Part shown: piece by piece, positions 1 to 64,000 of the stretch
Layout: the number at the start of each line of letters is the position of its first letter
How positions within the stretch are numbered: the stretch's first letter is position 1
NCBI RefSeq assembly: GCF_022750545.1
Contig: NZ_PUIC01000010.1
Coordinates: forward strand, 100,548-164,547
Direction of reading: 5' to 3'
Length of the DNA stretch: 64,000 nucleotides
Source: Caulobacter sp. CCUG 60055
Lineage (GTDB): Bacteria; Pseudomonadota; Alphaproteobacteria; Caulobacterales; Caulobacteraceae
Program-made: the position numbers and the translations under genes
Notes under the pieces: model-generated
Seen by the model: only the letters and a program-made list of their open reading frames with translations
What the model was told of the DNA's origin: nothing
Database searches by the model: none

Positions 1-308
1 CGGGCCTGGACGCGGGACGGGCGCTGGGCTGGCTGGCGGCGGTCCTGGCCGTGACCACGGCCTATGTGCGCGAACTGGGCCGGGGGCTGGGCCTGCCGGC
101 CGATTTCGCCGGGCCGCTGGCCAAGCCGCAGCGAATGGCCGTCCTGACGGCGACCTGTCTGGTCGCGGCCGTGGAGCCGCTCTGGGGCTGGCGCGGCGAA
201 TGCGTGCTGATCGGGCTGGGCATGATCGCCCTGGGGACGGCTCTCACCGTCGCGCGCCGCACGCGCCGGCTGTCGGCGCGACTGCGCGAGCGGGCCGCCG
301 GCGGCTGA
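1..308 (+). CDS. CDP-alcohol phosphatidyltransferase family protein, C-terminal part
   Basis: This gene is cut by the window edge; about 101 codons remain, read from base 3 to the TGA at 306-308. The visible part has the pattern of the end of a CDP-alcohol phosphatidyltransferase: a hydrophobic helix at the left edge, the segment YVRELGRGLGLPADF followed by KPQRMA, then a second hydrophobic stretch and a basic tail. Such enzymes transfer a phosphoalcohol from CDP-alcohol within the inner membrane. The catalytic CDP-alcohol motif lies outside the window, so the substrate cannot be named. It converges on the ferredoxin gene 18 bases away. The family call rests on C-terminal resemblance only. 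Confidence 0.55.
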   Translation, partial: GLDAGRALGWLAAVLAVTTAYVRELGRGLGLPADFAGPLAKPQRMAVLTATCLVAAVEPLWGWRGECVLIGLGMIALGTALTVARRTRRLSARLRERAAGG

Positions 309-326
309 TCGCCGCCGGCGCGCGTG

Positions 327-1899
<1,573 letters not shown>

Positions 1900-1923
1900 T
1901 GGCGTTCCCCTTGTCGTCGTGCG

Positions 1924-1945
1924 AAAATGACGGAGGCGTCATTTT
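1924..1945. promoter_or_regulatory. Perfect palindrome upstream of the ferredoxin reductase gene, candidate operator
   Basis: Arms AAAATGACG and CGTCATTTT flank a 4-base centre (GAGG), giving a perfect 9-bp dyad of 22 bases, followed by two more T on the plus strand. It lies 25 bases upstream of the TTG start of the reductase gene and about 100 bases beyond the sdhB stop. Size and symmetry match operators of TetR- or MarR-type repressors. A bidirectional terminator is the alternative because of the flanking A/T runs, although the nearest forward gene is far away. Confidence 0.5.
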
Positions 1946-1997
1946 TTGGCAAGCGGATCGTCGGGCGTCCGCGCTCCGCCCGGTCCCAATAAAGCAT

Positions 1998-2024
1998 CGG
2001 CCGCGCTCCGAGGGAACGCGGCCG
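1998..2024 (-). terminator. Hairpin downstream of sdhB
   Basis: Arms CGGCCGCG and CGCGGCCG form an 8-bp stem with an 11-base loop. It lies 27 bases beyond the sdhB stop on the reverse strand. The following reverse-strand sequence (ATGCTTTATT) has only a weak T tract, so termination of the sdh operon here is plausible but not strong. Confidence 0.45.
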
Positions 2025-2050
2025 ACGGGACGACAGCGGCCGAGGACGCG

Positions 2051-2833
2051 TCAGGCGACGCGCTCGACCATCATCTTCTTGATCTCGGCGATGGCCTTGG
2101 CCGGGTTCAGGCCCTTGGGGCAGACCTGGGCGCAGTTCATGATGGTGTGGCAGCGATAAAGCTTGAAGGGGTCTTCAAGGTCGTCGAGGCGCTCGCCCTT
2201 GGCCTCGTCGCGGCTGTCGATCAGCCAGCGATAGGCGTGCAGCAGGGCCGCCGGGCCCAGATACTTCTCGCCGTTCCACCAGTAGCTCGGGCACGAGGTC
2301 GAGCAGCAGGCGCACAGGATGCACTCATAGAGGCCGTCGAGCTTCTCGCGGTCCTCGGGGCTCTGGCGCCATTCCTTCTGAGGCTCGGGCGTCTCGGTGT
2401 GCAGCCACGGCTCGATCGAGGCGTACTGGGCGTAGAAGATGGTCAGGTCGGGAATGAGGTCCTTGACCACCGGCTGGTTGGGCAGCGGGCTGATCTGGCA
2501 TTCCTTGCCCGGGATCTCCTCCCAGCCGTGGGTGCAGGCCAGGGTGTTGCGGCCGCCGATGTTCATGGCGCACGAGCCGCAGACGCCCTCGCGGCACGAG
2601 CGCCGGAAGGCCAGGGTCGGGTCCATGGTGTTCTTGATGTGGATCAGGGCGTCCAGCACCATCGGCCCGCATTGGTCGACCGCCACGTCGTAGGTGTCCC
2701 AGCGCGGGTTGAGGCCGCTTTCCGGGTCGTAGCGGTAGATGCGGAACGTCTTGACCGTCTTGGCGTCCTGCGGGGCCAGGAAATGGCGGCCTTTGCCGAT
2801 CTTGGAGTTCTTCGGCAGGGTGAGCTGAACCAT
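2051..2833 (-). CDS. sdhB: Succinate dehydrogenase iron-sulfur subunit
   Basis: This 260-residue subunit of respiratory complex II passes electrons from the FAD of SdhA to quinone at the inner membrane. All three cluster-binding regions are visible: the [2Fe-2S] set in [16 protein letters not shown] with a later Cys in NTLAC, and the [4Fe-4S]/[3Fe-4S] sets in [12 protein letters not shown] and [11 protein letters not shown]. Length is normal for the family. It is the last gene of the sdhC-sdhD-sdhA-sdhB operon, 13 bases after the sdhA stop, and is followed by a weak terminator-like hairpin. Confidence 0.97.
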
Positions 2834-2846
2834 TGCGCGGCGATCC

Positions 2847-4634
2847 TCAGTACACCCGCGCCTTGGGCGGGATATAGGCGATGTCGTTGGTCATGGTGTA
2901 GGCGTGCACCGGACGATAATCGATGGTCACCTTGCCGGTCTTCTGGTCGAGCCAGGCCAGGGTGTGCTTCATCCATTCGCCGTCGTTGCGGTCCGGATAG
3001 TCCTCGCGGGCGTGGGCGCCGCGGCTTTCCGTGCGGTTCAGCGCGCCATTGACGGTGACGATGGCCTGGCCGACCAGGTTGTCCAGCTCCAGGGTCTCCA
3101 TCAGGTCGGTGTTCCAGACCATGCCGCGGTCGCTGACCGAGACGTCGGCCATCGAGGCGTGGACCTTGGCCAGCCGCTCGACGCCGCTCTGCAGGCTCTC
3201 GCCGGTGCGGAACACGGCGGCGTCGTCCTGCATGGCCTTCTGCATCTCCAGCCGCAGGCTGGCGGTCGAGCGCGAGCCGTTGGCGTGGCGGAAGCGGTCG
3301 AAACGGGCGGCGTGGCTGTCGGTCCAGGCGTCCTTCAGCTCGGGCTGGCTGTCGCCGGCCTTGAGCGTCTCGGCCAGGTGCAGGCCGACGGCGCGGCCGA
3401 ACACGACGAGGTCGATCAGGCTGTTGGAGCCCAGGCGGTTGGCGCCGTGCACCGACACGCAGGCCGCCTCGCCGACGGCGTAGAGGCCGGGCACCACCGA
3501 GTCCGGATCGTCGCCCGACTTGGTGACGACCTGGCCGTAGAAGTTCGTCTGGATGCCGCCCATGTTGTAGTGGACGGTCGGCAGCACCGGGATCGGCGCC
3601 TTGGTGACGTCGACGCCGGCGAAAATCTTGGCGGTCTCCGAGATGCCGGGCAGGCGCTCGTGCAGGATCTTCGGGTCCAGGTGGTCCAGGTGCAGGAAGA
3701 TATGGTCCTTGTTCGGACCGACGCCGCGGCCTTCGCGGATCTCGATGGTCATGGCCCGGCTGACCATGTCGCGCGGGGCCAGGTCCTTCACCGACGGGGC
3801 GTAGCGCTCCATGAAGCGCTCGCCCTCGGAATTGGTCAGGTAGCCGCCTTCGCCGCGGGCGCCCTCGGTGATCAGGCAGCCGGCGCCGTAGATGCCGGTG
3901 GGGTGGAACTGCACGAACTCCATGTCCTGCAGCGGCAGGCCGGCGCGCAGCACCATGGCGTTGCCGTCGCCGGTGCAGGTGTGGGCCGAGGTGGCCGAGA
4001 AGTAGGCGCGGCCGTAGCCGCCGGTGGCCAGCACCACCGACTGGGCCTGGAAGCGGTGCAGGGTGCCGTCGTCCAGCTTCCACGCCGTGACGCCGCGGCA
4101 GACGCCGTCCTCCATGATCAGGTCGAGGGCGAAGTACTCGATGAAGAACTCGACCGCGTGGTTCAGCGACTGGCCGTACATGGTGTGCAGCATGGCGTGG
4201 CCGGTGCGGTCGGCCGCGGCGCAGGTGCGCTGGATCGGGCCTTCGCCGAAGTTCTTGGTCATGCCGCCGAAGGCGCGCTGATAGATCTTGCCCTCGGCGG
4301 TGCGGCTGAACGGCACCCCCCAGTGCTCCAGCTCATAGACGGCGGCGGGGGCGTTGCGGGTCAGGTATTCGATGGCGTCCTGGTCGCCCAGCCAGTCCGA
4401 TCCCTTGACGGTGTCGTACATGTGCCAGCGCCAGTCGTCGGGGCTCATGTTGCCGAGGCTGGCCGAGATGCCGCCCTGGGCCGCCACGGTGTGCGAGCGG
4501 GTCGGGAACACCTTGGTCACGCAGGCGGTGCGCAGGCCGGCTTGGGCCGCGCCGAGCGCGGCGCGAAGGCCCGAGCCGCCGGCGCCGACGACGACGACGT
4601 CGAACTTGTGATCGGTGAATTGATATGCGGCCAT
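2847..4634 (-). CDS. sdhA: Succinate dehydrogenase flavoprotein subunit
   Basis: This 595-residue catalytic subunit oxidises succinate to fumarate in the TCA cycle and respiratory chain. It has the N-terminal dinucleotide loop [13 protein letters not shown] at about residues 14-26, the covalent-FAD region [15 protein letters not shown], the HPTGIYGAG stretch and the C-terminal REDYPDRND region. The reading frame is open upstream to 4910, but the start is placed at the ATG at 4634-4632 because the family N-terminus (MAAYQF) begins there and this ATG shares a TGATG overlap with the sdhD stop, implying translational coupling. Confidence 0.97.
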
Positions 4635-5026
4635 CAGTAGGCTCCGCCGCTGAACGCGACTTTCAGGATCGAGAAGATCGCCAGCACGCCGACGCCGGCG
4701 CAGACGAAGGTGTTGAGCAGCAGGACGGCCAGCCGGTTCAGGTGGGTCTCGACATAGTCCTCGACGATCACCTGCATGCCCAGGCGCATATGGTAGAAGC
4801 CGACGGCCAGCAGCAGCACCAGCAGCACGGCGTTGAGCGGCTGCTGCGTCCAGAGGACGGCGCCCTGGTAGTCGGAGGCCGCCAGCTTGAGGGCCGAGAA
4901 CACCGCCCACAGGACGAGCGGGACGAGGGCCACGGCGGTGGCGCGCTGGGCGATGAAATGGCCGACGCCGTGCTTGGCCGAGCCCAGGCCCTGGGCGCGG
5001 GAGCGGGGGGTGCGGAAGTCGGTCAT
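4634..5026 (-). CDS. sdhD: Succinate dehydrogenase hydrophobic membrane anchor subunit
   Basis: This 130-residue inner-membrane anchor of complex II has three hydrophobic segments at about residues 30-50, 63-82 and 102-125. A His in the second helix region ([10 protein letters not shown]) is where the family places the axial haem b ligand. The ATG at 5026-5024 overlaps the sdhC stop as TGATG, and its own stop overlaps the sdhA start in the same way. The frame stays open upstream into sdhC, but that part has no membrane-anchor character. Confidence 0.93.
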
Positions 5027-5442
5027 CAGAGCGCTCCGGTGATGGCGGCGATCAGCCACACGGCGACCGTCGCGGCGGCGGCGAAGGCGATGGCCGCGGC
5101 GGCGGTCATGTCGGCGGTCTTGGGCTCGAAGCCCTCGCCGGCGTCCCAGACCAGATGCCGCACCCCGTTGGCGAGGTGGTAGAAGATCGAGAAGGTCAGG
5201 CCGAACAGCACCAGTTTGCCCAGCAGCGAGCCGAGCAGGTGCTTGCAGGCGGCGTAGGCGTCGGGCCCGGCGGCCAGCGACGCGGCCCATCCGGCCAGGA
5301 TCAGCGCGCCGACATAGAGACCGACGCCGGTGGCGCGGTGCAGGATCGAGCCCGCCATGGTGATGTGCCAGCGCCAGACCTGGACGTGCGGCGACCGCGG
5401 CCGCTCCTTGGTCACGGGCGCCCCGGCTTTGACCTCGGCCAT
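5026..5442 (-). CDS. sdhC: Succinate dehydrogenase cytochrome b556 subunit
   Basis: This 138-residue anchor subunit is the first gene of the sdh operon. It carries the family signature near its N-terminus ([12 protein letters not shown] then SILHRATG) and the haem-binding region [14 protein letters not shown], with three membrane segments. The start is set at the ATG at 5442-5440, preceded on the reverse strand by AGGAGA at good distance; an in-frame ATG ten codons upstream (5472) lacks a ribosome site and would add residues unlike the family. Confidence 0.95.
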
Positions 5443-5660
5443 CTGTTCTCCTGCCCCTGAAAGCTTCGCCAACGCCGGGCCGTTTTAAGCTCCGCGCCGG
5501 GGGTGTCAACGAAGCTGAGCCGACCGGCGGTCTGCGAGCGGCGCCCTTGATGCGCGCCGGGGTCCGTCTAATCTGGCCGGCGTATCGGGATTCCTACGCA
5601 TGGCGCGAAGGACGCGGCGTCGTTATGCGTTAGGGACCGGAACCCTGGGAGGGCGAGATC

Positions 5661-6059
5661 ATGTGTTCCGACGTCGCGTCGCTGGCGGGCCTCAAGGTGC
5701 TGGTCCTGGAGGACGAGCCCCTGGTCTCCATGATGCTGGAGGACATGCTCCTCGACTTCGGCTGCGAGGTGGTCGGACCGTTCGCCAGCGTCGGCCAGGC
5801 CCTGGCCTTGGTTTCCGACGGCCGCGAGGGCCGCGTCGACATCGCCATCCTCGACGTCAACGTCGCCGGCGAGCACAGCTTCTCGGTGGCCCAGGCCCTG
5901 ATCGACCGGGGCACGCCGTTCATCTTCTCGTCCGGCCTCGACGATTTCCGCATGGACCCGCGCTGGGCCGGGCGGCCGAACCTGCAAAAGCCGTTCGTCA
6001 GCGCCAACCTGGAGAAGGCCCTGGTCGAGGCCTGGGCCGCCGCCTCGGCCTCGGCCTAG
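5661..6059 (+). CDS. Single-domain response regulator (receiver only)
   Basis: The 132 residues form one CheY-like receiver. The acidic pocket is Glu17-Asp18-Glu19, the phospho-acceptor is Asp65 (in AILDVNVAG), the switch residue is Ser90 or Ser91, and Lys110 sits in LQKPF. There is no output domain, so it presumably relays phosphate or binds a partner protein. No histidine kinase is adjacent; the nearest in the window is the hybrid kinase at 47604. A GGAGGG ribosome site precedes the ATG. Its TAG stop shares CTAG with the stop of convergent zapE. Confidence 0.88.
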   Translation: MCSDVASLAGLKVLVLEDEPLVSMMLEDMLLDFGCEVVGPFASVGQALALVSDGREGRVDIAILDVNVAGEHSFSVAQALIDRGTPFIFSSGLDDFRMDPRWAGRPNLQKPFVSANLEKALVEAWAAASASA

Positions 6060-7180
6060 CCCTCGCGCACCCGCTCCAGATAGTCGGCCGAGCGCATCTC
6101 CTCGAGGCGCGAGGCCGTGCGCTCGAACTCGAACGCCCCGTCGCCGGCCGCATAGAGCGCCTCGGGCTCGCCGTCGGCCAGCATGATCAGCTTGGCGTCG
6201 GCCTCGTAGAGGGCGTCGATCAGGGTGACGAAGCGCCGCGCCTCGTTGCGCTGGGTCGGCGAGAGGCGCGGGACGTTCTCCAGGAACACCGTGTGGAAGC
6301 GGGCGGCGATGGCCAGATAGTCCTGCGGCCCCAGGGCCTGGACGCACAGGCTGTTGAACGACGAACGCACATAGCCGCCCGCCGCCCGCGGCAGGCGCAG
6401 TTTGCGGCCCAGCACCTCCAGGGTCGCGCCGGTCTCGTCGGCGCCGTCGAGCAGGTCCGTCCACAGGGCGTCGAACGCCGTCTCGTTGGCGCCGTCCAGG
6501 GGGCAGAACCAGGTCTGGGCGCCGCGCAGCCGGTCGAGCCGGAAATCCACCGGCCCGCGCACCGCAACGATGTCGAGCCGGTCCTTGATCAGGTCGACGA
6601 ACGGCAGGAACAGCTGGCGGTTCAGGCCGCCCTGATAGAGGTCGTCGGGCGGCCGGTTGGAGGTGGCGACCAGGGTGACGCGGCGGGCGAACAGCGCCTC
6701 GAACAGCCGGCCCAGGATCATGGCGTCGGCGATGTCGGTGACCTGCAGCTCGTCGAAGCACAGGAGCTGCGCCTCCTCGGCGATCAGCTCGGCGGTCGGC
6801 GCGATGGGATCGTCGCCCTTGGCCTGGCCGAAACGGGCCTTGCGCGCGGCGGCGTCGCCCTTGCGCCATTGGCCGATGAGGTCGTGGACCTCGGCCATGA
6901 AGGCCTGGAAGTGCACCCGCCGCTTGCGCCGCACCGGGGCGGAATCGAAGAACAGGTCCATCAGCATGGACTTGCCGCGCCCGACCGGGCCCCAGAGATA
7001 GACCCCCTTCACCGGCTTGGGCTTGCGCAGGAACGACAGCCCGAAGCCGGGCTCGGCGGCGGCGTTCAGTTCGCCCTCCAGCCGCGACAGGGCCTCGACC
7101 GCTCCGGCCTGGGCGGCGTCGGGCTTGATCTCGCCCTTGGCCAGGAGGTCGCGATAGGCGGAACGGAGGGACTGGGGCAT
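6056..7180 (-). CDS. zapE: Cell division protein ZapE, AFG1-type ATPase
   Basis: This 374-residue P-loop ATPase of the AFG1/ZapE family acts at the division site or in membrane protein quality control. The Walker A loop GPVGRGKS lies at about residues 64-71 and Walker B LLCFDELQVTD at about 139-149, followed by sensor-type motifs (VATSNRPP). Length fits bacterial ZapE. The gene stands alone on this strand: its end overlaps the convergent receiver gene by the shared CTAG, and its start is about 60 bases from the end of the next reverse-strand gene. Confidence 0.9.
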   Translation of the reverse strand: MPQSLRSAYRDLLAKGEIKPDAAQAGAVEALSRLEGELNAAAEPGFGLSFLRKPKPVKGVYLWGPVGRGKSMLMDLFFDSAPVRRKRRVHFQAFMAEVHDLIGQWRKGDAAARKARFGQAKGDDPIAPTAELIAEEAQLLCFDELQVTDIADAMILGRLFEALFARRVTLVATSNRPPDDLYQGGLNRQLFLPFVDLIKDRLDIVAVRGPVDFRLDRLRGAQTWFCPLDGANETAFDALWTDLLDGADETGATLEVLGRKLRLPRAAGGYVRSSFNSLCVQALGPQDYLAIAARFHTVFLENVPRLSPTQRNEARRFVTLIDALYEADAKLIMLADGEPEALYAAGDGAFEFERTASRLEEMRSADYLERVREG

Positions 7181-7241
7181 GGCCGCCGGTGCTAGCGCGA
7201 CAACGCGCCGGTGAAAAGCCGCCGCTGCGCCGGACCGGCCG

Positions 7242-7880
7242 TCAGCCGGCGCCCAGCTCCTTCATCATCGCGTCGTAGCGCACGCCCTCGCGCCAGGCGA
7301 GGGTGTGCAGGCCGCCGTCCTTTGCCTCCCAGATCAGGGTCGGGTAGGCCAGGGCGACGCCGTTGTCCTTGAGCAGCGGGGTCATGGTCGCGACGAAGTC
7401 CTCGCTGACCTTGACCAGGGCCGTGCGGGCGGCGTCGCCGTCGGCCGGCGGCACGCCCTCGGCCTTCCAGGCGTCGGGCGGGACCGACCGCCACCGCTCG
7501 TAGAGCGGCCAGCTGCGGTTGGCCCACAGCTCGGCGATGGTGGCCCGCTCGGCGGGCGAGGAGCGCACCACGCCGTTCCGGGTCGGGCGCGGCGTCATGA
7601 TCACCCGGGTCTCGACCCCGGCCGCGCGCAGGGCCGGCATCTTGGTCTTCTCGAACAGGATGCAGTCCTCGCAGGCGCGATACGAGATGATGTAGAGTTT
7701 GGGCCCCTTCAGGCCGGGCGAGACCCAGCCGGCCGATTGCAGGGCGGCGGCGATCTGCGGGGCGTTCTTTTTCAGCGTCGTCGGCCGCCAGCGCAGGTCC
7801 AGGCTCCACCAGGCGTAGAGGCCGGCGAGGACCGCCGCTGCGACTAGGACGATCGACGCCCAGACCTTGAACCTTTTCAT
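7242..7880 (-). CDS. Membrane-anchored thioredoxin-fold protein
   Basis: The protein has 212 residues with one hydrophobic segment at residues 6-25, so it is probably an inner-membrane anchored protein facing the periplasm. A CEDC motif (Cys70, Cys73) follows a beta-strand-like segment KLYIISYRA, as in thioredoxin-like folds, and a Tyr-Pro-Thr sequence (LAYPTLIWEA) near residue 184 resembles the cis-proline loop. A redox or disulfide role is inferred; no specific family was recognised. The start is the ATG at 7880-7878 directly before the signal-like segment. It precedes zapE on the same strand. Confidence 0.65.
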   Translation of the reverse strand: MKRFKVWASIVLVAAAVLAGLYAWWSLDLRWRPTTLKKNAPQIAAALQSAGWVSPGLKGPKLYIISYRACEDCILFEKTKMPALRAAGVETRVIMTPRPTRNGVVRSSPAERATIAELWANRSWPLYERWRSVPPDAWKAEGVPPADGDAARTALVKVSEDFVATMTPLLKDNGVALAYPTLIWEAKDGGLHTLAWREGVRYDAMMKELGAG

Positions 7881-7935
7881 CGACGGCTCCCTGCGTTGGC
7901 CCGCCCCATTCGGCGAAGGCCCAGGCGCATAACGC

Positions 7936-8085
7936 TCATCGGCCGGGGATCGTCGCGCCGGGCGGCTGATTTTCGGCGTGGCCGATGATCGAGAGGCCGG
8001 CGCCGGCGGCGACCAGGGCGGCGGCGGCCAACAGCGCCAGATAGGCGACCGGCCGTTGCGGCTTGCGGTGATGGCGTTCGCGCAT
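7936..8085 (-). CDS. Small single-pass membrane protein, hypothetical
   Basis: A 49-residue reading frame begins with a basic head (MRERHHRKPQRP), has one strong hydrophobic helix at about residues 14-35, and ends in a short hydrophilic tail. This positive-inside layout supports a real small inner-membrane protein, and it lies 55 bases upstream of the thioredoxin-fold gene on the same strand. No family is recognised and the length gives little statistical support. It is divergent from the acyltransferase gene, with 136 bases between them. Confidence 0.4.
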   Translation of the reverse strand: MRERHHRKPQRPVAYLALLAAAALVAAGAGLSIIGHAENQPPGATIPGR

Positions 8086-8221
8086 GGATGGCCCCCAGAA
8101 GGACGGCGCCGAGGCGCCGGCTCGATTCCTAAAGCCTGTCGGCCCGGTTGTGGAAGGCTGTTTCGGCGACCGGCCGCGCGGGGGGTGTGACGGCCGCCCC
8201 GCATCGTGCGAAAACCGGCGG

Positions 8222-9097
8222 ATGACCGCGACTGCGCCAGCCGCATCCTTGCCGACGGTCCGCCCGCGCGGCGGCCACATCATCGACGTGCTGATCGAGG
8301 AGCGCGCGCCCCGGCTCTCGGCCTCGCCCCTGTGGCCGCTGCTGCGGCCGGTCCTCTACCGGGCGCTGGACTACGCCAAGGCCCGCCGCATGGCCGACGC
8401 CATCGCGCCGATGTCGGGTCGCGCGGCGCTAGACTACGTGTCCGACCTGCTCGGCGTCTCGGTCGAGACCTACGGCCTGGAGCGGGTCCCCGCCGAGGGC
8501 CGTCTGGTGCTGGTCTGCAACCATCCCACCGGCATAGCCGACGGCGTGGCGGTCTACGACGCCCTGCGCCCCCTGCGGCCGGACGCGGTGTTCTTCGCCA
8601 ATTCCGACGCCCACCGGGTGTGCCCGCGCTTCGACGAGGTGCTGATCCCGGTCGAATGGGTGGAGGACAAGCGCACGCGCGAACGCACCCGGCTGACAGT
8701 GACCATGGCCAAGGCCGCCTTCGAGGCCGAGCGGGCCCTGGTGATCTTCCCGGCCGGCCGCCTCGCCCGCCGCGAGCGGGACGGGGTGCTGGTCGACCCG
8801 CCCTGGATGGCCAGCGCCCTGTCGCTGGCCCGCAAGTACGACGCGCCGGTGGTCCCGCTGCATCTCGAAGGGCCCTGGTCGACCCTGTTCCACCTGTTCG
8901 ACCGCTTCTCCCAGGAACTGCGCGACATCACCCTGTTCCACGAGCTGTTGAACAAGCGCGGCCGCCGCTTCCGCCTGATCGCCGGCCCCATGATCCCGTC
9001 GCAGGCCCTCGACCCGGACGCCCAGGTGGCGACGCTGGCGGTCAAGGCCTATGTCGAGCAGATCCTGCCCCGCCATCCCGACAGGCCCTTCGCATGA
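8222..9097 (+). CDS. Lysophospholipid/hemolysin-type acyltransferase
   Basis: This 291-residue protein has the PlsC-like acyltransferase signature NHPTGIADG, with His101 and Asp107 in the arrangement seen in OlsB/hemolysin-type members, followed by FPAGRLARR, the usual substrate-binding region, and PVVPLHLEGP. It would acylate a lysolipid or related acceptor at the membrane; the acceptor cannot be told from the sequence. The ATG at 8222 is preferred to an in-frame ATG at 8084, which would add unlikely proline/glycine-rich residues. It heads a run of overlapping genes: its TGA overlaps the tsaE ATG as ATGA. Confidence 0.8.
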   Translation: MTATAPAASLPTVRPRGGHIIDVLIEERAPRLSASPLWPLLRPVLYRALDYAKARRMADAIAPMSGRAALDYVSDLLGVSVETYGLERVPAEGRLVLVCNHPTGIADGVAVYDALRPLRPDAVFFANSDAHRVCPRFDEVLIPVEWVEDKRTRERTRLTVTMAKAAFEAERALVIFPAGRLARRERDGVLVDPPWMASALSLARKYDAPVVPLHLEGPWSTLFHLFDRFSQELRDITLFHELLNKRGRRFRLIAGPMIPSQALDPDAQVATLAVKAYVEQILPRHPDRPFA

Positions 9098-9564
9098 TCA
9101 CCCCGGCCGACGGCGAGTTCCGCCTGAACGACGCCACCGCCACCGCGCGGCTGGGCGCGGCGCTGGCCCGCGCGCTGGGCCCGGGCGAGGCGGTCTGCCT
9201 GTGGGGGCCGCTGGGCGCGGGCAAGTCGACCCTGGCGCGGGCGCTGATCCGGGCGTTGACCTCGCCCGAAGAGGACGTGCCCAGCCCGACCTTCACCCTG
9301 GTGCAGTTCTACGAGCCGCCCGGCCTGCCGCTGGCGCATTTCGACCTCTATCGCCTGTCCGACCCGGACGAGGCCTACGAGATCGGCCTGGAGGAGGCGC
9401 TGGAGGACGGGGCGGCGGTGATCGAGTGGCCCGAACGCCTCGCCGGCCGCCTGCCGCCGGACCGACTCGATATAGAGCTGAGCCAGGACGAGACGGACGA
9501 AGGCGCGCGCCGGGCGCGCCTGGTCCCGCACGGGGCCTGGGAGGGGCGTGGGTTTGAGTTCTGA
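9094..9564 (+). CDS. tsaE: tRNA N6-threonylcarbamoyladenosine biosynthesis ATPase TsaE
   Basis: This 156-residue P-loop protein works with TsaB and TsaD to make t6A37 in ANN-decoding tRNAs. The Walker A loop GPLGAGKST is at residues 38-46, and the family motif SPTFTLVQFYE plus HFDLYRL follow, with the IEWPERL segment near residue 111. The start is the ATG at 9094 overlapping the previous stop. Its end overlaps the amgK start by 17 bases. tsaE beside amgK-murU is a familiar order in proteobacteria. Confidence 0.95.
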   Translation: MITPADGEFRLNDATATARLGAALARALGPGEAVCLWGPLGAGKSTLARALIRALTSPEEDVPSPTFTLVQFYEPPGLPLAHFDLYRLSDPDEAYEIGLEEALEDGAAVIEWPERLAGRLPPDRLDIELSQDETDEGARRARLVPHGAWEGRGFEF

Positions 9565-10657
9565 GAGAGACGCGGCCAAGCGGGCGTTCCTGGCCGAGGC
9601 CGGCCTGGGCGCGGCGCGGCGCGAGATTCTGGCCGGCGACGCCTCCACCCGCCGCTACGAGCGGCTGCACCGGCCGGACGGCGCGAGCCTGATCCTCATG
9701 GACCAGCCGCCGGCCCTGGAGAGCCGGCCGTGTCCGCCCGAAGCCACGCCGGCCGAGCGCGTGGCGCTGGGCTACAACGCCTCCGCCCGCCTGGCCGCCG
9801 GCCGCATCGAGGCCTTCGTCGCCGTGGCCGGCTGGCTGCGCGGGCGCGGCCTGTCGGCGCCGCAGGTGCTGGCCCACGACGACGCGGGCGGCTTCGCCGT
9901 GCTCGAGGACCTGGGCGACGCCCTGTTCGCGCGGCTGATCGAGGACGGGCAGGCCGAGGCGCCGCTGTACGAGGCCGCCGTCGACGCCCTGGTCCGACTG
10001 CACGAACAGCCGCCGCCGCCGCGCCTGGAGGCCGACGGCTCGGCCTGGCCGCTGCTCAGCTACGACGACCTGGTGCTCAAGACCGGCGCCGGCCTGTTCC
10101 TGGAATGGTGGCCGAAGTTCGCGGGGATGGCGGCTGTCGACCCGGAGCAGGCCGCCGAATGGGATCGCATCTGGGCGCCGGTCCGCGCCCGCGGCCAGGC
10201 GGTCGCCGAGGGGCCGCTCGGCGTCTTCGCCCATCGCGACTACCACGCCGAGAACCTGATCTGGCGGCCGGAGCGGGACGGGGTGGCGCGGGTCGGCATG
10301 CTCGACTTCCAGGACGCCCTGCGCGCCCATCCGGCCTGGGACCTGCTCAGCCTGCTGCAGGACGCCCGCCGCGACGTCGACCCGGCCCTGGAGGCGGCCA
10401 TGCTGGACCGCTACCTGGCCGCCCGCCCGGCGCTCGACCGCGCCGCCTTCCTGGCCGACTACCGCGCCCTGGCCGCGCTCAACGCCGTGCGCATCCTGTT
10501 CATCTTCGCCCGGCAGGTGGTGTTCTTCGAGCGGCCCCGCTACGTGGCCTTCATGCCCCGCACCTGGGCGCACCTTGTCCGCAACCTGGCCGACCCGTCC
10601 CTGGCCGAGGTCCGCGCCTGGTTCGACCGCAACGTGCCGGCCGAGGCGCGGCGATGA
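9548..10657 (+). CDS. amgK: N-acetylmuramate/N-acetylglucosamine kinase
   Basis: This 369-residue aminoglycoside-phosphotransferase-fold sugar kinase has the catalytic loop HRDYHAENL with Asp231 and the metal-binding LDFQDA with Asp253. AmgK phosphorylates the anomeric carbon of MurNAc or GlcNAc salvaged from cell-wall turnover. The identity is supported by the directly following MurU-type nucleotidyltransferase, its known partner in a recycling route that bypasses de novo UDP-MurNAc synthesis and lowers fosfomycin sensitivity in other bacteria. Start is GTG at 9548 (or TTG at 9554), both inside tsaE. The stop overlaps the murU ATG as ATGA. Confidence 0.9.
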   Translation: MGLSSERDAAKRAFLAEAGLGAARREILAGDASTRRYERLHRPDGASLILMDQPPALESRPCPPEATPAERVALGYNASARLAAGRIEAFVAVAGWLRGRGLSAPQVLAHDDAGGFAVLEDLGDALFARLIEDGQAEAPLYEAAVDALVRLHEQPPPPRLEADGSAWPLLSYDDLVLKTGAGLFLEWWPKFAGMAAVDPEQAAEWDRIWAPVRARGQAVAEGPLGVFAHRDYHAENLIWRPERDGVARVGMLDFQDALRAHPAWDLLSLLQDARRDVDPALEAAMLDRYLAARPALDRAAFLADYRALAALNAVRILFIFARQVVFFERPRYVAFMPRTWAHLVRNLADPSLAEVRAWFDRNVPAEARR

Positions 10658-11373
10658 GCGGCCCCCGCGTCGCCATGGTGCTGGCCGCCGGCCTGGGCAC
10701 CCGCATGCGCCCGCTCACCGACGACCGGCCCAAGGCCCTGGTCGAGGTCGGCGGCCGCGCCCTGATGGACCACATGCTCGACCGGCTGGTCGAAGCCGGG
10801 GTCGAGCGGGCGGTGGTCAACGTCCACTACTTCGCCGACCTGGTCGAGGCGCACCTGGCCGCCCGCCGGGCGCGGGGGCTGGGCCCGGCCGTCGCCGTCT
10901 CCGACGAGCGCGCCCAGGCGCTGGAGACCGGCGGCGGTCTCAAGAAGGCCCGCCCATTGCTGGGCGACGACCCGGTCTGGGTGGCCAACATCGATTCGGT
11001 GTGGATCGAGGAGCAGGTCTCGGCCCTGGACGAGGTGGCCCGGGGCTGGGACCCGGCCCGCATGGACGTGCGGCTGCTGCTGGCCCCCGTCGGCCGCTCG
11101 GTCGGGTTCCACGACACCGGCGACGTGTTCCTGGAGGCCGACGGCCGCGTGCGCTTCAAGGCGGCCGGCGAGACCGCGCCCTACGTCTATGTCGGCGTCC
11201 ACATCGCCAAGCCGCAGGTGGTGGAGAACGGGCCCGACGGGCCTTTCGGCCTGTTGCCGATCTGGCGCGAACTGGCCGCCGCCGGCCGGGTGTCCGGCGT
11301 CGCCCCGCCGGGGCTGTGGATGCACGTGGGCGACCCCCAGGCGCGGGAGGCCGCCGAGGCCCGGCTGCGGTGA
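10654..11373 (+). CDS. murU: N-acetylmuramate alpha-1-phosphate uridylyltransferase
   Basis: This 239-residue sugar-1-phosphate nucleotidyltransferase opens with the pyrophosphorylase signature LAAGLGTRMRPLTDDRPKAL at residues 10-29 and has the ETGGGLKKA segment typical of the MurU/HddC group. With AmgK upstream it would make UDP-MurNAc from salvaged MurNAc 1-phosphate in the cytoplasm. The start ATG at 10654 lies in the amgK stop overlap, and its TGA overlaps the GTG start of addB as GTGA. The substrate is inferred from the amgK neighbour. Confidence 0.88.
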   Translation: MSGPRVAMVLAAGLGTRMRPLTDDRPKALVEVGGRALMDHMLDRLVEAGVERAVVNVHYFADLVEAHLAARRARGLGPAVAVSDERAQALETGGGLKKARPLLGDDPVWVANIDSVWIEEQVSALDEVARGWDPARMDVRLLLAPVGRSVGFHDTGDVFLEADGRVRFKAAGETAPYVYVGVHIAKPQVVENGPDGPFGLLPIWRELAAAGRVSGVAPPGLWMHVGDPQAREAAEARLR

Positions 11374-14300
11374 ACGGCTTCGACCGCCTGTTCGGCCGTC
11401 CGCCGCCGCGCTGGTTCACCATTCCCGCGCACCGGCCCTTCGTCGAGGACCTGGCGCTCGGCCTTCATCAGGCGCTGACGCCGCTGGGGCCCGACGCCCT
11501 GTCCGACGCGGTGGTGCTGACGCCGACGCGGCGTGGCGCGCGCACCCTGGCCGAGGCCTTCGTCAAGGCGGCGGGCGGCCAGGCCATGCTGCTGCCGCAG
11601 ATCCGCGCGGTCGGCGACCTCGACGAGGGCGAGCCGCCGTTCGAGCCGGGCGACCTGGCGCTCGACCTGCCGCCGGCGGTCAGCGTCCATCGCCGGCGGT
11701 TCGAGCTGGCCCGTCTGGTCGCCGTCAACGCCCCGCTGTTCGACCGCCGGCTGGACGCCGCCGCCGCGCTAGAGCTGGCCGACGCCCTGGCCGGCTTCCT
11801 CGACAGCGTCGAGATCGAGGAGATCGCCGATCCCGGCCGCGTCGAGGGGCTGGTCGAGGGCGAGCTGGCCCGCCACTGGCTGCGCTCGGCCGAGGTGCTG
11901 AAGCTGGCGCTGGAGGCCTGGCCGCGTCGGCTCGAGGAGATGGGCCTCGTCGACGTCTCCCGCCGGCGGGTCGCCCTCCTGCGCGCCCTGGCCGAGAAAT
12001 GGCGCCTGGACCCGCCCAAGGGCGTGCTGGTCGCCGCCGGCTCCACCGGCACGGCGCCGGCCACGGCGCGGCTGCTGGGCGTCGTCGCCCGCGCGCCGCT
12101 GGGCGCGGTGGTGCTGCCCGGCCTCGACCAGAACCTCGCCGAAAGCGCCTGGGAGCAGGTGGGCGAGCAGCATCCGCAAGGCGCGATGAAGCGCCTGCTC
12201 GACCGCGAGGGCGCGCCGCGCGACGCCGTGGCCTCGTGGCTGCCCGACGCCGAGGCCGAGCCGCGCGGGCGCTGGCGGCGGCGGCTGATCAACGAGGCCC
12301 TGCGCCCGGCCGAGGCCACCGCCGACTGGCGGGCCCAGATCGACGGCCTGCGCCGCGAGGGCGCGGCCGAGGGCGTCGACCCCATCGCCGAGGGCCTGGA
12401 CGGGCTGTCGGTGGTCGCCGCCCGCACCGAGGAGGAGGCCGCCGCCGTCGCCGCCCTGATGCTGCGCGAGGTGCTGGAGACGCCGGGCAAGACCGGGGCC
12501 CTGGTCACGCCCGACCAGGTTTTGGCCCGGCGCGTGGCCGCCCGGCTGGCGCGCTGGGGCGTCGGCGCCGACTCGTCGGCCGGCGCGCCGCTGATCGGTT
12601 TTCCGGTCGGGGTGCTGGCCAACCTCGTCGCGCGGGCGGCGGCCGAGCCCCTCGACCCGGTGCGCCTGCTCGCCATCCTGAAACATCCGTTCGTCCGTCT
12701 CGGCCGGGACGAGGCGGACCTCGCCCGCGCCCGCGAGGCGCTGGAGCGTTACGCCCTGCGCGGGCCGAGGCCGGCCGACTGGGCGGCGATCGCCGACCGG
12801 CTCGACCGCCGCCGCGCGCCGAATCGCGAGGGCGAGGCCCCCGGCCCGGACCGCCTGGCGGGGCTGGACGCCGCCCGGGCCCTGGCCGACGACCTGGCGG
12901 CGGCCATCGACCTGGCGGCCTCGGCCTGGGGCGGCGGCCTGGCCCCGCCTCCGGCGGCGGCCCGCGCCCTGGTCGGCGCGCTGGAGCGGCTGGCGGCCGA
13001 CCCGGGCGGCGATCCCGGCGGCCTGTGGGCCGGCCCGGCCGGCGAGGCGGCCGGCGCGCTGCTGGCCGCCCTGATCGGCGAGGGCGACGGGCTGCCGGCC
13101 GCCGCCGCCGAGGACTTCGCCGACCTGCTGGAGGCCCTGGTCTCCGGCGAGACGGTGCGCACCGGCGGGGCCACCCATCCGCGCATCCGCATCCTGGGGG
13201 CGATCGAGGCCCGCCTGGTGCGCGCCGACCGGCTGATCGTCGCCGGGCTGGAAGAGGGCGTCTGGCCCAAGGCCCCGCCGATCGACCCGTTCCTGTCGCG
13301 ACCGATGCGGGCCCGCCTGGGCCTGCCGCCGCCGGAGCGCCGGGTCGGCCTGGCCGCCCACGACTTCGCCCAGGCCGCCTGCGCGCCCGAGGTGGTGCTG
13401 CTGCACGCCGAGCGGCGCGGCGATGCGCCGGCGGTGAAGTCGCGCTGGCTGTGGCGGCTGGAGACCCTGGCGCGCGGCGCGGACCTGGCGCTGCCCGAGC
13501 GGCCGGAGGTGCTGGCCTGGGCCCGCGCCCTGGACGCGGCGGACGCCTTCCGCCCCGCCCCCCGACCCCGACCCCGGCCGCCCGTCGAGGCGCGGCCGCG
13601 CGAGCTGCCGGTCACCGGGGTCGAGCAGTGGGTGCGCGATCCCTACGCCACCTACGCCCGCCGCATCCTGCGTCTGCGTCCGCTCGACCGGCCCGACGCC
13701 CCGGTGGAGGCGATGGCGCGCGGCACGGCGATCCACGCCGCCTTCGAGCGGTTCGCCAAGGAGCACGCGACCTTGTCGGGGGACGGCGACGCTGCGGCGT
13801 TCGAGGCGATCCTGATCGACAGCCTGATCGCCGCCGGCATGCCGATGGCGCGCATGACCCGCGAGCGGGCCCTGGCCGCCAACGCCGCCCCCTGGGCGGC
13901 CGGGTTCGAGCGCCGCCGCCGCGACGGCGCCCGGCTGCTGATCGAGCAGGAGGGCGCGCTGACCTTCGCCGCGCCGGGCGGGCCGTTCACCGTCACCGCC
14001 AAGGCCGACCGCATCGAGCTGCGCGGCGCCGTCGCCGACGTGCTCGACTTCAAGACCGGCATGCCGCCCAGCCAGCCGCAGATCGAGAGCGGGCTGGCGC
14101 CGCAGCTCACCCTGACGGCGGCGATCCTGCAAGGCGGCGGCTTCGCCGAGGCCGGCCGCGCGACGCCGGGGGACCTGATCTATGTGCGGGTGTCCGGCGG
14201 GCGCAAACCGGGCGAGGAGATCGTCCGCGCCGCCGCCGGCGAGAGCGCCGACCTGGCCGCGCGGGCGCTGGAGGGGCTGCAGGCCCGCGCCGCCTTCTTC

Positions 14301-14438
14301 GACGATCCGTCCACGCCCTATGTCTCCTGGGCGACGCCGCAGTTCATCGACCGCTATGGCGGCGACTACGACCATCTGGCCCGCCTGTGGGAATGGCACG
14401 TCATCGGCGAGGGCGACGCCGGGGAGGGCGGCGAATGA
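11370..14438 (+). CDS. addB: Double-strand break repair protein AddB
   Basis: This 1022-residue subunit of the AddAB helicase-nuclease processes DNA double-strand ends for RecA. It matches the alphaproteobacterial AddB pattern: no clear Walker A loop in the N-terminal third, a central helicase-like region (VVAARTEEEAAAVAALM; IAGLEEGVWP near residue 620) and a C-terminal PD-(D/E)xK nuclease with the LDFKTG motif at about residue 893. The frame is open far upstream, but the GTG at 11370 overlaps the murU stop and begins the family sequence (NGFDRLFGRPPPRWFTIPAH), so this start is chosen. Its stop overlaps the addA ATG. Confidence 0.93.
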   Translation: MNGFDRLFGRPPPRWFTIPAHRPFVEDLALGLHQALTPLGPDALSDAVVLTPTRRGARTLAEAFVKAAGGQAMLLPQIRAVGDLDEGEPPFEPGDLALDLPPAVSVHRRRFELARLVAVNAPLFDRRLDAAAALELADALAGFLDSVEIEEIADPGRVEGLVEGELARHWLRSAEVLKLALEAWPRRLEEMGLVDVSRRRVALLRALAEKWRLDPPKGVLVAAGSTGTAPATARLLGVVARAPLGAVVLPGLDQNLAESAWEQVGEQHPQGAMKRLLDREGAPRDAVASWLPDAEAEPRGRWRRRLINEALRPAEATADWRAQIDGLRREGAAEGVDPIAEGLDGLSVVAARTEEEAAAVAALMLREVLETPGKTGALVTPDQVLARRVAARLARWGVGADSSAGAPLIGFPVGVLANLVARAAAEPLDPVRLLAILKHPFVRLGRDEADLARAREALERYALRGPRPADWAAIADRLDRRRAPNREGEAPGPDRLAGLDAARALADDLAAAIDLAASAWGGGLAPPPAAARALVGALERLAADPGGDPGGLWAGPAGEAAGALLAALIGEGDGLPAAAAEDFADLLEALVSGETVRTGGATHPRIRILGAIEARLVRADRLIVAGLEEGVWPKAPPIDPFLSRPMRARLGLPPPERRVGLAAHDFAQAACAPEVVLLHAERRGDAPAVKSRWLWRLETLARGADLALPERPEVLAWARALDAADAFRPAPRPRPRPPVEARPRELPVTGVEQWVRDPYATYARRILRLRPLDRPDAPVEAMARGTAIHAAFERFAKEHATLSGDGDAAAFEAILIDSLIAAGMPMARMTRERALAANAAPWAAGFERRRRDGARLLIEQEGALTFAAPGGPFTVTAKADRIELRGAVADVLDFKTGMPPSQPQIESGLAPQLTLTAAILQGGGFAEAGRATPGDLIYVRVSGGRKPGEEIVRAAAGESADLAARALEGLQARAAFFDDPSTPYVSWATPQFIDRYGGDYDHLARLWEWHVIGEGDAGEGGE

Positions 14439-17400
14439 TCCGGCCCGCCCTCAACCCGCAGATCCTCGCCTCGGACCCCGACTGCTCGGTCTCGGTCACC
14501 GCCAACGCCGGCTCGGGCAAGACCTCGACCCTGGTCAGCCGCGTGGCCCGCCTGCTGCTGCGCGGGGCCTCGCCCGAGACGATCCTCTGCGTCACCTACA
14601 CCAAGGCCGCCGCCGCCGAGATGCAGCGCCGGCTCTATCAGGACCTCGGCGGCTGGGCGGTGATGGCCGACGAGGCGCTGATCAAGGCGCTGGAGAAGAT
14701 CGACGAGCAGCCGCGCGACCTGTCGCGGGCCCGGGCCCTGTTCGCCCGCGCCCTGGAGACGCCTGGCGGGCTGAAGATCCAGACCATCCACGCCTTCTGC
14801 GAAAAGCTGCTGCGGCGCTTTCCGCTGGAGGCCGGCGTCTCGCCGGGCTTCAGCGTGCTGGAGGACGCGGCGGCGGCCGAGGTCTCGGCCCGGGCCCGCG
14901 ACGACCTGGCCCGCTTCGCCCTGGCCGACGGCGACGGGCCGCTGGGCCGGGCCTACGCCCACTTCTCGGTCGAGCTGGACTACGGCCGCTTCAACGACAT
15001 GTTCGCCGCCTTCGAGGCGCGGCGGCTGGCGATCGAGGCCTATGTCGACGCCTGCGAAGGCGGCGCGTCCGAGGATGTCTGGGCCCGCTGCGGCTTTTCC
15101 GAACCGATCGAGCCTGAGGCCGTCGAGGCCGAGGCGGCCGCCGGCGTCGACTGGGCGGCCTGGACGCGCGCCGCCGAGGCCCTGGCTCGCGGCACGGCGG
15201 CGACCGACCAGCCGCTGGCGGCGGAGATGCGGGCCGCCGCCGCCGATCCGGACTTCGCGGCGATCTGGTCGGTGTTCCGCACCCAGGCCGGCAAGCCCAA
15301 GGCGCGGCTGGGCACCAGCGGGGTCGATCCCGCCGCCCGCGAATGGCTGATCGGGGAGCAGGCCCGGCTGGCCGAGGCCGTCGAGCGGGCCAAGGCCGCC
15401 CGGATCGCCCGCGACAGCGTCTACGCCCTGACCCTGGCCCGCGCCTACGCCAGCCTCTACGACGCCTCGAAGACGGCCAAGGGGGGACTGGACTTCGGCG
15501 ACCTCATCGCCCGCACCCACGACCTTCTGACCGTGCGCGCCGACGCCGCCTGGGCGCTCTACAAGCTGGACGGCGGCGTCGACCATGTGCTGCTGGACGA
15601 GGCCCAGGACACCGCCCCCGACCAGTGGGACATCCTGGAGGTGCTGACGGGAGAGTTCTTCGCCGGCGCCGGGGCCGACGCGCGGGCGCGGACGATCTTC
15701 GCCGTCGGCGACGAGAAGCAGTCGATCTACTCGTTCCAGGGGGCCGCGCCGGAGCGGTTCCTGGCCGAGACGCGCGCCTATCAGAGCCTGGTCGAGGCGG
15801 CCGGGCGGCCCTTCCGCCGCGTCGACCTGCTGGAGAGCTGGCGCTCGACGCCGGAGGTGCTGGCCTTCGTCGACGCCGTGTTCGCCGATCCCGAGGCCCG
15901 CGCCGGCCTGCGCCCGGACGCCCTGACCGCCGAGGAGCCGGTGGTCCATATCGCCAACCGGCCGCCGGGCGGCGGGACGGTCGACCTGTGGCCGCTGGAG
16001 CGGACCGAGCCCGAGGACGACCCCGATCCGTGGACGCCGGTCGACGCCGAGCCGCCCGAAGGGGCGAACAAGAAGCTGGCCCGGCGCATCGCCCGCGAGA
16101 TCAAGGCGGCCGTCAACCGGGGCGAGGCGGTGTTCGACAAGGAGACGCGGGCCTGGCGGCCGGCGGGCTACGGCGACTTCCTGATCCTGGTGCGCCGGCG
16201 CAAGGCCCTGTTCCACGAGATCATCCGGGCGTTGAAGCGCGAGGGCGCGCCGGTGGGCGGGGCCGACCGGCTGAAGCTGTCGGACCACGTGGTGTTCAAG
16301 GACCTGATCGGCCTCGCCCAGTTCGCCCTGTTTCCCAAGGACGACCTGACCCTGGCCGCTCTGCTGCGCAGCCCGTTCTGCGACGTCTCCGAGCAGGACC
16401 TCTACGACCTCGTCCAGCCGCGCGAGGGCTCGGTCTGGTCGGCCCTGGCCCGGCGCGGCGACGAGCGCGAAGGCTGGGCCGACGCCCGCGCCTTCCTGGG
16501 CTGGGCCAAGGCCGAGGCCCAGGCCCGCGCGCCGTTCGACTTCTACGCCCGCATGCTGACCCGGCTGGACCGGGACGGCCGCTCGATGCGCGCCCGCATT
16601 CTCACCCGGCTGGGCCCCGAGGCCGAGGACGCCCTCGACGCCTTCCTGGCCCAGGCCCTGGCGGCCGAGGCGCGGGGCGTCCACGCCCTGGAGGCCTTCG
16701 TCGCCGACATGGCCTCGGCCGAGATCGACGTCAAACGCGAGCAGGAGGACGGCAAGGGCGAGGTGCGGGTGATGACCGCCCACGGCGCCAAGGGTCTGGA
16801 GGCGCCGGTGGTCTTCCTGCCCGACACCACCAGCCGCGCCCTGGCCCTGGGCGGGCCGCTGCTCGACGCCGAGGGCGGCGGTTTCCTGTGGGCGCCGCGC
16901 AAGGCCGACGACTGCGCGCCGTCGGCGGCGGCGCGGGCGCGGCGCGAGGACGCGGCCAGGAACGAGAGCTTGCGCCTGCTCTATGTCGCCCTGACCCGCG
17001 CCCGCGACCGGCTGGTCGTCTGCGGCGTGGCCGTCCAGGACCGCTTCTACCGGGGCAGCTGGCACGACGTCGTCAGCCGCGCCCTGGCCACGCCGGTCGT
17101 GCAGGCGGGCCTGCGCAAGGTCGCGGTCGGCGACATGCAGGTCGATCGCTACGGCGCCGATCCCGACACCCTGCCGGCCGCCGCCGCGACAGTCGCCGCG
17201 ACGGCCTCCATGCCGGACTGGGCGCGCCGCCTGGCCCCGGCCGAGGCGGCCGGCGCGCGCTACGCCGCCCCGTCGACCCTGGCCGAGAGCGGCCGGGGGC
17301 CGTCGCCGTCGCCGACCGCCGTGCTGGGCGGGCTTGGGCGTTATCGTCGCGGCGAACTGGTCCACCGGCTGCTGCAGGCGTTGCCGGACCTGCCGCCGGC

Positions 17401-17857
17401 CGAGCGGGCCGCCGCGGCGGTCCGGCTGCTGGAGCGCGAGCGCGACCTTTCCGACGCCCAGCGCGACGAGATGGCCGCCGCCGCCCTGGGGGTGCTGGAC
17501 GATCCGCGTTTCGCGGCGGTGTTCGGCCCGGGCTCGCGCGCCGAGGTGGCCGTCGCCGGCGCCGCGCCGGAGCTGCCGCCCGGGCTGGCGGTGTCGGGCC
17601 GCGTCGACCGGCTGGTGGTGGAGGTCGACCGCGTCCTGGTGGTCGATTTCAAGACCAACCGGCCCTCGCCCGCCCGCATCGAGGACGCCGACCCGGCCTA
17701 TCTGGTGCAGATGGCGGTCTATTCGGCGGTGCTGCGCGCGGTGTTTCCCGGGCGGCGGATCGAGGCGGCCCTGGTCTGGACCGATGGACCGAAACTGATG
17801 CCGGTGCCAGAAAACATCATCGTGAACACCTTGGCCGGGCTGTCAGGCCGCAGTTGA
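14435..17857 (+). CDS. addA: Double-strand break repair helicase AddA
   Basis: This 1140-residue UvrD/Rep-type helicase-nuclease is the motor subunit of AddAB. Walker A is NAGSGKTSTL at residues 24-33, the Walker B/motif II LLDEAQDT is near residue 388, motif III/IV VGDEKQSIYSFQGA follows, motif VI is LYVALTRARDRL near residue 850, and the C-terminal nuclease motif VVDFKTNRP is near residue 1070. The ATG at 14435 overlaps the addB stop as ATGA; the long open frame upstream is only a G+C-rich shadow. trxA follows 78 bases later. Confidence 0.97.
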   Translation: MIRPALNPQILASDPDCSVSVTANAGSGKTSTLVSRVARLLLRGASPETILCVTYTKAAAAEMQRRLYQDLGGWAVMADEALIKALEKIDEQPRDLSRARALFARALETPGGLKIQTIHAFCEKLLRRFPLEAGVSPGFSVLEDAAAAEVSARARDDLARFALADGDGPLGRAYAHFSVELDYGRFNDMFAAFEARRLAIEAYVDACEGGASEDVWARCGFSEPIEPEAVEAEAAAGVDWAAWTRAAEALARGTAATDQPLAAEMRAAAADPDFAAIWSVFRTQAGKPKARLGTSGVDPAAREWLIGEQARLAEAVERAKAARIARDSVYALTLARAYASLYDASKTAKGGLDFGDLIARTHDLLTVRADAAWALYKLDGGVDHVLLDEAQDTAPDQWDILEVLTGEFFAGAGADARARTIFAVGDEKQSIYSFQGAAPERFLAETRAYQSLVEAAGRPFRRVDLLESWRSTPEVLAFVDAVFADPEARAGLRPDALTAEEPVVHIANRPPGGGTVDLWPLERTEPEDDPDPWTPVDAEPPEGANKKLARRIAREIKAAVNRGEAVFDKETRAWRPAGYGDFLILVRRRKALFHEIIRALKREGAPVGGADRLKLSDHVVFKDLIGLAQFALFPKDDLTLAALLRSPFCDVSEQDLYDLVQPREGSVWSALARRGDEREGWADARAFLGWAKAEAQARAPFDFYARMLTRLDRDGRSMRARILTRLGPEAEDALDAFLAQALAAEARGVHALEAFVADMASAEIDVKREQEDGKGEVRVMTAHGAKGLEAPVVFLPDTTSRALALGGPLLDAEGGGFLWAPRKADDCAPSAAARARREDAARNESLRLLYVALTRARDRLVVCGVAVQDRFYRGSWHDVVSRALATPVVQAGLRKVAVGDMQVDRYGADPDTLPAAAATVAATASMPDWARRLAPAEAAGARYAAPSTLAESGRGPSPSPTAVLGGLGRYRRGELVHRLLQALPDLPPAERAAAAVRLLERERDLSDAQRDEMAAAALGVLDDPRFAAVFGPGSRAEVAVAGAAPELPPGLAVSGRVDRLVVEVDRVLVVDFKTNRPSPARIEDADPAYLVQMAVYSAVLRAVFPGRRIEAALVWTDGPKLMPVPENIIVNTLAGLSGRS

Positions 17858-17935
17858 TCGCGGCCCGGCTCGGCCCTACATCGGACCATCGAAGCGCGCG
17901 GCGAGGTGAGTCCGGCGCGCAGCAGGAGCCTGTTC

Positions 17936-18271
17936 ATGAGCACCGTTAAGGTCACGGACGAAACGTTCGAACGCGACGTGCTGAAAGCTGAAAAGCCGGT
18001 CCTGGTGGACTTCTGGGCCGAGTGGTGCGGCCCGTGCAAGCAGATCGCCCCGGCGCTGGAGCAGATCGGCGAGGAGCTGGCCGACGTGGTCACCGTCGCC
18101 AAGCTGAACATCGAGGAAAGCCCGACCACCCCGTCGCGCTACGGCGTGCGCGGCATTCCGACCATGATGCTGTTCCGCGGCGGCCAGATGGCGTCGATGA
18201 AGGTCGGCGCCATGCCCAAGCAGAAGATCCTCGACTGGCTGAACGAAGTCGGCGTCCAGGCGGCCGCCTGA
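17936..18271 (+). CDS. trxA: Thioredoxin
   Basis: This 111-residue cytoplasmic disulfide reductase has the active site WCGPC with Cys31 and Cys34, followed by the cis-Pro loop RGIPTMMLF. The family length is normal. The start is ATG at 17936, eight bases after an AGGAG ribosome site; an in-frame start 30 bases upstream has no such site. It follows addA by 78 bases, so it may be read from the same transcript or from its own promoter in the gap. It converges with folC across a G+C-rich hairpin. Confidence 0.97.
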   Translation: MSTVKVTDETFERDVLKAEKPVLVDFWAEWCGPCKQIAPALEQIGEELADVVTVAKLNIEESPTTPSRYGVRGIPTMMLFRGGQMASMKVGAMPKQKILDWLNEVGVQAAA

Positions 18272-18279
18272 CGTCCTTG

Positions 18280-18317
18280 GCCCTCCCGGCCGGCCCCGCG
18301 CGGGCGCGCCGGAGGGC
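18280..18317. terminator. Hairpin between convergent trxA and folC
   Basis: GCCCTCC at 18280-18286 pairs with GGAGGGC at 18311-18317, extended inward by GGC/GCC past a one-base bulge. It occupies the 54-base gap between the two convergent stops, where a bidirectional terminator is expected. It has no T tract on either strand, so its function is uncertain. Confidence 0.35.
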
Positions 18318-18325
18318 GGCGAGGA

Positions 18326-19645
18326 TCAGACGGGCCAGGTCTCCGGGCTGAGCGCCAGGACCTCGCCCGCCAGGTGCAGCGATCCGCAGATGACGATGCG
18401 CGGCGGCGCGCCCTCCACGGCGAGGGCGCGCCGCATTGCGTCGTGGACGCCGTCGCAGGGATCGGCGACCAGCCCGGCCTCGCCGGCGGCCAGCGCCAGG
18501 TCGTCGGGCGAGGCGGCGGCCTCGGCCTCGAAGGCGGTGGTCAGCACCATCGGCGACACCTCGGCCAGCGGCGCGAAGAAGCCGCGGGCGTCCTTGCGCG
18601 CCAACAGACCGCAGATCAGCACGGTGGGACGGCCGTCCCGCGCCTGCAGTGCGGCGAGGGCCTGAGCCAGGGCCCGGCCGGCGTGGGGGTTGTGGCCGCC
18701 GTCGAGCCAGAGGTCGGCGCCGCGCTCGGCGGCCATGGCCGCCAGCGGTCCCTGGGTCAGGCGTTGGAACCGCGCCGGCCAAACGGCGCCGGCGACGCCC
18801 CGGGCGATGGCGGTCTCGTCGATCCGCGCTTCCTCCAGGGCCAGGGCGGCGGCCACGGCCAGGCCGGCGTTGTCGAACTGATGCGGGCCGAACAGGCTGG
18901 GCGCGGGCAGGTCGAGCAGGCGGTCGGGCGTTTGCACCATCAGCCGGCCGCGCTCGCTCCAGGCGTCGATCTCGCGGCCGATCACCGTCAGCGGCGCGCC
19001 CAGCGCCTCGGCGCGGGCCTCGATCACCGCCATGGCCTCGTCGTGCTGGCGCGCGACCACGGCCGGCGCGCCGGCCTTGATGATGCCGGCCTTTTCGCCG
19101 GCGATGGCGGTCAGGGTGTCGCCCAGGAACTCGCGGTGATCGATGTCGACCGGGGTGACGACGCTGACGGCCGGCCGGTCGACGACGTTGGTGGCGTCCA
19201 GCACGCCGCCCAGGCCGACCTCCAGCAGGCACAGGTCGGCGGGGGTCTCGGCGAAGGCCTGGAACGCCGCCGCCGTGGTGATCTCGAAGAAGGTGATCGG
19301 CTCGCCGGCGTTGGCCGCCTCGACCCGCTCCAGGACGTCGGCCAGGCGGTCCTCGTCGATCAGCCTGCCGGCCAGGCGGATGCGCTCGGCGAACCGCACG
19401 AGGTGCGGCGAGGTGAACACATGCACCTTGAGTCCGGCGGCCTCGCCGATGGCGCGCAGATAGGCGACGGTCGAGCCCTTGCCGTTGGTGCCGGCCACAT
19501 GGACCACCGGCGGCAGCAGGCGTTCGGGATGGCCCAGGGCCGCGCACAGCCGGCGCATGCGGCCCAGCGACAGGTCGATGCGGTTGGGGTGCAGGGCGCG
19601 CAGGCGCTCCAGCGCGGCGTCGTGCGGGCGAAGCTGATCGGTCAT
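18326..19645 (-). CDS. folC: Folylpolyglutamate synthase / dihydrofolate synthase
   Basis: This 439-residue Mur-ligase-fold enzyme adds glutamate to dihydropteroate and folates. The ATP loop is GTNGKGST at residues 52-59, the SPHLVRFAERIR signature follows, and the C-terminal LDGGHNPHAG motif is present. The start is set at the ATG at 19645-19643, because the ribosome site GGAGG lies nine bases upstream of it; the in-frame ATG three codons earlier abuts that site directly, and further upstream is non-family sequence. It follows accD on the same strand, as in many proteobacteria. Confidence 0.95.
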   Translation of the reverse strand: MTDQLRPHDAALERLRALHPNRIDLSLGRMRRLCAALGHPERLLPPVVHVAGTNGKGSTVAYLRAIGEAAGLKVHVFTSPHLVRFAERIRLAGRLIDEDRLADVLERVEAANAGEPITFFEITTAAAFQAFAETPADLCLLEVGLGGVLDATNVVDRPAVSVVTPVDIDHREFLGDTLTAIAGEKAGIIKAGAPAVVARQHDEAMAVIEARAEALGAPLTVIGREIDAWSERGRLMVQTPDRLLDLPAPSLFGPHQFDNAGLAVAAALALEEARIDETAIARGVAGAVWPARFQRLTQGPLAAMAAERGADLWLDGGHNPHAGRALAQALAALQARDGRPTVLICGLLARKDARGFFAPLAEVSPMVLTTAFEAEAAASPDDLALAAGEAGLVADPCDGVHDAMRRALAVEGAPPRIVICGSLHLAGEVLALSPETWPV

Positions 19646-19753
19646 GCGGTCCATCCTCCCCCGGAGGGCCCTTGGGGCCGCCGGGGCGCGGGGACGGGAT
19701 AGCACCGGCGGGGGCGGGGGCAAGCCCCGATCCCCGGCCGAGACGGCCTGGCC

Positions 19754-20683
19754 TCAGGCGGCGGCGCGCCCGCGGCCCATCATCAGGGTGCGAAGGACCG
19801 AGCCGAGCACGTTCGGCAGCTCCTTGCGCGGAACCACGCGGTCGACCATGCCCTTTTCGAGCAGGTATTCCGAACGCTGGAAGCCGGCGGGCAGGGTCTC
19901 GCGGATGGTCTGCTCGATCACCCGCGGACCGGCGAAGCCGATCAGGGCGCCGGGCTCGGCCAGATGGATGTCGCCGAGCATGGCGTAGGAGGCGGTGACG
20001 CCGCCGGTGGTGGGGTCGGTCAGCACCACGACGTAGGGCAGCTTGGCCTGCTTCAGCTCCTGGATGGCCAGGGTGGTGCGGGCCATCTGCATCAGGGACA
20101 GCGTCCCTTCCTGCATCCGCGCGCCGCCGGCGGCGGTGTAGGCGACCAGCGGGGTCTCGCGCTTCAGCGCCTCGCGGGCGGCGGCGATGAAGGCTTCGCC
20201 GGCGGCCATGCCCAGCGAGCCGCCCATGAAGGCGAAGTCCTGGACCAGCACCGTGGCCGGCACGCCCTTGATCTCGCCCACGGCGGCGGCGATGGCGTCC
20301 TGCTCGCCGGTGGCCTTGCGGGCGGCGGCCAGGCGCTCGCCATAGGGCCGCCCCTCGAAGAACTTCAGCGGGTCTTCCTTGACGCGCGGCGGCTCGAGCT
20401 CGTCATGGACGCCGCCGTCGAAGGTGTAGGCGAAGCGCAGCTCCGGCCCGATCCGCATGTGCCGGCCGGCCGGCGTCACCCACTGGGCGGTCTCCAGGTC
20501 CGAGCGGTAGATCATCTCGCCGGTGTCGGGGCACTTGACCCAAAGGTTCTCGGGCGTCTCGCGCCGGGCGAAGGCCCCGCGCACCCCGGGGGCGATCTTG
20601 GCCAGCCAGCCGCCGCGCTTGCGCTCGCCGGAAGGCGATTGGGACTGAGGCCCGGACGGCGTCTTTGCTTCAGTCATGCTCAT
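19754..20683 (-). CDS. accD: Acetyl-CoA carboxylase carboxyltransferase subunit beta
   Basis: This 309-residue subunit transfers CO2 from carboxybiotin to acetyl-CoA, with AccA. The carboxyltransferase core is intact ([25 protein letters not shown]-like [30 protein letters not shown]). The N-terminal zinc-ribbon region is present in outline ([17 protein letters not shown]) but only Cys51 of the four expected zinc ligands remains; positions 54, 70 and 73 are Thr, Thr and Gly. Other alphaproteobacteria also appear to show this loss. The ATG at 20683 overlaps the trpA stop as ATGA, so accD is translationally coupled to the trp genes. Confidence 0.95.
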
Positions 20684-21528
20684 GCCTGGACCCCGGCGGC
20701 CGGGGCCGTGTTTGCTCGCGCCATCCGCACAGCCTTAGCCAGCGCGGCGACGGATTCCAGAACTTTCGGCGCCGGCGGCTGGTTTCCGGCCAAGCTCGCG
20801 GCAATTTGATCGACCAGGGCCGAGCCGACCACGGCGGCGTCGGCGACCCGGGCCACCTCGGCGGCGCGTTCGGGGGTCTTGATGCCGAATCCCACCGCCA
20901 CCGGCAGGCCGGAGGCGGCGCGCACCCGGGCTACGGCCGGGGCGACGGCGTCGGCGTCGGCTTCCTTGACGCCGGTCACGCCGGCCACCGACACGTAGTA
21001 GACGAAGCCGGAGGTGCGGCGGACCACCACCTTCAGGCGGTCGTCGTCGGTGGTCGGGGTGGCCAGGCGAATCAGCGACACGCCGGCCGTGTCGAGCGCG
21101 TCGGCCAGGGGGTCGGCCTCTTCCGGCGGGCAATCGACCACGATCAGGCCGTCGACGCCGGCCTCGGCCGCGTCGTGGGCGAAGGCCGCGAAGCCGTAGC
21201 TCACCAGGGGATTGAGATAGCCCATCAGGATGATCGGCGTGTCCCCGTCGGTCTCGCGGAAGCGGCGGACCAGGGCGAGCACGCCGCGCAGGGTCATGCC
21301 GGCGGCCAGGGCGCGCTGGGCGGCGCGCTGGATCGGCGGCCCCTCGGCCATCGGGTCGGAGAACGGAAAGCCCAGTTCGATCAGGTCGGCGCCGGCGCCC
21401 GGCAGGCCCTTGAGAATCTCGAAGGCGGTGTCCGGATCGGGATCGCCGGCCATCACATAGGCGACGAAGGCGGCGCGGCCTTCGGCCTTCAGCGCCGCGA
21501 ATCGGGCGTCGATGCGTTGCTTGGTCAT
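20680..21528 (-). CDS. trpA: Tryptophan synthase alpha subunit
   Basis: This 282-residue TIM-barrel enzyme cleaves indole-3-glycerol phosphate and channels indole to TrpB. The catalytic Glu corresponds to Glu51 in ELGFPFSDP. The second catalytic acid, Asp in enteric enzymes, is Glu62 here (PMAEGP). The phosphate-binding [11 protein letters not shown] loop near residue 213 is conserved. The start ATG at 21528-21526 lies five bases after the trpB stop; the longer open frame upstream is inside trpB. The order trpF-trpB-trpA-accD-folC is a common proteobacterial cluster. Confidence 0.97.
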
Positions 21529-21533
21529 GTCTC

Positions 21534-22754
<1,221 letters not shown>

Positions 22755-22791
22755 GGCGATCCCCGGCAGGCGCGAAACTCGGGCCGCAAGC

Positions 22792-23430
22792 TCAGCTGCG
22801 GCGGACGGCCTCCAGGAAGGCCGAAATAAGGCTGGGGTCCTTTAGCCCCGCGCCGCGCTCCACGCCAGAGGAAACGTCGACCAGGGGCGCGCCGGACAGG
22901 CGCACGGCCTCGGCCACGTTCCACGGATCGAGGCCGCCGGCGAGCAGGTGCGGCCGCTTGAAGCGCCGTCCCTTCAGCAGGGTCCAGTCGAAGGACGCGC
23001 CCAGGCCGCCCGGCCGGTCGGCGTCCTTGGGCGGCTTGGTGTCGAACATCAGGTGCTCGGCGACGTCTTCATAGTCGGCGGCGGGCGCGAGGTCCTCGGC
23101 GGTCGCAACGGGCAGGACCTTGATGATCCCGGCGCCGGTGCGGCGGGCGATCTCGGCGGCGCGGGCGGGCGTTTCCTCGCCGTGCAGCTGGAAGAGGTCG
23201 GGCCGCAGAACGGTGTTGATGGCTTCCAGCGTCGCGTCGTCCGGATCGACGACCACGGCGCAGACCTGGGCGTGGCCGCGGGCCGGCTCGGCCAGGCGCG
23301 CGGCGGCCTCGGCCGTGACGTTGCGCGGGCTCTTGGCGAAGAACATGAAGCCGAGGAAGGCCGCGCCGCCGTCCAGGGCCGCGCGCACCGCCTCGGGCGT
23401 CGACAGACCGCAAATCTTGGCTTTCGTCAT
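22792..23430 (-). CDS. trpF: Phosphoribosylanthranilate isomerase
   Basis: This 212-residue TIM-barrel isomerase acts in tryptophan synthesis. The catalytic Cys is Cys7 in the KICGLS motif, and LFQLHGEE, the LLAGGL phosphate-binding loop and VDVSSGVE near the C-terminus are the family signatures. It is the first gene of the reverse trpF-trpB-trpA-accD-folC run and faces the opgG-like gene across 89 bases, which must hold both promoters. No leader peptide rich in Trp codons was found in that gap. Confidence 0.96.
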
Positions 23431-23519
23431 GGTCTCCGCAGCCCGAACCGGCGTTTGGGCGTTGTCATAGGCCCTGGTCCGACAATAAGGCGAGAGAAGA
23501 ATCGAATGTCGGAGTTCGC

Positions 23520-25079
23520 ATGCGGCGCAGGGACGTGATGACCGGGGGCGTGGCGATGGCGGCGGCGGCCGCGACGGGAGCGACGGAGGCGCGGGCGCAG
23601 GAGCCGGCGGCCGACGTCTTCGCCCAGGTGCGCCGGATGGCCGCCGAGCGGGCCCGCCGGCCGTTCGAGCCGGTCGACGTAGCCCTGCCCGCCGCGCTGC
23701 GCGATCTCAGCTACGACCAGTACCGCGACATCCGCTTCCGCCCGGACAAGGCGCTGTGGCGCGCCGAGGGATTGCCGTTCCAGGTCCAGTTCTTCCATCG
23801 CGCCGGCCGGGCCCCCAACCGGGTGGACATCTTCGAGGTGGTCGAGGGGGCGATCCGCCCGATCCGCTACGATCCGGCGCTCTACAGCTTCGACGGCCCC
23901 AAGCCGCCGGCCGCGCCGGGGGACATCGGCTTCAACGGCTTTCGCATCCACGCGCCGGTGAACAGGCCCGACTATTTCGACGAGGTCTGCGTCTTCCAGG
24001 GCGCGGCCTATTTCCGGGCCCTGGGCAAGGGGCAGATCTACGGCCTGTCGGCGCGCGGCTTCTCCATCGACACCGGCGAGCAAACCCCCGAGGAGTTCCC
24101 CGACTTCCGCGCCTTCTGGCTGGAGCGGCCGGCGGCGGGGGCCGCCTCGGTGACCGTCCACGCCCTGAGCGACAGCCCCAGCGGCGTCGGCGCCCACCGC
24201 TTCGTCATCACCCCCGGCGAGGCCGCCGTGTTCGAGGTGGATTTCGAGCTGCACCCGCGCAAGGCGATCGCCGGGCTGGGCGTCGCGCCGATGAGCAGCA
24301 TGTTCCTGTTCGGCCCCGACCGGTCGGGCGCCCCGGCCGAGGTCGAGGACGACTATCGCCCCGGCGTGCACGATTCCGACGGCCTGGCCATGGCCAACGG
24401 CGTGGGCGAGCACCTGTGGCGGGTGCTCGACAACCCGGCCTCGACGCAGGGCAGCCGGTTCGACGACCCGGGCGTGCGGGGTTTCGGCCTGGTCCAGCGC
24501 GAGCGGCGCTTCGCCGCCTATGAGGACCTGGAGGCGCTCTATCATCGCCGTCCCAGCCTGTGGGTCGAGCCCAGGGGCGACTGGGGTCCGGGCGGGGTCT
24601 ACCTGCTGGAGATCGCCACCCGCCAGGAGACCGACGACAACATCGCCGCCTTCTGGCGGCCGGCGGCGCCGCTTCCCGCCCTGGTTCCACGGGCCTTCGC
24701 CTATCGGCTGTCGTGGGGCGCGCGCCTGGGCGAGGCGGCGGGGCTGTGCCGCGTCGTCCAGACCCGCTCGGGGGCCGGCGGCGGCAAGGGCTGGGCCGAT
24801 GCTTCCGACGCCGCCTCGCGCGGCCTGCGCCGCTATGTCGTCGACTTCGATTTCCCGGTCGGCCTGCCGACCGACCTGAAGGCGGCCGTGCAGGTCAGCG
24901 CCGGCGAGGCGCGCAACATCGTGCTGCACCCCAACCCCGAGGCCGGCGGCCTGCGGCTGGCGTTCGAACTGGCGCCGGGGAGCGCCAAGGTGGTCGATCT
25001 GCGCGCCAGCCTCCAGGCCGGCGGCCGCATCGTCTCGGAGGTCTGGCTGGACCGCTGGACCGCGCCCAGGCAGGGCTGA
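23520..25079 (+). CDS. Periplasmic glucan biosynthesis protein, OpgG/OpgD family
   Basis: This 519-residue secreted protein has a twin-arginine type signal (MRRRDVM followed by a hydrophobic alanine-rich stretch and an EARAQE cleavage region near residue 27), so it is exported by Tat to the periplasm as OpgD is. The body fits the MdoG family: YDQYRDIRFRPDKALW, VQFFHRAG, GFRIHAPVN, YFRALGKGQIYGLSARG and the C-terminal immunoglobulin-like part. The family shapes osmoregulated periplasmic beta-glucans. OpgD is more likely than OpgG because of the Tat signal. No opgH glucosyltransferase is seen nearby. It converges with mscL, another osmotic-stress gene, 16 bases away. Confidence 0.88.
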   Translation: MRRRDVMTGGVAMAAAAATGATEARAQEPAADVFAQVRRMAAERARRPFEPVDVALPAALRDLSYDQYRDIRFRPDKALWRAEGLPFQVQFFHRAGRAPNRVDIFEVVEGAIRPIRYDPALYSFDGPKPPAAPGDIGFNGFRIHAPVNRPDYFDEVCVFQGAAYFRALGKGQIYGLSARGFSIDTGEQTPEEFPDFRAFWLERPAAGAASVTVHALSDSPSGVGAHRFVITPGEAAVFEVDFELHPRKAIAGLGVAPMSSMFLFGPDRSGAPAEVEDDYRPGVHDSDGLAMANGVGEHLWRVLDNPASTQGSRFDDPGVRGFGLVQRERRFAAYEDLEALYHRRPSLWVEPRGDWGPGGVYLLEIATRQETDDNIAAFWRPAAPLPALVPRAFAYRLSWGARLGEAAGLCRVVQTRSGAGGGKGWADASDAASRGLRRYVVDFDFPVGLPTDLKAAVQVSAGEARNIVLHPNPEAGGLRLAFELAPGSAKVVDLRASLQAGGRIVSEVWLDRWTAPRQG

Positions 25080-25095
25080 GCGCGGCGGGCGTCGG

Positions 25096-25515
25096 TCAGG
25101 ACTTGGGCTTGGCCTGCAACAGGTCGCGGATTTCGGTGAGCAGGGCCTCGCTCGGGGTCGGCGCCGCCGGCGCCGCCGGCTCGGCGGCCTCCTCGCGGCG
25201 CAGGCTGTTGACCAGCTTGACCAGCAGGAACACCACGAAGGCGACGATGACGAACTGGATCAGGGTGTTGACGAAGGCGCCGTACTGGATGGCGACCTCG
25301 GGGTGGAGCTTGGCGTCGAGGCCCGCCGGCTGCAGCACCCATTTGAGCTGGGCGAAATCCACCCGCCCGAGCGCCAGGCCGATCGGCGGCATGATCACCT
25401 GATCGACCAGGCTGCCGACGATCTTGTTGAACGCGGCGCCGATGATCACGCCGACGGCGAGATCGATGACGTTGCCGCGAGCGATGAACTCACGGAATTC
25501 CTTGAAGATGCTCAT
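25096..25515 (-). CDS. mscL: Large-conductance mechanosensitive channel
   Basis: This 139-residue inner-membrane channel opens under membrane tension and releases solutes on osmotic downshock. It begins with the conserved amphipathic S1 helix ([23 protein letters not shown] split by the first membrane helix) and has a second helix around residues 78-102, then a charged C-terminal bundle. Length is normal for the family. Start ATG at 25515-25513. It converges with the periplasmic glucan gene, also an osmotic function. Confidence 0.97.
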
Positions 25516-25615
25516 GATCCCTCCCGGGCGCTGGCCTTAAATCGCTGAGAGAAAGGTTTCGCGCGGCGGAAGGTTCCGTCAAGCCGCCGCCCCGAGCCTC
25601 GCCGCCGGCCGGGCT

Positions 25616-25900
25616 TCAGGCGTCGACGTTCAGGCGCTCGCGCAGCTCCTTGCCGCTCTTGAAGAACGGCACGTGCTTGGCCTTCACCTCGACCGGCTCG
25701 CCGGTGCGCGGGTTGCGGCCGGCGCGGGCCGGCCGCGAGCGCACCGAAAAGGCGCCGAAACCGCGCAGCTCGACCCGGCCGCTGGCTTCCAGCGCCTGGA
25801 TCATCCGCTCGAAGATCACGCTGACGACGCGCTCGACGTCCTTCTGAGTCAGATGCGGATTTTCGTTCGCGAGTTTCGCGATCAGCTCCGACTTGATCAT
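25616..25900 (-). CDS. ihfB: Integration host factor subunit beta
   Basis: This 94-residue HU/IHF-fold DNA-bending protein pairs with IhfA. The DNA-binding arm carries [15 protein letters not shown] and the following [16 protein letters not shown] signature. The start is placed at the ATG of MIKSELI at 25900-25898, the usual IHF-beta N-terminus; the upstream in-frame start would add 12 unrelated residues. The gene lies downstream of rpsA on the same strand, as in many proteobacteria, but a strong terminator separates the two, so it likely has its own promoter. Confidence 0.95.
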
Positions 25901-26035
25901 GGCTCTCGCCCCCAACCCCTTACCGGCGCGGACCATGTGCGACTCTCAAAACCATTTCAAGGGGTTGCAATCGTTAACAGGATCGCCTCGCCGCCTGGCG
26001 GCGCATTTTCCCGCTCAACCGGCCTGGGGCGCATG

Positions 26036-26066
26036 AAAAAGGGCGGCCCGATCGCTCGGGCCGCCC
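26036..26066 (-). terminator. Rho-independent terminator of rpsA
   Basis: On the reverse strand GGGCGGCCCGA pairs perfectly with TCGGGCCGCCC around a four-base loop, an 11-bp stem, and is followed by five T (26040-26036). It starts 39 bases beyond the rpsA stop, the expected place for its terminator, and separates rpsA from ihfB. Confidence 0.85.
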
Positions 26067-26105
26067 TCGGATCGCTCCGTCAGGAGGCGTTCCTAAGCCG
26101 TGGGC

Positions 26106-27821
26106 TTATTCCTTGCCGCCGGCCTTCTCGCGAAGGGCCGCGCCGAGGATGTCGCCGAGCGAGGCGCCGGAGTCGGACGAGCCGAACTTCTCGATCGCTT
26201 CCTTGTCCTCGGCCATCTCCAGGGCCTTGACCGACAGCGACACGCGGCGCGCGGCCTTGTCGATGTTGGTGACCTGGGCGTCCAGACGATCGCCGACGGC
26301 GAAGCGTTCCGGGCGCTGCTCCTGGCGGTCGCGCGACAGGTCCGACTTGCGGATGAAGGCGCTCATCGGCGCGTCTTCCTCGCCGAACTTCACCTCGATG
26401 CCGCCCGAGGTCACTTCGACGACCGTGGCGGTCACCGTCTGGCCCTTGCGGAAGGTGTCGTTGGCCAGCGGATCGCCGCCCAGCTGCTTGATGCCGAGCG
26501 AGATGCGCTCCTTCTCGACGTCGACGTCCAGCACCTTGGCCTTGACGACATCGCCCTTCTTGTAGCGGGCGATGGCTTCCTCGCCGGGGGCCGACCAGTC
26601 GATGTCCGACAGGTGGACCATGCCGTCGATGTCGTTGTCGAGGCCGACGAACAGACCGAACTCGGTCGCGTTCTTGACTTCGCCTTCGACGGTCGAGCCG
26701 ACCGGATGGGCCGCCAGGAAGGCTTCCCACGGATTGGCCATGGCCTGCTTGAGGCCCAGGCTGACGCGGCGCTTGGACGGATCGACGTCCAGCACGACCA
26801 CTTCCACTTCTTGGCTGGTGGAGACGATCTTGCCGGGATGGACGTTCTTCTTGGTCCAGGACATTTCCGAGACGTGCACCAGGCCTTCAACGCCGGCTTC
26901 CAGCTCCACGAAGGCGCCGTAGTCGGTGATGTTGGTGATGCGGCCGACGAACTTGGCGCCGACCGGGTACTTGGCTTCGACGCCGTCCCACGGATCCGAC
27001 TGCAGCTGCTTCATGCCGAGGCTGATGCGCTGGGTGTCGGGGTTGATCTTGACGATCTGGACCTTGACGGTGTCGCCGACGGCCAGGACCTGGCTCGGGT
27101 GCGAAACGCGCTTCCAGCTCATGTCGGTGACGTGCAGCAGGCCGTCGATGCCGCCCAGGTCCACGAACGCGCCGTAGTCGGTGATGTTCTTGACCACGCC
27201 TTCGCGGATTTCGCCTTCCTGCAGCTGCGAGACCAGCTCGGTGCGCTGCTCGGCGCGGGCTTCTTCCAGGATGGCGCGGCGCGAGACGACGATATTGCCG
27301 CGCGGACGGTCCATCTTGAGGATGGCGAAGGGCTGCTCCTTGCCCATCAGCGGGCCGACGTCGCGCACGGGGCGGATGTCGACTTGCGAACCGGGCAGGA
27401 AGGCCGAGGCGCCGCCCAGGTCGACCGTGAAGCCGCCCTTCACGCGGCCGACGATCGAGCCCATGACCGGCTCGTTCTTGGCGTAGACGCCTTCCAGGCG
27501 GGTCCAGGCTTCCTCGCGGCGGGCCTTGTCGCGGCTGATCACCGCTTCGCCGAGGGCGTTCTCGACGCGCTCGAGGTAGACCTCGACGGTGTCGCCGACC
27601 TTGATGGTCGCCTTGCCGTCGGCGCCGACGCCGAATTCCTTGGTGGCGATGCGACCTTCGGTCTTCAGACCGACGTCGACGATCGCGAAATCCTTTTCGA
27701 TCCCGACGACCTTGCCCTTGACGACGGTGCCTTCAGCGAAGTCGCTGCCGCCGCCCATGCTCTGGTCGAGAAGCGCGGCGAAATCGTCGCGCGAGGGGCT
27801 CATGCTCATATCGTCAGCCAT
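26106..27821 (-). CDS. rpsA: 30S ribosomal protein S1
   Basis: This 571-residue RNA-binding ribosomal protein recruits mRNA to the 30S subunit. Six S1 (OB-fold) repeats can be followed, each with a G-x-V-x...G-x-(F/A)-V-D/E pattern such as GVVKNITDYGAFVDLGGIDG, GRITNITDYGAFVELEAGVEG and GEVKNATEFGLFVGLDNDID. Length is normal for alphaproteobacteria. Start ATG at 27821-27819. It follows cmk by about 150 bases, the conserved cmk-rpsA-ihf order, and ends at a strong terminator. Confidence 0.98.
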   Translation of the reverse strand: MADDMSMSPSRDDFAALLDQSMGGGSDFAEGTVVKGKVVGIEKDFAIVDVGLKTEGRIATKEFGVGADGKATIKVGDTVEVYLERVENALGEAVISRDKARREEAWTRLEGVYAKNEPVMGSIVGRVKGGFTVDLGGASAFLPGSQVDIRPVRDVGPLMGKEQPFAILKMDRPRGNIVVSRRAILEEARAEQRTELVSQLQEGEIREGVVKNITDYGAFVDLGGIDGLLHVTDMSWKRVSHPSQVLAVGDTVKVQIVKINPDTQRISLGMKQLQSDPWDGVEAKYPVGAKFVGRITNITDYGAFVELEAGVEGLVHVSEMSWTKKNVHPGKIVSTSQEVEVVVLDVDPSKRRVSLGLKQAMANPWEAFLAAHPVGSTVEGEVKNATEFGLFVGLDNDIDGMVHLSDIDWSAPGEEAIARYKKGDVVKAKVLDVDVEKERISLGIKQLGGDPLANDTFRKGQTVTATVVEVTSGGIEVKFGEEDAPMSAFIRKSDLSRDRQEQRPERFAVGDRLDAQVTNIDKAARRVSLSVKALEMAEDKEAIEKFGSSDSGASLGDILGAALREKAGGKE

Positions 27822-27907
27822 ATGACTCTTCTCAGTGTTGAACGCGAAAAGATCGCCGCACGGCGGTCGGACCTCGGGTCCGCGTTCGGTTAGGGGTTGA
27901 ACCGAAG

Positions 27908-27930
27908 AGCGCAGAACAAGATCCTGCGCT
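27908..27930. other. Hairpin in the cmk-rpsA intergenic region
   Basis: AGCGCAG at 27908-27914 pairs perfectly with CTGCGCT at 27924-27930, giving a 7-bp stem with a 9-base loop. It lies 40 bases past the cmk stop and about 87 bases before the rpsA start. It could end cmk transcripts, although no T tract follows, or be part of an rpsA leader; S1 is known to autoregulate in other bacteria. Neither role is shown. Confidence 0.3.
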
Positions 27931-27970
27931 GAGTTTCGCCCGCGGCTGACGAGAGAATGGCGCGGGTGGA

Positions 27971-28624
27971 TTAGCCCTTGAGGGATTTCTCCCAGCGGGC
28001 GCGCGCCGTCTCGATGATGCGGCGGGCCGCATCGGCGGCCTGGGATATACTCATTTCCGTCGTGTCCAGCAAGACGGCGTCGATCGCGGCGGCCAGCGGC
28101 GAATCCGCCCGGCCGCTGTCGCGGGCGTCGCGGAGGCGGATGTCGGCGAGAATGTCGTCATAGCTCGCCGCCTCGCCCTTGGCGGTCAGCTGCAGCCAGC
28201 GCCGCTCGGCCCGGACCTCGGGGCTGGCGGTGACGAACAGCTTGGCCGGGGCGCCGGGAGCGATGACCGTGCCGATGTCGCGGCCGTCGATCACCGCGCC
28301 GGGCTCCTGCTCGGCGAAGCGCATCTGGAAATCGCGCAAGGCCCGCCGGACGCCGGGATGGACGGCCACCCGGCTGGCGGCCTCGCCGGCGGCGCGGGTG
28401 CGCAAGGCGTCGTCGTCGAGGGCGCCGGCGTCGAAGGCGCGCGCCGCGGCCTCGGCCTGGGCCGCGTCGTCGAGGTCGCCGCCGGCGCGTTGCAAGGTCA
28501 CGCCGACGGCGCGATACAACAGGCCGCTGTCGAGGCAGGGAAGGCCGTAGGCCCGGGCGAGCTGCTGGGCGATGGTGCCCTTGCCCGAGGCGGCCGGGCC
28601 GTCGACGGCGATGACGAAGCCCAT
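27971..28624 (-). CDS. cmk: Cytidylate kinase
   Basis: This 217-residue nucleoside monophosphate kinase phosphorylates CMP and dCMP. The P-loop is DGPAASGKGT at residues 8-17, followed by the LDSGLLYRAVG substrate region, IDGRDIGTVIAPGAP in the middle and the RDARDSGRADSPL lid segment. The aroA stop is at 28629, four bases before its ATG, so cmk is very probably co-transcribed with aroA. The order aroA-cmk-rpsA is widely conserved. Confidence 0.97.
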   Translation of the reverse strand: MGFVIAVDGPAASGKGTIAQQLARAYGLPCLDSGLLYRAVGVTLQRAGGDLDDAAQAEAAARAFDAGALDDDALRTRAAGEAASRVAVHPGVRRALRDFQMRFAEQEPGAVIDGRDIGTVIAPGAPAKLFVTASPEVRAERRWLQLTAKGEAASYDDILADIRLRDARDSGRADSPLAAAIDAVLLDTTEMSISQAADAARRIIETARARWEKSLKG

Positions 28625-28628
28625 GCGG

Positions 28629-29945
28629 TCAGGCCTCGGCGATCTCGCCGCCCAGCCCGGTCATCAGGCTGCGGAATGTCGGGAAGCTGGTGGCGATCAT
28701 GCCGGGCTCGTCGACCGTGACCGGCGTCTGCGCGGCCAGGCCCAGGACGAGGTGCGACATGGCGATGCGGTGGTCGCCCTGGGTGCGGACGAGGCCGCCG
28801 CCCTTCACCTTTCCCGCGCCCCTGACGATGAAGCCTTCCGGCTCTTCCTCGACGGCGACGCCGCAGGCGGCGAGGCCCGCCGCCATCAGGGCGATGCGGT
28901 CGCTTTCCTTGACCCGCATCTCGCCGACGCCGCGCATCACCGTCTCGCCCTCGGCGAAGGCGGCGGCCACGGCCAGGATCGGATATTCGTCGATCATCGA
29001 CGGCGCCCGCTCGGGCGGCGCTACGACGCCCTTCAGCGCCGAGTGGCGGGCGGTGACGTCGCCGACGGTCTCGCCGCCTTCCTGGCGCTCGTTGGCGATG
29101 GTCAGGTCCGCGCCCATCTCGCGCAGGGTGTCGAACAGGCCGGTGCGCAGGGGGTTGAGCAGCACGCCCTCGACCGTGACCTCGGAGCCGGGGACGATCA
29201 GCGCCGCGACCAGCGGGAAGGCGGCCGAGGACGGATCGCCCGGCACGCGCACGTGCGTCCCGTGCAGCTTCTGGCCGTAGCCCAGGTGGATGCGGCGCAC
29301 GCCGCCCTGGTCGGCGACGTCGACCTCGGCCCCGAAGGCGCGCAGCATGCGTTCGGTGTGGTCGCGGGTCGGTTCGGGCTCGAACACCTCGACGCCGCTG
29401 TCGGCGTGCAGCCCGGCCAGCAGCACCGCCGACTTGACCTGGGCCGAGGCCACCGGCAGGCGGTAGGTCAGGCCGTGCAGGTTGCCGCCCTTCATCGTCA
29501 GGGGCAGGCGGCCCTTGTCGCGGCCCACCCAATAGGCCCCCATCCGCGCCAGCGGCTCCAGCACCCGGCCCATCGGCCGCGAGCGCAGGGAAAGGTCGCC
29601 GGTGAAGGTGGCGCAGATCGGGAAACCCGCCGCCGCCCCCATGATCAGGCGCACGCCGGTGCCGGCGTTGCCGCAGTCGATGACGTCCTCGGGCTCGGAG
29701 AAGCCGCCCTGGCCCTCGATCCGCCAGCGGCTGTCGCCAAGCTGCTCGACCCGGGCGCCGAAGGCGCGCATGGCCGCGGCGGTGCGCAGGACGTCGTCCC
29801 CTTCGAGCAGGCCCTCGACCGTGGTTGTGCCGGTGGCCAGCGCGCCCAGGATCATCGAGCGGTGGGATATCGACTTGTCGCCGGGCGCGCGCACGCGCCC
29901 TCTCAATGGCGACCCCGGGCGGGCCGTGAGGTTGGCGCTGGCCAT
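28629..29945 (-). CDS. aroA: 3-phosphoshikimate 1-carboxyvinyltransferase (EPSP synthase)
   Basis: This 438-residue shikimate-pathway enzyme joins PEP and shikimate 3-phosphate. The PEP-binding signatures are visible as [16 protein letters not shown] at about residue 22-37 and [11 protein letters not shown] near residue 95, with the C-terminal [12 protein letters not shown] region. It has an alanine at the position after NAGTG-type motifs as in class II-like alphaproteobacterial forms, but class cannot be assigned with confidence from sight. Start ATG at 29945-29943. It heads the aroA-cmk run and is divergent from the zinc-ribbon gene at 30078. Confidence 0.97.
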
Positions 29946-30077
29946 GTCGGAATCGAGCCTTGCCTGATAGGTTCTCTGGAACCGGCGGAAGTTTGGGGGC
30001 TTTGCTTTTGACAGCGGCTTTGCGCCGTGGCAAGGGAGCCGCCGCTTTCGCCACGGAAATCCAGAGGATATCTGCCC

Positions 30078-30545
30078 TTGGCCAATCCCGAATTGGGCGC
30101 GAAACAGATTTGCCCCAGCTGCTCCGCCAAGTTCTACGACCTGGGCAAGCGCCCGGCCGTCTGCCCCAAATGTGGAACCGAGTTCGATCCGGAAGAGGCG
30201 CTGCGCAGCCGCCGCGTCCGCGCTCGCTCCGTCACGCCTGACTACGAGGCGGAGGAGGAGAAGGAAAACAAGGTCGTCGACACCGACGGCTTTGAGGACG
30301 AGGCCGACGAGACCCCCGAGATCGACGAGGCCGCCGAGGCCGACGCCGGCGACGCCGGCGACGACGACGGCGACGCCGATCCGGGCGCGCCCGCCTCCGG
30401 CGACGACCTGGGCGTCGACTTCGCCGAGGAAGACGGCCTGGAAGAGGACAGCGAAGACGTTCCGTTCCTTGAGGACGAGGACGAAGACGAGTTCGGCGGC
30501 GAGGACATCGAGGGGCTTCCGAACGCCGACGACGAGGAGCGCTGA
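30078..30545 (+). CDS. TIGR02300 family zinc-ribbon protein with acidic tail
   Basis: The 155 residues fall in two parts. Residues 1-45 hold a compact zinc-ribbon-like segment with CPSC and CPKC pairs and the FYDLGKRP signature that gave the family its informal FYDLN name. From about residue 60 to the end the chain is mostly Asp, Glu, Ala and Gly and probably disordered. The start is a TTG at 30078, nine bases after AGAGGA; the upstream open frame adds a basic sequence unlike the family. Function is unknown. The position beside aroA-cmk-rpsA and a tRNA gene is conserved in alphaproteobacteria, which may point to a translation-linked role. Confidence 0.85.
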
Positions 30546-30585
30546 AAAAACTCCGCGTCACCCGAAAAAAATCTTCGGGGCGGGC

Positions 30586-30612
30586 TTGCAAGGCGGAAAC
30601 GCTCAGCATAGG
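30586..30612 (+). promoter_or_regulatory. Probable promoter of tRNA-Ala
   Basis: A TTGCAA element at 30586-30591 is followed by CATAGG at 30607-30612, 15 bases apart. This would start transcription near 30619, about 50 bases before the tRNA. The spacing is slightly short and the -10 element is not canonical, so this is a suggestion from position and partial match. Confidence 0.4.
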
Positions 30613-30670
30613 TTCCGCCGCCTCGCCGGGGGGTTCCACAAGACCCCTCCGGCCGGGACCCGAAGACCTC

Positions 30671-30746
30671 GGGGCTATAGCTCAGTTGGTAGAGCGCTTG
30701 AATGGCATTCAAGAGGTCAGCGGTTCGACTCCGCTTAGCTCCACCA
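30671..30746 (+). tRNA. tRNA-Ala (anticodon GGC)
   Basis: This is a 76-base cloverleaf with CCA encoded. The acceptor stem begins GGGGCTA and closes with TAGCTCC. The D arm contains GCTCAGTTGGTAGAGC, the anticodon stem CTTGA/TCAAG encloses the 7-base loop ATGGCAT with anticodon GGC, and the T arm is GCGGTTCGACTCCGC. GGC reads the Ala codons GCC and GCU, which are abundant in this G+C-rich genome. A strong terminator follows three bases after the CCA. Confidence 0.97.
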
Positions 30747-30749
30747 TAG

Positions 30750-30780
30750 GACCCTCGCCGTAAAACGGCGGGGGTCTTTC
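30750..30780 (+). terminator. Rho-independent terminator of tRNA-Ala
   Basis: GACCCTCGCCG at 30750-30760 pairs with CGGCGGGGGTC at 30766-30776 (11 bp, one G-T pair) around TAAAA, followed by TTTC. It starts three bases after the tRNA 3' end. Confidence 0.8.
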
Positions 30781-30784
30781 CTTA

Positions 30785-30937
30785 TGGAAATCCGGCGTCG
30801 CGGCCCTCGCGCTGGCGATCCTGGGCGGCGTCCTCTCCCACAGGGTCTTTGAGCGCCCGGTCGCGCGGGCGCTGAAGACGACGCCCGCACGGCCGCTCGC
30901 CGTGGCGGCGGAACCACGGGAGGCCTCAGCCTCGTAA
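30785..30937 (+). pseudogene. C-terminal remnant of an acyltransferase family 3 gene
   Basis: Read in the frame that ends at the TAA at 30935-30937, the DNA encodes a hydrophobic helix (VAALALAILGGVLSHRVFE) then RPVARALK and an alanine/proline-rich tail. This is the usual end of OafA/YrhL-type integral-membrane O-acyltransferases, where the last helix is followed by a (Y/H)R-x-(F/I)E(R/K)P motif. No start codon, upstream helices or catalytic N-terminus are present; the frame runs back into the tRNA terminator within a few codons. It therefore looks like the tail of a gene whose body was lost. Chance resemblance in G+C-rich DNA is possible but the motif match is good. Confidence 0.55.
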
Positions 30938-31070
30938 GCCAGCGACAACGGCAAGGGGAAAGGCAGGGGCGGCCGCCGGGCCCGTTCTCCGAGCCCCGGC
31001 GGATCGACGGCTTCCAGTCCGCCCCGGACGGCTGGCTTGGGGTTTTCCCCGATCCTTGGACCAGGAGCCG

Positions 31071-31100
31071 CTTGAAACGACATGGAGGCGTCGCCAAATA
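31071..31100 (+). promoter_or_regulatory. Possible heat-shock promoter of hsp20
   Basis: CTTGAA at 31071-31076 and CCAAATA at 31094-31100 are 17 bases apart and lie about 80 bases upstream of the hsp20 start. The first element matches the alphaproteobacterial sigma-32 -35 region (CTTGAA), the second only partly matches its -10 region. Together with the small heat-shock gene downstream this is suggestive, not shown. Confidence 0.3.
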
Positions 31101-31179
31101 CGTCGCGTGTCGATGAGGCCGGCGCCTGAAAGGGCTGGTCTCGTCGAACGAAGTCGCTTCACGCACGAGGGCTTCGCCT

Positions 31180-31605
31180 ATGACCCGTACGATCCTGTTC
31201 GACAGCCCTTTTCTGCTGGGGTTCGAGCACACTCGCTCGCTGATCGAGCGGGCGGCCAAGGCCGCCTCCGAGAGCTATCCCCCCTACAATGTCGAGGACG
31301 TCGGCGAGAACCGCGTGCGGATCACCCTGGCGGTGGCCGGGTTCGCGCCCGACCAGCTGCACGTGACCATCGAGGACAACCAGCTCACCGTCGCCGGCCG
31401 GCGCGAGCCAGAGGCCGCCAACGGCGGCGACAAGGCCTATCTGCATCGCGGCATCGCCGCGCGCGGCTTCCTGCGCACCTTCGTCCTGGCCGACGGCATG
31501 GACGTGGAGAGCGCCACCCTTGAGCACGGCCTGCTGCATGTCGACGTGGTGCGGCCCGAACCCGAGAAGCAGGTCCGCCGCATCGCCATCCGCACGGCGG
31601 GCTGA
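31180..31605 (+). CDS. Small heat-shock protein, Hsp20/IbpA family
   Basis: This 141-residue ATP-independent chaperone has the alpha-crystallin domain from about residue 33 (YPPYNVEDVGENRVRITLAVAGF) to about residue 125, including the ITIEDNQLTVAGRR-like strand and the RGFLRTFVLADGMDV signature. A short variable N-terminus precedes it, starting with the MTRTILFDSPFLLGFE pattern common to the IbpA group. It presumably holds unfolding proteins in the cytoplasm. A DUF1150 gene follows 131 bases later, a frequent pairing in alphaproteobacteria. Confidence 0.93.
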   Translation: MTRTILFDSPFLLGFEHTRSLIERAAKAASESYPPYNVEDVGENRVRITLAVAGFAPDQLHVTIEDNQLTVAGRREPEAANGGDKAYLHRGIAARGFLRTFVLADGMDVESATLEHGLLHVDVVRPEPEKQVRRIAIRTAG

Positions 31606-31736
31606 GGTCCTCGCCGACGCCCCAGGGGCCGATCGAGACGGCGGCCCCGCATCCTTCCCCGTCCGTCTTCCGACGCCCCGCGACCGGCTGCAACAAGCGG
31701 TCCGTTGAGGCGTTCAATTTCTCAGAGGAGGTGGTC

Positions 31737-31973
31737 ATGATGACGCCGCACCTGACAAACGAAGCCTTCGCCGCCCTGGGCGCGCCCGACCTGGTCTATG
31801 TGCGGCCCGTCACGGCCGCCGAGATCACGGCCCTGGGCGTCGATCTGGATCCGGATCAGATTCTTTACGCGGTCCACCGCGCCGACGGCGAACGCCTGGC
31901 GGTGATGGAAGACCGTGATTCGGCCATGGCCGCGGCCATCGCCCACGAACTGGCGCCCGTCTCGGTCCACTGA
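31737..31973 (+). CDS. DUF1150 family protein
   Basis: This is a 78-residue protein of unknown function. It matches the DUF1150 pattern: DLVYVRPVTAAEI, then DPDQILYAVHRADGERLAVMEDRDSAMAAA split by a short turn, which reads as one alpha/beta unit. A strong AGGAGG ribosome site at 31726-31731 lies five bases before the ATG at 31737 and eight before a second ATG at 31740, so either may be used. It lies downstream of hsp20 on the same strand, and this family is often found beside small heat-shock genes in alphaproteobacteria. Confidence 0.85.
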   Translation: MMTPHLTNEAFAALGAPDLVYVRPVTAAEITALGVDLDPDQILYAVHRADGERLAVMEDRDSAMAAAIAHELAPVSVH

Positions 31974-32006
31974 GGCGAAGAAGGGGGCGCCAGGCCCCGG
32001 CCGCGG

Positions 32007-32471
32007 TCAGGCGGCCGAGGGCTGGGCCTCGCGCGCCAGCAGGGCGTGGATGGCGTCGACGGCCCCGGCCTGACGCAGCTGCTCCCGGATCTCGGGTTTG
32101 CGCAGCAGGCGCGAGACGCGCGCCAGGGCGCGCAGATGCTCCGAGCCCGATTGCTCCGGCGCGAACAGGGCCAGCAGCAGGTCGACGGGCTGGTCGTCCA
32201 TCGAATCGAAGGCGACCGGCGCCTCCAGCCGCACGAACACGGCCCGCATGCGGTCCAGGCCCGGCAGGCGGGCGTGCGGCACGGCCACGCCGAAGCCCAC
32301 CCCCGTCGAGCCGGCCTCCTCGCGTTCGATGAGCGCGTCGAGAATCTCGGCGGGCTTCAAGTCGAAGCTGCGGGCGGCGATCTCGGCGATCACCGCCAGG
32401 GCCTGGCGCTTCGACGATGCGCTCACGCGCGGCGAGATAGCGCCGCGATCCAGCAAATCCCCGATGTCCAT
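32007..32471 (-). CDS. ptsN: PTS IIA-like nitrogen regulatory protein
   Basis: This 154-residue cytoplasmic EIIA-Ntr protein of the nitrogen PTS is phosphorylated by NPr. The phospho-acceptor is His66 in GVAVPHARLPGL, and the FAPEQSGSEHLRALARVSRLL segment is family-typical. The ATG at 32471-32469 starts the MDIGDLL family N-terminus; sequence further upstream is unrelated. It lies 61 bases after hpf and downstream of rpoN, the classic rpoN-hpf-ptsN order. Confidence 0.95.
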   Translation of the reverse strand: MDIGDLLDRGAISPRVSASSKRQALAVIAEIAARSFDLKPAEILDALIEREEAGSTGVGFGVAVPHARLPGLDRMRAVFVRLEAPVAFDSMDDQPVDLLLALFAPEQSGSEHLRALARVSRLLRKPEIREQLRQAGAVDAIHALLAREAQPSAA

Positions 32472-32532
32472 ACGCTCAGTCGTGCTCCAACAACCCGCCA
32501 GCCTCCCAACAACTCGGTGAGGCGGCGGCGGC

Positions 32533-33153
32533 TCAGCCCTTATCGCGCCCGTTTGACGATTTTGTGCGTTCGGGATCGATCCAGCCGATATTTCCGTCGG
32601 TTCGGCGGTACACAACCGACAAGCCCCCGTGGGCGGCGTTCCTAAACACGATCGCCGGGGTTTCAGTCAAGTCCAGCTCCATCACCGCCATCGAAACGGT
32701 CATGGTCTTCAGCTCGGCCTCGGTCTCGGCGATGACCACCGCCGCGGGCGGAGTCGAGGGGTGTTCCTCGTCCGTGTCCCAATCCTCGGCGGAGACGTCC
32801 TCGGGCGCGCGCAGCACGTAGAAGGCCGCCGTCTCGGCCGCCTTGGCCGTCGCGGCGGAGGAATGGCTCTTGAGCCGCTGCTTGTAGCGCCGGACGCGCG
32901 TCTCGATCTTGGCCAGCGCGGCGTCGAAGGCGCCATGCGCGTCGCCGCCGAGGCCGTGGCTTTGCAGCTGCTGGCCCGAGGCGAGCTTGACCGAGCAATC
33001 GACCCGGAAGGCGTAGCCTTCGCGGCTGACCACGACGTCGGCGTCGCCGCCGCGTTCGAAATACTTGCCGATGCTTGTGGAGATTTCGTCGGCGACCCGC
33101 ATTCGCAGGGCCTCCCCGACGTCGACATGCTTGCCGGAAACTTGGACTTGCAT
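32533..33153 (-). CDS. hpf: Ribosome hibernation promoting factor, long form
   Basis: This 206-residue protein joins an N-terminal S30AE domain (MQVQVSGKHVDVGEALRMRV to about residue 105) to a C-terminal dimerisation domain from about residue 145 (TVSMAVMELDLTETPAIVFRNA then VVYRRTDGNIGWIDP). The long form pairs two 70S ribosomes into 100S dimers during stationary phase or stress. Start ATG at 33153-33151. It lies between rpoN and ptsN. Confidence 0.96.
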   Translation of the reverse strand: MQVQVSGKHVDVGEALRMRVADEISTSIGKYFERGGDADVVVSREGYAFRVDCSVKLASGQQLQSHGLGGDAHGAFDAALAKIETRVRRYKQRLKSHSSAATAKAAETAAFYVLRAPEDVSAEDWDTDEEHPSTPPAAVVIAETEAELKTMTVSMAVMELDLTETPAIVFRNAAHGGLSVVYRRTDGNIGWIDPERTKSSNGRDKG

Positions 33154-33239
33154 GAGGCCAGTGCAGACCCGGGCGACCCCGGTGTCAAGCCGGATGAATC
33201 AGGAGTCCACGCACGCTTTCTTGAACGCCCGGGATGGAA

Positions 33240-34751
33240 CTAGGACGCCTCGCGCAGAATGCGCCGGCGCTCCACCGACGACGGAATCCGCATGGCCTCG
33301 CGGTATTTCGCCACGGTGCGCCGGGCGATGTCGACGCCGGCCTCCTTGAGGATCTCGACGATGCGGTCGTCGGACAGCACGCCCTCGGCGGCCCGTTCGG
33401 CGTCGATCAGGCCGCGGATGCGGTGGCGCACGCTCTCGGCCGACAGCGCTTCCCCGCCGACGCTCGACTGGATGGCGGCGGTGAAGAAGAACTTCATCTC
33501 GAACACGCCGCGCGGCGTGGCCAAGTGCTTGTTCGAGGTCACCCGGCTGACGGTCGATTCGTGCATGCCGATGGCGTCGGCGACGGTCTTGAGGTTCAGC
33601 GGCCGCAGGTGCTCGACCCCGAAGGCCAGGAAGCCGTCCTGCTGGCGCACGATCTCGCTGGCGACCTTGAGGATGGTCTTGGCCCGCTGGTCGAGGCTGC
33701 GCATCAGCCAGTTGGCGTCGGCCAGGCATTCGGAGACGAAGGTGCGGTCGGCCTCGCTGCGCGCGCCGCCGGCGATGCGGGCGTGGTAGCGCTGGTCGAC
33801 CAGCAGGCGCGGCAGGGTGTCGGCGTTCAGCTCGACGTGCCACAGCCCGCCTGGCGCCTCGCGCACGAACACGTCGGGGATCACCGGCGCGGCGGGCTCG
33901 CCGCCGAAGGCCGCGCCGGGACGCGGGGTCAGGCCGCGCAGTTCGGCGATCATGTCCTTCAGGTCGTCCTCGTCGACGCCGCAGGCGCGGCGCAGGGCGG
34001 CCATGTCGCGCCGGGCCAGCAGGTCGAGGTTGTCGAGCAGGGCGGCCATGGCCGGATCGAGCCGGTCGCGCTCCCTGAGCTGCAGGGCCAGGCATTCGCG
34101 CACGTCGCGCGCCGCCACGCCGGTGGGCTCGAAGCCTTGCAGGCAGGCCAGCACCGTCTCGACCGCCGCCAGGGCGCAACCCAGCCGCTCGGCGGTCTCC
34201 TCCAGGTCGCAGCGCAGGTAGCCGCCCTCGTCGACGGCGTCGATCAGCACGGCGGCGATGGCCCGCTGAGTCTCGGGCAGGCCGGCGACGGCCAGCTGGT
34301 CGTGCAGGTGCTCGGCCAGGGTCTTCTCGCGCGCCATCTGGGCGTCCAGGCCCTCGCCGTCGGTGTCGAACGAGCCGCCGCGCCCGGCGCGCGACCAGTC
34401 GAGCTGGCCGCCGGCCTGCTGGGCGCCTTCGCCGGCGTCGCCGGTGGCCCGGTCGCCGGGCGAGGCGTCGGCGTAGACGTCGTCGTGGCGGGCGTCGAGG
34501 TCGGCGGCCGCGCCGGCCTCGTCGATTCGGTCGGCGGCCTCCTCCGCGGCCTCGGCGGGGCGGGCGCCCTCGGCGTCGGGTTCATGGTCGCGTTCGTCGC
34601 GTTGGAGCAGGGGATTGCGCTCGAGCTCGGCCTCGACATAGGCCTCCAGCTCGAGGTTCGACAGCTGCAGAAGCTTGATCGCCTGCTGCAGCTGCGGCGT
34701 GATGACAAGGCCCTGGCCCTGCCGGAGCTCTAATCGCGGACTGAGCGCCAA
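33240..34751 (-). CDS. rpoN: RNA polymerase sigma-54 factor
   Basis: This 503-residue alternative sigma factor binds -24/-12 promoters and needs an AAA+ activator. Region I is visible at the N-terminus (RLELRQGQGLVITPQLQQAI), an acidic region II at about residues 50-130, the core-binding and HTH regions follow, and the RpoN box ARRTVAKYRE lies near residue 480. The start is a TTG at 34751-34749, with AGGGG upstream; the family sequence begins immediately. In Caulobacter sigma-54 drives flagellar and stalk genes. A TTAACCAT half-site lies 56 bases upstream. Confidence 0.96.
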   Translation of the reverse strand: MALSPRLELRQGQGLVITPQLQQAIKLLQLSNLELEAYVEAELERNPLLQRDERDHEPDAEGARPAEAAEEAADRIDEAGAAADLDARHDDVYADASPGDRATGDAGEGAQQAGGQLDWSRAGRGGSFDTDGEGLDAQMAREKTLAEHLHDQLAVAGLPETQRAIAAVLIDAVDEGGYLRCDLEETAERLGCALAAVETVLACLQGFEPTGVAARDVRECLALQLRERDRLDPAMAALLDNLDLLARRDMAALRRACGVDEDDLKDMIAELRGLTPRPGAAFGGEPAAPVIPDVFVREAPGGLWHVELNADTLPRLLVDQRYHARIAGGARSEADRTFVSECLADANWLMRSLDQRAKTILKVASEIVRQQDGFLAFGVEHLRPLNLKTVADAIGMHESTVSRVTSNKHLATPRGVFEMKFFFTAAIQSSVGGEALSAESVRHRIRGLIDAERAAEGVLSDDRIVEILKEAGVDIARRTVAKYREAMRIPSSVERRRILREAS

Positions 34752-34806
34752 TGCGCACCCCTGGCCTGAAACTTGCTTGCCAGCCTAAGGCCGTCAATGC
34801 CACCGA

Positions 34807-34814
34807 ATGGTTAA
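34807..34814 (-). promoter_or_regulatory. CtrA-type half-site upstream of rpoN
   Basis: On the reverse strand this reads TTAACCAT, the reported half-site for the cell-cycle regulator CtrA, and it is 56-63 bases before the rpoN TTG, in the intergenic region shared with the divergent GreA-like gene. Eight bases is short and chance occurrence is possible. Confidence 0.35.
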
Positions 34815-34907
34815 CGGGCGCTCAGGAATCCCCGGCGGCGGTTCGGGACGGGGCGCGGCGGGCCGTCCTGCGTTGAACGACCCCGTCCGACCGACTAGGT
34901 GATGGGG

Positions 34908-35387
34908 ATGAGCGTCGCCTTCACCAAGGAACAGGACAGCGAAGCGGCCGCCGCCGACCTGCCGGACCGGCCGATATCGCCGCACCCCAATCTCGTCACG
35001 CCGAACGGGCTGGCGGCGCTGGACGCCGCCCTGGCCGAGGCGCGGGCGGCCTACGCCGCGGCGCAGGCCGGCGACGTGCAGGCCGACCGCACGGCGATGG
35101 CGCGGGCGACGCGGGACCTTCGCTATTACGCGGCCCGGCGGGCCAGCGCGCAGCGGGTCGAGCTGGATGAGAGCGTCCAGGCGGTGCAGTTCGGCGGAAC
35201 GGTCACCTTCGACCGCGAGGACGGGCGGCGGCAGACCTTCCGCATCGTCGGCGAGGACGAGGCCGATCCGGCCAAGGGCGCGGTGTCCTACGTCTCGCCC
35301 CTGGCCCAGGCCCTGCTGGGCAAGGCCGTCGGCGATGTCGCCGCTCTGGCCGGGCGGGAGATCGAGGTCGTGGCCGTCGGGGTCTAG
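34908..35387 (+). CDS. GreA/GreB family elongation factor-like protein
   Basis: This 159-residue protein has an N-terminal linker (DRPISPHPNLVTPNGLAAL), an alanine-rich helical hairpin at about residues 35-85, and a C-terminal FKBP-like GreA domain (FGGTVTFDRE, FRIVGEDEADPAKGAVSYVSPLAQALLGK split by turns). GreA/GreB proteins stimulate transcript cleavage by stalled RNA polymerase; the extra N-terminal linker marks a paralogue whose exact role is unclear, and it could be a Rnk-like polymerase-binding protein. The ATG at 34908 follows AGGTGA by five bases; GTG/ATG codons at 34899 and 34902 are alternatives. Its TAG shares CTAG with the convergent lptB stop. Confidence 0.82.
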   Translation: MSVAFTKEQDSEAAAADLPDRPISPHPNLVTPNGLAALDAALAEARAAYAAAQAGDVQADRTAMARATRDLRYYAARRASAQRVELDESVQAVQFGGTVTFDREDGRRQTFRIVGEDEADPAKGAVSYVSPLAQALLGKAVGDVAALAGREIEVVAVGV

Positions 35388-36139
35388 CTGAAGCGGTCGC
35401 CCAGATAGACGCGGCGCACTTCCGGGTCGGCGAGGATCTCGTCGGGGCGGCCCTCGAACAGCACCTCGCCCGCGTGGATGATCGAGGCGCGGTCGATGAT
35501 GTCGAGGGTCTCGCGGACGTTGTGGTCGGTGATCAGGATGCCGATGCCCCGCCCCTTGAGATAGGCCACCACCTCGCGGATGTCGTTGATGGCGAGGGGG
35601 TCGATGCCGGCGAAGGGCTCGTCCAGCAGCATGAACGACGGTTCGCTGGCCAGGGCGCGGGCGATCTCGACGCGCCGCCGCTCGCCGCCGGACAGCGACA
35701 CGGCGGGCGCCTTGCGCAGGTGCTCGATGCGCAGTTCCTCAAGCAGTTCGGTGACGGTGGCCCGGGCCTTGCGGCGGTCGCGCTCGCGCATCTCGACCAC
35801 AGCCATGACGTTCTGCTCGACGGTCATGCCGCGGAAGATCGAGGCCTCCTGCGGCAGGTAGCCGACGCCCATGCGGGCGCGCTGGTACATCGGCTGGGCG
35901 GTGATGTTCTCGCCGTCCAGGTAGATCGCGCCGTAATCGACGGGGATCAGGCCGGTGACCATGTAGAAGCAGGTGGTCTTGCCCGCGCCGTTCGGCCCCA
36001 GCAGGCCGGCGACCTCGCCGCGCTCCAGGCGCAGGCTGACATTGTTGACGACGGCCCGCCCGCGGAACGACTTGCCGATGGATTCGACCACCAGGCCGGC
36101 GCCGACGTCGGCCTGCGTCCCGAAATTCATGAACTGCAA
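35384..36139 (-). CDS. lptB: LPS export ABC transporter ATP-binding protein
   Basis: This 251-residue ATPase powers LPS extraction from the inner membrane with LptF/LptG. Walker A GPNGAGKTT is at residues 48-56, the signature VSLSGGERRRVEIARA is near 147-162, and Walker B FMLLDEPFAGID follows. The N-terminus has about 15 extra residues before the domain, and a second ATG three codons in (36130) is also possible. It lies downstream of lptA on the same strand (gap 67 bases), within rnd-lptC-lptA-lptB. Confidence 0.96.
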   Translation of the reverse strand: MQFMNFGTQADVGAGLVVESIGKSFRGRAVVNNVSLRLERGEVAGLLGPNGAGKTTCFYMVTGLIPVDYGAIYLDGENITAQPMYQRARMGVGYLPQEASIFRGMTVEQNVMAVVEMRERDRRKARATVTELLEELRIEHLRKAPAVSLSGGERRRVEIARALASEPSFMLLDEPFAGIDPLAINDIREVVAYLKGRGIGILITDHNVRETLDIIDRASIIHAGEVLFEGRPDEILADPEVRRVYLGDRFS

Positions 36140-36206
36140 CGTCAGGTCTCCGACGCGACGGAAAAGAACAGGGCGGCCCGGCGCGGCGCGCCGGCGCCCG
36201 CGAGGA

Positions 36207-36815
36207 TCATTGCGGCTTGCTCGCCGGCTTGTCGGTCGGCTTGGCGGCGGGCTTGCCCGAGGCGTTGTCGTCCTTGGGGTAGAAGACGCCGCTCACCCGG
36301 TTGGGCTTGCCCCGGCCCTTGGCCGCGGCGTCCATGGTGCCGCTGCCGTCCTTGACGTGGATGACCATGCGGTCGCCCTTGACCACGTTCTGGTCCTGCA
36401 CGGCGACGACGCCGCCGGTCATGACGATCTGGTCGTTGTCGGCGGTGTAGACGGCGTGGTCGCCGCGCACCCGGCGTTCGGGCGTGACGTAATAGACGTC
36501 GCCGTCGGCCTCCATGCGGTCGAGGTCGCCGCACTGCTGCTGGCCCGGCTGGCCGTTCGGGCCCGGCTTGGTCGGCGGACCCTTCTTGAAATAGACCTTG
36601 AGCACGGCCGAGCGCAGGCGGCTCTGGTCCTGCACCGCCTCGACCGCGCCGCGCCAAATGTTCAGGCACTGGCTCTGGGCCGCCTCGGTCTCGTCGCCGG
36701 TGACATGCACGGGGGACTTGCTCGAAGGCTGGAGCTGCGCCCAGGCGGTCTCGCCCAGCAGGCTGGTCGCGCTCAACAGTCCTGCAAGGGTCAAGGTGGC
36801 GGCTACGCGCTTCAT
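36207..36815 (-). CDS. lptA: LPS transport periplasmic protein LptA
   Basis: This 202-residue protein would bridge inner and outer membranes for LPS transport. A signal peptide is evident (MKRVAATLTLAGLLSATSLL then GETAWAQ cleavage near residue 26), followed by an OstA-like beta-jellyroll core (PVHVTGDETEAAQSQ, NIWRGAVEAVQDQSRLRS, MEADGDVYYVTPERRVRGDHAVYTADNDQIVMTG split over several strands) and a Lys/Pro-rich tail. The ATG at 36815-36813 begins the signal; an upstream in-frame ATG would add MPKDPER. It is followed by lptB and preceded by lptC. Confidence 0.92.
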   Translation of the reverse strand: MKRVAATLTLAGLLSATSLLGETAWAQLQPSSKSPVHVTGDETEAAQSQCLNIWRGAVEAVQDQSRLRSAVLKVYFKKGPPTKPGPNGQPGQQQCGDLDRMEADGDVYYVTPERRVRGDHAVYTADNDQIVMTGGVVAVQDQNVVKGDRMVIHVKDGSGTMDAAAKGRGKPNRVSGVFYPKDDNASGKPAAKPTDKPASKPQ

Positions 36816-36863
36816 TCGCTCGGGGTCCTTCGGCACGGCGCGGTCTCGCGCGCCAAGTCCTTC

Positions 36864-37499
36864 TTAGTCTCGTTTGATAACGCCGTGAACATTGCCGCGA
36901 AAGATGATGCGGTCGCCCTTGTCGTACACGGTGTAGGTGTCGCCCTGGATCTGGCCGCGCGGGCCGTCGCCGGCGATCGGCGCGTCGCCGGTGATGATGC
37001 CGGTGTTGGTGTCGACGGTGGCCTTCTCGGTCTTGAAGGTGGTGCCGTCGGCGTGGACGAACACGACGTTGGTGTCCAGGTGCATGATCTTGTCGTCCTC
37101 ACGGTAGATGCCGTGATCGGCGGTGATCCTGGTCTGGTTCGGGGCGTTTATGTTCATGTTCATGGTCGGGTGGTCGAGCGCGATCCGTTGCAGGTCGTGC
37201 TCGTCGCGCACCGCCGCGCGGGCCCCCATCACATAGGGCTGGCCGCTGGTGTTGCGGCCGTAGAACAGCGGCGTCAGCATGCGCAGCGCCACCGGACCGC
37301 TGGGGGCCTCGACCGGCCGGCCGACGGTGGACTTGTACAGCACCCAGCCCCCCAGCGCCGCCAGGATGGCCAGGATCACCACCGGCAGCAGCACCCGGAA
37401 GACGTGGATCATCGTCGAGCGGGCCCGCCAGCGGGCCATGCCGCGGCGTCGACGCGCGGCGTCGGGGGGCAGGGCTTGAGCGGATGGGGCGGCGGTCAT
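36864..37499 (-). CDS. lptC: LPS export protein LptC
   Basis: This 211-residue bitopic inner-membrane protein has a basic head, one transmembrane helix at about residues 33-55, and a periplasmic LptC/OstA-like domain (ITADHGIYREDDKIMHL, TTFKTEKATVDTNTGII, GDAPIAGDGPRGQIQGDTY). It links the LptBFG complex to LptA. Start ATG at 37499-37497, 11 bases after the RNase D stop, so the two are probably co-transcribed. The frame stays open further upstream into the RNase D gene without family sequence. Confidence 0.92.
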   Translation of the reverse strand: MTAAPSAQALPPDAARRRRGMARWRARSTMIHVFRVLLPVVILAILAALGGWVLYKSTVGRPVEAPSGPVALRMLTPLFYGRNTSGQPYVMGARAAVRDEHDLQRIALDHPTMNMNINAPNQTRITADHGIYREDDKIMHLDTNVVFVHADGTTFKTEKATVDTNTGIITGDAPIAGDGPRGQIQGDTYTVYDKGDRIIFRGNVHGVIKRD

Positions 37500-37510
37500 G
37501 GGACCGGACC

Positions 37511-38125
37511 TCAGGAATGAGCGAAGATGTCGACGTCCTCCCAGCCCGCCAGGTCGAGCTTGGCGCGCCAGGGCAGGAAGTCGAAGCAGGCCTGGGCCAG
37601 GTCCGTGCGGCCCTCGCGGGCCAGCATGGCGTCGAGCCTGGCCTTGAGGGCGTGCAGGTTCAGCACGTCCGAGGCGGCGTAGGTCAATTGTTCGGGGCTG
37701 AGCGCGGCCTGGCCCCAGTCCGAACTCTGCTGGGCCTTGGACATGTCGACGCCGAGCAACTCCTTGGTCACGTCCTTGAGGCCGTGGCGGTCGGTGTAGG
37801 TGCGCGCCAGCTTCGAGGCGATCTTGGTGCAGTAGACCGGCGCGGTGGTCACGCCCAGGTGCAGGGCGAACATGGCGATGTCGAAGCGGCCGAAGTGGAA
37901 GATCTTCAGCACCTTCGGATCGGTCAGCAGGCGCTTGAGGTTCGGGGCGTCGTAGGCCGGCCGGTCGAGCTGGACCACGTGGGCGTCGCCGTCGCCGCTC
38001 GACAACTGGACCACGCACAGCGGGTCGCGGCCCAGGCGCAGGCCCATGGTCTCGGAATCGATCGCCACGGTCGGGCCCAGGTCCAGACCGTCGGGAAGGT
38101 CGCCTTTGTGCAGGTGGATCGCCAA
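37511..38125 (-). CDS. Ribonuclease D-type 3'-5' exonuclease, short form
   Basis: This 204-residue DEDDy exonuclease lacks the HRDC domains of full RNase D. The catalytic motifs are DSET (Asp23, Glu25), the FHFGRFDIAM segment with its Asp, and YAASDVLNLH with the motif-III Tyr and Asp. It would trim RNA 3' ends. The start is at 38125-38123. It is the first gene of the reverse run rnd-lptC-lptA-lptB, a conserved order in Caulobacterales and other alphaproteobacteria. Confidence 0.92.
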   Translation of the reverse strand: MAIHLHKGDLPDGLDLGPTVAIDSETMGLRLGRDPLCVVQLSSGDGDAHVVQLDRPAYDAPNLKRLLTDPKVLKIFHFGRFDIAMFALHLGVTTAPVYCTKIASKLARTYTDRHGLKDVTKELLGVDMSKAQQSSDWGQAALSPEQLTYAASDVLNLHALKARLDAMLAREGRTDLAQACFDFLPWRAKLDLAGWEDVDIFAHS

Positions 38126-38533
38126 ACGAGGCTCCAGAGTTAGCGGCGGCCGCCCATGCTGTCACCGATTCCGGCCTTCCGCCATCGCGGTTTCGGCCTG
38201 TCGTCGAAGGAGGGCGGCGACCAGGGAAGGACCGGGTCCATCCTGGCGACCAATTGATTTCGTTGAGGCTTTTCGGCCTGGCGTGTGTCTTGCGCAGTCC
38301 CCGGAGGTGCTCTCAGGGGGCTGCGTCGGGCGCTTATTTAGTCGCTCTGCTCTGGGGCGACAACAGGGCGGCGGCCGTAGCCGGTTCGGCGAGGCGAGCC
38401 TGCTGCGCCGCAGCCACACCGTCTTGATGGCTCGCGGGTTTTGGGGCTCCTTGCCCGGGCGGCGCCAGATCGGGCGACCAGCCCGGCCGCGGGGGTTCCG
38501 ACGGGGCCGGAAGAGAAGGCATGGAGGCCTGCA
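38126..38533. other. Long intergenic region without a credible gene, with RNA-like hairpins
   Basis: This 408-base gap separates the divergent RNase D and DUF1801 genes. No reading frame in it shows a recognisable family or a good ribosome site except the DUF1801 start at its end. Three hairpins are visible: CCAGG...CCTGG with an inner GGAC/GTCC at 38221-38246, a strong stem at 38292-38326, and GTCGCTC/GGGCGAC further on. It may hold a small RNA or only two promoters. Confidence 0.4.
38292..38326. other. Strong hairpin in intergenic DNA, possible small RNA element
   Basis: GCGCAGTCCCC pairs with GGGGGCTGCGT over 11 bp (two G-T pairs) around a 13-base loop. It is followed within 20 bases by a second stem, GTCGCTC/GGGCGAC. 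No T tract follows on either strand. The family of structured RNA, if any, was not recognised; 4.5S, RNase P, tmRNA and 6S signatures were looked for and not found. Confidence 0.35.
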
Positions 38534-38926
38534 TTGAAGAAGAGCGCAGCGTCCGGAGACGAGGCCCCGTCCCGGCTGATCGACGCCAGGATCGCCGAGC
38601 TGGGCGACTGGCGGGGCGAGGCGCTCGCCCATGTCCGCGCCTTGATCGCCCAGGCGGTCCCGGACGTGGTCGAGGAGTGGAAGTGGAGCGTGCCGGTGTG
38701 GTCCCGCGACGGGCTGATCTGCACCGGCGAGGCCTACAAGAGCGCCGTGAAGCTGACCTTCCCCAAGGGGGCGGCGCTGGAGGACCCGTCGGGCCTGTTC
38801 AACGCCAGCCTGGAAGGCGGCGTGAGGCGGGCCATCGACATCCGCCAGGGCGACAGGATGGACGAGGCGGCGTTCATCGCCCTCATCCGCGCCGCCGCCG
38901 CGCTCAACGAAGCGAAGACGCGATGA
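38534..38926 (+). CDS. DUF1801 domain protein
   Basis: This 130-residue protein of the YdhG-like/DUF1801 fold has the signatures VEEWKWSVPVWSRDGLICTGEAY, then VKLTFPKGAAL and FNASLEGGVRRAIDI near the C-terminus. Function in this family is not established. The start is taken as the TTG at 38534, because GGAGG lies six bases upstream (38523-38527) and the frame upstream is proline/arginine-rich and unlike the family. It stands alone between the structured intergenic region and tRNA-Leu, which points the other way. Confidence 0.75.
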   Translation: MKKSAASGDEAPSRLIDARIAELGDWRGEALAHVRALIAQAVPDVVEEWKWSVPVWSRDGLICTGEAYKSAVKLTFPKGAALEDPSGLFNASLEGGVRRAIDIRQGDRMDEAAFIALIRAAAALNEAKTR

Positions 38927-39049
38927 AGAGAAGACGCGATAGGCGGGACGGCGAGCGTCCGACCGCGAGCGGGCCCGAAGGCGGCCCCGGCCCGGTGCGA
39001 CGTTCTTAAGGTCGATGAGAAGCCGCAAGGCCTCGCGAGGCCCGCAATT

Positions 39050-39068
39050 GCACCACCTTGGTAAGGGG

Positions 39069-39074
<6 letters not shown>
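39050..39074 (-). repeat. Inverted repeat joining the tRNA-Leu 3' end to its trailer
   Basis: GCACCACC at 39050-39057 is the exact inverted repeat of GGTGGTGC at 39067-39074, with a nine-base loop. The right arm overlaps the tRNA gene's encoded CCA, discriminator and last two acceptor bases, so the 3' trailer of the precursor can pair with the mature tRNA tail. Confidence 0.6.
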
Positions 39075-39155
<81 letters not shown>

Positions 39156-39362
39156 CCAATCCGTCTTGCCGGATCGGCGAGGCGCGCTGATTAGGGCGCC
39201 GCTTCCCGGCAGTCAACAAGGATGTGACGACTTTCCGCCGATTGCGAAGACGGGCGTGGTCGTCTATCCCCCTGGCCTGTTCGCCAGGGCCTTGCCGGCG
39301 CGATGGAAACGCCTTCCTCCGCCGGCCCGATCCCGACCCTGGCCTGAGACTGCGAGGACGCC

Positions 39363-40325
39363 ATGCAAGGGCTGGTTACGGTTTTCGGCGGATCCGGCTT
39401 CATCGGAAGCCAGGTTGTCCGCGCTCTGGCCAAGCAGGGGCTGCGCATCCGCGTCGCCGTCCGCCAGCCCGGCCGGGGCTACAAGCTGCGCATGCTCGGC
39501 GACGTCGGCCAGATCGAGGTGGTCCAGGCCAACATCCGCGTTCCGGGCTCCATCCGCCGCGCGCTGGAAGGGGCCGAGGCGGTGGTCAACCTTGTCGGCG
39601 TGCTGCACGAGGCCGGCCGCCAGAAGTTCCAGAGCGTCCACGTCATGGGCGCGCGCAACATCGCCGAGGCGGCGGCCGAGCGCGGGATCGCCCGCTTCGT
39701 CCAGGTCTCGGCCCTGGGGGCGGACGCCGAGTCCGCCTCGAAATACGCCCGCACCAAGGCCGCCGCCGAATCGGTGGTGCGCGCCCTCGTGCCCACGGCG
39801 ACGATGGTCCGCCCCTCGGTGGTGTTCGGCCAGGGCGACGGCTTCTTCAACCGCTTCGCCGCGATGGCGGCGATGGCGCCGGCGTTGCCGCTGATCGGCG
39901 GGGGCGAGACGCGCTTCCAGCCGGTGTTCGTCGGCGACGTGGCGGCGGCGGTGGCCCGCTGCGTGGTCGACCCGCAGACCGCCGGCCGGGTCTATGAGCT
40001 CGGCGGCCCGGCGGTCTACAGCTTCCGCGAAATCCTCGAACTGGTGCTCAAGGAGACCCATCGCGACCGCGTGCTGCTGCCGCTGCCGTTCCCGGCGGCG
40101 AGCCTCCTCGGATCGGTGGTCGAACTGGCCGGCGTGCTGATCGCGCCGCCCCTGACCGCCGACCAGGTCGAGCTGCTCAAGACCGACAACGTCGTCTCGG
40201 CCGGCGCGGCCGGGCTGGCCGAGTTGGGCGTGCAGGCGACCGCCGTCGAGCCGATCCTGCCGACCTATCTCTATCGCTACCGCAAGGGCGGCCAGTTCGC
40301 CGAGGCCATCGCCGCCGAAGCCTGA
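39363..40325 (+). CDS. Complex I NDUFA9-like NAD(P)-binding protein
   Basis: This 320-residue atypical short-chain dehydrogenase has the Rossmann loop GGSGFIGS at residues 9-16 and VQVSALGAD then a YARTKAAAE segment in place of the classical Tyr-x3-Lys (Tyr and Lys are four apart). This pattern matches the NDUFA9 group, which in mitochondria binds NADPH as an assembly or accessory subunit of complex I. In bacteria the role is less clear; quinone or redox stress functions are proposed for relatives. A strong terminator follows 30 bases later. Confidence 0.85.
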   Translation: MQGLVTVFGGSGFIGSQVVRALAKQGLRIRVAVRQPGRGYKLRMLGDVGQIEVVQANIRVPGSIRRALEGAEAVVNLVGVLHEAGRQKFQSVHVMGARNIAEAAAERGIARFVQVSALGADAESASKYARTKAAAESVVRALVPTATMVRPSVVFGQGDGFFNRFAAMAAMAPALPLIGGGETRFQPVFVGDVAAAVARCVVDPQTAGRVYELGGPAVYSFREILELVLKETHRDRVLLPLPFPAASLLGSVVELAGVLIAPPLTADQVELLKTDNVVSAGAAGLAELGVQATAVEPILPTYLYRYRKGGQFAEAIAAEA

Positions 40326-40355
40326 GCGGCCTTCGCCAAGCTGGAAATGCAAGAG

Positions 40356-40385
40356 CCCGCCGGAAGCGATCCCGGCGGGTTTTTT
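40356..40385 (+). terminator. Rho-independent terminator after the NDUFA9-like gene
   Basis: CCCGCCGG and CCGGCGGG form a perfect 8-bp stem around an 8-base loop, followed by six T. It sits between the convergent NDUFA9-like and uppP genes; the T tract serves the forward gene. Confidence 0.88.
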
Positions 40386-40412
40386 CATGTCGGCCGCGGC
40401 TATGCGCTGGCG

Positions 40413-41219
40413 CTAGCGCCCGGTCAGGGCCAGGGCGATCAGGCCGCCGGCGCCGATGACGATGCGCCACCAGGCGAACGGGGCGAAGCCGCGCTTGGCG
40501 ACGAAGTCGAGCAGGGCCCGCACCACCACCAGCCCTGACAGGAACGCCACCACGAAGCCGACGGCGATCAGCCCGCCGTGGTGCAGGTCGAGGTTGTGGC
40601 GGTTCTTGAACAGGTCGTAGGCGAAGGCGCCGGCCATGGTCGGCATGGCCAGGAAGAAGCTGAACTCCGCCGCCGAGCGCTTGTCGGCTTTGAGCAGCAG
40701 CGCCCCGACGATGGTCGCGCCCGAGCGCGACACGCCGGGGATCATCGCCAGGCACTGGAAGAAGCCGATGCCCAGCGAGGTCAGCAGCGGATAGCGCATG
40801 GCGTCGTCGTGCGTGGGCTTGGGCGGCCAGCGGTCGAGCGCCAGCAGGACCAGGCCGCCGAGGATCAGCGACCAGCAGATCAGCTTGGGGCTTTCGAAGA
40901 ACACGCCCTTGATGATGTCGTGCAGGGCGACGCCCAGGACCACGGCGGGCAGGAAGGCGACCAGCACGCTCAGCACGAAATGCCGGGCGCGCGGATCGTG
41001 GCCCAGGCGGGTCGCCACCAGCCACAGCCTTTGGAAATAGAGCAGCACCACGGCCAGGATGGCCCCGAGCTGGATCAGCACGATGAAGGTGTCCCAGCCG
41101 GCGTCGGTGAGGCCGAGGGCGTCCTTGGCCAGGATCAGGTGGCCGGTCGAGGAGACCGGGATGAACTCCGTCAGGCCCTCGATCAGGCCCAGGATCACCG
41201 CAATCAGCCAGTCGTTCAT
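40413..41219 (-). CDS. uppP: Undecaprenyl-diphosphatase
   Basis: This 268-residue polytopic membrane enzyme regenerates undecaprenyl phosphate, the lipid carrier for peptidoglycan and surface polysaccharides. The signatures [17 protein letters not shown] at residues 14-30 and [10 protein letters not shown] near residue 163 carry the catalytic Glu, Ser, His and Arg. About eight membrane helices are apparent. Start ATG at 41219-41217. It is divergent from gltD over 232 bases. Bacitracin tolerance is the known phenotype of the family. Confidence 0.97.
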
Positions 41220-41282
41220 CTGTGCTCTCCACGCCGCCTCGCCCGAGTGCGCCCGTTACGGTAAATGAGAAGTTTATCCATA

Positions 41283-41365
41283 AAGTGGACCATATTCCCG
41301 CATGGTTCGCTCGGCCCAGGGCGGCTTCACGCGGATTTGCCTGAAAAGTGGTCTAATAATGGGAC
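41283..41365 (+). promoter_or_regulatory. Repeated operator-like elements upstream of gltD
   Basis: Two AAGTGG-(A/T)C-(C/T)A elements start at 41283 and 41346, 63 bases apart, about six helical turns. The first is part of an inverted repeat GGACCAT-N8-ATGGTTC (one mismatch, 41287-41308); the second overlaps an imperfect dyad GTC..AT-A-AT..GAC (41351-41365). The DNA here is clearly more A+T-rich than its surroundings. GntR-type regulators use similar TGGTC/GACCA arms. No binding protein is encoded nearby. Confidence 0.45.
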
Positions 41366-41451
41366 TAAAGGGTTTTCATTGCCAAACGGCCTCCATAATA
41401 GCCCGTCGCCGCAAAGAATTTCCCTCAAGTCGTCGAAGGAAGGCCCCGGCC

Positions 41452-42891
41452 ATGGCCGAGCGCATGTTGAAGTTCACCACCGTCGACCGCGCCACGCCGC
41501 AGAAGCGTGAGGCGGAGACGCGCAATCGCGACTTCCACGAGATCTACGCCGACTACATCGACGCCAAGGCGGCCGAACAGGCCTCGCGCTGCTCGCAATG
41601 CGGCGTGCCGTTCTGTCAGACCCACTGTCCGCTGCATAACAACATCCCCGACTGGCTGCGGCTGACCGCCGCCGGCCGGCTGCAGGAAGCCTACGACATC
41701 TCGCAGGCGACCAACTCCATGCCCGAGATCTGCGGCCGCATCTGCCCGCAGGACCGCCTGTGCGAGGGTTCCTGCGTCATCGAGCAGTCGGGCCACGGCA
41801 CCGTGACCATCGGCGCGGTCGAACGCTACCTGACCGACCGGGCCTGGGAGGAGGGCTGGGTGCAGCCCCTGCGCGCCGGCGCCGAGCGCCCGCAATCCGT
41901 GGGGATCGTCGGCGCCGGCCCCGCCGGCCTGGCCGCCGCCGAGCGGCTGCGCGAGCGCGGCTATCAGGTCACCGTCTACGACCGCCACGACCGCGCCGGC
42001 GGCCTGCTGATCTACGGCATTCCCGGCTTCAAGCTGGAGAAGGACGTGGTCGAGCGCCGCACCGCGCGCCTGGCCGAGGGCGGCGTTCAGTTCCGCCTGG
42101 GCTTCGAGGTCGGCCGCGACGCCGGCCTGGCCGACCTGCGGGCCCGGCACGACGCCGTGCTGATCGCCACCGGGGTCTACAAGGCCCGCGACCTGTCCGC
42201 GCCCGGCGTCGGCTCCGCCGGCGTGGTGGCCGCGCTCGACTATCTCATCGCCTCCAACCGGGCCGGCCTCGGCGACGGGGACGCCGACCCGGCGCTCTAC
42301 GCCGAGGACAAGGACGTGGTGGTGGTCGGCGGCGGCGACACCGCCATGGACTGCGTGCGCACCGCCATCCGCCAGGGCGCGCGCTCGGTCACCTGCCTCT
42401 ATCGCCGCGACAAGGCCAACATGCCCGGCTCGATGCGCGAGGTCGCCAACGCCGAGGAGGAGGGCGTGGTGTTCGAATGGCTGGCCGCGCCGCGCGCGGT
42501 GCTGGGCGACGCCGCCGGCGTCGCCGGCGTGCGCGCCGTCCGCATGCGCCTGGGCCCGCCCGACAGCTCCGGCCGCCAGACCCCGGAGGAGATCGAGGGC
42601 GGCGATTTCGACCTGCCGGCCCAACTGGTCGTCAAGGCCCTGGGTTTCGATCCGGAGGACCTGCCGACCCTGTTCGGGGCCGAAGACCTGAAGGTCTCGC
42701 GCTGGGGCACGGTGCGGGCCGACTTCAAGACCCAGATGACCTCGCTCGACGGGGTGTTCGCCGCCGGCGACATCGTCCGCGGCGCCTCGCTGGTGGTCTG
42801 GGCCATCCGCGACGGCCGCGACGCCGCCGACGCCATCGACCGCTACATCCAGGCCCAGGCCGGCGCGTCCGCCGCCCTGGCCGCCGAATAG
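41452..42891 (+). CDS. gltD: Glutamate synthase [NADPH] small subunit
   Basis: This 479-residue FAD/[4Fe-4S] subunit passes electrons from NADPH to GltB for glutamine-dependent glutamate synthesis. The N-terminal cysteine clusters are CSQCGVPFCQTHCP at about 46-59 and CGRICPQDRLCEGSC at about 91-105. The FAD loop VGAGPAGLAAAERL and the NADPH loop VVVGGGDTAMD follow. The frame is open 50 codons upstream, but ATG 41452 is chosen: the family N-terminus starts there, a GAAGGAAGG site precedes it, and the upstream DNA is A+T-rich and looks regulatory. gltB follows after 14 bases. Confidence 0.97.
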   Translation: MAERMLKFTTVDRATPQKREAETRNRDFHEIYADYIDAKAAEQASRCSQCGVPFCQTHCPLHNNIPDWLRLTAAGRLQEAYDISQATNSMPEICGRICPQDRLCEGSCVIEQSGHGTVTIGAVERYLTDRAWEEGWVQPLRAGAERPQSVGIVGAGPAGLAAAERLRERGYQVTVYDRHDRAGGLLIYGIPGFKLEKDVVERRTARLAEGGVQFRLGFEVGRDAGLADLRARHDAVLIATGVYKARDLSAPGVGSAGVVAALDYLIASNRAGLGDGDADPALYAEDKDVVVVGGGDTAMDCVRTAIRQGARSVTCLYRRDKANMPGSMREVANAEEEGVVFEWLAAPRAVLGDAAGVAGVRAVRMRLGPPDSSGRQTPEEIEGGDFDLPAQLVVKALGFDPEDLPTLFGAEDLKVSRWGTVRADFKTQMTSLDGVFAAGDIVRGASLVVWAIRDGRDAADAIDRYIQAQAGASAALAAE

Positions 42892-42905
42892 GCAGGGAGC
42901 CCGCC

Positions 42906-45900
42906 ATGTCCGCCGACGGCGCTCAACATCCGCAAACCGCCCAATACCTGGCCGACCGTCAGCGCCTGATCGAGGCCAATGGCGGCTATGACATCACCGC
43001 CCAGCACGACGCCTGCGGCGTCGGCCTGGTCTGCGCCATCGACGGCGCCCCCCGCCGCGAAGTGGTCGAATTGGCGATCAAGGCGCTGAAGGCGGTCTGG
43101 CACCGCGGCGCGGTCGACGCCGACGGCAAGACCGGCGACGGGGCCGGCATCCTGGTCTCGGTGCCGCAGGACTTCTTCGCCGATCAGGTCCGGCGCACCG
43201 GCCACGAACTGCGCCCCGGCCCGGTCGCCGTCGGCCAGATCTTCCTGCCGCGCACCGACCTGGGCGCCCAGGAAATGGCCCGGACCATCGTCGAAAGCGA
43301 GGTGCTGCGCTTCGGCTTCTATATCTATGGCTGGCGCCAGGTGCCGGTCGACACCTCGGTGATCGGCGAGAAGGCTAACGCCGCCCGGCCCGAGATCGAG
43401 CAGATCATGCTGGCCCCGCCGGCCGGCCTCGACGGCGAGGCGCTGGAGCGGGCCCTGTTCCTGTGCCGCAAGCGCATCGAAAAGCGCGTCGCCCAGGCCA
43501 ATCTGGCCGGCGGCTTCTATGTCTGCTCGCTGTCGGCGCGCTCGCTGATCTACAAGGGCATGTTCCTCGCCGAGCATATCGACGAGTTCTATCCCGACCT
43601 GCGCGACGCCCGTTTCGCGGCGGCGGTGGCGATCTTCCACCAGCGTTACTCGACCAACACCTTCCCCGAATGGCGGCTGGCCCAGCCGTTCCGGATGCTG
43701 GCCCACAACGGCGAGATCAACACGCTGAAGGGCAACGTCAACTGGATGAAGAGCCACGAGATCAAGATGGCGGCCGACGCCTTCGGCGATTTCGGGGACG
43801 ACGTGAAGCCGGTGATCCAGCCGGGTGGCTCGGACTCGGCCGCGCTCGACAACACCTTCGAGGTGCTGGTCCGCGCCGGCCGCGACGCGCCGATGGCCAA
43901 GACCCTGCTGATGCCCGAGGCCTGGAACGGCAAGAGCGAGATGAAGGCCTCGCACAAGGCGCTCTATTCCTACTCCAACGCCGTGATGGAGCCGTGGGAC
44001 GGCCCGGCGGCGGTGTGCGCCACCGACGGCCGCTGGGTGGTGGCCGGCAAGGACCGCAACGGCCTGCGCCCGCTGCGCGTGGCCTATACCGACGACGGCC
44101 TGGTGATCATGGGCTCGGAGGCCGGCATGTGCGGCGTCGCCGACGAGCGCATCACCGCCAAGACCCACATCTCCGCCGGCCGGATGATCGCCGTCGACCT
44201 GGTCGAGGGCCGCCTCTACGGCGAGGAGGAGATCATCGACGAACTGGCCGACCGCCATCCCTATACGGACTGGCTCGGCAACATGGTCGACCTGGAGGCC
44301 GAGATCGGGCCGGGGCCCGAGCCGCGCCGTTTCGGCCGCGAGGAGCTGATCCGCCGCCAGGTGGCCGCCGGCATGAGCCTGGAGGACCTGGAGCTGGTGC
44401 TCGCGCCGATGGTCGAGGACGGCAAGGAGGCCATCGGCTCGATGGGCGACGACGCGCCGCTGGCGGTGCTGTCGGAAAAGTACCGGCCGCTCAGCCACTT
44501 CTTCCGTCAGAACTTCAGCCAGGTGACCAACCCGCCGATCGACCCCTTGCGGGAGACCGGCGTCATGAGCCTGAAGACCCGGTTCAAGAACCTCGGCAAC
44601 ATCCTGGCCCAGGACGAGGCCCAGACCGATGTCTACGTGCTGGAAAGCCCGGTGCTGACCACCGGGATGTACGAGCGCATCCAGGGCTATATCGGCGCCA
44701 AGAACCTGGCGGTCATCGACTGCACCATGCCGATCCCGGCGCCGGAGGCCCGCCCCGGCGACGCCCTGCGCGCCAATCTCGACCGCATCCGCGCCGAGGC
44801 CGAGGACGCCGTGCTGCGCGGCTGCGCCACCATCGTCCTCACCGACGAAGGCTCGGGCCCCGACCGCGTCGGCCTGCCGATGATCCTCGCCACCGGCGGG
44901 GTGCACAGCTGGCTGGTGCAGAAGGGCCTGCGTTCGTACATCTCGATCATCGTCCGTTCGGCCGAATGTCTGGATACGCACTATTTCGCGGTGCTGGTCG
45001 GCGTCGGGGCGACGGCGGTCAACGCCTATCTGGCCCAGGAGGGTTTCCAGGACCGTCTGGAGCGCGGCCTGTGCGGCGACCTGACCCTCCGCGACGTGTG
45101 CATCAACTTCAAGACCGCCGTCGAGGGCGGCCTTTTGAAGATCATCTCCAAGATGGGCATCAGCGTCATCTCGTCCTATCGCGGCGGCCATAACTTCGAG
45201 GCGCTCGGCCTGTCGCGCGCCCTGGTCGCCGAGTTCTTCCCCGGCATGCCCTCGCGCATCTCGGGCATCGGCCTGGCCGGCCTGGAGAAGAAGGCGGTCG
45301 AGGTCCACCGCAAGGCCTGGGACGCGGCGGCGATCAGCCTGCCGATGGGCGGCTTCTACAAGGCGCGCCGTTCGGGCGAGGCCCACGCCTTCGAGGCGCG
45401 GCTGATCCACACGCTGCAGCACGCCTGCGACAGCGGCGACTACGCCGTCTACAAGCGCTGGTCCGAGGGCATGCGCGGCCAGGGGCCGATCCAGATCCGC
45501 GACCTGCTCGACTGGAGCCCGGCCCACGGCGAGGTGCCGCTGGACGACGTCGAGAGCGTCAACGAGATCCGCAAGCGCTTCGTCACCCCGGGCATGAGCC
45601 TGGGGGCGCTGGGGCCGGAAGCCCACGGGGTGCTCAACATCGCCATGAACCGCATCGGGGCCAAGTCGGTCTCGGGCGAGGGCGGCGAGGACTCGGCGCG
45701 CTACAAGCCGCTGCCCAACGGCGACAACCCCAACTCGGCCATCAAGCAGGTGGCCTCGGGCCGGTTCGGCGTCACCGCCGAATATCTGAACCAGTGCCGC
45801 GAGCTGGAGATCAAGGTCGCCCAGGGCGCCAAGCCCGGCGAGGGCGGCCAGTTGCCCGGCTTCAAGGTCACCGAGATGATCGCCCGGCTGCGCCACGCCA

Positions 45901-47462
45901 CCCCCGGCGTGATGCTGATCAGCCCGCCGCCGCACCACGACATCTATTCGATCGAGGACCTGGCCCAGCTCATCTACGACCTCAAGCAGATCAATCCCGA
46001 TGCGCGGGTGACGGTGAAGCTGGTGTCGATGACCGGCATCGGCGCCATCGCCGCCGGCGTGGCCAAGGCCAAGGCGGACGTCATCCTGATCTCGGGCCAC
46101 GTCGGCGGCACGGGCGCCTCGCCGCAGACCTCGATCAAGTACGCCGGCGGTCCCTGGGAGATGGGGCTGTCTGAAGCCAACCAGGTGCTGACGCTCAACA
46201 ACCTGCGCCACTTCGTCCGCTTGCGGACGGACGGGGGCATCCGCACCGGCCGTGACGTGGTGATCGCCGCCATGCTGGGCGCCGAGGAGTTCGGCATCGG
46301 CACGGCCAGCCTGATCGCCATGGGCTGCATCATGGTGCGCCAGTGCCATTCCAACACCTGTCCGGTGGGGGTCTGCACCCAGGACGAGGCCCTGCGGGCC
46401 AAGTTCACCGGCTCGCCGGAGAAGGTCATCAACCTGTTCAGCTTCATCGCCGAAGAGGTGCGCGAGATCCTGGCTTCGCTGGGCTTCAGGCGGCTGCAGG
46501 ACATCGTCGGCCGCACCGACCTGCTGGCCCAGGTCAGCCGGGGCGCCGAACACCTCGACGACCTCGACCTCAACCCGCTGCTGGTCAAGGCCGACCCGGG
46601 GGCGAACGCGCCCTACTGCACGATCGAGGGCCGCAACGAGGTGCCCGACACCCTCGACGCCCAGATCGTCCGCGACGCCGCGCCCCTGCTCGAGCGCGGC
46701 GAGAAGATGCAGCTGACCTACACCGTGCGGAACACCGCCCGGGCCATCGGTTCGCGCATCTCCAGCCACATCGTGCGCAAGTACAATCTGCGCGGCCTGC
46801 CGTCGGGCCACCTGACCGTGCAGCTCAAGGGCTCGGCCGGCCAGAGCCTGGGCGCCTTCGCCGTGCAGGGCCTGCGCATCGAGCTGACCGGCGAGGCCAA
46901 CGACTATGTCGGCAAGGGGCTGTCGGGGGCGACCATCGCCGTCCGGCCGGCACCCTATCTGGCGATGTCGCAGGCCAACGCCATCCTCGGCAACACCTGC
47001 CTCTACGGGGCGACGTCGGGCCGGCTGTTCGCCGCCGGCCAGGCGGCCGAGCGTTTCGCCGTGCGCAACTCGGGCGCGGTGACGGTGGTCGAGGGCTGCG
47101 GCGCGAACGGCTGCGAATACATGACCGGCGGCATGGCGGTGATCCTGGGCCCCACCGGCGACAACTTCGCCGCCGGCATGACCGGCGGCATGGCCTTCGT
47201 GCTCGACATGCACGGCCGGTTCGAGACCCGGGTCAACCGCGACAGCGTCCTGGTCGACCGGCTGCGCTCGCCCTACTGGGAGGGCATGCTCCGTTCACTG
47301 ATCGGCGAGCACGCCCGCGAGACTGGCTCGTCGTTCGCCGCCGACCTGCTGCGCGACTGGGACCGGACGCGGGCGTTCTTCTGGCAGGTGTGCCCCAAGG
47401 AGATGGTCGGTCGGCTCAGCCACCCGCTGGCGGTCGAGGGCCCGGTTCCCGAACGCGCCTGA
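42906..47462 (+). CDS. gltB: Glutamate synthase [NADPH] large subunit
   Basis: This 1518-residue subunit converts glutamine and 2-oxoglutarate to two glutamates. It carries an N-terminal amidotransferase domain whose catalytic Cys is Cys37 (QHDACGVG), so a 36-residue propeptide is presumably removed. The central and FMN-binding synthase domains include the [3Fe-4S] ligands in CIMVRQCHSNTCPVGVC, and the C-terminal beta-helix domain has repeated glycine motifs (GANGCEYMTGGMAVILG). The order gltD before gltB is the reverse of the enteric operon. A perfect 15-bp hairpin follows the stop. Confidence 0.98.
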   Translation: MSADGAQHPQTAQYLADRQRLIEANGGYDITAQHDACGVGLVCAIDGAPRREVVELAIKALKAVWHRGAVDADGKTGDGAGILVSVPQDFFADQVRRTGHELRPGPVAVGQIFLPRTDLGAQEMARTIVESEVLRFGFYIYGWRQVPVDTSVIGEKANAARPEIEQIMLAPPAGLDGEALERALFLCRKRIEKRVAQANLAGGFYVCSLSARSLIYKGMFLAEHIDEFYPDLRDARFAAAVAIFHQRYSTNTFPEWRLAQPFRMLAHNGEINTLKGNVNWMKSHEIKMAADAFGDFGDDVKPVIQPGGSDSAALDNTFEVLVRAGRDAPMAKTLLMPEAWNGKSEMKASHKALYSYSNAVMEPWDGPAAVCATDGRWVVAGKDRNGLRPLRVAYTDDGLVIMGSEAGMCGVADERITAKTHISAGRMIAVDLVEGRLYGEEEIIDELADRHPYTDWLGNMVDLEAEIGPGPEPRRFGREELIRRQVAAGMSLEDLELVLAPMVEDGKEAIGSMGDDAPLAVLSEKYRPLSHFFRQNFSQVTNPPIDPLRETGVMSLKTRFKNLGNILAQDEAQTDVYVLESPVLTTGMYERIQGYIGAKNLAVIDCTMPIPAPEARPGDALRANLDRIRAEAEDAVLRGCATIVLTDEGSGPDRVGLPMILATGGVHSWLVQKGLRSYISIIVRSAECLDTHYFAVLVGVGATAVNAYLAQEGFQDRLERGLCGDLTLRDVCINFKTAVEGGLLKIISKMGISVISSYRGGHNFEALGLSRALVAEFFPGMPSRISGIGLAGLEKKAVEVHRKAWDAAAISLPMGGFYKARRSGEAHAFEARLIHTLQHACDSGDYAVYKRWSEGMRGQGPIQIRDLLDWSPAHGEVPLDDVESVNEIRKRFVTPGMSLGALGPEAHGVLNIAMNRIGAKSVSGEGGEDSARYKPLPNGDNPNSAIKQVASGRFGVTAEYLNQCRELEIKVAQGAKPGEGGQLPGFKVTEMIARLRHATPGVMLISPPPHHDIYSIEDLAQLIYDLKQINPDARVTVKLVSMTGIGAIAAGVAKAKADVILISGHVGGTGASPQTSIKYAGGPWEMGLSEANQVLTLNNLRHFVRLRTDGGIRTGRDVVIAAMLGAEEFGIGTASLIAMGCIMVRQCHSNTCPVGVCTQDEALRAKFTGSPEKVINLFSFIAEEVREILASLGFRRLQDIVGRTDLLAQVSRGAEHLDDLDLNPLLVKADPGANAPYCTIEGRNEVPDTLDAQIVRDAAPLLERGEKMQLTYTVRNTARAIGSRISSHIVRKYNLRGLPSGHLTVQLKGSAGQSLGAFAVQGLRIELTGEANDYVGKGLSGATIAVRPAPYLAMSQANAILGNTCLYGATSGRLFAAGQAAERFAVRNSGAVTVVEGCGANGCEYMTGGMAVILGPTGDNFAAGMTGGMAFVLDMHGRFETRVNRDSVLVDRLRSPYWEGMLRSLIGEHARETGSSFAADLLRDWDRTRAFFWQVCPKEMVGRLSHPLAVEGPVPERA

Positions 47463-47468
47463 CGGCGG

Positions 47469-47519
47469 CGAGGGGGCGCCGGCCGTCGCGCCGGCGCCCC
47501 CTCGCGCTGAAATTGTCCT
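47469..47519 (+). terminator. Terminator of gltDB
   Basis: CGAGGGGGCGCCGGC at 47469-47483 pairs perfectly with the complementary arm at 47490-47504 (15 bp, 6-base loop). A short T-containing stretch (TCCTTTTG) follows 13 bases later, so the T tract is not directly at the stem. It starts seven bases after the gltB stop. Confidence 0.7.
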
Positions 47520-47603
47520 TTTGAGCCATTTTTCGCGTCTGGCGACGGCTGCATTTATTCGCGGTTAAGTCATGGCCAGCAAGTTTCGCCAACCGGTGGA
47601 GTA

Positions 47604-49322
47604 ATGCGGTTGGTTCAGAGTGACGCTTCAATGTCGTGGACGAATATCGTCCGCTTTCGCCGACGTGACGCGCTAATTATTGTTCCATTGACCATCGTCG
47701 CCGCGTTCGGCGCAGGGATCTGGCTTAGCCCTTCCTATGCGATTGCCTGGTTGGTCCTGGCCCTGGCCCTGATCGGCGTCAGCCAGTGCCTCTGCTGGGC
47801 CATAGAGGCGTTCAAGCTGACCGGTCGGGGGGGCGAACGGGCGCTGGCCCTGTTCAGCTTCGCCTATACCGGTCTCTACTGCCTGCTGCCCCTGGCCCTG
47901 GTGGTCCGTGGGGATCGGACCGCCATGCTCGGCGGCATGGCGATGTTCGGCTGCGTGGCCATCAGCTGCACGGGCGAGTTCGTCATATCGCGTCTGATCG
48001 GCGGCGCCTGCCTGGCGGCGACCTTCGCGGCGACGGCCGTCGCCGCCGTGCTGGCCCTGGCCGGCTCGCCTCTTCCCCATGCCCTCCTGGCGGTCCTCGC
48101 CGTCGCCGCCTTCTTCGCCTATGTCGCCCACTACGGGGCGGCGCGCGTCAGCAGCGACCGGCGCATGCGCGAGGCGCTGGGCGAGGCCGCCCGCAAGGAG
48201 GCGCAGGCCGAGGCCGCCCAGGCCGCCAAGAGCATCTTCCTGGCGACCATGACCCATGAGATCCGCACCCCGCTCAACGGCGTGTTCGGCATGACCCAGG
48301 CCATGGAGGCGGACGAGCTGTCCGGCGTCCAGCGCGAGCGGCTGGCGGTGATCCGGCGGTCGGGCGAGACCCTGACCGGCATGCTGGACGAGGTGCTCGA
48401 CCTGGCCAATATGGACGCCGGCCGGCTGGAGATCGCCGCCGCGCCCTTCGACCTGGAGACGGCGGTCGAAGCCGCCTGCGCGCCGTTCGCGGCCCAGGCC
48501 GAGGCCAAGGGCGTGGCCTTCGCCGTAACGATCGCCGGCGAGGCCAAGGGGGTCTATCGCGGCGACGTCCGCCGCCTGACCCAGATGATCCGGCACTTGG
48601 CGTCCAACGCCGTCCGGTTCACCGAGGCCGGCCGCATCGACGTGCGCGCCCGCCTGGCTGGCGGCCTGGAGATCGCCGTCGCCGACACCGGGCCGGGCGT
48701 GCCGGTTGAAGAGATCGACCGCCTGTTCGCGCCCTTCGTCCAGCTCGACGCGTCGAGCACGCGCCGTCACGGCGGCCTGGGGCTGGGCCTCGCCATCTGC
48801 CGGCGCCTCTGCGCCCTGATGGGCGGCGAGATCGTCGCCGACAGCCGGCCCGGAACCGGCTCGACCTTCCGCCTGGTCCTGCCCCTGGCGCGGATCGCCT
48901 CGCCACCGCCGGCTTCGTCCGGACCGGCCGTCCCCTTGCCCGGGGCGCTGCGGGTGCTGGCAGCGGAGGACAATCCGGTCAACCAGCTGGTGCTGCGCAC
49001 CCTGCTGCGGCAGGTCGGGATCGAGCCGCTGATCGTCGACGACGGGGCCCAGGTGGTCGAGGCCTGGGCGCGACAGGGCTGGGACGTGGTGCTGATGGAT
49101 CTTCAGATGCCGGTGATGGACGGGCTGGCCGCCACCCGGGCGATCCGGGCCCGCGAGACGGCGGCAGGGCTGCGGCGCACGCCGGTGATCGGCCTGACCG
49201 CCAACATCCTGCCCCATCAGGTCGACCAGATGGCCGCCGCCGGCATGGACGACCATGTCGGCAAGCCGATCGACGTCGCCCGGCTGTTCGCCGCGCTGAA
49301 CGGGCTGGACGGAACGCCCTAG
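47604..49322 (+). CDS. Membrane hybrid sensor histidine kinase
   Basis: The protein has 572 residues. An N-terminal region of about six hydrophobic helices (residues 22-172) has no recognised sensor domain. The dimerisation/phosphotransfer domain carries His218 (ATMTHEIRTPLN), followed by the ATPase domain with N-box Asn335, DTGPG at 361-365 and GLGLGLAIC at 391-399. A C-terminal receiver has Glu455-Asp456, phospho-acceptor Asp499 and Lys554. It likely autophosphorylates and passes phosphate to its own receiver, then to an unknown phosphotransferase. An alternative ATG lies at 47631. Its TAG shares CTAG with the convergent gene. Confidence 0.9.
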   Translation: MRLVQSDASMSWTNIVRFRRRDALIIVPLTIVAAFGAGIWLSPSYAIAWLVLALALIGVSQCLCWAIEAFKLTGRGGERALALFSFAYTGLYCLLPLALVVRGDRTAMLGGMAMFGCVAISCTGEFVISRLIGGACLAATFAATAVAAVLALAGSPLPHALLAVLAVAAFFAYVAHYGAARVSSDRRMREALGEAARKEAQAEAAQAAKSIFLATMTHEIRTPLNGVFGMTQAMEADELSGVQRERLAVIRRSGETLTGMLDEVLDLANMDAGRLEIAAAPFDLETAVEAACAPFAAQAEAKGVAFAVTIAGEAKGVYRGDVRRLTQMIRHLASNAVRFTEAGRIDVRARLAGGLEIAVADTGPGVPVEEIDRLFAPFVQLDASSTRRHGGLGLGLAICRRLCALMGGEIVADSRPGTGSTFRLVLPLARIASPPPASSGPAVPLPGALRVLAAEDNPVNQLVLRTLLRQVGIEPLIVDDGAQVVEAWARQGWDVVLMDLQMPVMDGLAATRAIRARETAAGLRRTPVIGLTANILPHQVDQMAAAGMDDHVGKPIDVARLFAALNGLDGTP

Positions 49323-50155
49323 TTCGGCGACGGGTCGGACGGCGGCTGTTCCACCGCCTTGGCGCCCTCCATCTGCCGGATGCTCTCGGCCGTGCGGCTC
49401 ATCGGCGTCTGCGAGATGGTCACCAGGCCCGACCGCGGCTGGTCGAGGTCGATGATCAGGGTGATCGACAGGGCCAGCAGCACGAACAGCGTGGTCGAGG
49501 CGACGAAATGCCGCCGCCGCGCCCGCGCCAGGCCGTAGCCCATCAGCGCGGCGGCGACCACGGCGTAGGCCGCCAGGGTGCGCAGGATGGCGGCGGGCAC
49601 CCGCGCGTCCAGGGCGGCGCGTCGGGCCGAGGCGATGTCGAAGGCCTCGTTCATGGCCTGGAGCAGAGACGGGTTGATCGTCGCGGCCGGCGCGGCCCGC
49701 ACCGCGCGGGCCGTCTCGGCCCATATCCTGGCCTGCAGGGCGCCGGTGCGGGCGTCGGCGTCGGCGATGGCGGCCTTGTTTTCGCCGGCGGTGAAGAAGT
49801 CCTCGCGGGCCTTGATGTAGCTGCCGAACAGGCCGCTCAGCCGCCCCCGGGCGGGCTCGTCCAGCAGCTGGGCCCGCAGATAGGCGGTCGAGATCGCGTT
49901 GGCTTCCGCGACGACCAGATGGCGACGGGCGTTGTAGCGGTCGGCCGACATCGACACGGTGAAGGCGATCAGCAGGCCCAGCAGGGCGAGGGTCGCCGAC
50001 AGAAGGTAGCCGACGCCGGCCTCGTCCTTGCCGTCGTCCCGGTCGGTGAACCGTCCGAACAGGCTATGGCAGCGATAGCCCAGCTCCTCCGCCGCCAGGA
50101 GGACCAGGGTCATGACCAGCGCGATCAGCCAGAGGGGCGTGGTTTCAAGGCGCAT
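49319..50155 (-). CDS. Bestrophin-like (DUF4239) membrane protein
   Basis: This 278-residue protein has four hydrophobic segments in two pairs, at about residues 8-24, 48-68, 187-208 and 215-236, with a soluble helical part between the pairs. The second helix ends in FTVSMSADRYNARRHLVVAEANAISTAYLRAQ, the signature of the DUF4239 bestrophin-like family; function is not established, with an ion channel suggested by distant similarity. A Ser/Pro-rich tail ends the chain. It is divergent from the TPR/hydroxylase gene across 225 bases containing an ATTAC-N6-GTAAT dyad. Confidence 0.72.
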   Translation of the reverse strand: MRLETTPLWLIALVMTLVLLAAEELGYRCHSLFGRFTDRDDGKDEAGVGYLLSATLALLGLLIAFTVSMSADRYNARRHLVVAEANAISTAYLRAQLLDEPARGRLSGLFGSYIKAREDFFTAGENKAAIADADARTGALQARIWAETARAVRAAPAATINPSLLQAMNEAFDIASARRAALDARVPAAILRTLAAYAVVAAALMGYGLARARRRHFVASTTLFVLLALSITLIIDLDQPRSGLVTISQTPMSRTAESIRQMEGAKAVEQPPSDPSPN

Positions 50156-50283
50156 TCGAACGGGCTCCGCGAGACGTCGCTGCCGGCGAGCTTAGGCGAG
50201 CCGCCCGCCGGCGCCAGCCCGCGGCGCCGGCGAAATGGGCGCCGGGCGCATCGAAGCACAGGGACGCGGCATCCTGTCGCAGC

Positions 50284-50299
50284 ATTACGAAACTGTAAT
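50284..50299. promoter_or_regulatory. Dyad ATTAC-N6-GTAAT in a divergent promoter region
   Basis: A perfect 5-bp inverted repeat, ATTAC...GTAAT with GAAACT between, lies 82 bases before the hydroxylase start and 129 bases before the bestrophin-like start. The right half, CTGTAAT at 50293-50299, also resembles one PhoB half-site; the half 11 bases earlier matches poorly. Function is not known. Confidence 0.3.
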
Positions 50300-50380
50300 C
50301 AGCGCCGTCGCGCCGCCGCCCCCGCCGATCTAGATTCGCTGAACACATGCGGCGTGGGGCGCGCCGCCGGGGACCGTACG

Positions 50381-51574
50381 ATGATTGCCGACGTGGTCGA
50401 CGTCGAGGAGTTGCTGAGCCGGGCGAATGCGGCCTTGGCGCGGCGGGACGCGGACGCGGCGCTCGACATCCTGCGGCGAGCCGAGCGCGCCGCGCCCCGC
50501 GACGTGAATGTCCGCCTCAATATCGCCCTGGCCTTGCGCCTGCGCGGCGATCTGCCGGCGGCTCTGGCCGCGCTGGACGCCGCCCTGGAGATCGAGCCCT
50601 ACCTGTTCATCGCGCTGCTTTCGAAAGGCGCGATCCTCGAGCGGATGGGGCTGATCCGCGCGGCGGCGTCGATCTACAAGGACGCGCTGACCATCGCGCC
50701 GTCGCCGGACAAGACGCCGCCGGGGCTGGCGCAGCCGTTGGCGCGGGCGCGTCAGGTGGTGGCCGAGAACGCCGAGGCGTTGCGGGCGTTCATGGCCGGG
50801 CAGGTGGACGCGGTGCGTTCCAGGCACGCGCATGCGGCGCAGCGCCGTTTCGACGAGGCGCTCGACCTGTTCGCCGGCCGCAAGCGCGTGTACCAGCCCC
50901 AGCCCCTGCTGATGCATTTTCCAGGCCTGCCGGTGGTGCAGTTCTTCGACCGGGAGCTGTTCCCTTGGCTGCCCCGGTTGGAGGCGGCCACGGACATGAT
51001 CCGCGACGAGCTGGCCGCCCTGGTCTCGACCGGGGGCATGGACCGGTTCGCGCCCTATATCGCCTATCCGCCGGGCGCGCCGGTCAACCAGTGGGAGGAG
51101 CTCAACCACTCCCGCAAATGGAGCTCGCTCTGGCTGTGGCGGGACGGCGCGCGGCAGGACGAGATCTGCGACCTGTGTCCCGGTACGGCGGCGCTGTTGG
51201 AAAGCCTGCCGATGGCGGACCAGCCCGGCTTCGCGCCCACGGCGGTGTTTTCCGCCCTGCAGCCGCGCACGCATATTCCGGCCCATACGGGCTCGACCAA
51301 CGCGCGGCTGTTGACCCACCTGCCGCTGATCCTGCCGGGGCCGGCCCGCTTCCGGGTCGGCAACGACGAGCGTCCCTGGCGCATGGGCGAGGCTTGGGTG
51401 TTCGACGACACCATCGAGCACGAAGCCTGGAACGACGCCGACGAGACCCGCGTTATCCTGATCTTCGACGTATGGAACCCTTATCTGTCGGAGGCCGAGC
51501 GGGAGATGGTCGGGGCGATGATGGCCGCCCGCAACGCCTTCTACGCCGCCGAGTCGGGCGCCGGTCCGACGTAG
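50381..51574 (+). CDS. TPR protein with C-terminal aspartyl/asparaginyl beta-hydroxylase domain
   Basis: The 397 residues split into a TPR-like N-terminus (about 8-105, with repeats such as LDILRRAERAAPRDVNVRLNIALAL) and a 2-oxoglutarate/Fe(II) dioxygenase of the aspartyl/asparaginyl hydroxylase family. Iron ligands are His302 (HTGSTN) and His347 (DDTIEHEAWN), and Arg357 is placed to bind 2-oxoglutarate. Such enzymes hydroxylate protein side chains or lipid A in other bacteria; the substrate here is unknown. The start is ATG 50381; the open frame further upstream is shadow. Its end overlaps the convergent HTH-citrate synthase gene by 34 bases. Confidence 0.85.
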   Translation: MIADVVDVEELLSRANAALARRDADAALDILRRAERAAPRDVNVRLNIALALRLRGDLPAALAALDAALEIEPYLFIALLSKGAILERMGLIRAAASIYKDALTIAPSPDKTPPGLAQPLARARQVVAENAEALRAFMAGQVDAVRSRHAHAAQRRFDEALDLFAGRKRVYQPQPLLMHFPGLPVVQFFDRELFPWLPRLEAATDMIRDELAALVSTGGMDRFAPYIAYPPGAPVNQWEELNHSRKWSSLWLWRDGARQDEICDLCPGTAALLESLPMADQPGFAPTAVFSALQPRTHIPAHTGSTNARLLTHLPLILPGPARFRVGNDERPWRMGEAWVFDDTIEHEAWNDADETRVILIFDVWNPYLSEAEREMVGAMMAARNAFYAAESGAGPT

Positions 51575-52692
51575 CGGGCGCGGGGGCGGATCAGGCGTCC
51601 GGCGGCGACCTGCTCCAGGGCGTGGGCCAGCCAGCCGGCGCAGCGGCCGGTCGCGAACAGCAGGAAGGGCGCCTCGGGCGGCAGGTCCAGCCGTTCGGCG
51701 AGGGCGGTCAGCGCGAAATCGATGTTGGGGGGCTCGCCGGTCAGGGCGGCGACGGCGGCCTCGGTCTCGGCGAACAGCGGCGGCGGCGCGAAGGCGTCGA
51801 GCAGGGCGCGGGCGCACGGATCGCCTTCGGGATAGAGCGGATGGCCGAAGCCGGGGATCGGCAGGGCCTGGTCCTGGCGCGCGGCGATGGCGCGATGGGG
51901 GCCGCGGCGGCTGACCTCGTCCATGAAGGCCTGGACCCTGGCCGCCATGCCGCCATGCAGCGGGCCGGACAGGGCGGCCAGTCCCGCCAGGGCGGCGGCG
52001 GCCAGCGAGGCGCCGGTCGAGGCGGCCACCCGCGCCGCGAAGGTCGAGGCGTTGAGCTCGTGGTCGGCCAGCAGCACCAGGGCGCGGCGGATCAGATCCG
52101 CGCCGTCCTCGCCGCAGCCGCCGGATCGGGCCAGCCTCTGGTGTATGCGGCCGACCCCGGGGGCCCCGGCCACGGCGTCGGCGAGGCCGTCGAGCAGGCT
52201 GGCGGCCTCGGCGTGCAGGACGTCCGGCGCGCGGCGGCGGGCCGGCGGATCGGCGGCGGCCCGCGCGGCCAGGCTGGCGAACATGCGGGCGCGCGGGTCG
52301 CGACCGTCCGGGATCGGACCAGGCCGGCGGTCGAACGGATCGACGGCGGCGCCCCACAGGCGGGCGGCGACGGCCTCCAGCGTCTCCCGCCCGGCCAGCG
52401 CTGCCGCGTCCTCGCCGCGATAATAGAGCCTGCCGTGCGATACGGTGGTGATGGCCGACGGCAGCACCGGCTCGCCCCAGGCGATCGCCTCCTCGGCCAC
52501 GGCGGCGGCGGCCCGGCCGCGCGCCTTGCGCCGGGCCAGCCGCTCGATGTCGGCGGCCCGATAGACGCTCTTGCGCGGATCGTCGTCCCGGGCGCGAGCC
52601 TCGACGCGGCCGCGGCTGACATAGGCGTAGAGGGTCTGCGGCCGCACCCCCAGCGCCTCCATCGCCTGTTTCGCCGTCAGCCAGTCGGTCAT
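51541..52692 (-). CDS. HTH domain fused to a citrate synthase domain
   Basis: The 383 residues begin with an excisionase/MerR-like helix-turn-helix (TAKQAMEALGVRPQTLYAYVSRGRVEARA to about residue 57), then a citrate synthase domain from about residue 75. All three catalytic residues of citrate synthase are kept: His246 (GPLHGG), His284 (GFGHPLYP) and Asp325 (NIDF), and the substrate His211 (HELNAS) is present. It is about 60 residues shorter than GltA-type enzymes, as in archaeal-type synthases. It is read away from a paralogous citrate synthase. A transcription factor sensing acetyl-CoA or oxaloacetate, or an active enzyme that also binds DNA, are both possible. Confidence 0.85.
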   Translation of the reverse strand: MTDWLTAKQAMEALGVRPQTLYAYVSRGRVEARARDDDPRKSVYRAADIERLARRKARGRAAAAVAEEAIAWGEPVLPSAITTVSHGRLYYRGEDAAALAGRETLEAVAARLWGAAVDPFDRRPGPIPDGRDPRARMFASLAARAAADPPARRRAPDVLHAEAASLLDGLADAVAGAPGVGRIHQRLARSGGCGEDGADLIRRALVLLADHELNASTFAARVAASTGASLAAAALAGLAALSGPLHGGMAARVQAFMDEVSRRGPHRAIAARQDQALPIPGFGHPLYPEGDPCARALLDAFAPPPLFAETEAAVAALTGEPPNIDFALTALAERLDLPPEAPFLLFATGRCAGWLAHALEQVAAGRLIRPRARYVGPAPDSAA

Positions 52693-52700
52693 GTCGATAT

Positions 52701-52726
52701 ATTGATTAGATTGATCAAGATTGACG
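52701..52726. repeat. Three phased ATTGA repeats between the divergent citrate synthase genes
   Basis: ATTGA(T/C) occurs at 52701, 52710 and 52720 in the same orientation, spaced 9 and 10 bases, one helical turn each. It is an A+T-rich island in G+C-rich DNA within the 83-base gap between the two divergent genes, 9 to 34 bases upstream of the HTH-citrate synthase ATG. Same-face repeats are typical of cooperative regulator binding; the HTH protein itself is the obvious candidate. Confidence 0.5.
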
Positions 52727-52775
52727 ATAGCGGAGCGTGCGCCGATCTCAAGGGAAACCTTCGAGGAGAACTCCG

Positions 52776-53870
52776 ATGTCTGATGGTCTGGAAGGCGTCG
52801 TCGCCGCCGAAACCGTGCTGTCCGAGGTCGACGGGGCCGCCGGCCGCCTGGTGATCCGCGGCCGCTCCCTCGACCAGCTCGCCGGCCGCGTCAGTTTCGA
52901 GGAGACCGCGCGGCTGCTGTTCGACGGCTTCTTCGACGACCTGCCGGCGCTCGAAGGGTTCGCCCGCGACCTCGGCCGCGCCCGCGCCGCCGTGTTCGCC
53001 GAGGTCGCCGCCCTGGACGCGCGCCTGCTCGACCGGCCGCCGATCGAGGTTGTGCGCGCCTTGCTGGCCCGGCTCGCCGACGGCGACGATCTGGCGACGG
53101 CCTACGCCCTGCTGGCCGCGCCCGCGGTGTTCGCCGCCGCGGCGGCGCGGGCGCGCCGGGGCCTGGCGCCCGTGGCGCCGGACCCGTCCCTGGGGCACGC
53201 CGCCGACGTGCTGCGCATGTTCCGGGACGCCCCCGCGAGCGCGGCCGAGGCCGCCGGTCTCGACGCCTATCTGACCACCGTCAGCGACCATGGCCTCAAC
53301 GCCTCCACCTTCGCGGCGCGGGTGACCGCCTCGACCCGGGCCGGCCTGACCTCGGCCGTCATCTCCGGCCTCAGCGCCCTGAAGGGACCGCTGCACGGCG
53401 GCGCGCCCGGTCCGGTGATCGACATGCTCGACGCCATCGGCCGGCCGGAGGACGCCTTCGCCTGGCTCGACGCGGCGGTGGCGCGGGGCGACCGGCTGAT
53501 GGGCTTCGGCCATCGCATCTACCGGGTGCGCGACCCCCGCGCCGACGCGCTCAAGCAGGCTGTGCGGACGCTGGGAGAGAGCCGCGAGCTCGCGTCCGGC
53601 CGGCTGGCCCTGGCCGAGGCGGTGGAGGCGGCGGCCCTGGCCATCCTCAAGGCGCGCAAGCCCGACCGGCCGCTGCAGACCAATGTCGAATTTTACACCG
53701 CCCTGCTGCTGGAGGCGCTGGGCTTTCCGCCGGACGTCTTCACCTGCGTGTTCGCGATGGGGCGGACGGCCGGCTGGATCGCCCACGCCCGCGAACAGGT
53801 CGCCGGCGGCCGCCTGATCCGTCCGCAATCGGTCTATGTCGGTCCGGCGCCGGAAGCCCAGGCCGCTTGA
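52776..53870 (+). CDS. Citrate synthase/methylcitrate synthase family protein
   Basis: This 364-residue short-type synthase would condense an acyl-CoA with oxaloacetate. His172 (DHGLNAS), His207 (GPLHGG) and His246 (GFGHRIY) are conserved, but the catalytic Asp is Glu305 (NVEFY). Some actinobacterial-type members seem to share this. The C-terminal region GRLIRPQSVYVGPAPEAQAA is nearly the same as in the divergent HTH fusion, so the two are paralogues. The ATG at 52776 has a GAGGAGAA site upstream. Either 2-methylcitrate or citrate may be the product. Confidence 0.88.
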   Translation: MSDGLEGVVAAETVLSEVDGAAGRLVIRGRSLDQLAGRVSFEETARLLFDGFFDDLPALEGFARDLGRARAAVFAEVAALDARLLDRPPIEVVRALLARLADGDDLATAYALLAAPAVFAAAAARARRGLAPVAPDPSLGHAADVLRMFRDAPASAAEAAGLDAYLTTVSDHGLNASTFAARVTASTRAGLTSAVISGLSALKGPLHGGAPGPVIDMLDAIGRPEDAFAWLDAAVARGDRLMGFGHRIYRVRDPRADALKQAVRTLGESRELASGRLALAEAVEAAALAILKARKPDRPLQTNVEFYTALLLEALGFPPDVFTCVFAMGRTAGWIAHAREQVAGGRLIRPQSVYVGPAPEAQAA

Positions 53871-53915
53871 GCGGCGGCCGGGGTCCAAGGCCGGCGCCGA
53901 AAAGGCGGTGCTGAA

Positions 53916-53935
53916 AACGACTCGCGCGAGTCGTT
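53916..53935. promoter_or_regulatory. Perfect 20-base palindrome upstream of the CDF exporter
   Basis: AACGACTCGCGCGAGTCGTT is a perfect 20-base palindrome with no spacer. It lies 45 bases after the citrate synthase stop and 40 bases before the CDF start, where an operator would overlap a promoter. There is no T tract, so a terminator role is less likely. The palindrome resembles no operator that could be named with confidence. Confidence 0.5.
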
Positions 53936-53975
53936 CGCGCTGGGGCCGGCGCGGCGCGGCCGTTAATCTGGCGGC

Positions 53976-54944
53976 ATGACCGCGCCCAGCCTGTCCGTCG
54001 CCGAGACCGCCGCCCTGACCCGTCGCATCACCACCTTGTCGGTGGTCGTGGCGGTGGCGCTGATCCTGCTCAAGGGCGGGGTGTGGCTGGTCAGCGGTTC
54101 GGTCGCCCTCCTGGCCTCGCTCGCCGATTCGGGGCTGGACCTCGTGGCCTCGCTGATCACCTTCTTCGCTGTGCGCTATGCGGCGGCCCCCCCCGACGCC
54201 GAACACCGCTTCGGCCATGGCAAGGCCGAGGCCTTCGCCAGCCTGATCCAGGGCGGGCTGGTGTTCGCCTCGGCGGCGCTGATCGGCCAGGAGGCCGTCC
54301 GCCGCATCATCGACCCCGCGCCGATCGCGGCCGAGGGCTGGGGCGTGGCGGTAATGGCGGCCTCGATCGTCATCACCGGCGTGCTGATCGCCGCCCAGTC
54401 GCGGGTGCTGCGCCAGACGGGTTCGGTGGCGGTCTCAGGGGATCGCGCCCACTACGCCGCCGACCTCGCCTCGAACCTCGTCGCCATGGTCGGCATCGGC
54501 GCGGCGGCCCTGTTCAAGGCCCCGGTGCTGGACGCGGTCGCCGGCCTCGCCGTCGCCGGCTGGCTGGTCTGGGGGGCGGTCGGGGTGTTCCGCGAAGCCT
54601 CTCTGCAGCTGATGGACCACGAACTGCCGGACGACGCGCGCGGGCGCATCGTCGACCTGATGACCTCGGACGCGCGCATCAAGGGCGTGCACCAGCTGCG
54701 CACCCGCGCGTCTGGACCCTATGTCCACATCCAGATGCACGCCGACCTCGACCCGAATCTCAGCCTGCGCGAGGCCCATCAGGCGATCGTCGCCGCCGAG
54801 AACCGGGTGCTGGAGGCCTTTCCCGCCGCCGACATCATCATCCATCCCGACCCGCGCGGCTTCGCCGAACCGCACGGCGGCGCCTTCGCCGAGACGGGCC
54901 ACGCGCCGGCCGCGGCTGAAGCTGTTGAAAACGCGAGGTCTTGA
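53976..54944 (+). CDS. Cation diffusion facilitator family metal transporter
   Basis: This 322-residue inner-membrane divalent-metal/proton antiporter of the FieF type has six membrane helices. The tetrahedral metal site is visible as Asp51 and Asp55 in helix II (ASLADSGLDL) and His159 and Asp163 in helix V (RAHYAADL), a D-D/H-D set expected for zinc or iron(II). HRFGHGKAEAFASL is the cytoplasmic loop signature, and a C-terminal metallochaperone-like domain with HQLRTRASGPYVHIQMH follows. Its own palindromic operator candidate lies upstream at 53916. Confidence 0.93.
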   Translation: MTAPSLSVAETAALTRRITTLSVVVAVALILLKGGVWLVSGSVALLASLADSGLDLVASLITFFAVRYAAAPPDAEHRFGHGKAEAFASLIQGGLVFASAALIGQEAVRRIIDPAPIAAEGWGVAVMAASIVITGVLIAAQSRVLRQTGSVAVSGDRAHYAADLASNLVAMVGIGAAALFKAPVLDAVAGLAVAGWLVWGAVGVFREASLQLMDHELPDDARGRIVDLMTSDARIKGVHQLRTRASGPYVHIQMHADLDPNLSLREAHQAIVAAENRVLEAFPAADIIIHPDPRGFAEPHGGAFAETGHAPAAAEAVENARS

Positions 54945-55020
54945 GGCCGGGTAAACGCCGCCTTAAGAGGTCCTGGATCTATTGGCCGATCACCCCAACC
55001 AAGGATCCAGCACGGCGCGG

Positions 55021-55707
55021 ATGTCCGTCGAACGCACCCTCCACCATTTTCCGCTCGACCCGGCCTCGCGTCAGGTGCGCCTCGCCCTGGGCGAAAAGCG
55101 GCTGCCTTTCGCCGAAATCCAGGAGCGGGTGTGGGAGCAGCGGCCGGAATGGCTGGCGCTCAACCCGTCGGGCCTGACGCCGGTGCTGGTCGAACAGCGC
55201 AACGGCGAGAAGGTGGTGGTCTGCGAGGGGCGGGCGGTGCTCGAGCACCTCGAGGAGACCGCGCCCGAGCCGGCGCTGCTGGGCCGGACGGCGGCCGAGC
55301 GGGCCGAGACGCGGCGGCTGCTGCAATGGTTCGACCGCAAGTTCGACGGCGAGGTCAACGGCTTCCTCCTCTATGAAAAGATGGAGAAGCGCCTGATGGG
55401 CCTGGGCGCGCCCGACCTGTCGGGACTGCGGCGCGGCCGCGAGGCGCTTAAGACGCACCTGGCCTATGTCGAGACCCTGCTGGCGGACCGCGACTGGCTG
55501 GCGGGGCGGCGGCTCAGCCTGGCCGATTTCGCCGCCGCGGCCCACATCTCGGTGATCGACTATTTCGGCGACGTGCCCTGGCGCGACTTTTCCATCGCCA
55601 AGACCTGGTACATGAAGATCAAGTCGCGCCCTTGCTTCCGGCCGCTCCTGGCCGACCGTTGGCCCGGCATGCCGCCGGCCGGCCATTATGACGACCTCGA
55701 CTTCTGA
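55021..55707 (+). CDS. fzlA: FtsZ-binding GST-like division protein FzlA
   Basis: This 228-residue GST-fold protein matches Caulobacter FzlA in length, in the N-terminal [20 protein letters not shown] pattern, in the central [13 protein letters not shown] segment and in its C-terminus ([11 protein letters not shown]). FzlA binds FtsZ filaments and is essential for constriction in Caulobacter. The start ATG 55021 begins the family sequence; an in-frame codon at 54982 would add 13 residues without support. It overlaps queG by 20 bases. A plain glutathione transferase is the alternative, but the C-terminal tail favours FzlA. Confidence 0.8.
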
Positions 55708-56746
55708 CGACCTGAAGGACCGCATCCGCGCCCAGGCGGCGACCCTGGGATTCGACGTCTGCGGCTTCGCCTCGGCCAGCGAGCCGTGGCCGGCGTCCGG
55801 GCGGCTGGCCGAATTCATCGAAAAGGGCCGGCACGGCGACATGGCCTGGATGGCCGAGACCGTCGAGCGGCGCGCCCACCCCCAGGCGATGTGGGCCGCG
55901 GCCCGCTCGGCCCTGGTGCTGGGCGTCAATTACGGCCCGGAGGTCGATCCCCTGGCGGCGCTGGAGGACCGCAGCCGCGCGGCGATCTCGGTCTACGCCC
56001 AGGGCGACGACTATCACGACGTCATCAAGAAGCGGCTCAAGGCGCTGGCCCGCTGGCTGGTCGAGGCCGAGGGCTGCGAGCTGAAGGTGTTCGTCGACAC
56101 CGCGCCGCTGATGGAGAAACCTCTGGCCCAGAAGGCCGGACTCGGCTGGCAGGGCAAGCACACCAACCTGGTGTCGCGGCGGTTCGGGTCATGGCTGTTC
56201 CTGGGGGCGATCCTGGTCACGCTGGAGATCGCGCCCGACGCGGCCGAGGGCGATCATTGCGGAGTCTGCCGGGCCTGCCTGGACATCTGCCCGACCGGGG
56301 CCTTCCCCGCGCCCTACCAGCTCGACGCCCGGGCGTGCATCTCCTACCTGACCATCGAGCACGCCGGGCCGGTGCCGCACCGCTACCGCGCCGCCCTCGG
56401 CAACCGCATCTACGGCTGCGACGACTGCCTGGCCGTCTGTCCCTGGAACAAGTTCGCCAAGGCGGGCCAGGAGGCCAAGCTGCAGGCGCGCCAGGTCCTG
56501 CGCGGCGCTTCGCTGGCCGAACTGGCGGTGTTGGATGACGCCGGCTTCCGGGCGTTGTTCTCCAAGAGCCCGATCAAGCGCATCGGCCGCGACCGCTTCG
56601 TGCGCAACGTGCTCTACGCCATCGGCAATTCCGGCGACCCGGCGCTGGCGGCCTCGGCGGCGACGCTGCTCGACGATCCGTCCGAGGTGGTGCGCGACGC
56701 GGCGCGCTGGGCGGTGGAGCGGCTGGAGCCCGCCGCTCAGGCGTAG
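55688..56746 (+). CDS. queG: Epoxyqueuosine reductase
   Basis: This 352-residue cobalamin-dependent enzyme makes queuosine from epoxyqueuosine in tRNA. Two [4Fe-4S] cluster regions are visible as [16 protein letters not shown] and [11 protein letters not shown] with cysteines between them (RACISY), and the [19 protein letters not shown] segment is typical. A HEAT-like tail follows. The ATG lies inside the fzlA end (20-base overlap), so the two are translationally linked. Its end overlaps the convergent epimerase gene by 10 bases. Confidence 0.95.
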
Positions 56747-57648
56747 TGGGCGACGTAGGCGTCCCAGAAGGCCGCCTCGGACCAGCCGTGGTCGGCCGGG
56801 TTCAGCGGCTCCAGATTGATCCTCGCCTCGGGCTCGTCGAAGGACTGGCTGTCGGCCAGGGTCAGGCGGCAGGCCAGGCCGGTGCGCGCCCGCGTCTCCT
56901 GCGCCATCCGCTCGAAGAACGCGCCCACGGGGCCGGCGTAGAACGAGGGTGACGGGTGCGCGCCCGAGCGGCCCTCGACGGCGTGCGCATAGGCCAGGGC
57001 CAGCAGGTCGACCGGCACGTTGTCGCGGACATAGAGCGGGTGGGAGACATGGATCGCCTCGCCCGCCGCCCAACCGCTCATCACCCGCCGCTGGAACGTC
57101 GGGCCCTCGTGCGGGCCGAACGGGTTGGGGATGACGAACTTGACGTAGTCCAATCCCGCCTTGGCCGCCTCGGCGGCCATGATCTCGGCGGTGCGCCGCT
57201 TGGAGGCGCCGTAGGGGCTGAAATCGGCCAGGGGTTCGGTTCCGCGGCCTTCGCCGCCCTCGAACACCGTGCCCGTGACCACCAGCCGCCGTCCGCCCGC
57301 AGCCTTCATGGCCTCCAGCGCCTGCGGCAGGCCGGCGGTGTTGGCGGCGACCGCGGCGTCGGCGTCGAAGCCCGGGCTCTTGTAGTCGGCGGTCTCCGCG
57401 CCGTGGCAGCACAGGACGTCGAACGGCCCTTCCGTCGCGATCAGGGCCAGGAAGGCGGCCGAGCCGAACGGCGCGGCCGGGACCAGGCGGGCGCGGCCTT
57501 CCAGCGCCGCGACGCGGCGACGGCGGATCGGGTCGTCATAGCCGCCGGCGGCGCGCAGGGGGGCGACGACCTCGTGCCCCTCCTCGGCCAGCGCATGGAC
57601 GAACCAGGCGCCGGTGAACGAGCTGGCGCCGGTCAGGAGAATGCGCAC
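56737..57648 (-). CDS. NAD-dependent epimerase/dehydratase
   Basis: This 303-residue extended short-chain dehydrogenase has the Rossmann loop [10 protein letters not shown] at about residues 6-15, the [10 protein letters not shown] motif with Tyr and Lys of the active site near residue 148, and a substrate region NPFGPHEGP. It likely acts on a nucleotide-linked sugar in surface glycan synthesis. The start is a GTG at 57648-57646 (VRILLTG), which overlaps the end of rfbC by 16 bases, so the pair is probably an operon rfbC-epimerase. The sugar is not identifiable. Confidence 0.85.
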
Positions 57649-58193
57649 GGCGCCAGCTCCGCAAGCTTGGGCCAGGCCGCGTCGCGGGCGTTCAGCCGCG
57701 CCCGGTCGGCGGGGAAGGGCCAGTCGATTCCCACGGCCGGGTCGTTCCAGGCGAGGCCGCCCTCGGCCTGAGGGGCGTAGTAGGCGCTGGCCTTGTAGAG
57801 CACGTCGCAATCGGGGGTCAGGGTGGCGTAGCCGTGGGCGAAGCCGGCGGGGATGTAGAGCTGGGCGCCGTTGTCGCGCGACAGCTCGGCCCCGACCCAG
57901 CGGCCATAGGTCGCCGAGCCTGGCCGCACGTCGACCGCCACGTCGAATATGGCGCCGCGACAGGCGCGGATCAGCTTGGCCTGGGCGTGCGGCCCGGTCT
58001 GGAAATGCAGGCCGCGCAGGGTGAAGGGCTCGGCGGTGAAGGCGTGGTTGTCCTGGACGAGCGCGACGTCGACGCCGGCCTCGGCCAAGGTGTCGGCGCG
58101 CCAGGTTTCGGAAAAGAACCCGCGCTCATCGCCAAACCGCTTCGGCGTGATAAGCAGCACCTCGGGGATCGCCAGCGGCGTGACAGTCGTCAT
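57633..58193 (-). CDS. rfbC: dTDP-4-dehydrorhamnose 3,5-epimerase family protein
   Basis: This 186-residue cupin epimerase has the family features ERGFFSETW near the N-terminus, LRGLHFQTGPHAQAKLIRACRG with the catalytic His, YIPAGFAHGY and the VLYKASAYYAPQAEGGLAWNDP stretch. It normally works after RmlB in dTDP-L-rhamnose synthesis; no rmlA, rmlB or rmlD is adjacent, so the substrate may be a related dTDP-sugar. Start ATG at 58193-58191. It is divergent from the glycosyltransferase 39 bases away and leads into the epimerase gene. Confidence 0.92.
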   Translation of the reverse strand: MTTVTPLAIPEVLLITPKRFGDERGFFSETWRADTLAEAGVDVALVQDNHAFTAEPFTLRGLHFQTGPHAQAKLIRACRGAIFDVAVDVRPGSATYGRWVGAELSRDNGAQLYIPAGFAHGYATLTPDCDVLYKASAYYAPQAEGGLAWNDPAVGIDWPFPADRARLNARDAAWPKLAELAPCAFS

Positions 58194-58232
58194 GGGGCCT
58201 TTACTGAACGCATTGGACTCATAAGGACCCGC

Positions 58233-59255
58233 ATGGCCCGCGCGTCGCAATCTGGCAAGATCGAAAGCGGCGAGCCGCTGATCAGCGTCGTCGTGGTCGC
58301 CTATCAGAGCGGCCCGACCCTGGGACGCTGCCTGGCCGCGCTCAAGGCGCAGACCTTCACGGACTTCGAGACCTTGCTGGTCGACAACGCCTCGACCGAC
58401 GGGGCCGCCGTGGCCGCCGCCGAGGCCGACCCGGCGATCCGGCTGCTGCGTTTCGAGGACAATCTCGGCTTCGCCGCCGGCAACAATCGCGCCGCCGAGC
58501 AGGCGCGCGGGCGTTGGCTGGTCCTGCTCAATCCGGACGCCTACGCCGAGTCCGACTGGCTGGAGCGCCTCGTCGCGGCCGCCGAGCGCCATCCGGGCGT
58601 CGCGTGCTTGGCCTCGCTGCAGCTCGACGCGGCCGACCCGACGCGGCTCGACGGGGCGGGCGACGTCATGACCTCGGCCGGCATCCCGTTCCGCGGCGGC
58701 TACGGCAAGGCGCGGCGGCCGTTGGAGGACGGCGAGGTGTTCTCGGCCTGCGGCGCGGCGATGATGATCGACCGCCGCCTGTTCCTGGAGATCGGCGGCT
58801 TCGACGAACGGTTCTTCTGCTATTGCGAGGACGTCGACCTCGGTTATCGCCTGCGCCTGCTCGGCCACGCCACGGTGCTGGCGGCCGACGCGGTGGTCAG
58901 CCATGTGGGGTCGGCCACCCTGGGGGTTCGTTCCGATTTCGCGGTGTTCCACGGCAGCCGCAACCGGGTATGGACCTTCGTCAAGAACACTCCGCCGCTG
59001 CTTCTGTGGCTGACCGCCCCGTTGCACGCCGCCGTGACGGCGGGCCTGCTGCTGCTGGGCCTGAAGCGCGGCCTGACGCGGGTGACCTGGCGAGGCGTCC
59101 GCGCCGCGCTCGGCGACCTGGGGCCGGCCTTGGCGGCCCGCCGGGAGCTGCAGGCGCGGCGCAAGGCGGACAGCGGCCGCATCCTGCGGGTGATGGCCTG
59201 GGACCCGGTGGCCTTCTTCGGTCGCCGGGTCGTCTTGCGGTCGATCCGCGGCTGA
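58233..59255 (+). CDS. Glycosyltransferase family 2
   Basis: This 340-residue GT-A enzyme has the nucleotide-sugar binding LVDNASTDGA near residue 50, the LLNPDAYAESDWLERL segment with the metal-binding Asp, and the catalytic-region motif CYCEDVDLGYRLRLLG near 208-223. It resembles rhamnosyltransferase-like GT2 proteins acting on LPS or capsule. The C-terminus has a weak hydrophobic stretch at about residues 249-271 that may anchor it to the membrane. Next to rfbC and an epimerase, a dTDP-sugar donor is a reasonable guess. An AAGGA site precedes the ATG. Confidence 0.9.
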   Translation: MARASQSGKIESGEPLISVVVVAYQSGPTLGRCLAALKAQTFTDFETLLVDNASTDGAAVAAAEADPAIRLLRFEDNLGFAAGNNRAAEQARGRWLVLLNPDAYAESDWLERLVAAAERHPGVACLASLQLDAADPTRLDGAGDVMTSAGIPFRGGYGKARRPLEDGEVFSACGAAMMIDRRLFLEIGGFDERFFCYCEDVDLGYRLRLLGHATVLAADAVVSHVGSATLGVRSDFAVFHGSRNRVWTFVKNTPPLLLWLTAPLHAAVTAGLLLLGLKRGLTRVTWRGVRAALGDLGPALAARRELQARRKADSGRILRVMAWDPVAFFGRRVVLRSIRG

Positions 59256-59261
59256 ACGAAA

Positions 59262-60431
59262 TCAGGCGCGCAAGGCCTCGATCAGCCGGGCCATGAAGGC
59301 GGCGCCGCGCTGCATCTGGCTGATCTCGACATATTCGTCGGGCTGGTGGGCCTGGTCGATCGAGCCGGGACCGCAGATGACGGTCGAGAAGCCGGCCTGC
59401 TGGAACTGGCCGGCCTCGGCGGCGTAGGCGACCACGCGGCCGGGGCCGTTGTCGCCGGCCAGCCGCCGGGCCAACGCCTCGGCCGCGCCCTCGGGCTCGG
59501 GCGCGAGGGGCGGGGTCATCGAGCGGGTTTCGACCCGCACGCCGGCCTCGGGGGCGCGGGCCTTCAGCTCGGCGTCGAGGGCTTCGGCCTGGGCGAAGAA
59601 CCCACCGAGCAGGGCCGTGGGGTCGAGGCCGGGCGGCGTGCGCAGGTCGAACAGGAAGACGCATTCGCGGGCCAGGATGTTGACCGCCGTGCCGCCGTTG
59701 ATCTGGCCGACGGTCAGGCTGGCGCCCTTGGGCAGGAAGGGCGAGGCGGGGTCGGCCTCGCGCTCCAGCCGCGCCGACAACTCGGCGAGGCTGCTCAGCA
59801 GGCGGATCGCCGCCATATTGGCCGAGACGCCCAGATGGGTGAGGCTGGAATGGGCCTCGCGCCCGGTGACCGTCACCCGGAACGAGGCGATGCCCTTGTG
59901 GCCCTGCACGGCGACCATGTCGGTCGGCTCGCCGACGATCACCGCCGCCGGGCGGGGCAGGCTGGCCCCGATCTCGCGGATCAGGTCGGGCGCGCCCAGG
60001 CAGCCGACCTCCTCGTCATAGGAGAAGGCCAGGTGCGCGGGCCGGGCCAGGGGGCGGGCGACCAGGTCCGGGACCGCCGCCAGGGCCAGGGCCAGGAAGC
60101 CCTTCATGTCGCAGGTTCCCCGGCCGTACAGCCGGCCGTCGCGCTCGGTCAGCACGAACGGGTCGCTGGTCCAGGGCTGGCCGTCGACCGGCACCACGTC
60201 GGTGTGGCCCGACAGGACGACGCCGCCTTCGACCGCCGGGCCGATGCTGGCCAGCAGGTTGGCCTTGGCGCCGTCGGGGCTGACCACGCGCCGGCTGGAC
60301 ACGCCTTGCCGGGCCAGGAGGTCCTCGACGAAGGCGATCAGGTCGAGGTTCGACAGGCGGGAGGTGGTGTCGAAGGCGACCAGCCTGGCCAGCAGGTCGA
60401 CGGCGCGCTCGGCGAGGGCTTCGGTGCTCAT
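59262..60431 (-). CDS. argE: Acetylornithine deacetylase
   Basis: This 389-residue M20-family zinc hydrolase removes acetate from N-acetylornithine in arginine synthesis. Metal ligands and catalytic residues are visible as His76 and Asp78 (SGHTDVVPVDG), Asp109 (YGRGTCDMKG) and Glu140-Glu141 (SYDEEVGCLGAPD), and the dimerisation domain follows. Other M20 peptidases are similar; the ArgE call rests on overall length and the GTCDMKGFLAL pattern. Start ATG at 60431-60429. It converges with the glycosyltransferase across six bases. Confidence 0.85.
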   Translation of the reverse strand: MSTEALAERAVDLLARLVAFDTTSRLSNLDLIAFVEDLLARQGVSSRRVVSPDGAKANLLASIGPAVEGGVVLSGHTDVVPVDGQPWTSDPFVLTERDGRLYGRGTCDMKGFLALALAAVPDLVARPLARPAHLAFSYDEEVGCLGAPDLIREIGASLPRPAAVIVGEPTDMVAVQGHKGIASFRVTVTGREAHSSLTHLGVSANMAAIRLLSSLAELSARLEREADPASPFLPKGASLTVGQINGGTAVNILARECVFLFDLRTPPGLDPTALLGGFFAQAEALDAELKARAPEAGVRVETRSMTPPLAPEPEGAAEALARRLAGDNGPGRVVAYAAEAGQFQQAGFSTVICGPGSIDQAHQPDEYVEISQMQRGAAFMARLIEALRA

Positions 60432-60494
60432 GGGCTAGAGCTTAGCCCGGCCAGGCGATCAACCCAATGGCGACGGCGCATCCTCGGCGAGGCG

Positions 60495-61175
60495 CTATGG
60501 AGCGCCGGCGTCCTTGGCGTCCGGCGCGTCCGGCTCGGCGGTCCTGTACTGGACGAACGAGATGACGTTCCCGTCGGGATCGCGGATCTGGAAGTCGAGA
60601 CCGCCCCAGGCCTGCTGGACGAGCCGCTGGGCGAACGCCGCCCCGCGTCCCTCGATCTCGGCGAACAGGGCCTTGACGTTGGAGACCGCGACGGTCGCCA
60701 GGATCAGCGAGGTCTCCCGCTGGGCGAGATCGGCGAAATTGGGCGCGCCGACCAGTCTCAGGTGCAGGCAGGCGCCGTCGCGGGACACTGAGCCGTAGAA
60801 GGGCGGACGGCCATGGAGGAAGTCGATGTCGAAGCCCAGGCGCTCGCCATAGAACCGGGCCGCCGCGGCGACGTCGCGGACGAAAAGGATCGGCGTGGCG
60901 TTGAGCAGGCGAGGCAAGGAAGGCGGCGGCGCGGGCCGGGCGGCGGGCGCGGTCTCGAGCGCCCGCTTCAGCTCCGACCAGTCCGCGTATCCCGCCTCGA
61001 CCGCGACGATCTCCTGGGCGACGGCGAGCGGCATCGGCTGTTCCAGCGCCTCGATATCGCTCAGGTGGTGAAAGCGCGGCAGCAGGCGGACCTTGCCGCC
61101 CACGGAATGGTTGCGCTCGCGACGCCAGCGCATCAGCAGCTTGGCTCGCTTCCGATAGGTCTCGATCGTCGTCAT
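60495..61175 (-). CDS. VOC family protein with an N-terminal helical domain
   Basis: The 226 residues contain a glyoxalase/bleomycin-resistance-type VOC module from about residue 88 (TPILFVRDVAAAARFYGERLGFDI) to about 212 (FQIRDPDGNVISFVQY). The first 75 residues are different: KRAKLLMRWRRERNH, then LAVAQEIVAVEAGYADWSELKRAL, which resembles the small helical domain found in front of some glyoxalase-related proteins. It could bind a drug or metabolite, or be a regulator; the substrate is unknown. It stands alone, 63 bases before the end of the argE promoter side, with no terminator seen. Confidence 0.75.
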   Translation of the reverse strand: MTTIETYRKRAKLLMRWRRERNHSVGGKVRLLPRFHHLSDIEALEQPMPLAVAQEIVAVEAGYADWSELKRALETAPAARPAPPPSLPRLLNATPILFVRDVAAAARFYGERLGFDIDFLHGRPPFYGSVSRDGACLHLRLVGAPNFADLAQRETSLILATVAVSNVKALFAEIEGRGAAFAQRLVQQAWGGLDFQIRDPDGNVISFVQYRTAEPDAPDAKDAGAP

Positions 61176-61367
61176 GATGCACGCTCCGGCTGGAATTCAG
61201 CGGGCGGGCCAAGCCCTTCCGGCGGTGTCGCCGATGCATCCCGTAGAGCGCGTGGCTGAGTATCCCGGCGTGTGCGTCATCGTCAACGGCGGGCGGCGAT
61301 CTCCCGGCCCCTGGCCAACCGCAACTGCAACACTATCTGTTCCTCGAAGGATGAAACGGAGCCGACG

Positions 61368-62003
61368 ATGATCACCCTCTACACCTGGAGCACGCCCAAC
61401 GGCCGCAAGATCTCGATCCTGCTGGAGGAGCTGGGCCTGCCCTACGAGGTCAGGCCGGTGAACATCGGCAAGGACGAGCAGTTCGACCCGGCCTTCCTGG
61501 CGATCGCGCCTAACAACAAGATCCCCGCCATTGTCGACCATGACGCCGAGGGCGGCCCGCTGTCGCTGTTCGAGAGCGGCGCCATCCTGACCTATCTCGC
61601 CGACAAGACCGGCCGTTTCCTGGCCCCGTCGGGCCCGGCCCGCTGGCGGACGCTGGAATGGCTGTTCTGGCAGGTGGGCGGCCTGGGGCCGATGCTGGGT
61701 CAGCTCGGCTATTTCGCCGGCCGGGCGCCGGAGAAGCTGCCGCTGGCGATCGGCCGGTTCAGCGACGAGGCCCGCCGTCTGCTGGGCGTGATGGAGACCC
61801 GGCTCGCGGCCTCGCCCTATCTGGGCGGCGAGGACTACACCATCGCCGACATCGCCAGCTACGCCTGGACGCTGGGCGCCTCGACCCTGTTGCGCAAGGC
61901 CGCGCCGGAGATCTGGGGCGACCTGCCGGCGGTGGAGCGTTGGCTGGCGACCCTGGGCGAGCGGCCGGCCGTGCAGCGCGGCATGGCCGTTCCGGCCGTC
62001 TAG
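61368..62003 (+). CDS. Glutathione S-transferase, YfcG/disulfide-bond oxidoreductase-like
   Basis: This 211-residue GST has a thioredoxin-fold N-terminus (MITLYTWSTPNGRKISILLEE split by its first strand), the cis-Pro/glutathione signature NNKIPAIVD near 51-59 and LFESGAILTYLADK near 67-80, then an all-helical domain. The TPNGRK region resembles the nu-class YfcG group that reduces disulfides with glutathione. Start ATG 61368; the codon at 61272 has no site. Its TAG shares CTAG with the convergent mannose-1-phosphate guanylyltransferase. Confidence 0.88.
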   Translation: MITLYTWSTPNGRKISILLEELGLPYEVRPVNIGKDEQFDPAFLAIAPNNKIPAIVDHDAEGGPLSLFESGAILTYLADKTGRFLAPSGPARWRTLEWLFWQVGGLGPMLGQLGYFAGRAPEKLPLAIGRFSDEARRLLGVMETRLAASPYLGGEDYTIADIASYAWTLGASTLLRKAAPEIWGDLPAVERWLATLGERPAVQRGMAVPAV

Positions 62004-63289
62004 GCGGCGCCGGGGGCGGTGCGGCTGGTGGTGATGACCGCCGCGCCGCCGGGCGCGTGGACCGTTGTCGCGCGATCCAGCCGGGCGAAGCCTTCGCCGT
62101 CGAACGCCAGGCCGTCGACGGCGCCCGACAGGAGCTGGACGATCCCCGCCGGCAGTTCGGCGTCGATCCCAGGGCGCAGCCGCCACAGGCGCACCTCGGT
62201 CCCGGCCTCCGAAAAGACCGGCGCGTCGACACGGCCGCCAGCGGCCGCGCCCAGCGCGTCGACCAGGCCGCGCACCTGCTGGGCCTGGTCGCGCGGACAG
62301 ATCAGCAGACCACCGGCCTCGGCGACGATGACCAGGTCGCTGACGCCGGCCACCGCCACGGCCGGGCCGTCGGAGCGGACCAGCAGGCCGCGGGCGTCGC
62401 GCGTGGCGACCGGGCCGGCGAGCACGTTGCCGTCGGCGTCCTTGGCGGCGGCCGCCCAGATGGCGTCCCAGGCGCCGAGGTCGGACCATTCGAAGCGAGA
62501 TTCGACCACGGCGGCCTTCTGGGTCTTCTCCATCAGCGCATAGTCGATCGAGCGCCGGGGCGCGGCGGCGAACGCCTGGCGATCCAGCAGGACGAGGTCG
62601 CCCGTCCGCGCGGCGCCGGCCATGGCCGCCCGCGCCGCGGCGGCCATGGCCGGATCGAAGCGTTCCAGTTCGGCGAGCAGCACCTCGGCGCGGAAGGCCA
62701 GATTGCCGCTGTTCCACAACAGGCCTTCGGCGACATAGGCCCGGGCGCGATCGAGATCGGGTTTCTCGACAAAGGCCGAGACCCGCCGCACGCCGGCTGC
62801 CAGGGGCTCGGCGGGGCGGATGTAGCCATAGGCGGTGGCCGGTCCGGTGGGGCGCACGCCGAAGGTGACGATCAGGTCGTCGTCGCCAGCCGCCTGGACC
62901 GCCGCGGCCACGGCCCCGGAAAAGTCCGCGTCGCCGGCGATGTGGTGGTCGCTGGCCATCATCAGGGCGACGGCGTCCGGCGTTTCGGCGGCGATCAGCG
63001 CCGCCGCCGCCGCGATCGCCGGCCCGGAATCGCGGCCTTCAGGTTCGACGACGAAGCGGGCCGTGCGCCCGAGGGCGGCGGCCTGGGCTTGAGTCTCGGC
63101 CAGCATCGCCTGGCCGGTGACCACGATCGGCGGCAGGGCGTCGGCGATCAGGTCGAGCCGCAACAGGGTCTGCTGGTAGAGCGAGCGGTCGCCCAGGATG
63201 CTCAGGAACGGCTTGGGCTTGTCGGGCCGCGACGCCGGCCAGAGCCGCACGCCGCCGCCGCCGCACAGGATCACGGGTTGAACCTTCAT
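62000..63289 (-). CDS. manC: Mannose-1-phosphate guanylyltransferase
   Basis: This 429-residue enzyme would make GDP-mannose for surface glycans. The nucleotide-binding signature at the N-terminus is CGGGGVRLWPASRPDKPKPF, slightly different from the usual GGSGTRLWPLSR (Thr changed to Val), and VEKPDLDRARAYV plus FAFRA-like NLAFRAEVLL follow. The length includes a C-terminal region after residue 330 that is smaller than the isomerase half of bifunctional ManC-type enzymes, so only the transferase function is inferred. Start ATG at 63289-63287. It pairs with the surface-sugar genes upstream in function, not in operon. Confidence 0.87.
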   Translation of the reverse strand: MKVQPVILCGGGGVRLWPASRPDKPKPFLSILGDRSLYQQTLLRLDLIADALPPIVVTGQAMLAETQAQAAALGRTARFVVEPEGRDSGPAIAAAAALIAAETPDAVALMMASDHHIAGDADFSGAVAAAVQAAGDDDLIVTFGVRPTGPATAYGYIRPAEPLAAGVRRVSAFVEKPDLDRARAYVAEGLLWNSGNLAFRAEVLLAELERFDPAMAAAARAAMAGAARTGDLVLLDRQAFAAAPRRSIDYALMEKTQKAAVVESRFEWSDLGAWDAIWAAAAKDADGNVLAGPVATRDARGLLVRSDGPAVAVAGVSDLVIVAEAGGLLICPRDQAQQVRGLVDALGAAAGGRVDAPVFSEAGTEVRLWRLRPGIDAELPAGIVQLLSGAVDGLAFDGEGFARLDRATTVHAPGGAAVITTSRTAPGAA

Positions 63290-63413
63290 CCGCGCCTAGT
63301 GCCACAGCCTCGTGGCAGGGTCGAGCGCGTGCGCGGCGACGGCCGCCGCGAGCTAGGCGCGTGGCGCGAGAATCCCGTTCAGCCCGGCCGTCTTTCGGGC
63401 TAGGAGGACGGCC

Positions 63414-64000
63414 ATGTCGGCCATCTCGATGATCCTCACCCTTTCCTGCCCGGACAAGCCCGGCATCGTCGCCCGCGTCTCGACCTTCCTGTTCGAGCGC
63501 GGCTGCAACATCCTCGACGCCCAGCAATACGACGACGAGGAGACCGACCGCTTCTTCATGCGCGTGGTGTTCGCCCCCGACGGCGCCGGGCTGGAGGCGC
63601 TGCGCGAGGCGTTCGCGGCGCTGGCCGCCGACTACGGCATGGACTGGACGATCCGCCCGCGCGCGGCGCGGCGCAAGGTGCTGATCCTGGCCTCCAAGTT
63701 CGACCATTGCCTGGCCGACCTCGTCTATCGCTGGCGGATCGGCGAGCTGCCGATGGACATCGTCGCCGTGGTCTCGAACCACGCCGCCGAAACCTACGCC
63801 CATGTCGATCTCGGCGGTCTTGTCCTGCACCACCTGCCGGTCAGCCGCGAGACCAAGCTGGAACAGGAGGCGGCGCTGTGGGCGCTGGTCCAGGAGACCG
63901 GGGCCGAGCTGGTGATCCTCGCCCGCTACATGCAGGTGCTGTCGGACGGGCTGGCCGCCAAGCTGGCCGGCCGTTGCATCAACATCCACCATTCCTTCCT
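63414..64000 (+). CDS. purU: Formyltetrahydrofolate deformylase, N-terminal part
   Basis: The gene is cut by the window end; 195 residues are visible. It opens with an ACT domain (MSAISMILTLSCPDKPGIVARVS split at its first strand) and continues with the formyltransferase-like domain from about residue 85 (RKVLILASKFDHCLADLVYRW), including VSNHA, the catalytic region ILARYMQVLS and INIHHSFL at the edge. PurU hydrolyses 10-formyl-THF to formate and THF, feeding purine synthesis. The start is ATG 63414 with TAGGAGGAC upstream. The hydrolase's C-terminal part lies outside. Confidence 0.95.
   Translation, partial: MSAISMILTLSCPDKPGIVARVSTFLFERGCNILDAQQYDDEETDRFFMRVVFAPDGAGLEALREAFAALAADYGMDWTIRPRAARRKVLILASKFDHCLADLVYRWRIGELPMDIVAVVSNHAAETYAHVDLGGLVLHHLPVSRETKLEQEAALWALVQETGAELVILARYMQVLSDGLAAKLAGRCINIHHSF

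Follow-up and report, generated by a model that had tools for sequence, protein, structure and literature searches.

A helix-turn-helix–citrate synthase fusion of Caulobacter as a probable local regulator acting through a conserved 23-base operator

The helix-turn-helix–citrate synthase fusion described here is, with high probability, a local, self-regulating transcription factor in which a former citrate synthase serves as the sensor. Comparison of sequences indicates that in many proteobacteria such fusions very probably bind a 23-base site beside their own gene and switch the neighboring citrate synthase or propionate-breakdown genes. The first-pass annotation of the window (the whole analysed stretch of 64,000 nucleotides from Caulobacter sp. 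CCUG 60055) had proposed an enzyme-turned-regulator controlling its paralogue. This proposal is now strongly supported by a genome-unique conserved operator, by conserved synteny, and by the joint loss of the partner, the operator, and the catalytic residues.

Open reading frames and domain profiles place the fusion (383 aa) and the stand-alone citrate synthase (364 aa) divergently over an 83-bp gap (52693–52775), as annotated. The parts of the locus are the following:

51541–52692, minus strand: helix-turn-helix–citrate synthase fusion, 383 aa, ATG start; the proposed regulator
52525–52683, minus strand: winged helix-turn-helix domain of the fusion, residues 4–56 (HTH_17; Xis/MerR/BldC-like fold)
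51544–52467, minus strand: citrate synthase-fold domain of the fusion, residues 76–383 (His246, His284, Asp325, Arg350, Arg369; Pro288; Cys293)
51814–51816, minus strand: TGC codon for Cys293 of the fusion
52702–52724, plus strand: candidate operator TTGATTAGATTGATCAAGATTGA, composed of the inverted repeat TTGAT-N7-ATCAA (52702–52718) and ATTGA
52721–52726, plus strand: TTGACG, putative −35 element of the promoter for the divergent citrate synthase gene, overlapping the operator end
52744–52749, plus strand: −10-like hexamer GATCTC at 17-bp spacing, weak in this species
52776–53870, plus strand: stand-alone short citrate synthase, 364 aa, NF009005/CitA type, with Glu305 at the catalytic Asp position (ATG at 52776, stop at 53870)
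53976–54944, plus strand: CDF cation-efflux transporter (FieF-like)

The transporter gene, which lies 3′ of the citrate synthase gene in many Caulobacteraceae, is possibly co-transcribed with it.

The candidate operator is present at 52702–52724 with no mismatches, and no other site in the 4.09-Mb genome comes within two mismatches of it. Across 398 Pseudomonadota genomes, 50 exact copies occur, of which 40 are located 2–69 bp upstream of a fusion start, all 40 in the identical orientation. Such orientation is the same whether the divergent gene encodes citrate synthase, PrpB of the methylcitrate cycle, or a family-III CoA-transferase; the site separates the fusion from prp genes at loci L126, L127, L129, L134, and L136, and from CoA-transferase genes at L121, L123, L125, and L128. 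Nine of the ten other exact sites belong to genomes without a detected fusion. The tenth, in genome G434, lies before a 2-hydroxyacid dehydrogenase gene; this gene is 2.9 kb away from a fusion that has no site in its own promoter. A few intact fusions (L081, L084, L085) likewise have no site. A second copy of the operator is found 47–89 bp before a DUF2332 gene in 15 of the 26 Caulobacteraceae genomes with a paired fusion and DUF2332, versus none of the 19 without a paired fusion (p = 2e-5).

The synteny is conserved as well. The first-pass annotation had named a fusion usually lying far from any citrate synthase gene as the finding that would speak against it; at 51 of the 89 fusion loci fetched, citrate synthase is divergently adjacent, and at several others prp, CoA-transferase, or dehydrogenase genes stand behind the same operator. 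Most fusions of those Caulobacteraceae that have no citrate synthase have also lost the catalytic residues and the operator, including fusions at the same CDF-fzlA-queG locus. An intact triad and the operator tend to co-occur (59/5 versus 2/21, counts that are phylogenetically non-independent), and the Fitch method gives six changes of the triad. The loss of catalytic residues and operator might mean that the solo, triad-less Caulobacteraceae fusions are decaying pseudogenes and uninformative on function. This is unlikely, as full-length open frames with the helix-turn-helix persist at one locus in many species belonging to several genera, a pattern that points to a role retained in altered form.

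The domain content of the fusion is that of a one-component regulator, in which a DNA-binding domain is joined to a ligand-type domain and a conserved operator is tied to the regulator gene. Pfam assigns HTH_17 to residues 4–56 (30.0 bits, cutoff 27) and Citrate_synt to residues 193–371 (182 bits), and the scores for MerR_1 (19.0 bits, cutoff 21.6) and MerR (16.6 bits, cutoff 28.2) stay below threshold. The best NCBIfam citrate synthase score of the fusion, for NF009005, is 148 bits against a cutoff of 332, and no cutoff in this group is reached. The winged helix-turn-helix is modeled with a pLDDT of 85. Its best structural match is phage Xis (Z 7.4), and the nearest solved fold for the citrate synthase domain is Mtb CitA (Z 33.7, 32% identity); these structure comparisons exclude no family. 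The stand-alone enzyme scores 327 bits for Citrate_synt and belongs to NF009005 (443 bits, cutoff 332).

The two proteins share 35% identity over 351 aligned columns, and the common stretches LNASTFAARV and GRLIRP..YVGPAP noted earlier are real. The accompanying statement that one protein arose from the other holds as ancient common descent and not otherwise, given that fusions and partners form separate monophyletic clades throughout the phylum. A tree with a single GltA placed the fusions beside PrpC; this was overturned by a tree with 28 more enzymes, in which an unrooted split at 100% separates the fusions and NF009005 enzymes from PrpC and GltA. A kinship of the fusions with the NF009005 enzymes is likely.

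The alignment confirms the catalytic triad of the fusion (His246, His284, Asp325), and among the 51 paired fusions the two His and the Asp are retained in 51, 49, and 51, respectively. The stand-alone enzyme has Glu305 rather than Asp at the third position, a replacement shared by each of the 51 partner enzymes examined. MsCS binds its substrate through Arg262, Arg332, and Arg351 (PMC6386500). Of these three arginines, expected of an active citrate synthase, the fusion keeps Arg350 and Arg369, and the third is replaced by Cys293. The column of Cys293, nine residues after the His, is the equivalent of the oxaloacetate Arg according to His253/Arg262 of MsCS (PMC6386500), and all but one of the 51 paired fusions, all 51 partners, and GltA have Arg there. 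The Pro288 column, considered as the equivalent of this Arg (pig R329), was ruled out by the same correspondence. Pro288, four residues after the His, occurs in 47 of 51 fusions where the partner enzymes have a basic residue (R in 48 of 51, K in 3 of 51).

The segment between His284 and Asp325 counts 40 aa in this fusion and 40–47 aa in fusions generally, whereas the medians are 58 for partner enzymes, 57 for GltA, and 50 for PrpC. The CoA side is therefore 10–18 residues short, without the complete small domain of an active citrate synthase, and it is the small domain that forms the acetyl-CoA pocket (PMC6386500). The first-pass annotation suggested that the fusion still binds oxaloacetate and acetyl-CoA. 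Oxaloacetate- or citrate-type binding is plausible from the residues kept, though weakened in this genome by Cys293; the acetyl-CoA part is not supported, given the short CoA-side segment and CitC of C. crescentus, a probable orthologue that does not rescue a gltA mutant (PMC7083601). Since the CoA-side segment is short and Cys293 replaces Arg, the ligand is more likely a citrate-like acid than an acyl-CoA. The regulator model could also hold with acetyl- or propionyl-CoA as the ligand, as first proposed, and the targets (citrate synthase, methylcitrate cycle, CoA-transferases) are all CoA-linked; the shortening falls on the small domain, which forms the acetyl-CoA pocket, and such sensing is decidedly unlikely.

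Alternatively, the fusion may be a trigger enzyme, still active as a citrate or 2-methylcitrate synthase and also DNA-binding, coupling flux to expression. The almost strict retention of the triad and the mostly retained oxaloacetate/citrate Arg residues of the paired fusions agree with this, and the catalytic residues could reflect retained chemistry. The shortened segment, the Pro in place of a basic residue, the unmet NCBIfam cutoff, Cys293 in this genome, and the failure of CitC to complement gltA (PMC7083601) make it highly improbable. That the 23-mer is a mere core promoter or leader element, with the fusion binding elsewhere or nowhere, is barely credible: it does overlap a TTGAY −35 at 17-bp spacing, the distance that gives the best −10 match from the −35 beside the repeat over 58 loci, but it forms an inverted repeat found nowhere else in the genome, precedes DUF2332 only where a paired fusion exists, stands in G434 at the target and not at the fusion, and decays where the fusion decays.

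In the regulator model, the two helix-turn-helix arms of a citrate synthase-fold dimer would bind TTGAT-N7-ATCAA in the gap. The repeat spans the start region and the probable −10 of the fusion gene, so the bound fusion should repress its own gene. The repeat is also adjacent to, or overlaps, the −35 of the citrate synthase gene that reads the other way, so binding there would either activate or repress that gene. The sensor pocket, with the triad and most substrate-binding residues kept, has a reduced CoA side and hence would most likely respond to a carboxylate of the citrate kind (citrate itself, 2-methylcitrate, or oxaloacetate) instead of making citrate. A wider view, on which we are evenly divided, describes a phylum-wide group of citrate synthase-derived transcription factors that sense citrate or 2-methylcitrate. 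Each member would control one or two operons by way of the same strictly conserved 23-base operator, which would have been reused at citrate synthase, methylcitrate cycle, CoA-transferase, and DUF2332 genes, and one lineage would have become a catalytically dead sensor after target loss.

Known enzyme-derived regulators include the aminotransferase-based MocR/GabR proteins, BirA, and PutA; to our knowledge, none derives from citrate synthase, the enzyme at the entry to the TCA cycle. In the open-access literature, no earlier description of a helix-turn-helix–citrate synthase regulator and no paper on DUF2332 were found. If the model is true, a core metabolic enzyme was remade into a metabolite-sensing switch, a direct gene-level bacterial sensor of TCA or methylcitrate intermediates. 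It would explain why C. crescentus CitC, a "citrate synthase", fails to rescue a synthase mutant, and the genes that many genomes label "citrate synthase family protein" may encode regulators. The operator before DUF2332 offers a functional lead for that family, and the fusion with its short unique operator is a possible biosensor.

Several known systems resemble the fusion in part. Mtb CitA, the nearest solved fold, and the NF009005 enzymes, the family of the partner, have no helix-turn-helix and possess a complete small domain, unlike the fusion. The MerR-like proteins CarH, GlnR/TnrA, and BldC have a similar winged helix-turn-helix (Z about 6–7), and a cofactor domain of enzyme type is present in CarH as well, but their sensor domains are unrelated and the MerR_1 score of the fusion is below cutoff. 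Classical PrpR is a sigma54 activator, and in the f46 and f67 genomes the fusion holds the regulator's place divergent from the prp genes. For PrpR of Xanthomonas citri the published binding motif is GTTGCAA-N2-TTGCAAC (PMC12153269), and identity of that regulator with this fusion was rejected because the motif differs. Berge et al. (2020) described CitB and CitC of C. crescentus (CCNA_03757/03758), an adjacent extra citrate synthase pair of the same bacterial family, in which CitB rescues an E. coli gltA mutant and CitC does not; CitC is treated there as a paralogue without citrate synthase function, and the main text does not use the term "helix-turn-helix" (PMC7083601). Judged from adjacency and identity figures rather than from the CitC sequence, the fusion and the stand-alone enzyme are very probably the same two genes as CitC and CitB. 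GabR/MocR regulators combine a winged helix-turn-helix with an aminotransferase domain, and GabR controls the divergent gabT. The fusion, with HTH_17 and Citrate_synt, lies outside this family: its effector domain has the citrate synthase fold and not that of a PLP aminotransferase, its helix-turn-helix is Xis/MerR-like and not GntR-like, and the analogy implies no common descent. The logic of GabR/gabT is nevertheless the closest, with an enzyme-derived effector domain behind a winged helix-turn-helix, a divergent related true enzyme, and local autoregulation.

The fusion of a helix-turn-helix domain to citrate synthase is, to judge from sequence, very probably a citrate synthase that has become the regulator of its adjoining gene. 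The first-pass annotation had proposed such a regulator of the neighbouring paralogue, and this is now supported by evidence from many genomes and by a conserved 23-base operator in the shared 83-bp gap; that first pass had missed both this site and the broader range of targets. An ORF and domain search bore out the positions assigned to both genes:

51541-52692, minus strand, fusion of 383 aa (HTH_17 at residues 4-56, Citrate_synt at residues 193-371)
52776-53870, plus strand, stand-alone citrate synthase (CS) of 364 aa

The identity between the two proteins is 35%. PF00285 occurs at three places in the genome (4.09 Mb, 27 contigs): the window pair accounts for two, and the third, on contig 1, encodes a GltA-like enzyme. 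The normal TCA enzyme is thus encoded elsewhere, and the pair is an addition to it. CS is followed by genes for a FieF-like CDF transporter, FzlA (FtsZ-binding, GST-like; NF050814, 378 bits) and QueG (window 53976-56746), a locus conserved in Caulobacteraceae, and CS may be co-transcribed with the CDF gene. The 3′ end of the fusion shares 34 bases (window 51541-51574) with the end of a convergent plus-strand ORF ending at 51574, which looks like a TPR/hydroxylase-type protein.

A survey of 119 Caulobacteraceae genomes showed a divergent CS at the same place in most of the genera that carry a close relative of the fusion. The fusion is present in 50 of 398 genomes sampled across Pseudomonadota. 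Retrieval of 80 regions, each about 15 kb long, together with nine named loci gave 89 fusion loci, 51 of them with a divergently adjacent CS of the NF009005 family (paired fusions). One fusion/CS pair (L011) belongs to a MAG labelled Anaerolineae. Outside Caulobacteraceae, solo fusions face other genes: prpB, scoring over the cutoff, in L126 and L129 (in the latter followed by prpC and acnD), family-III CoA-transferases in L121, L123 and L125, and a D-2-hydroxyacid dehydrogenase in L118, while prpF adjoins the fusion in L134. Reading by eye adds the prp layout in L127 and L136, a CoA-transferase resembling that of L121 in L128, and a dehydrogenase resembling that of L118 in L122. In g3, g14 and some other Caulobacteraceae genera, the fusion lies directly opposite CDF-fzlA-queG, and CS is absent from exactly that position. 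One genome holds a second fusion copy (L081, G097:C1:1803144-1804280), with intact catalytic residues and no operator or CS partner nearby.

The operator, TTGAT-N7-ATCAA-N-ATTGA, was seen by side-by-side reading of the divergent gaps; the window copy (52702-52724) is the sole site with ≤2 mismatches in the 4.09-Mb genome. Nearly all paired loci show 0-1 mismatches and the prp and CoA-transferase loci none (L121, L123, L125-L129, L134, L136), against a mean of ~5.5-7.8 in shuffled gaps. The 398 Pseudomonadota genomes contain 50 exact sites. A fusion start follows 40 of them at a distance of 2-69 bp, and these 40 share a single orientation. Nine of the remaining ten occur in genomes without a detected fusion, and those inspected fell inside ORFs; the tenth, in G434, precedes a gene for a 2-hydroxyacid dehydrogenase, and a fusion 2.9 kb away has no site in its own promoter. 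The operator-like sites of that locus (L162, 3996-4018 with 0 mismatches and 4166-4188 with 1) precede this gene and a short-chain dehydrogenase gene.

In 58 loci aligned on the operator, conservation drops beyond its ends, and exactly 17 bp past its terminal TTGAYN lies the best match to a -10 element, with mean matches to TATAAT of 2.36 at spacer 17 vs 0.6-1.9 at other spacers. Therefore, the repeat abuts the predicted -35 of the target; the prp loci version of the predicted promoter is TTGATC-N17-CAGATT. On the opposite strand, most fusion genes start 2-23 bp from the repeat, which includes a TATAAT in many loci. Relative to these predicted promoters, the repeat is placed as expected for a divergent autoregulator.

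A search allowing ≤1 mismatch found a second operator site recurring 47-89 bp before a DUF2332 gene in Caulobacteraceae (L150-L157, L164, L165, L167), an assignment supported by Pfam scores of 301-340 bits in three examples. Among genomes that carry DUF2332, the site precedes it in 15/26 with a paired fusion and 0/19 without one (p = 2e-5, a guide only, the genomes being related). The DUF2332 gene is the predicted second regulon member in 15 Caulobacteraceae genomes. In the genome of the window, this gene (G000:C1:545872-546903, L168) has only a degenerate site with 3 mismatches.

The catalytic triad (His246/His284/Asp325) is intact in 59 loci with the operator and 5 without, and broken in 2 with and 21 without (87 fusion loci), rows that are not independent, as parsimony gives six triad changes; the co-loss is visible in more than one lineage. 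Such joint loss of target, site and ligand residues fits a regulator, not a plain duplicate enzyme. The full-length fusions opposite CDF/fzlA genes without CS (L089-L108) have replaced catalytic residues (e.g., Leu in place of His, Ser in place of Asp) and are possible pseudoenzyme regulators.

In the citrate synthase structure MsCS, catalysis involves His214, His253 and Asp307, the substrate is bound by Arg262, Arg332 and Arg351', and the small domain forms the acetyl-CoA pocket (PMC6386500). Alignment gives His246, His284, Asp325, Cys293, Arg350 and Arg369 as the fusion equivalents. The retention of the catalytic residues noticed earlier is confirmed, and the triad positions are kept in 51, 49 and 51 of 51 paired fusions; Cys293 had been overlooked. 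This position is Arg in 50/51, the sole exception being this genome, where a TGC codon (window 51814-51816) replaces that of the substrate-binding Arg. The segment from the second His to Asp spans 40 residues in the fusion and 47 in the prp group, with medians of 58 in partners, 57 in GltA and 50 in PrpC. The H+4 residue is Pro in 47/51 paired fusions and basic in partners and GltA. CoA contacts in the pig citrate synthase come from this segment and from the Arg at H+4 (Arg324). Therefore, the pocket would still fit a carboxylate but probably not CoA in the usual way, and the earlier suggestion of acetyl-CoA binding was overstated.

Berge et al. (2020) named citB (CCNA_03757) and citC (CCNA_03758) of C. 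crescentus, reporting that an E. coli gltA mutant was complemented by CitB but not by CitC, and that CitB shares 37% identity with B. subtilis CitA (PMC7083601). By adjacency and this identity, citB/citC fit the CS/fusion pair. The term 'helix-turn-helix' is absent from the main text of that paper (PMC7083601), plasmid records label such fusions 'citrate synthase family protein', and the open-licence literature yielded no paper on a citrate-synthase-derived regulator. The AlphaFold2 model of the fusion is confident (pLDDT 85.9), with a weak linker at 62-75. The nearest matches to its HTH part, compared separately, are phage Xis and MerR/BldC folds (Z 7.4 and below), a likeness that is no more than supportive because the fold is common, and its citrate synthase part matches M. 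tuberculosis CitA over 316 residues (Z 33.7).
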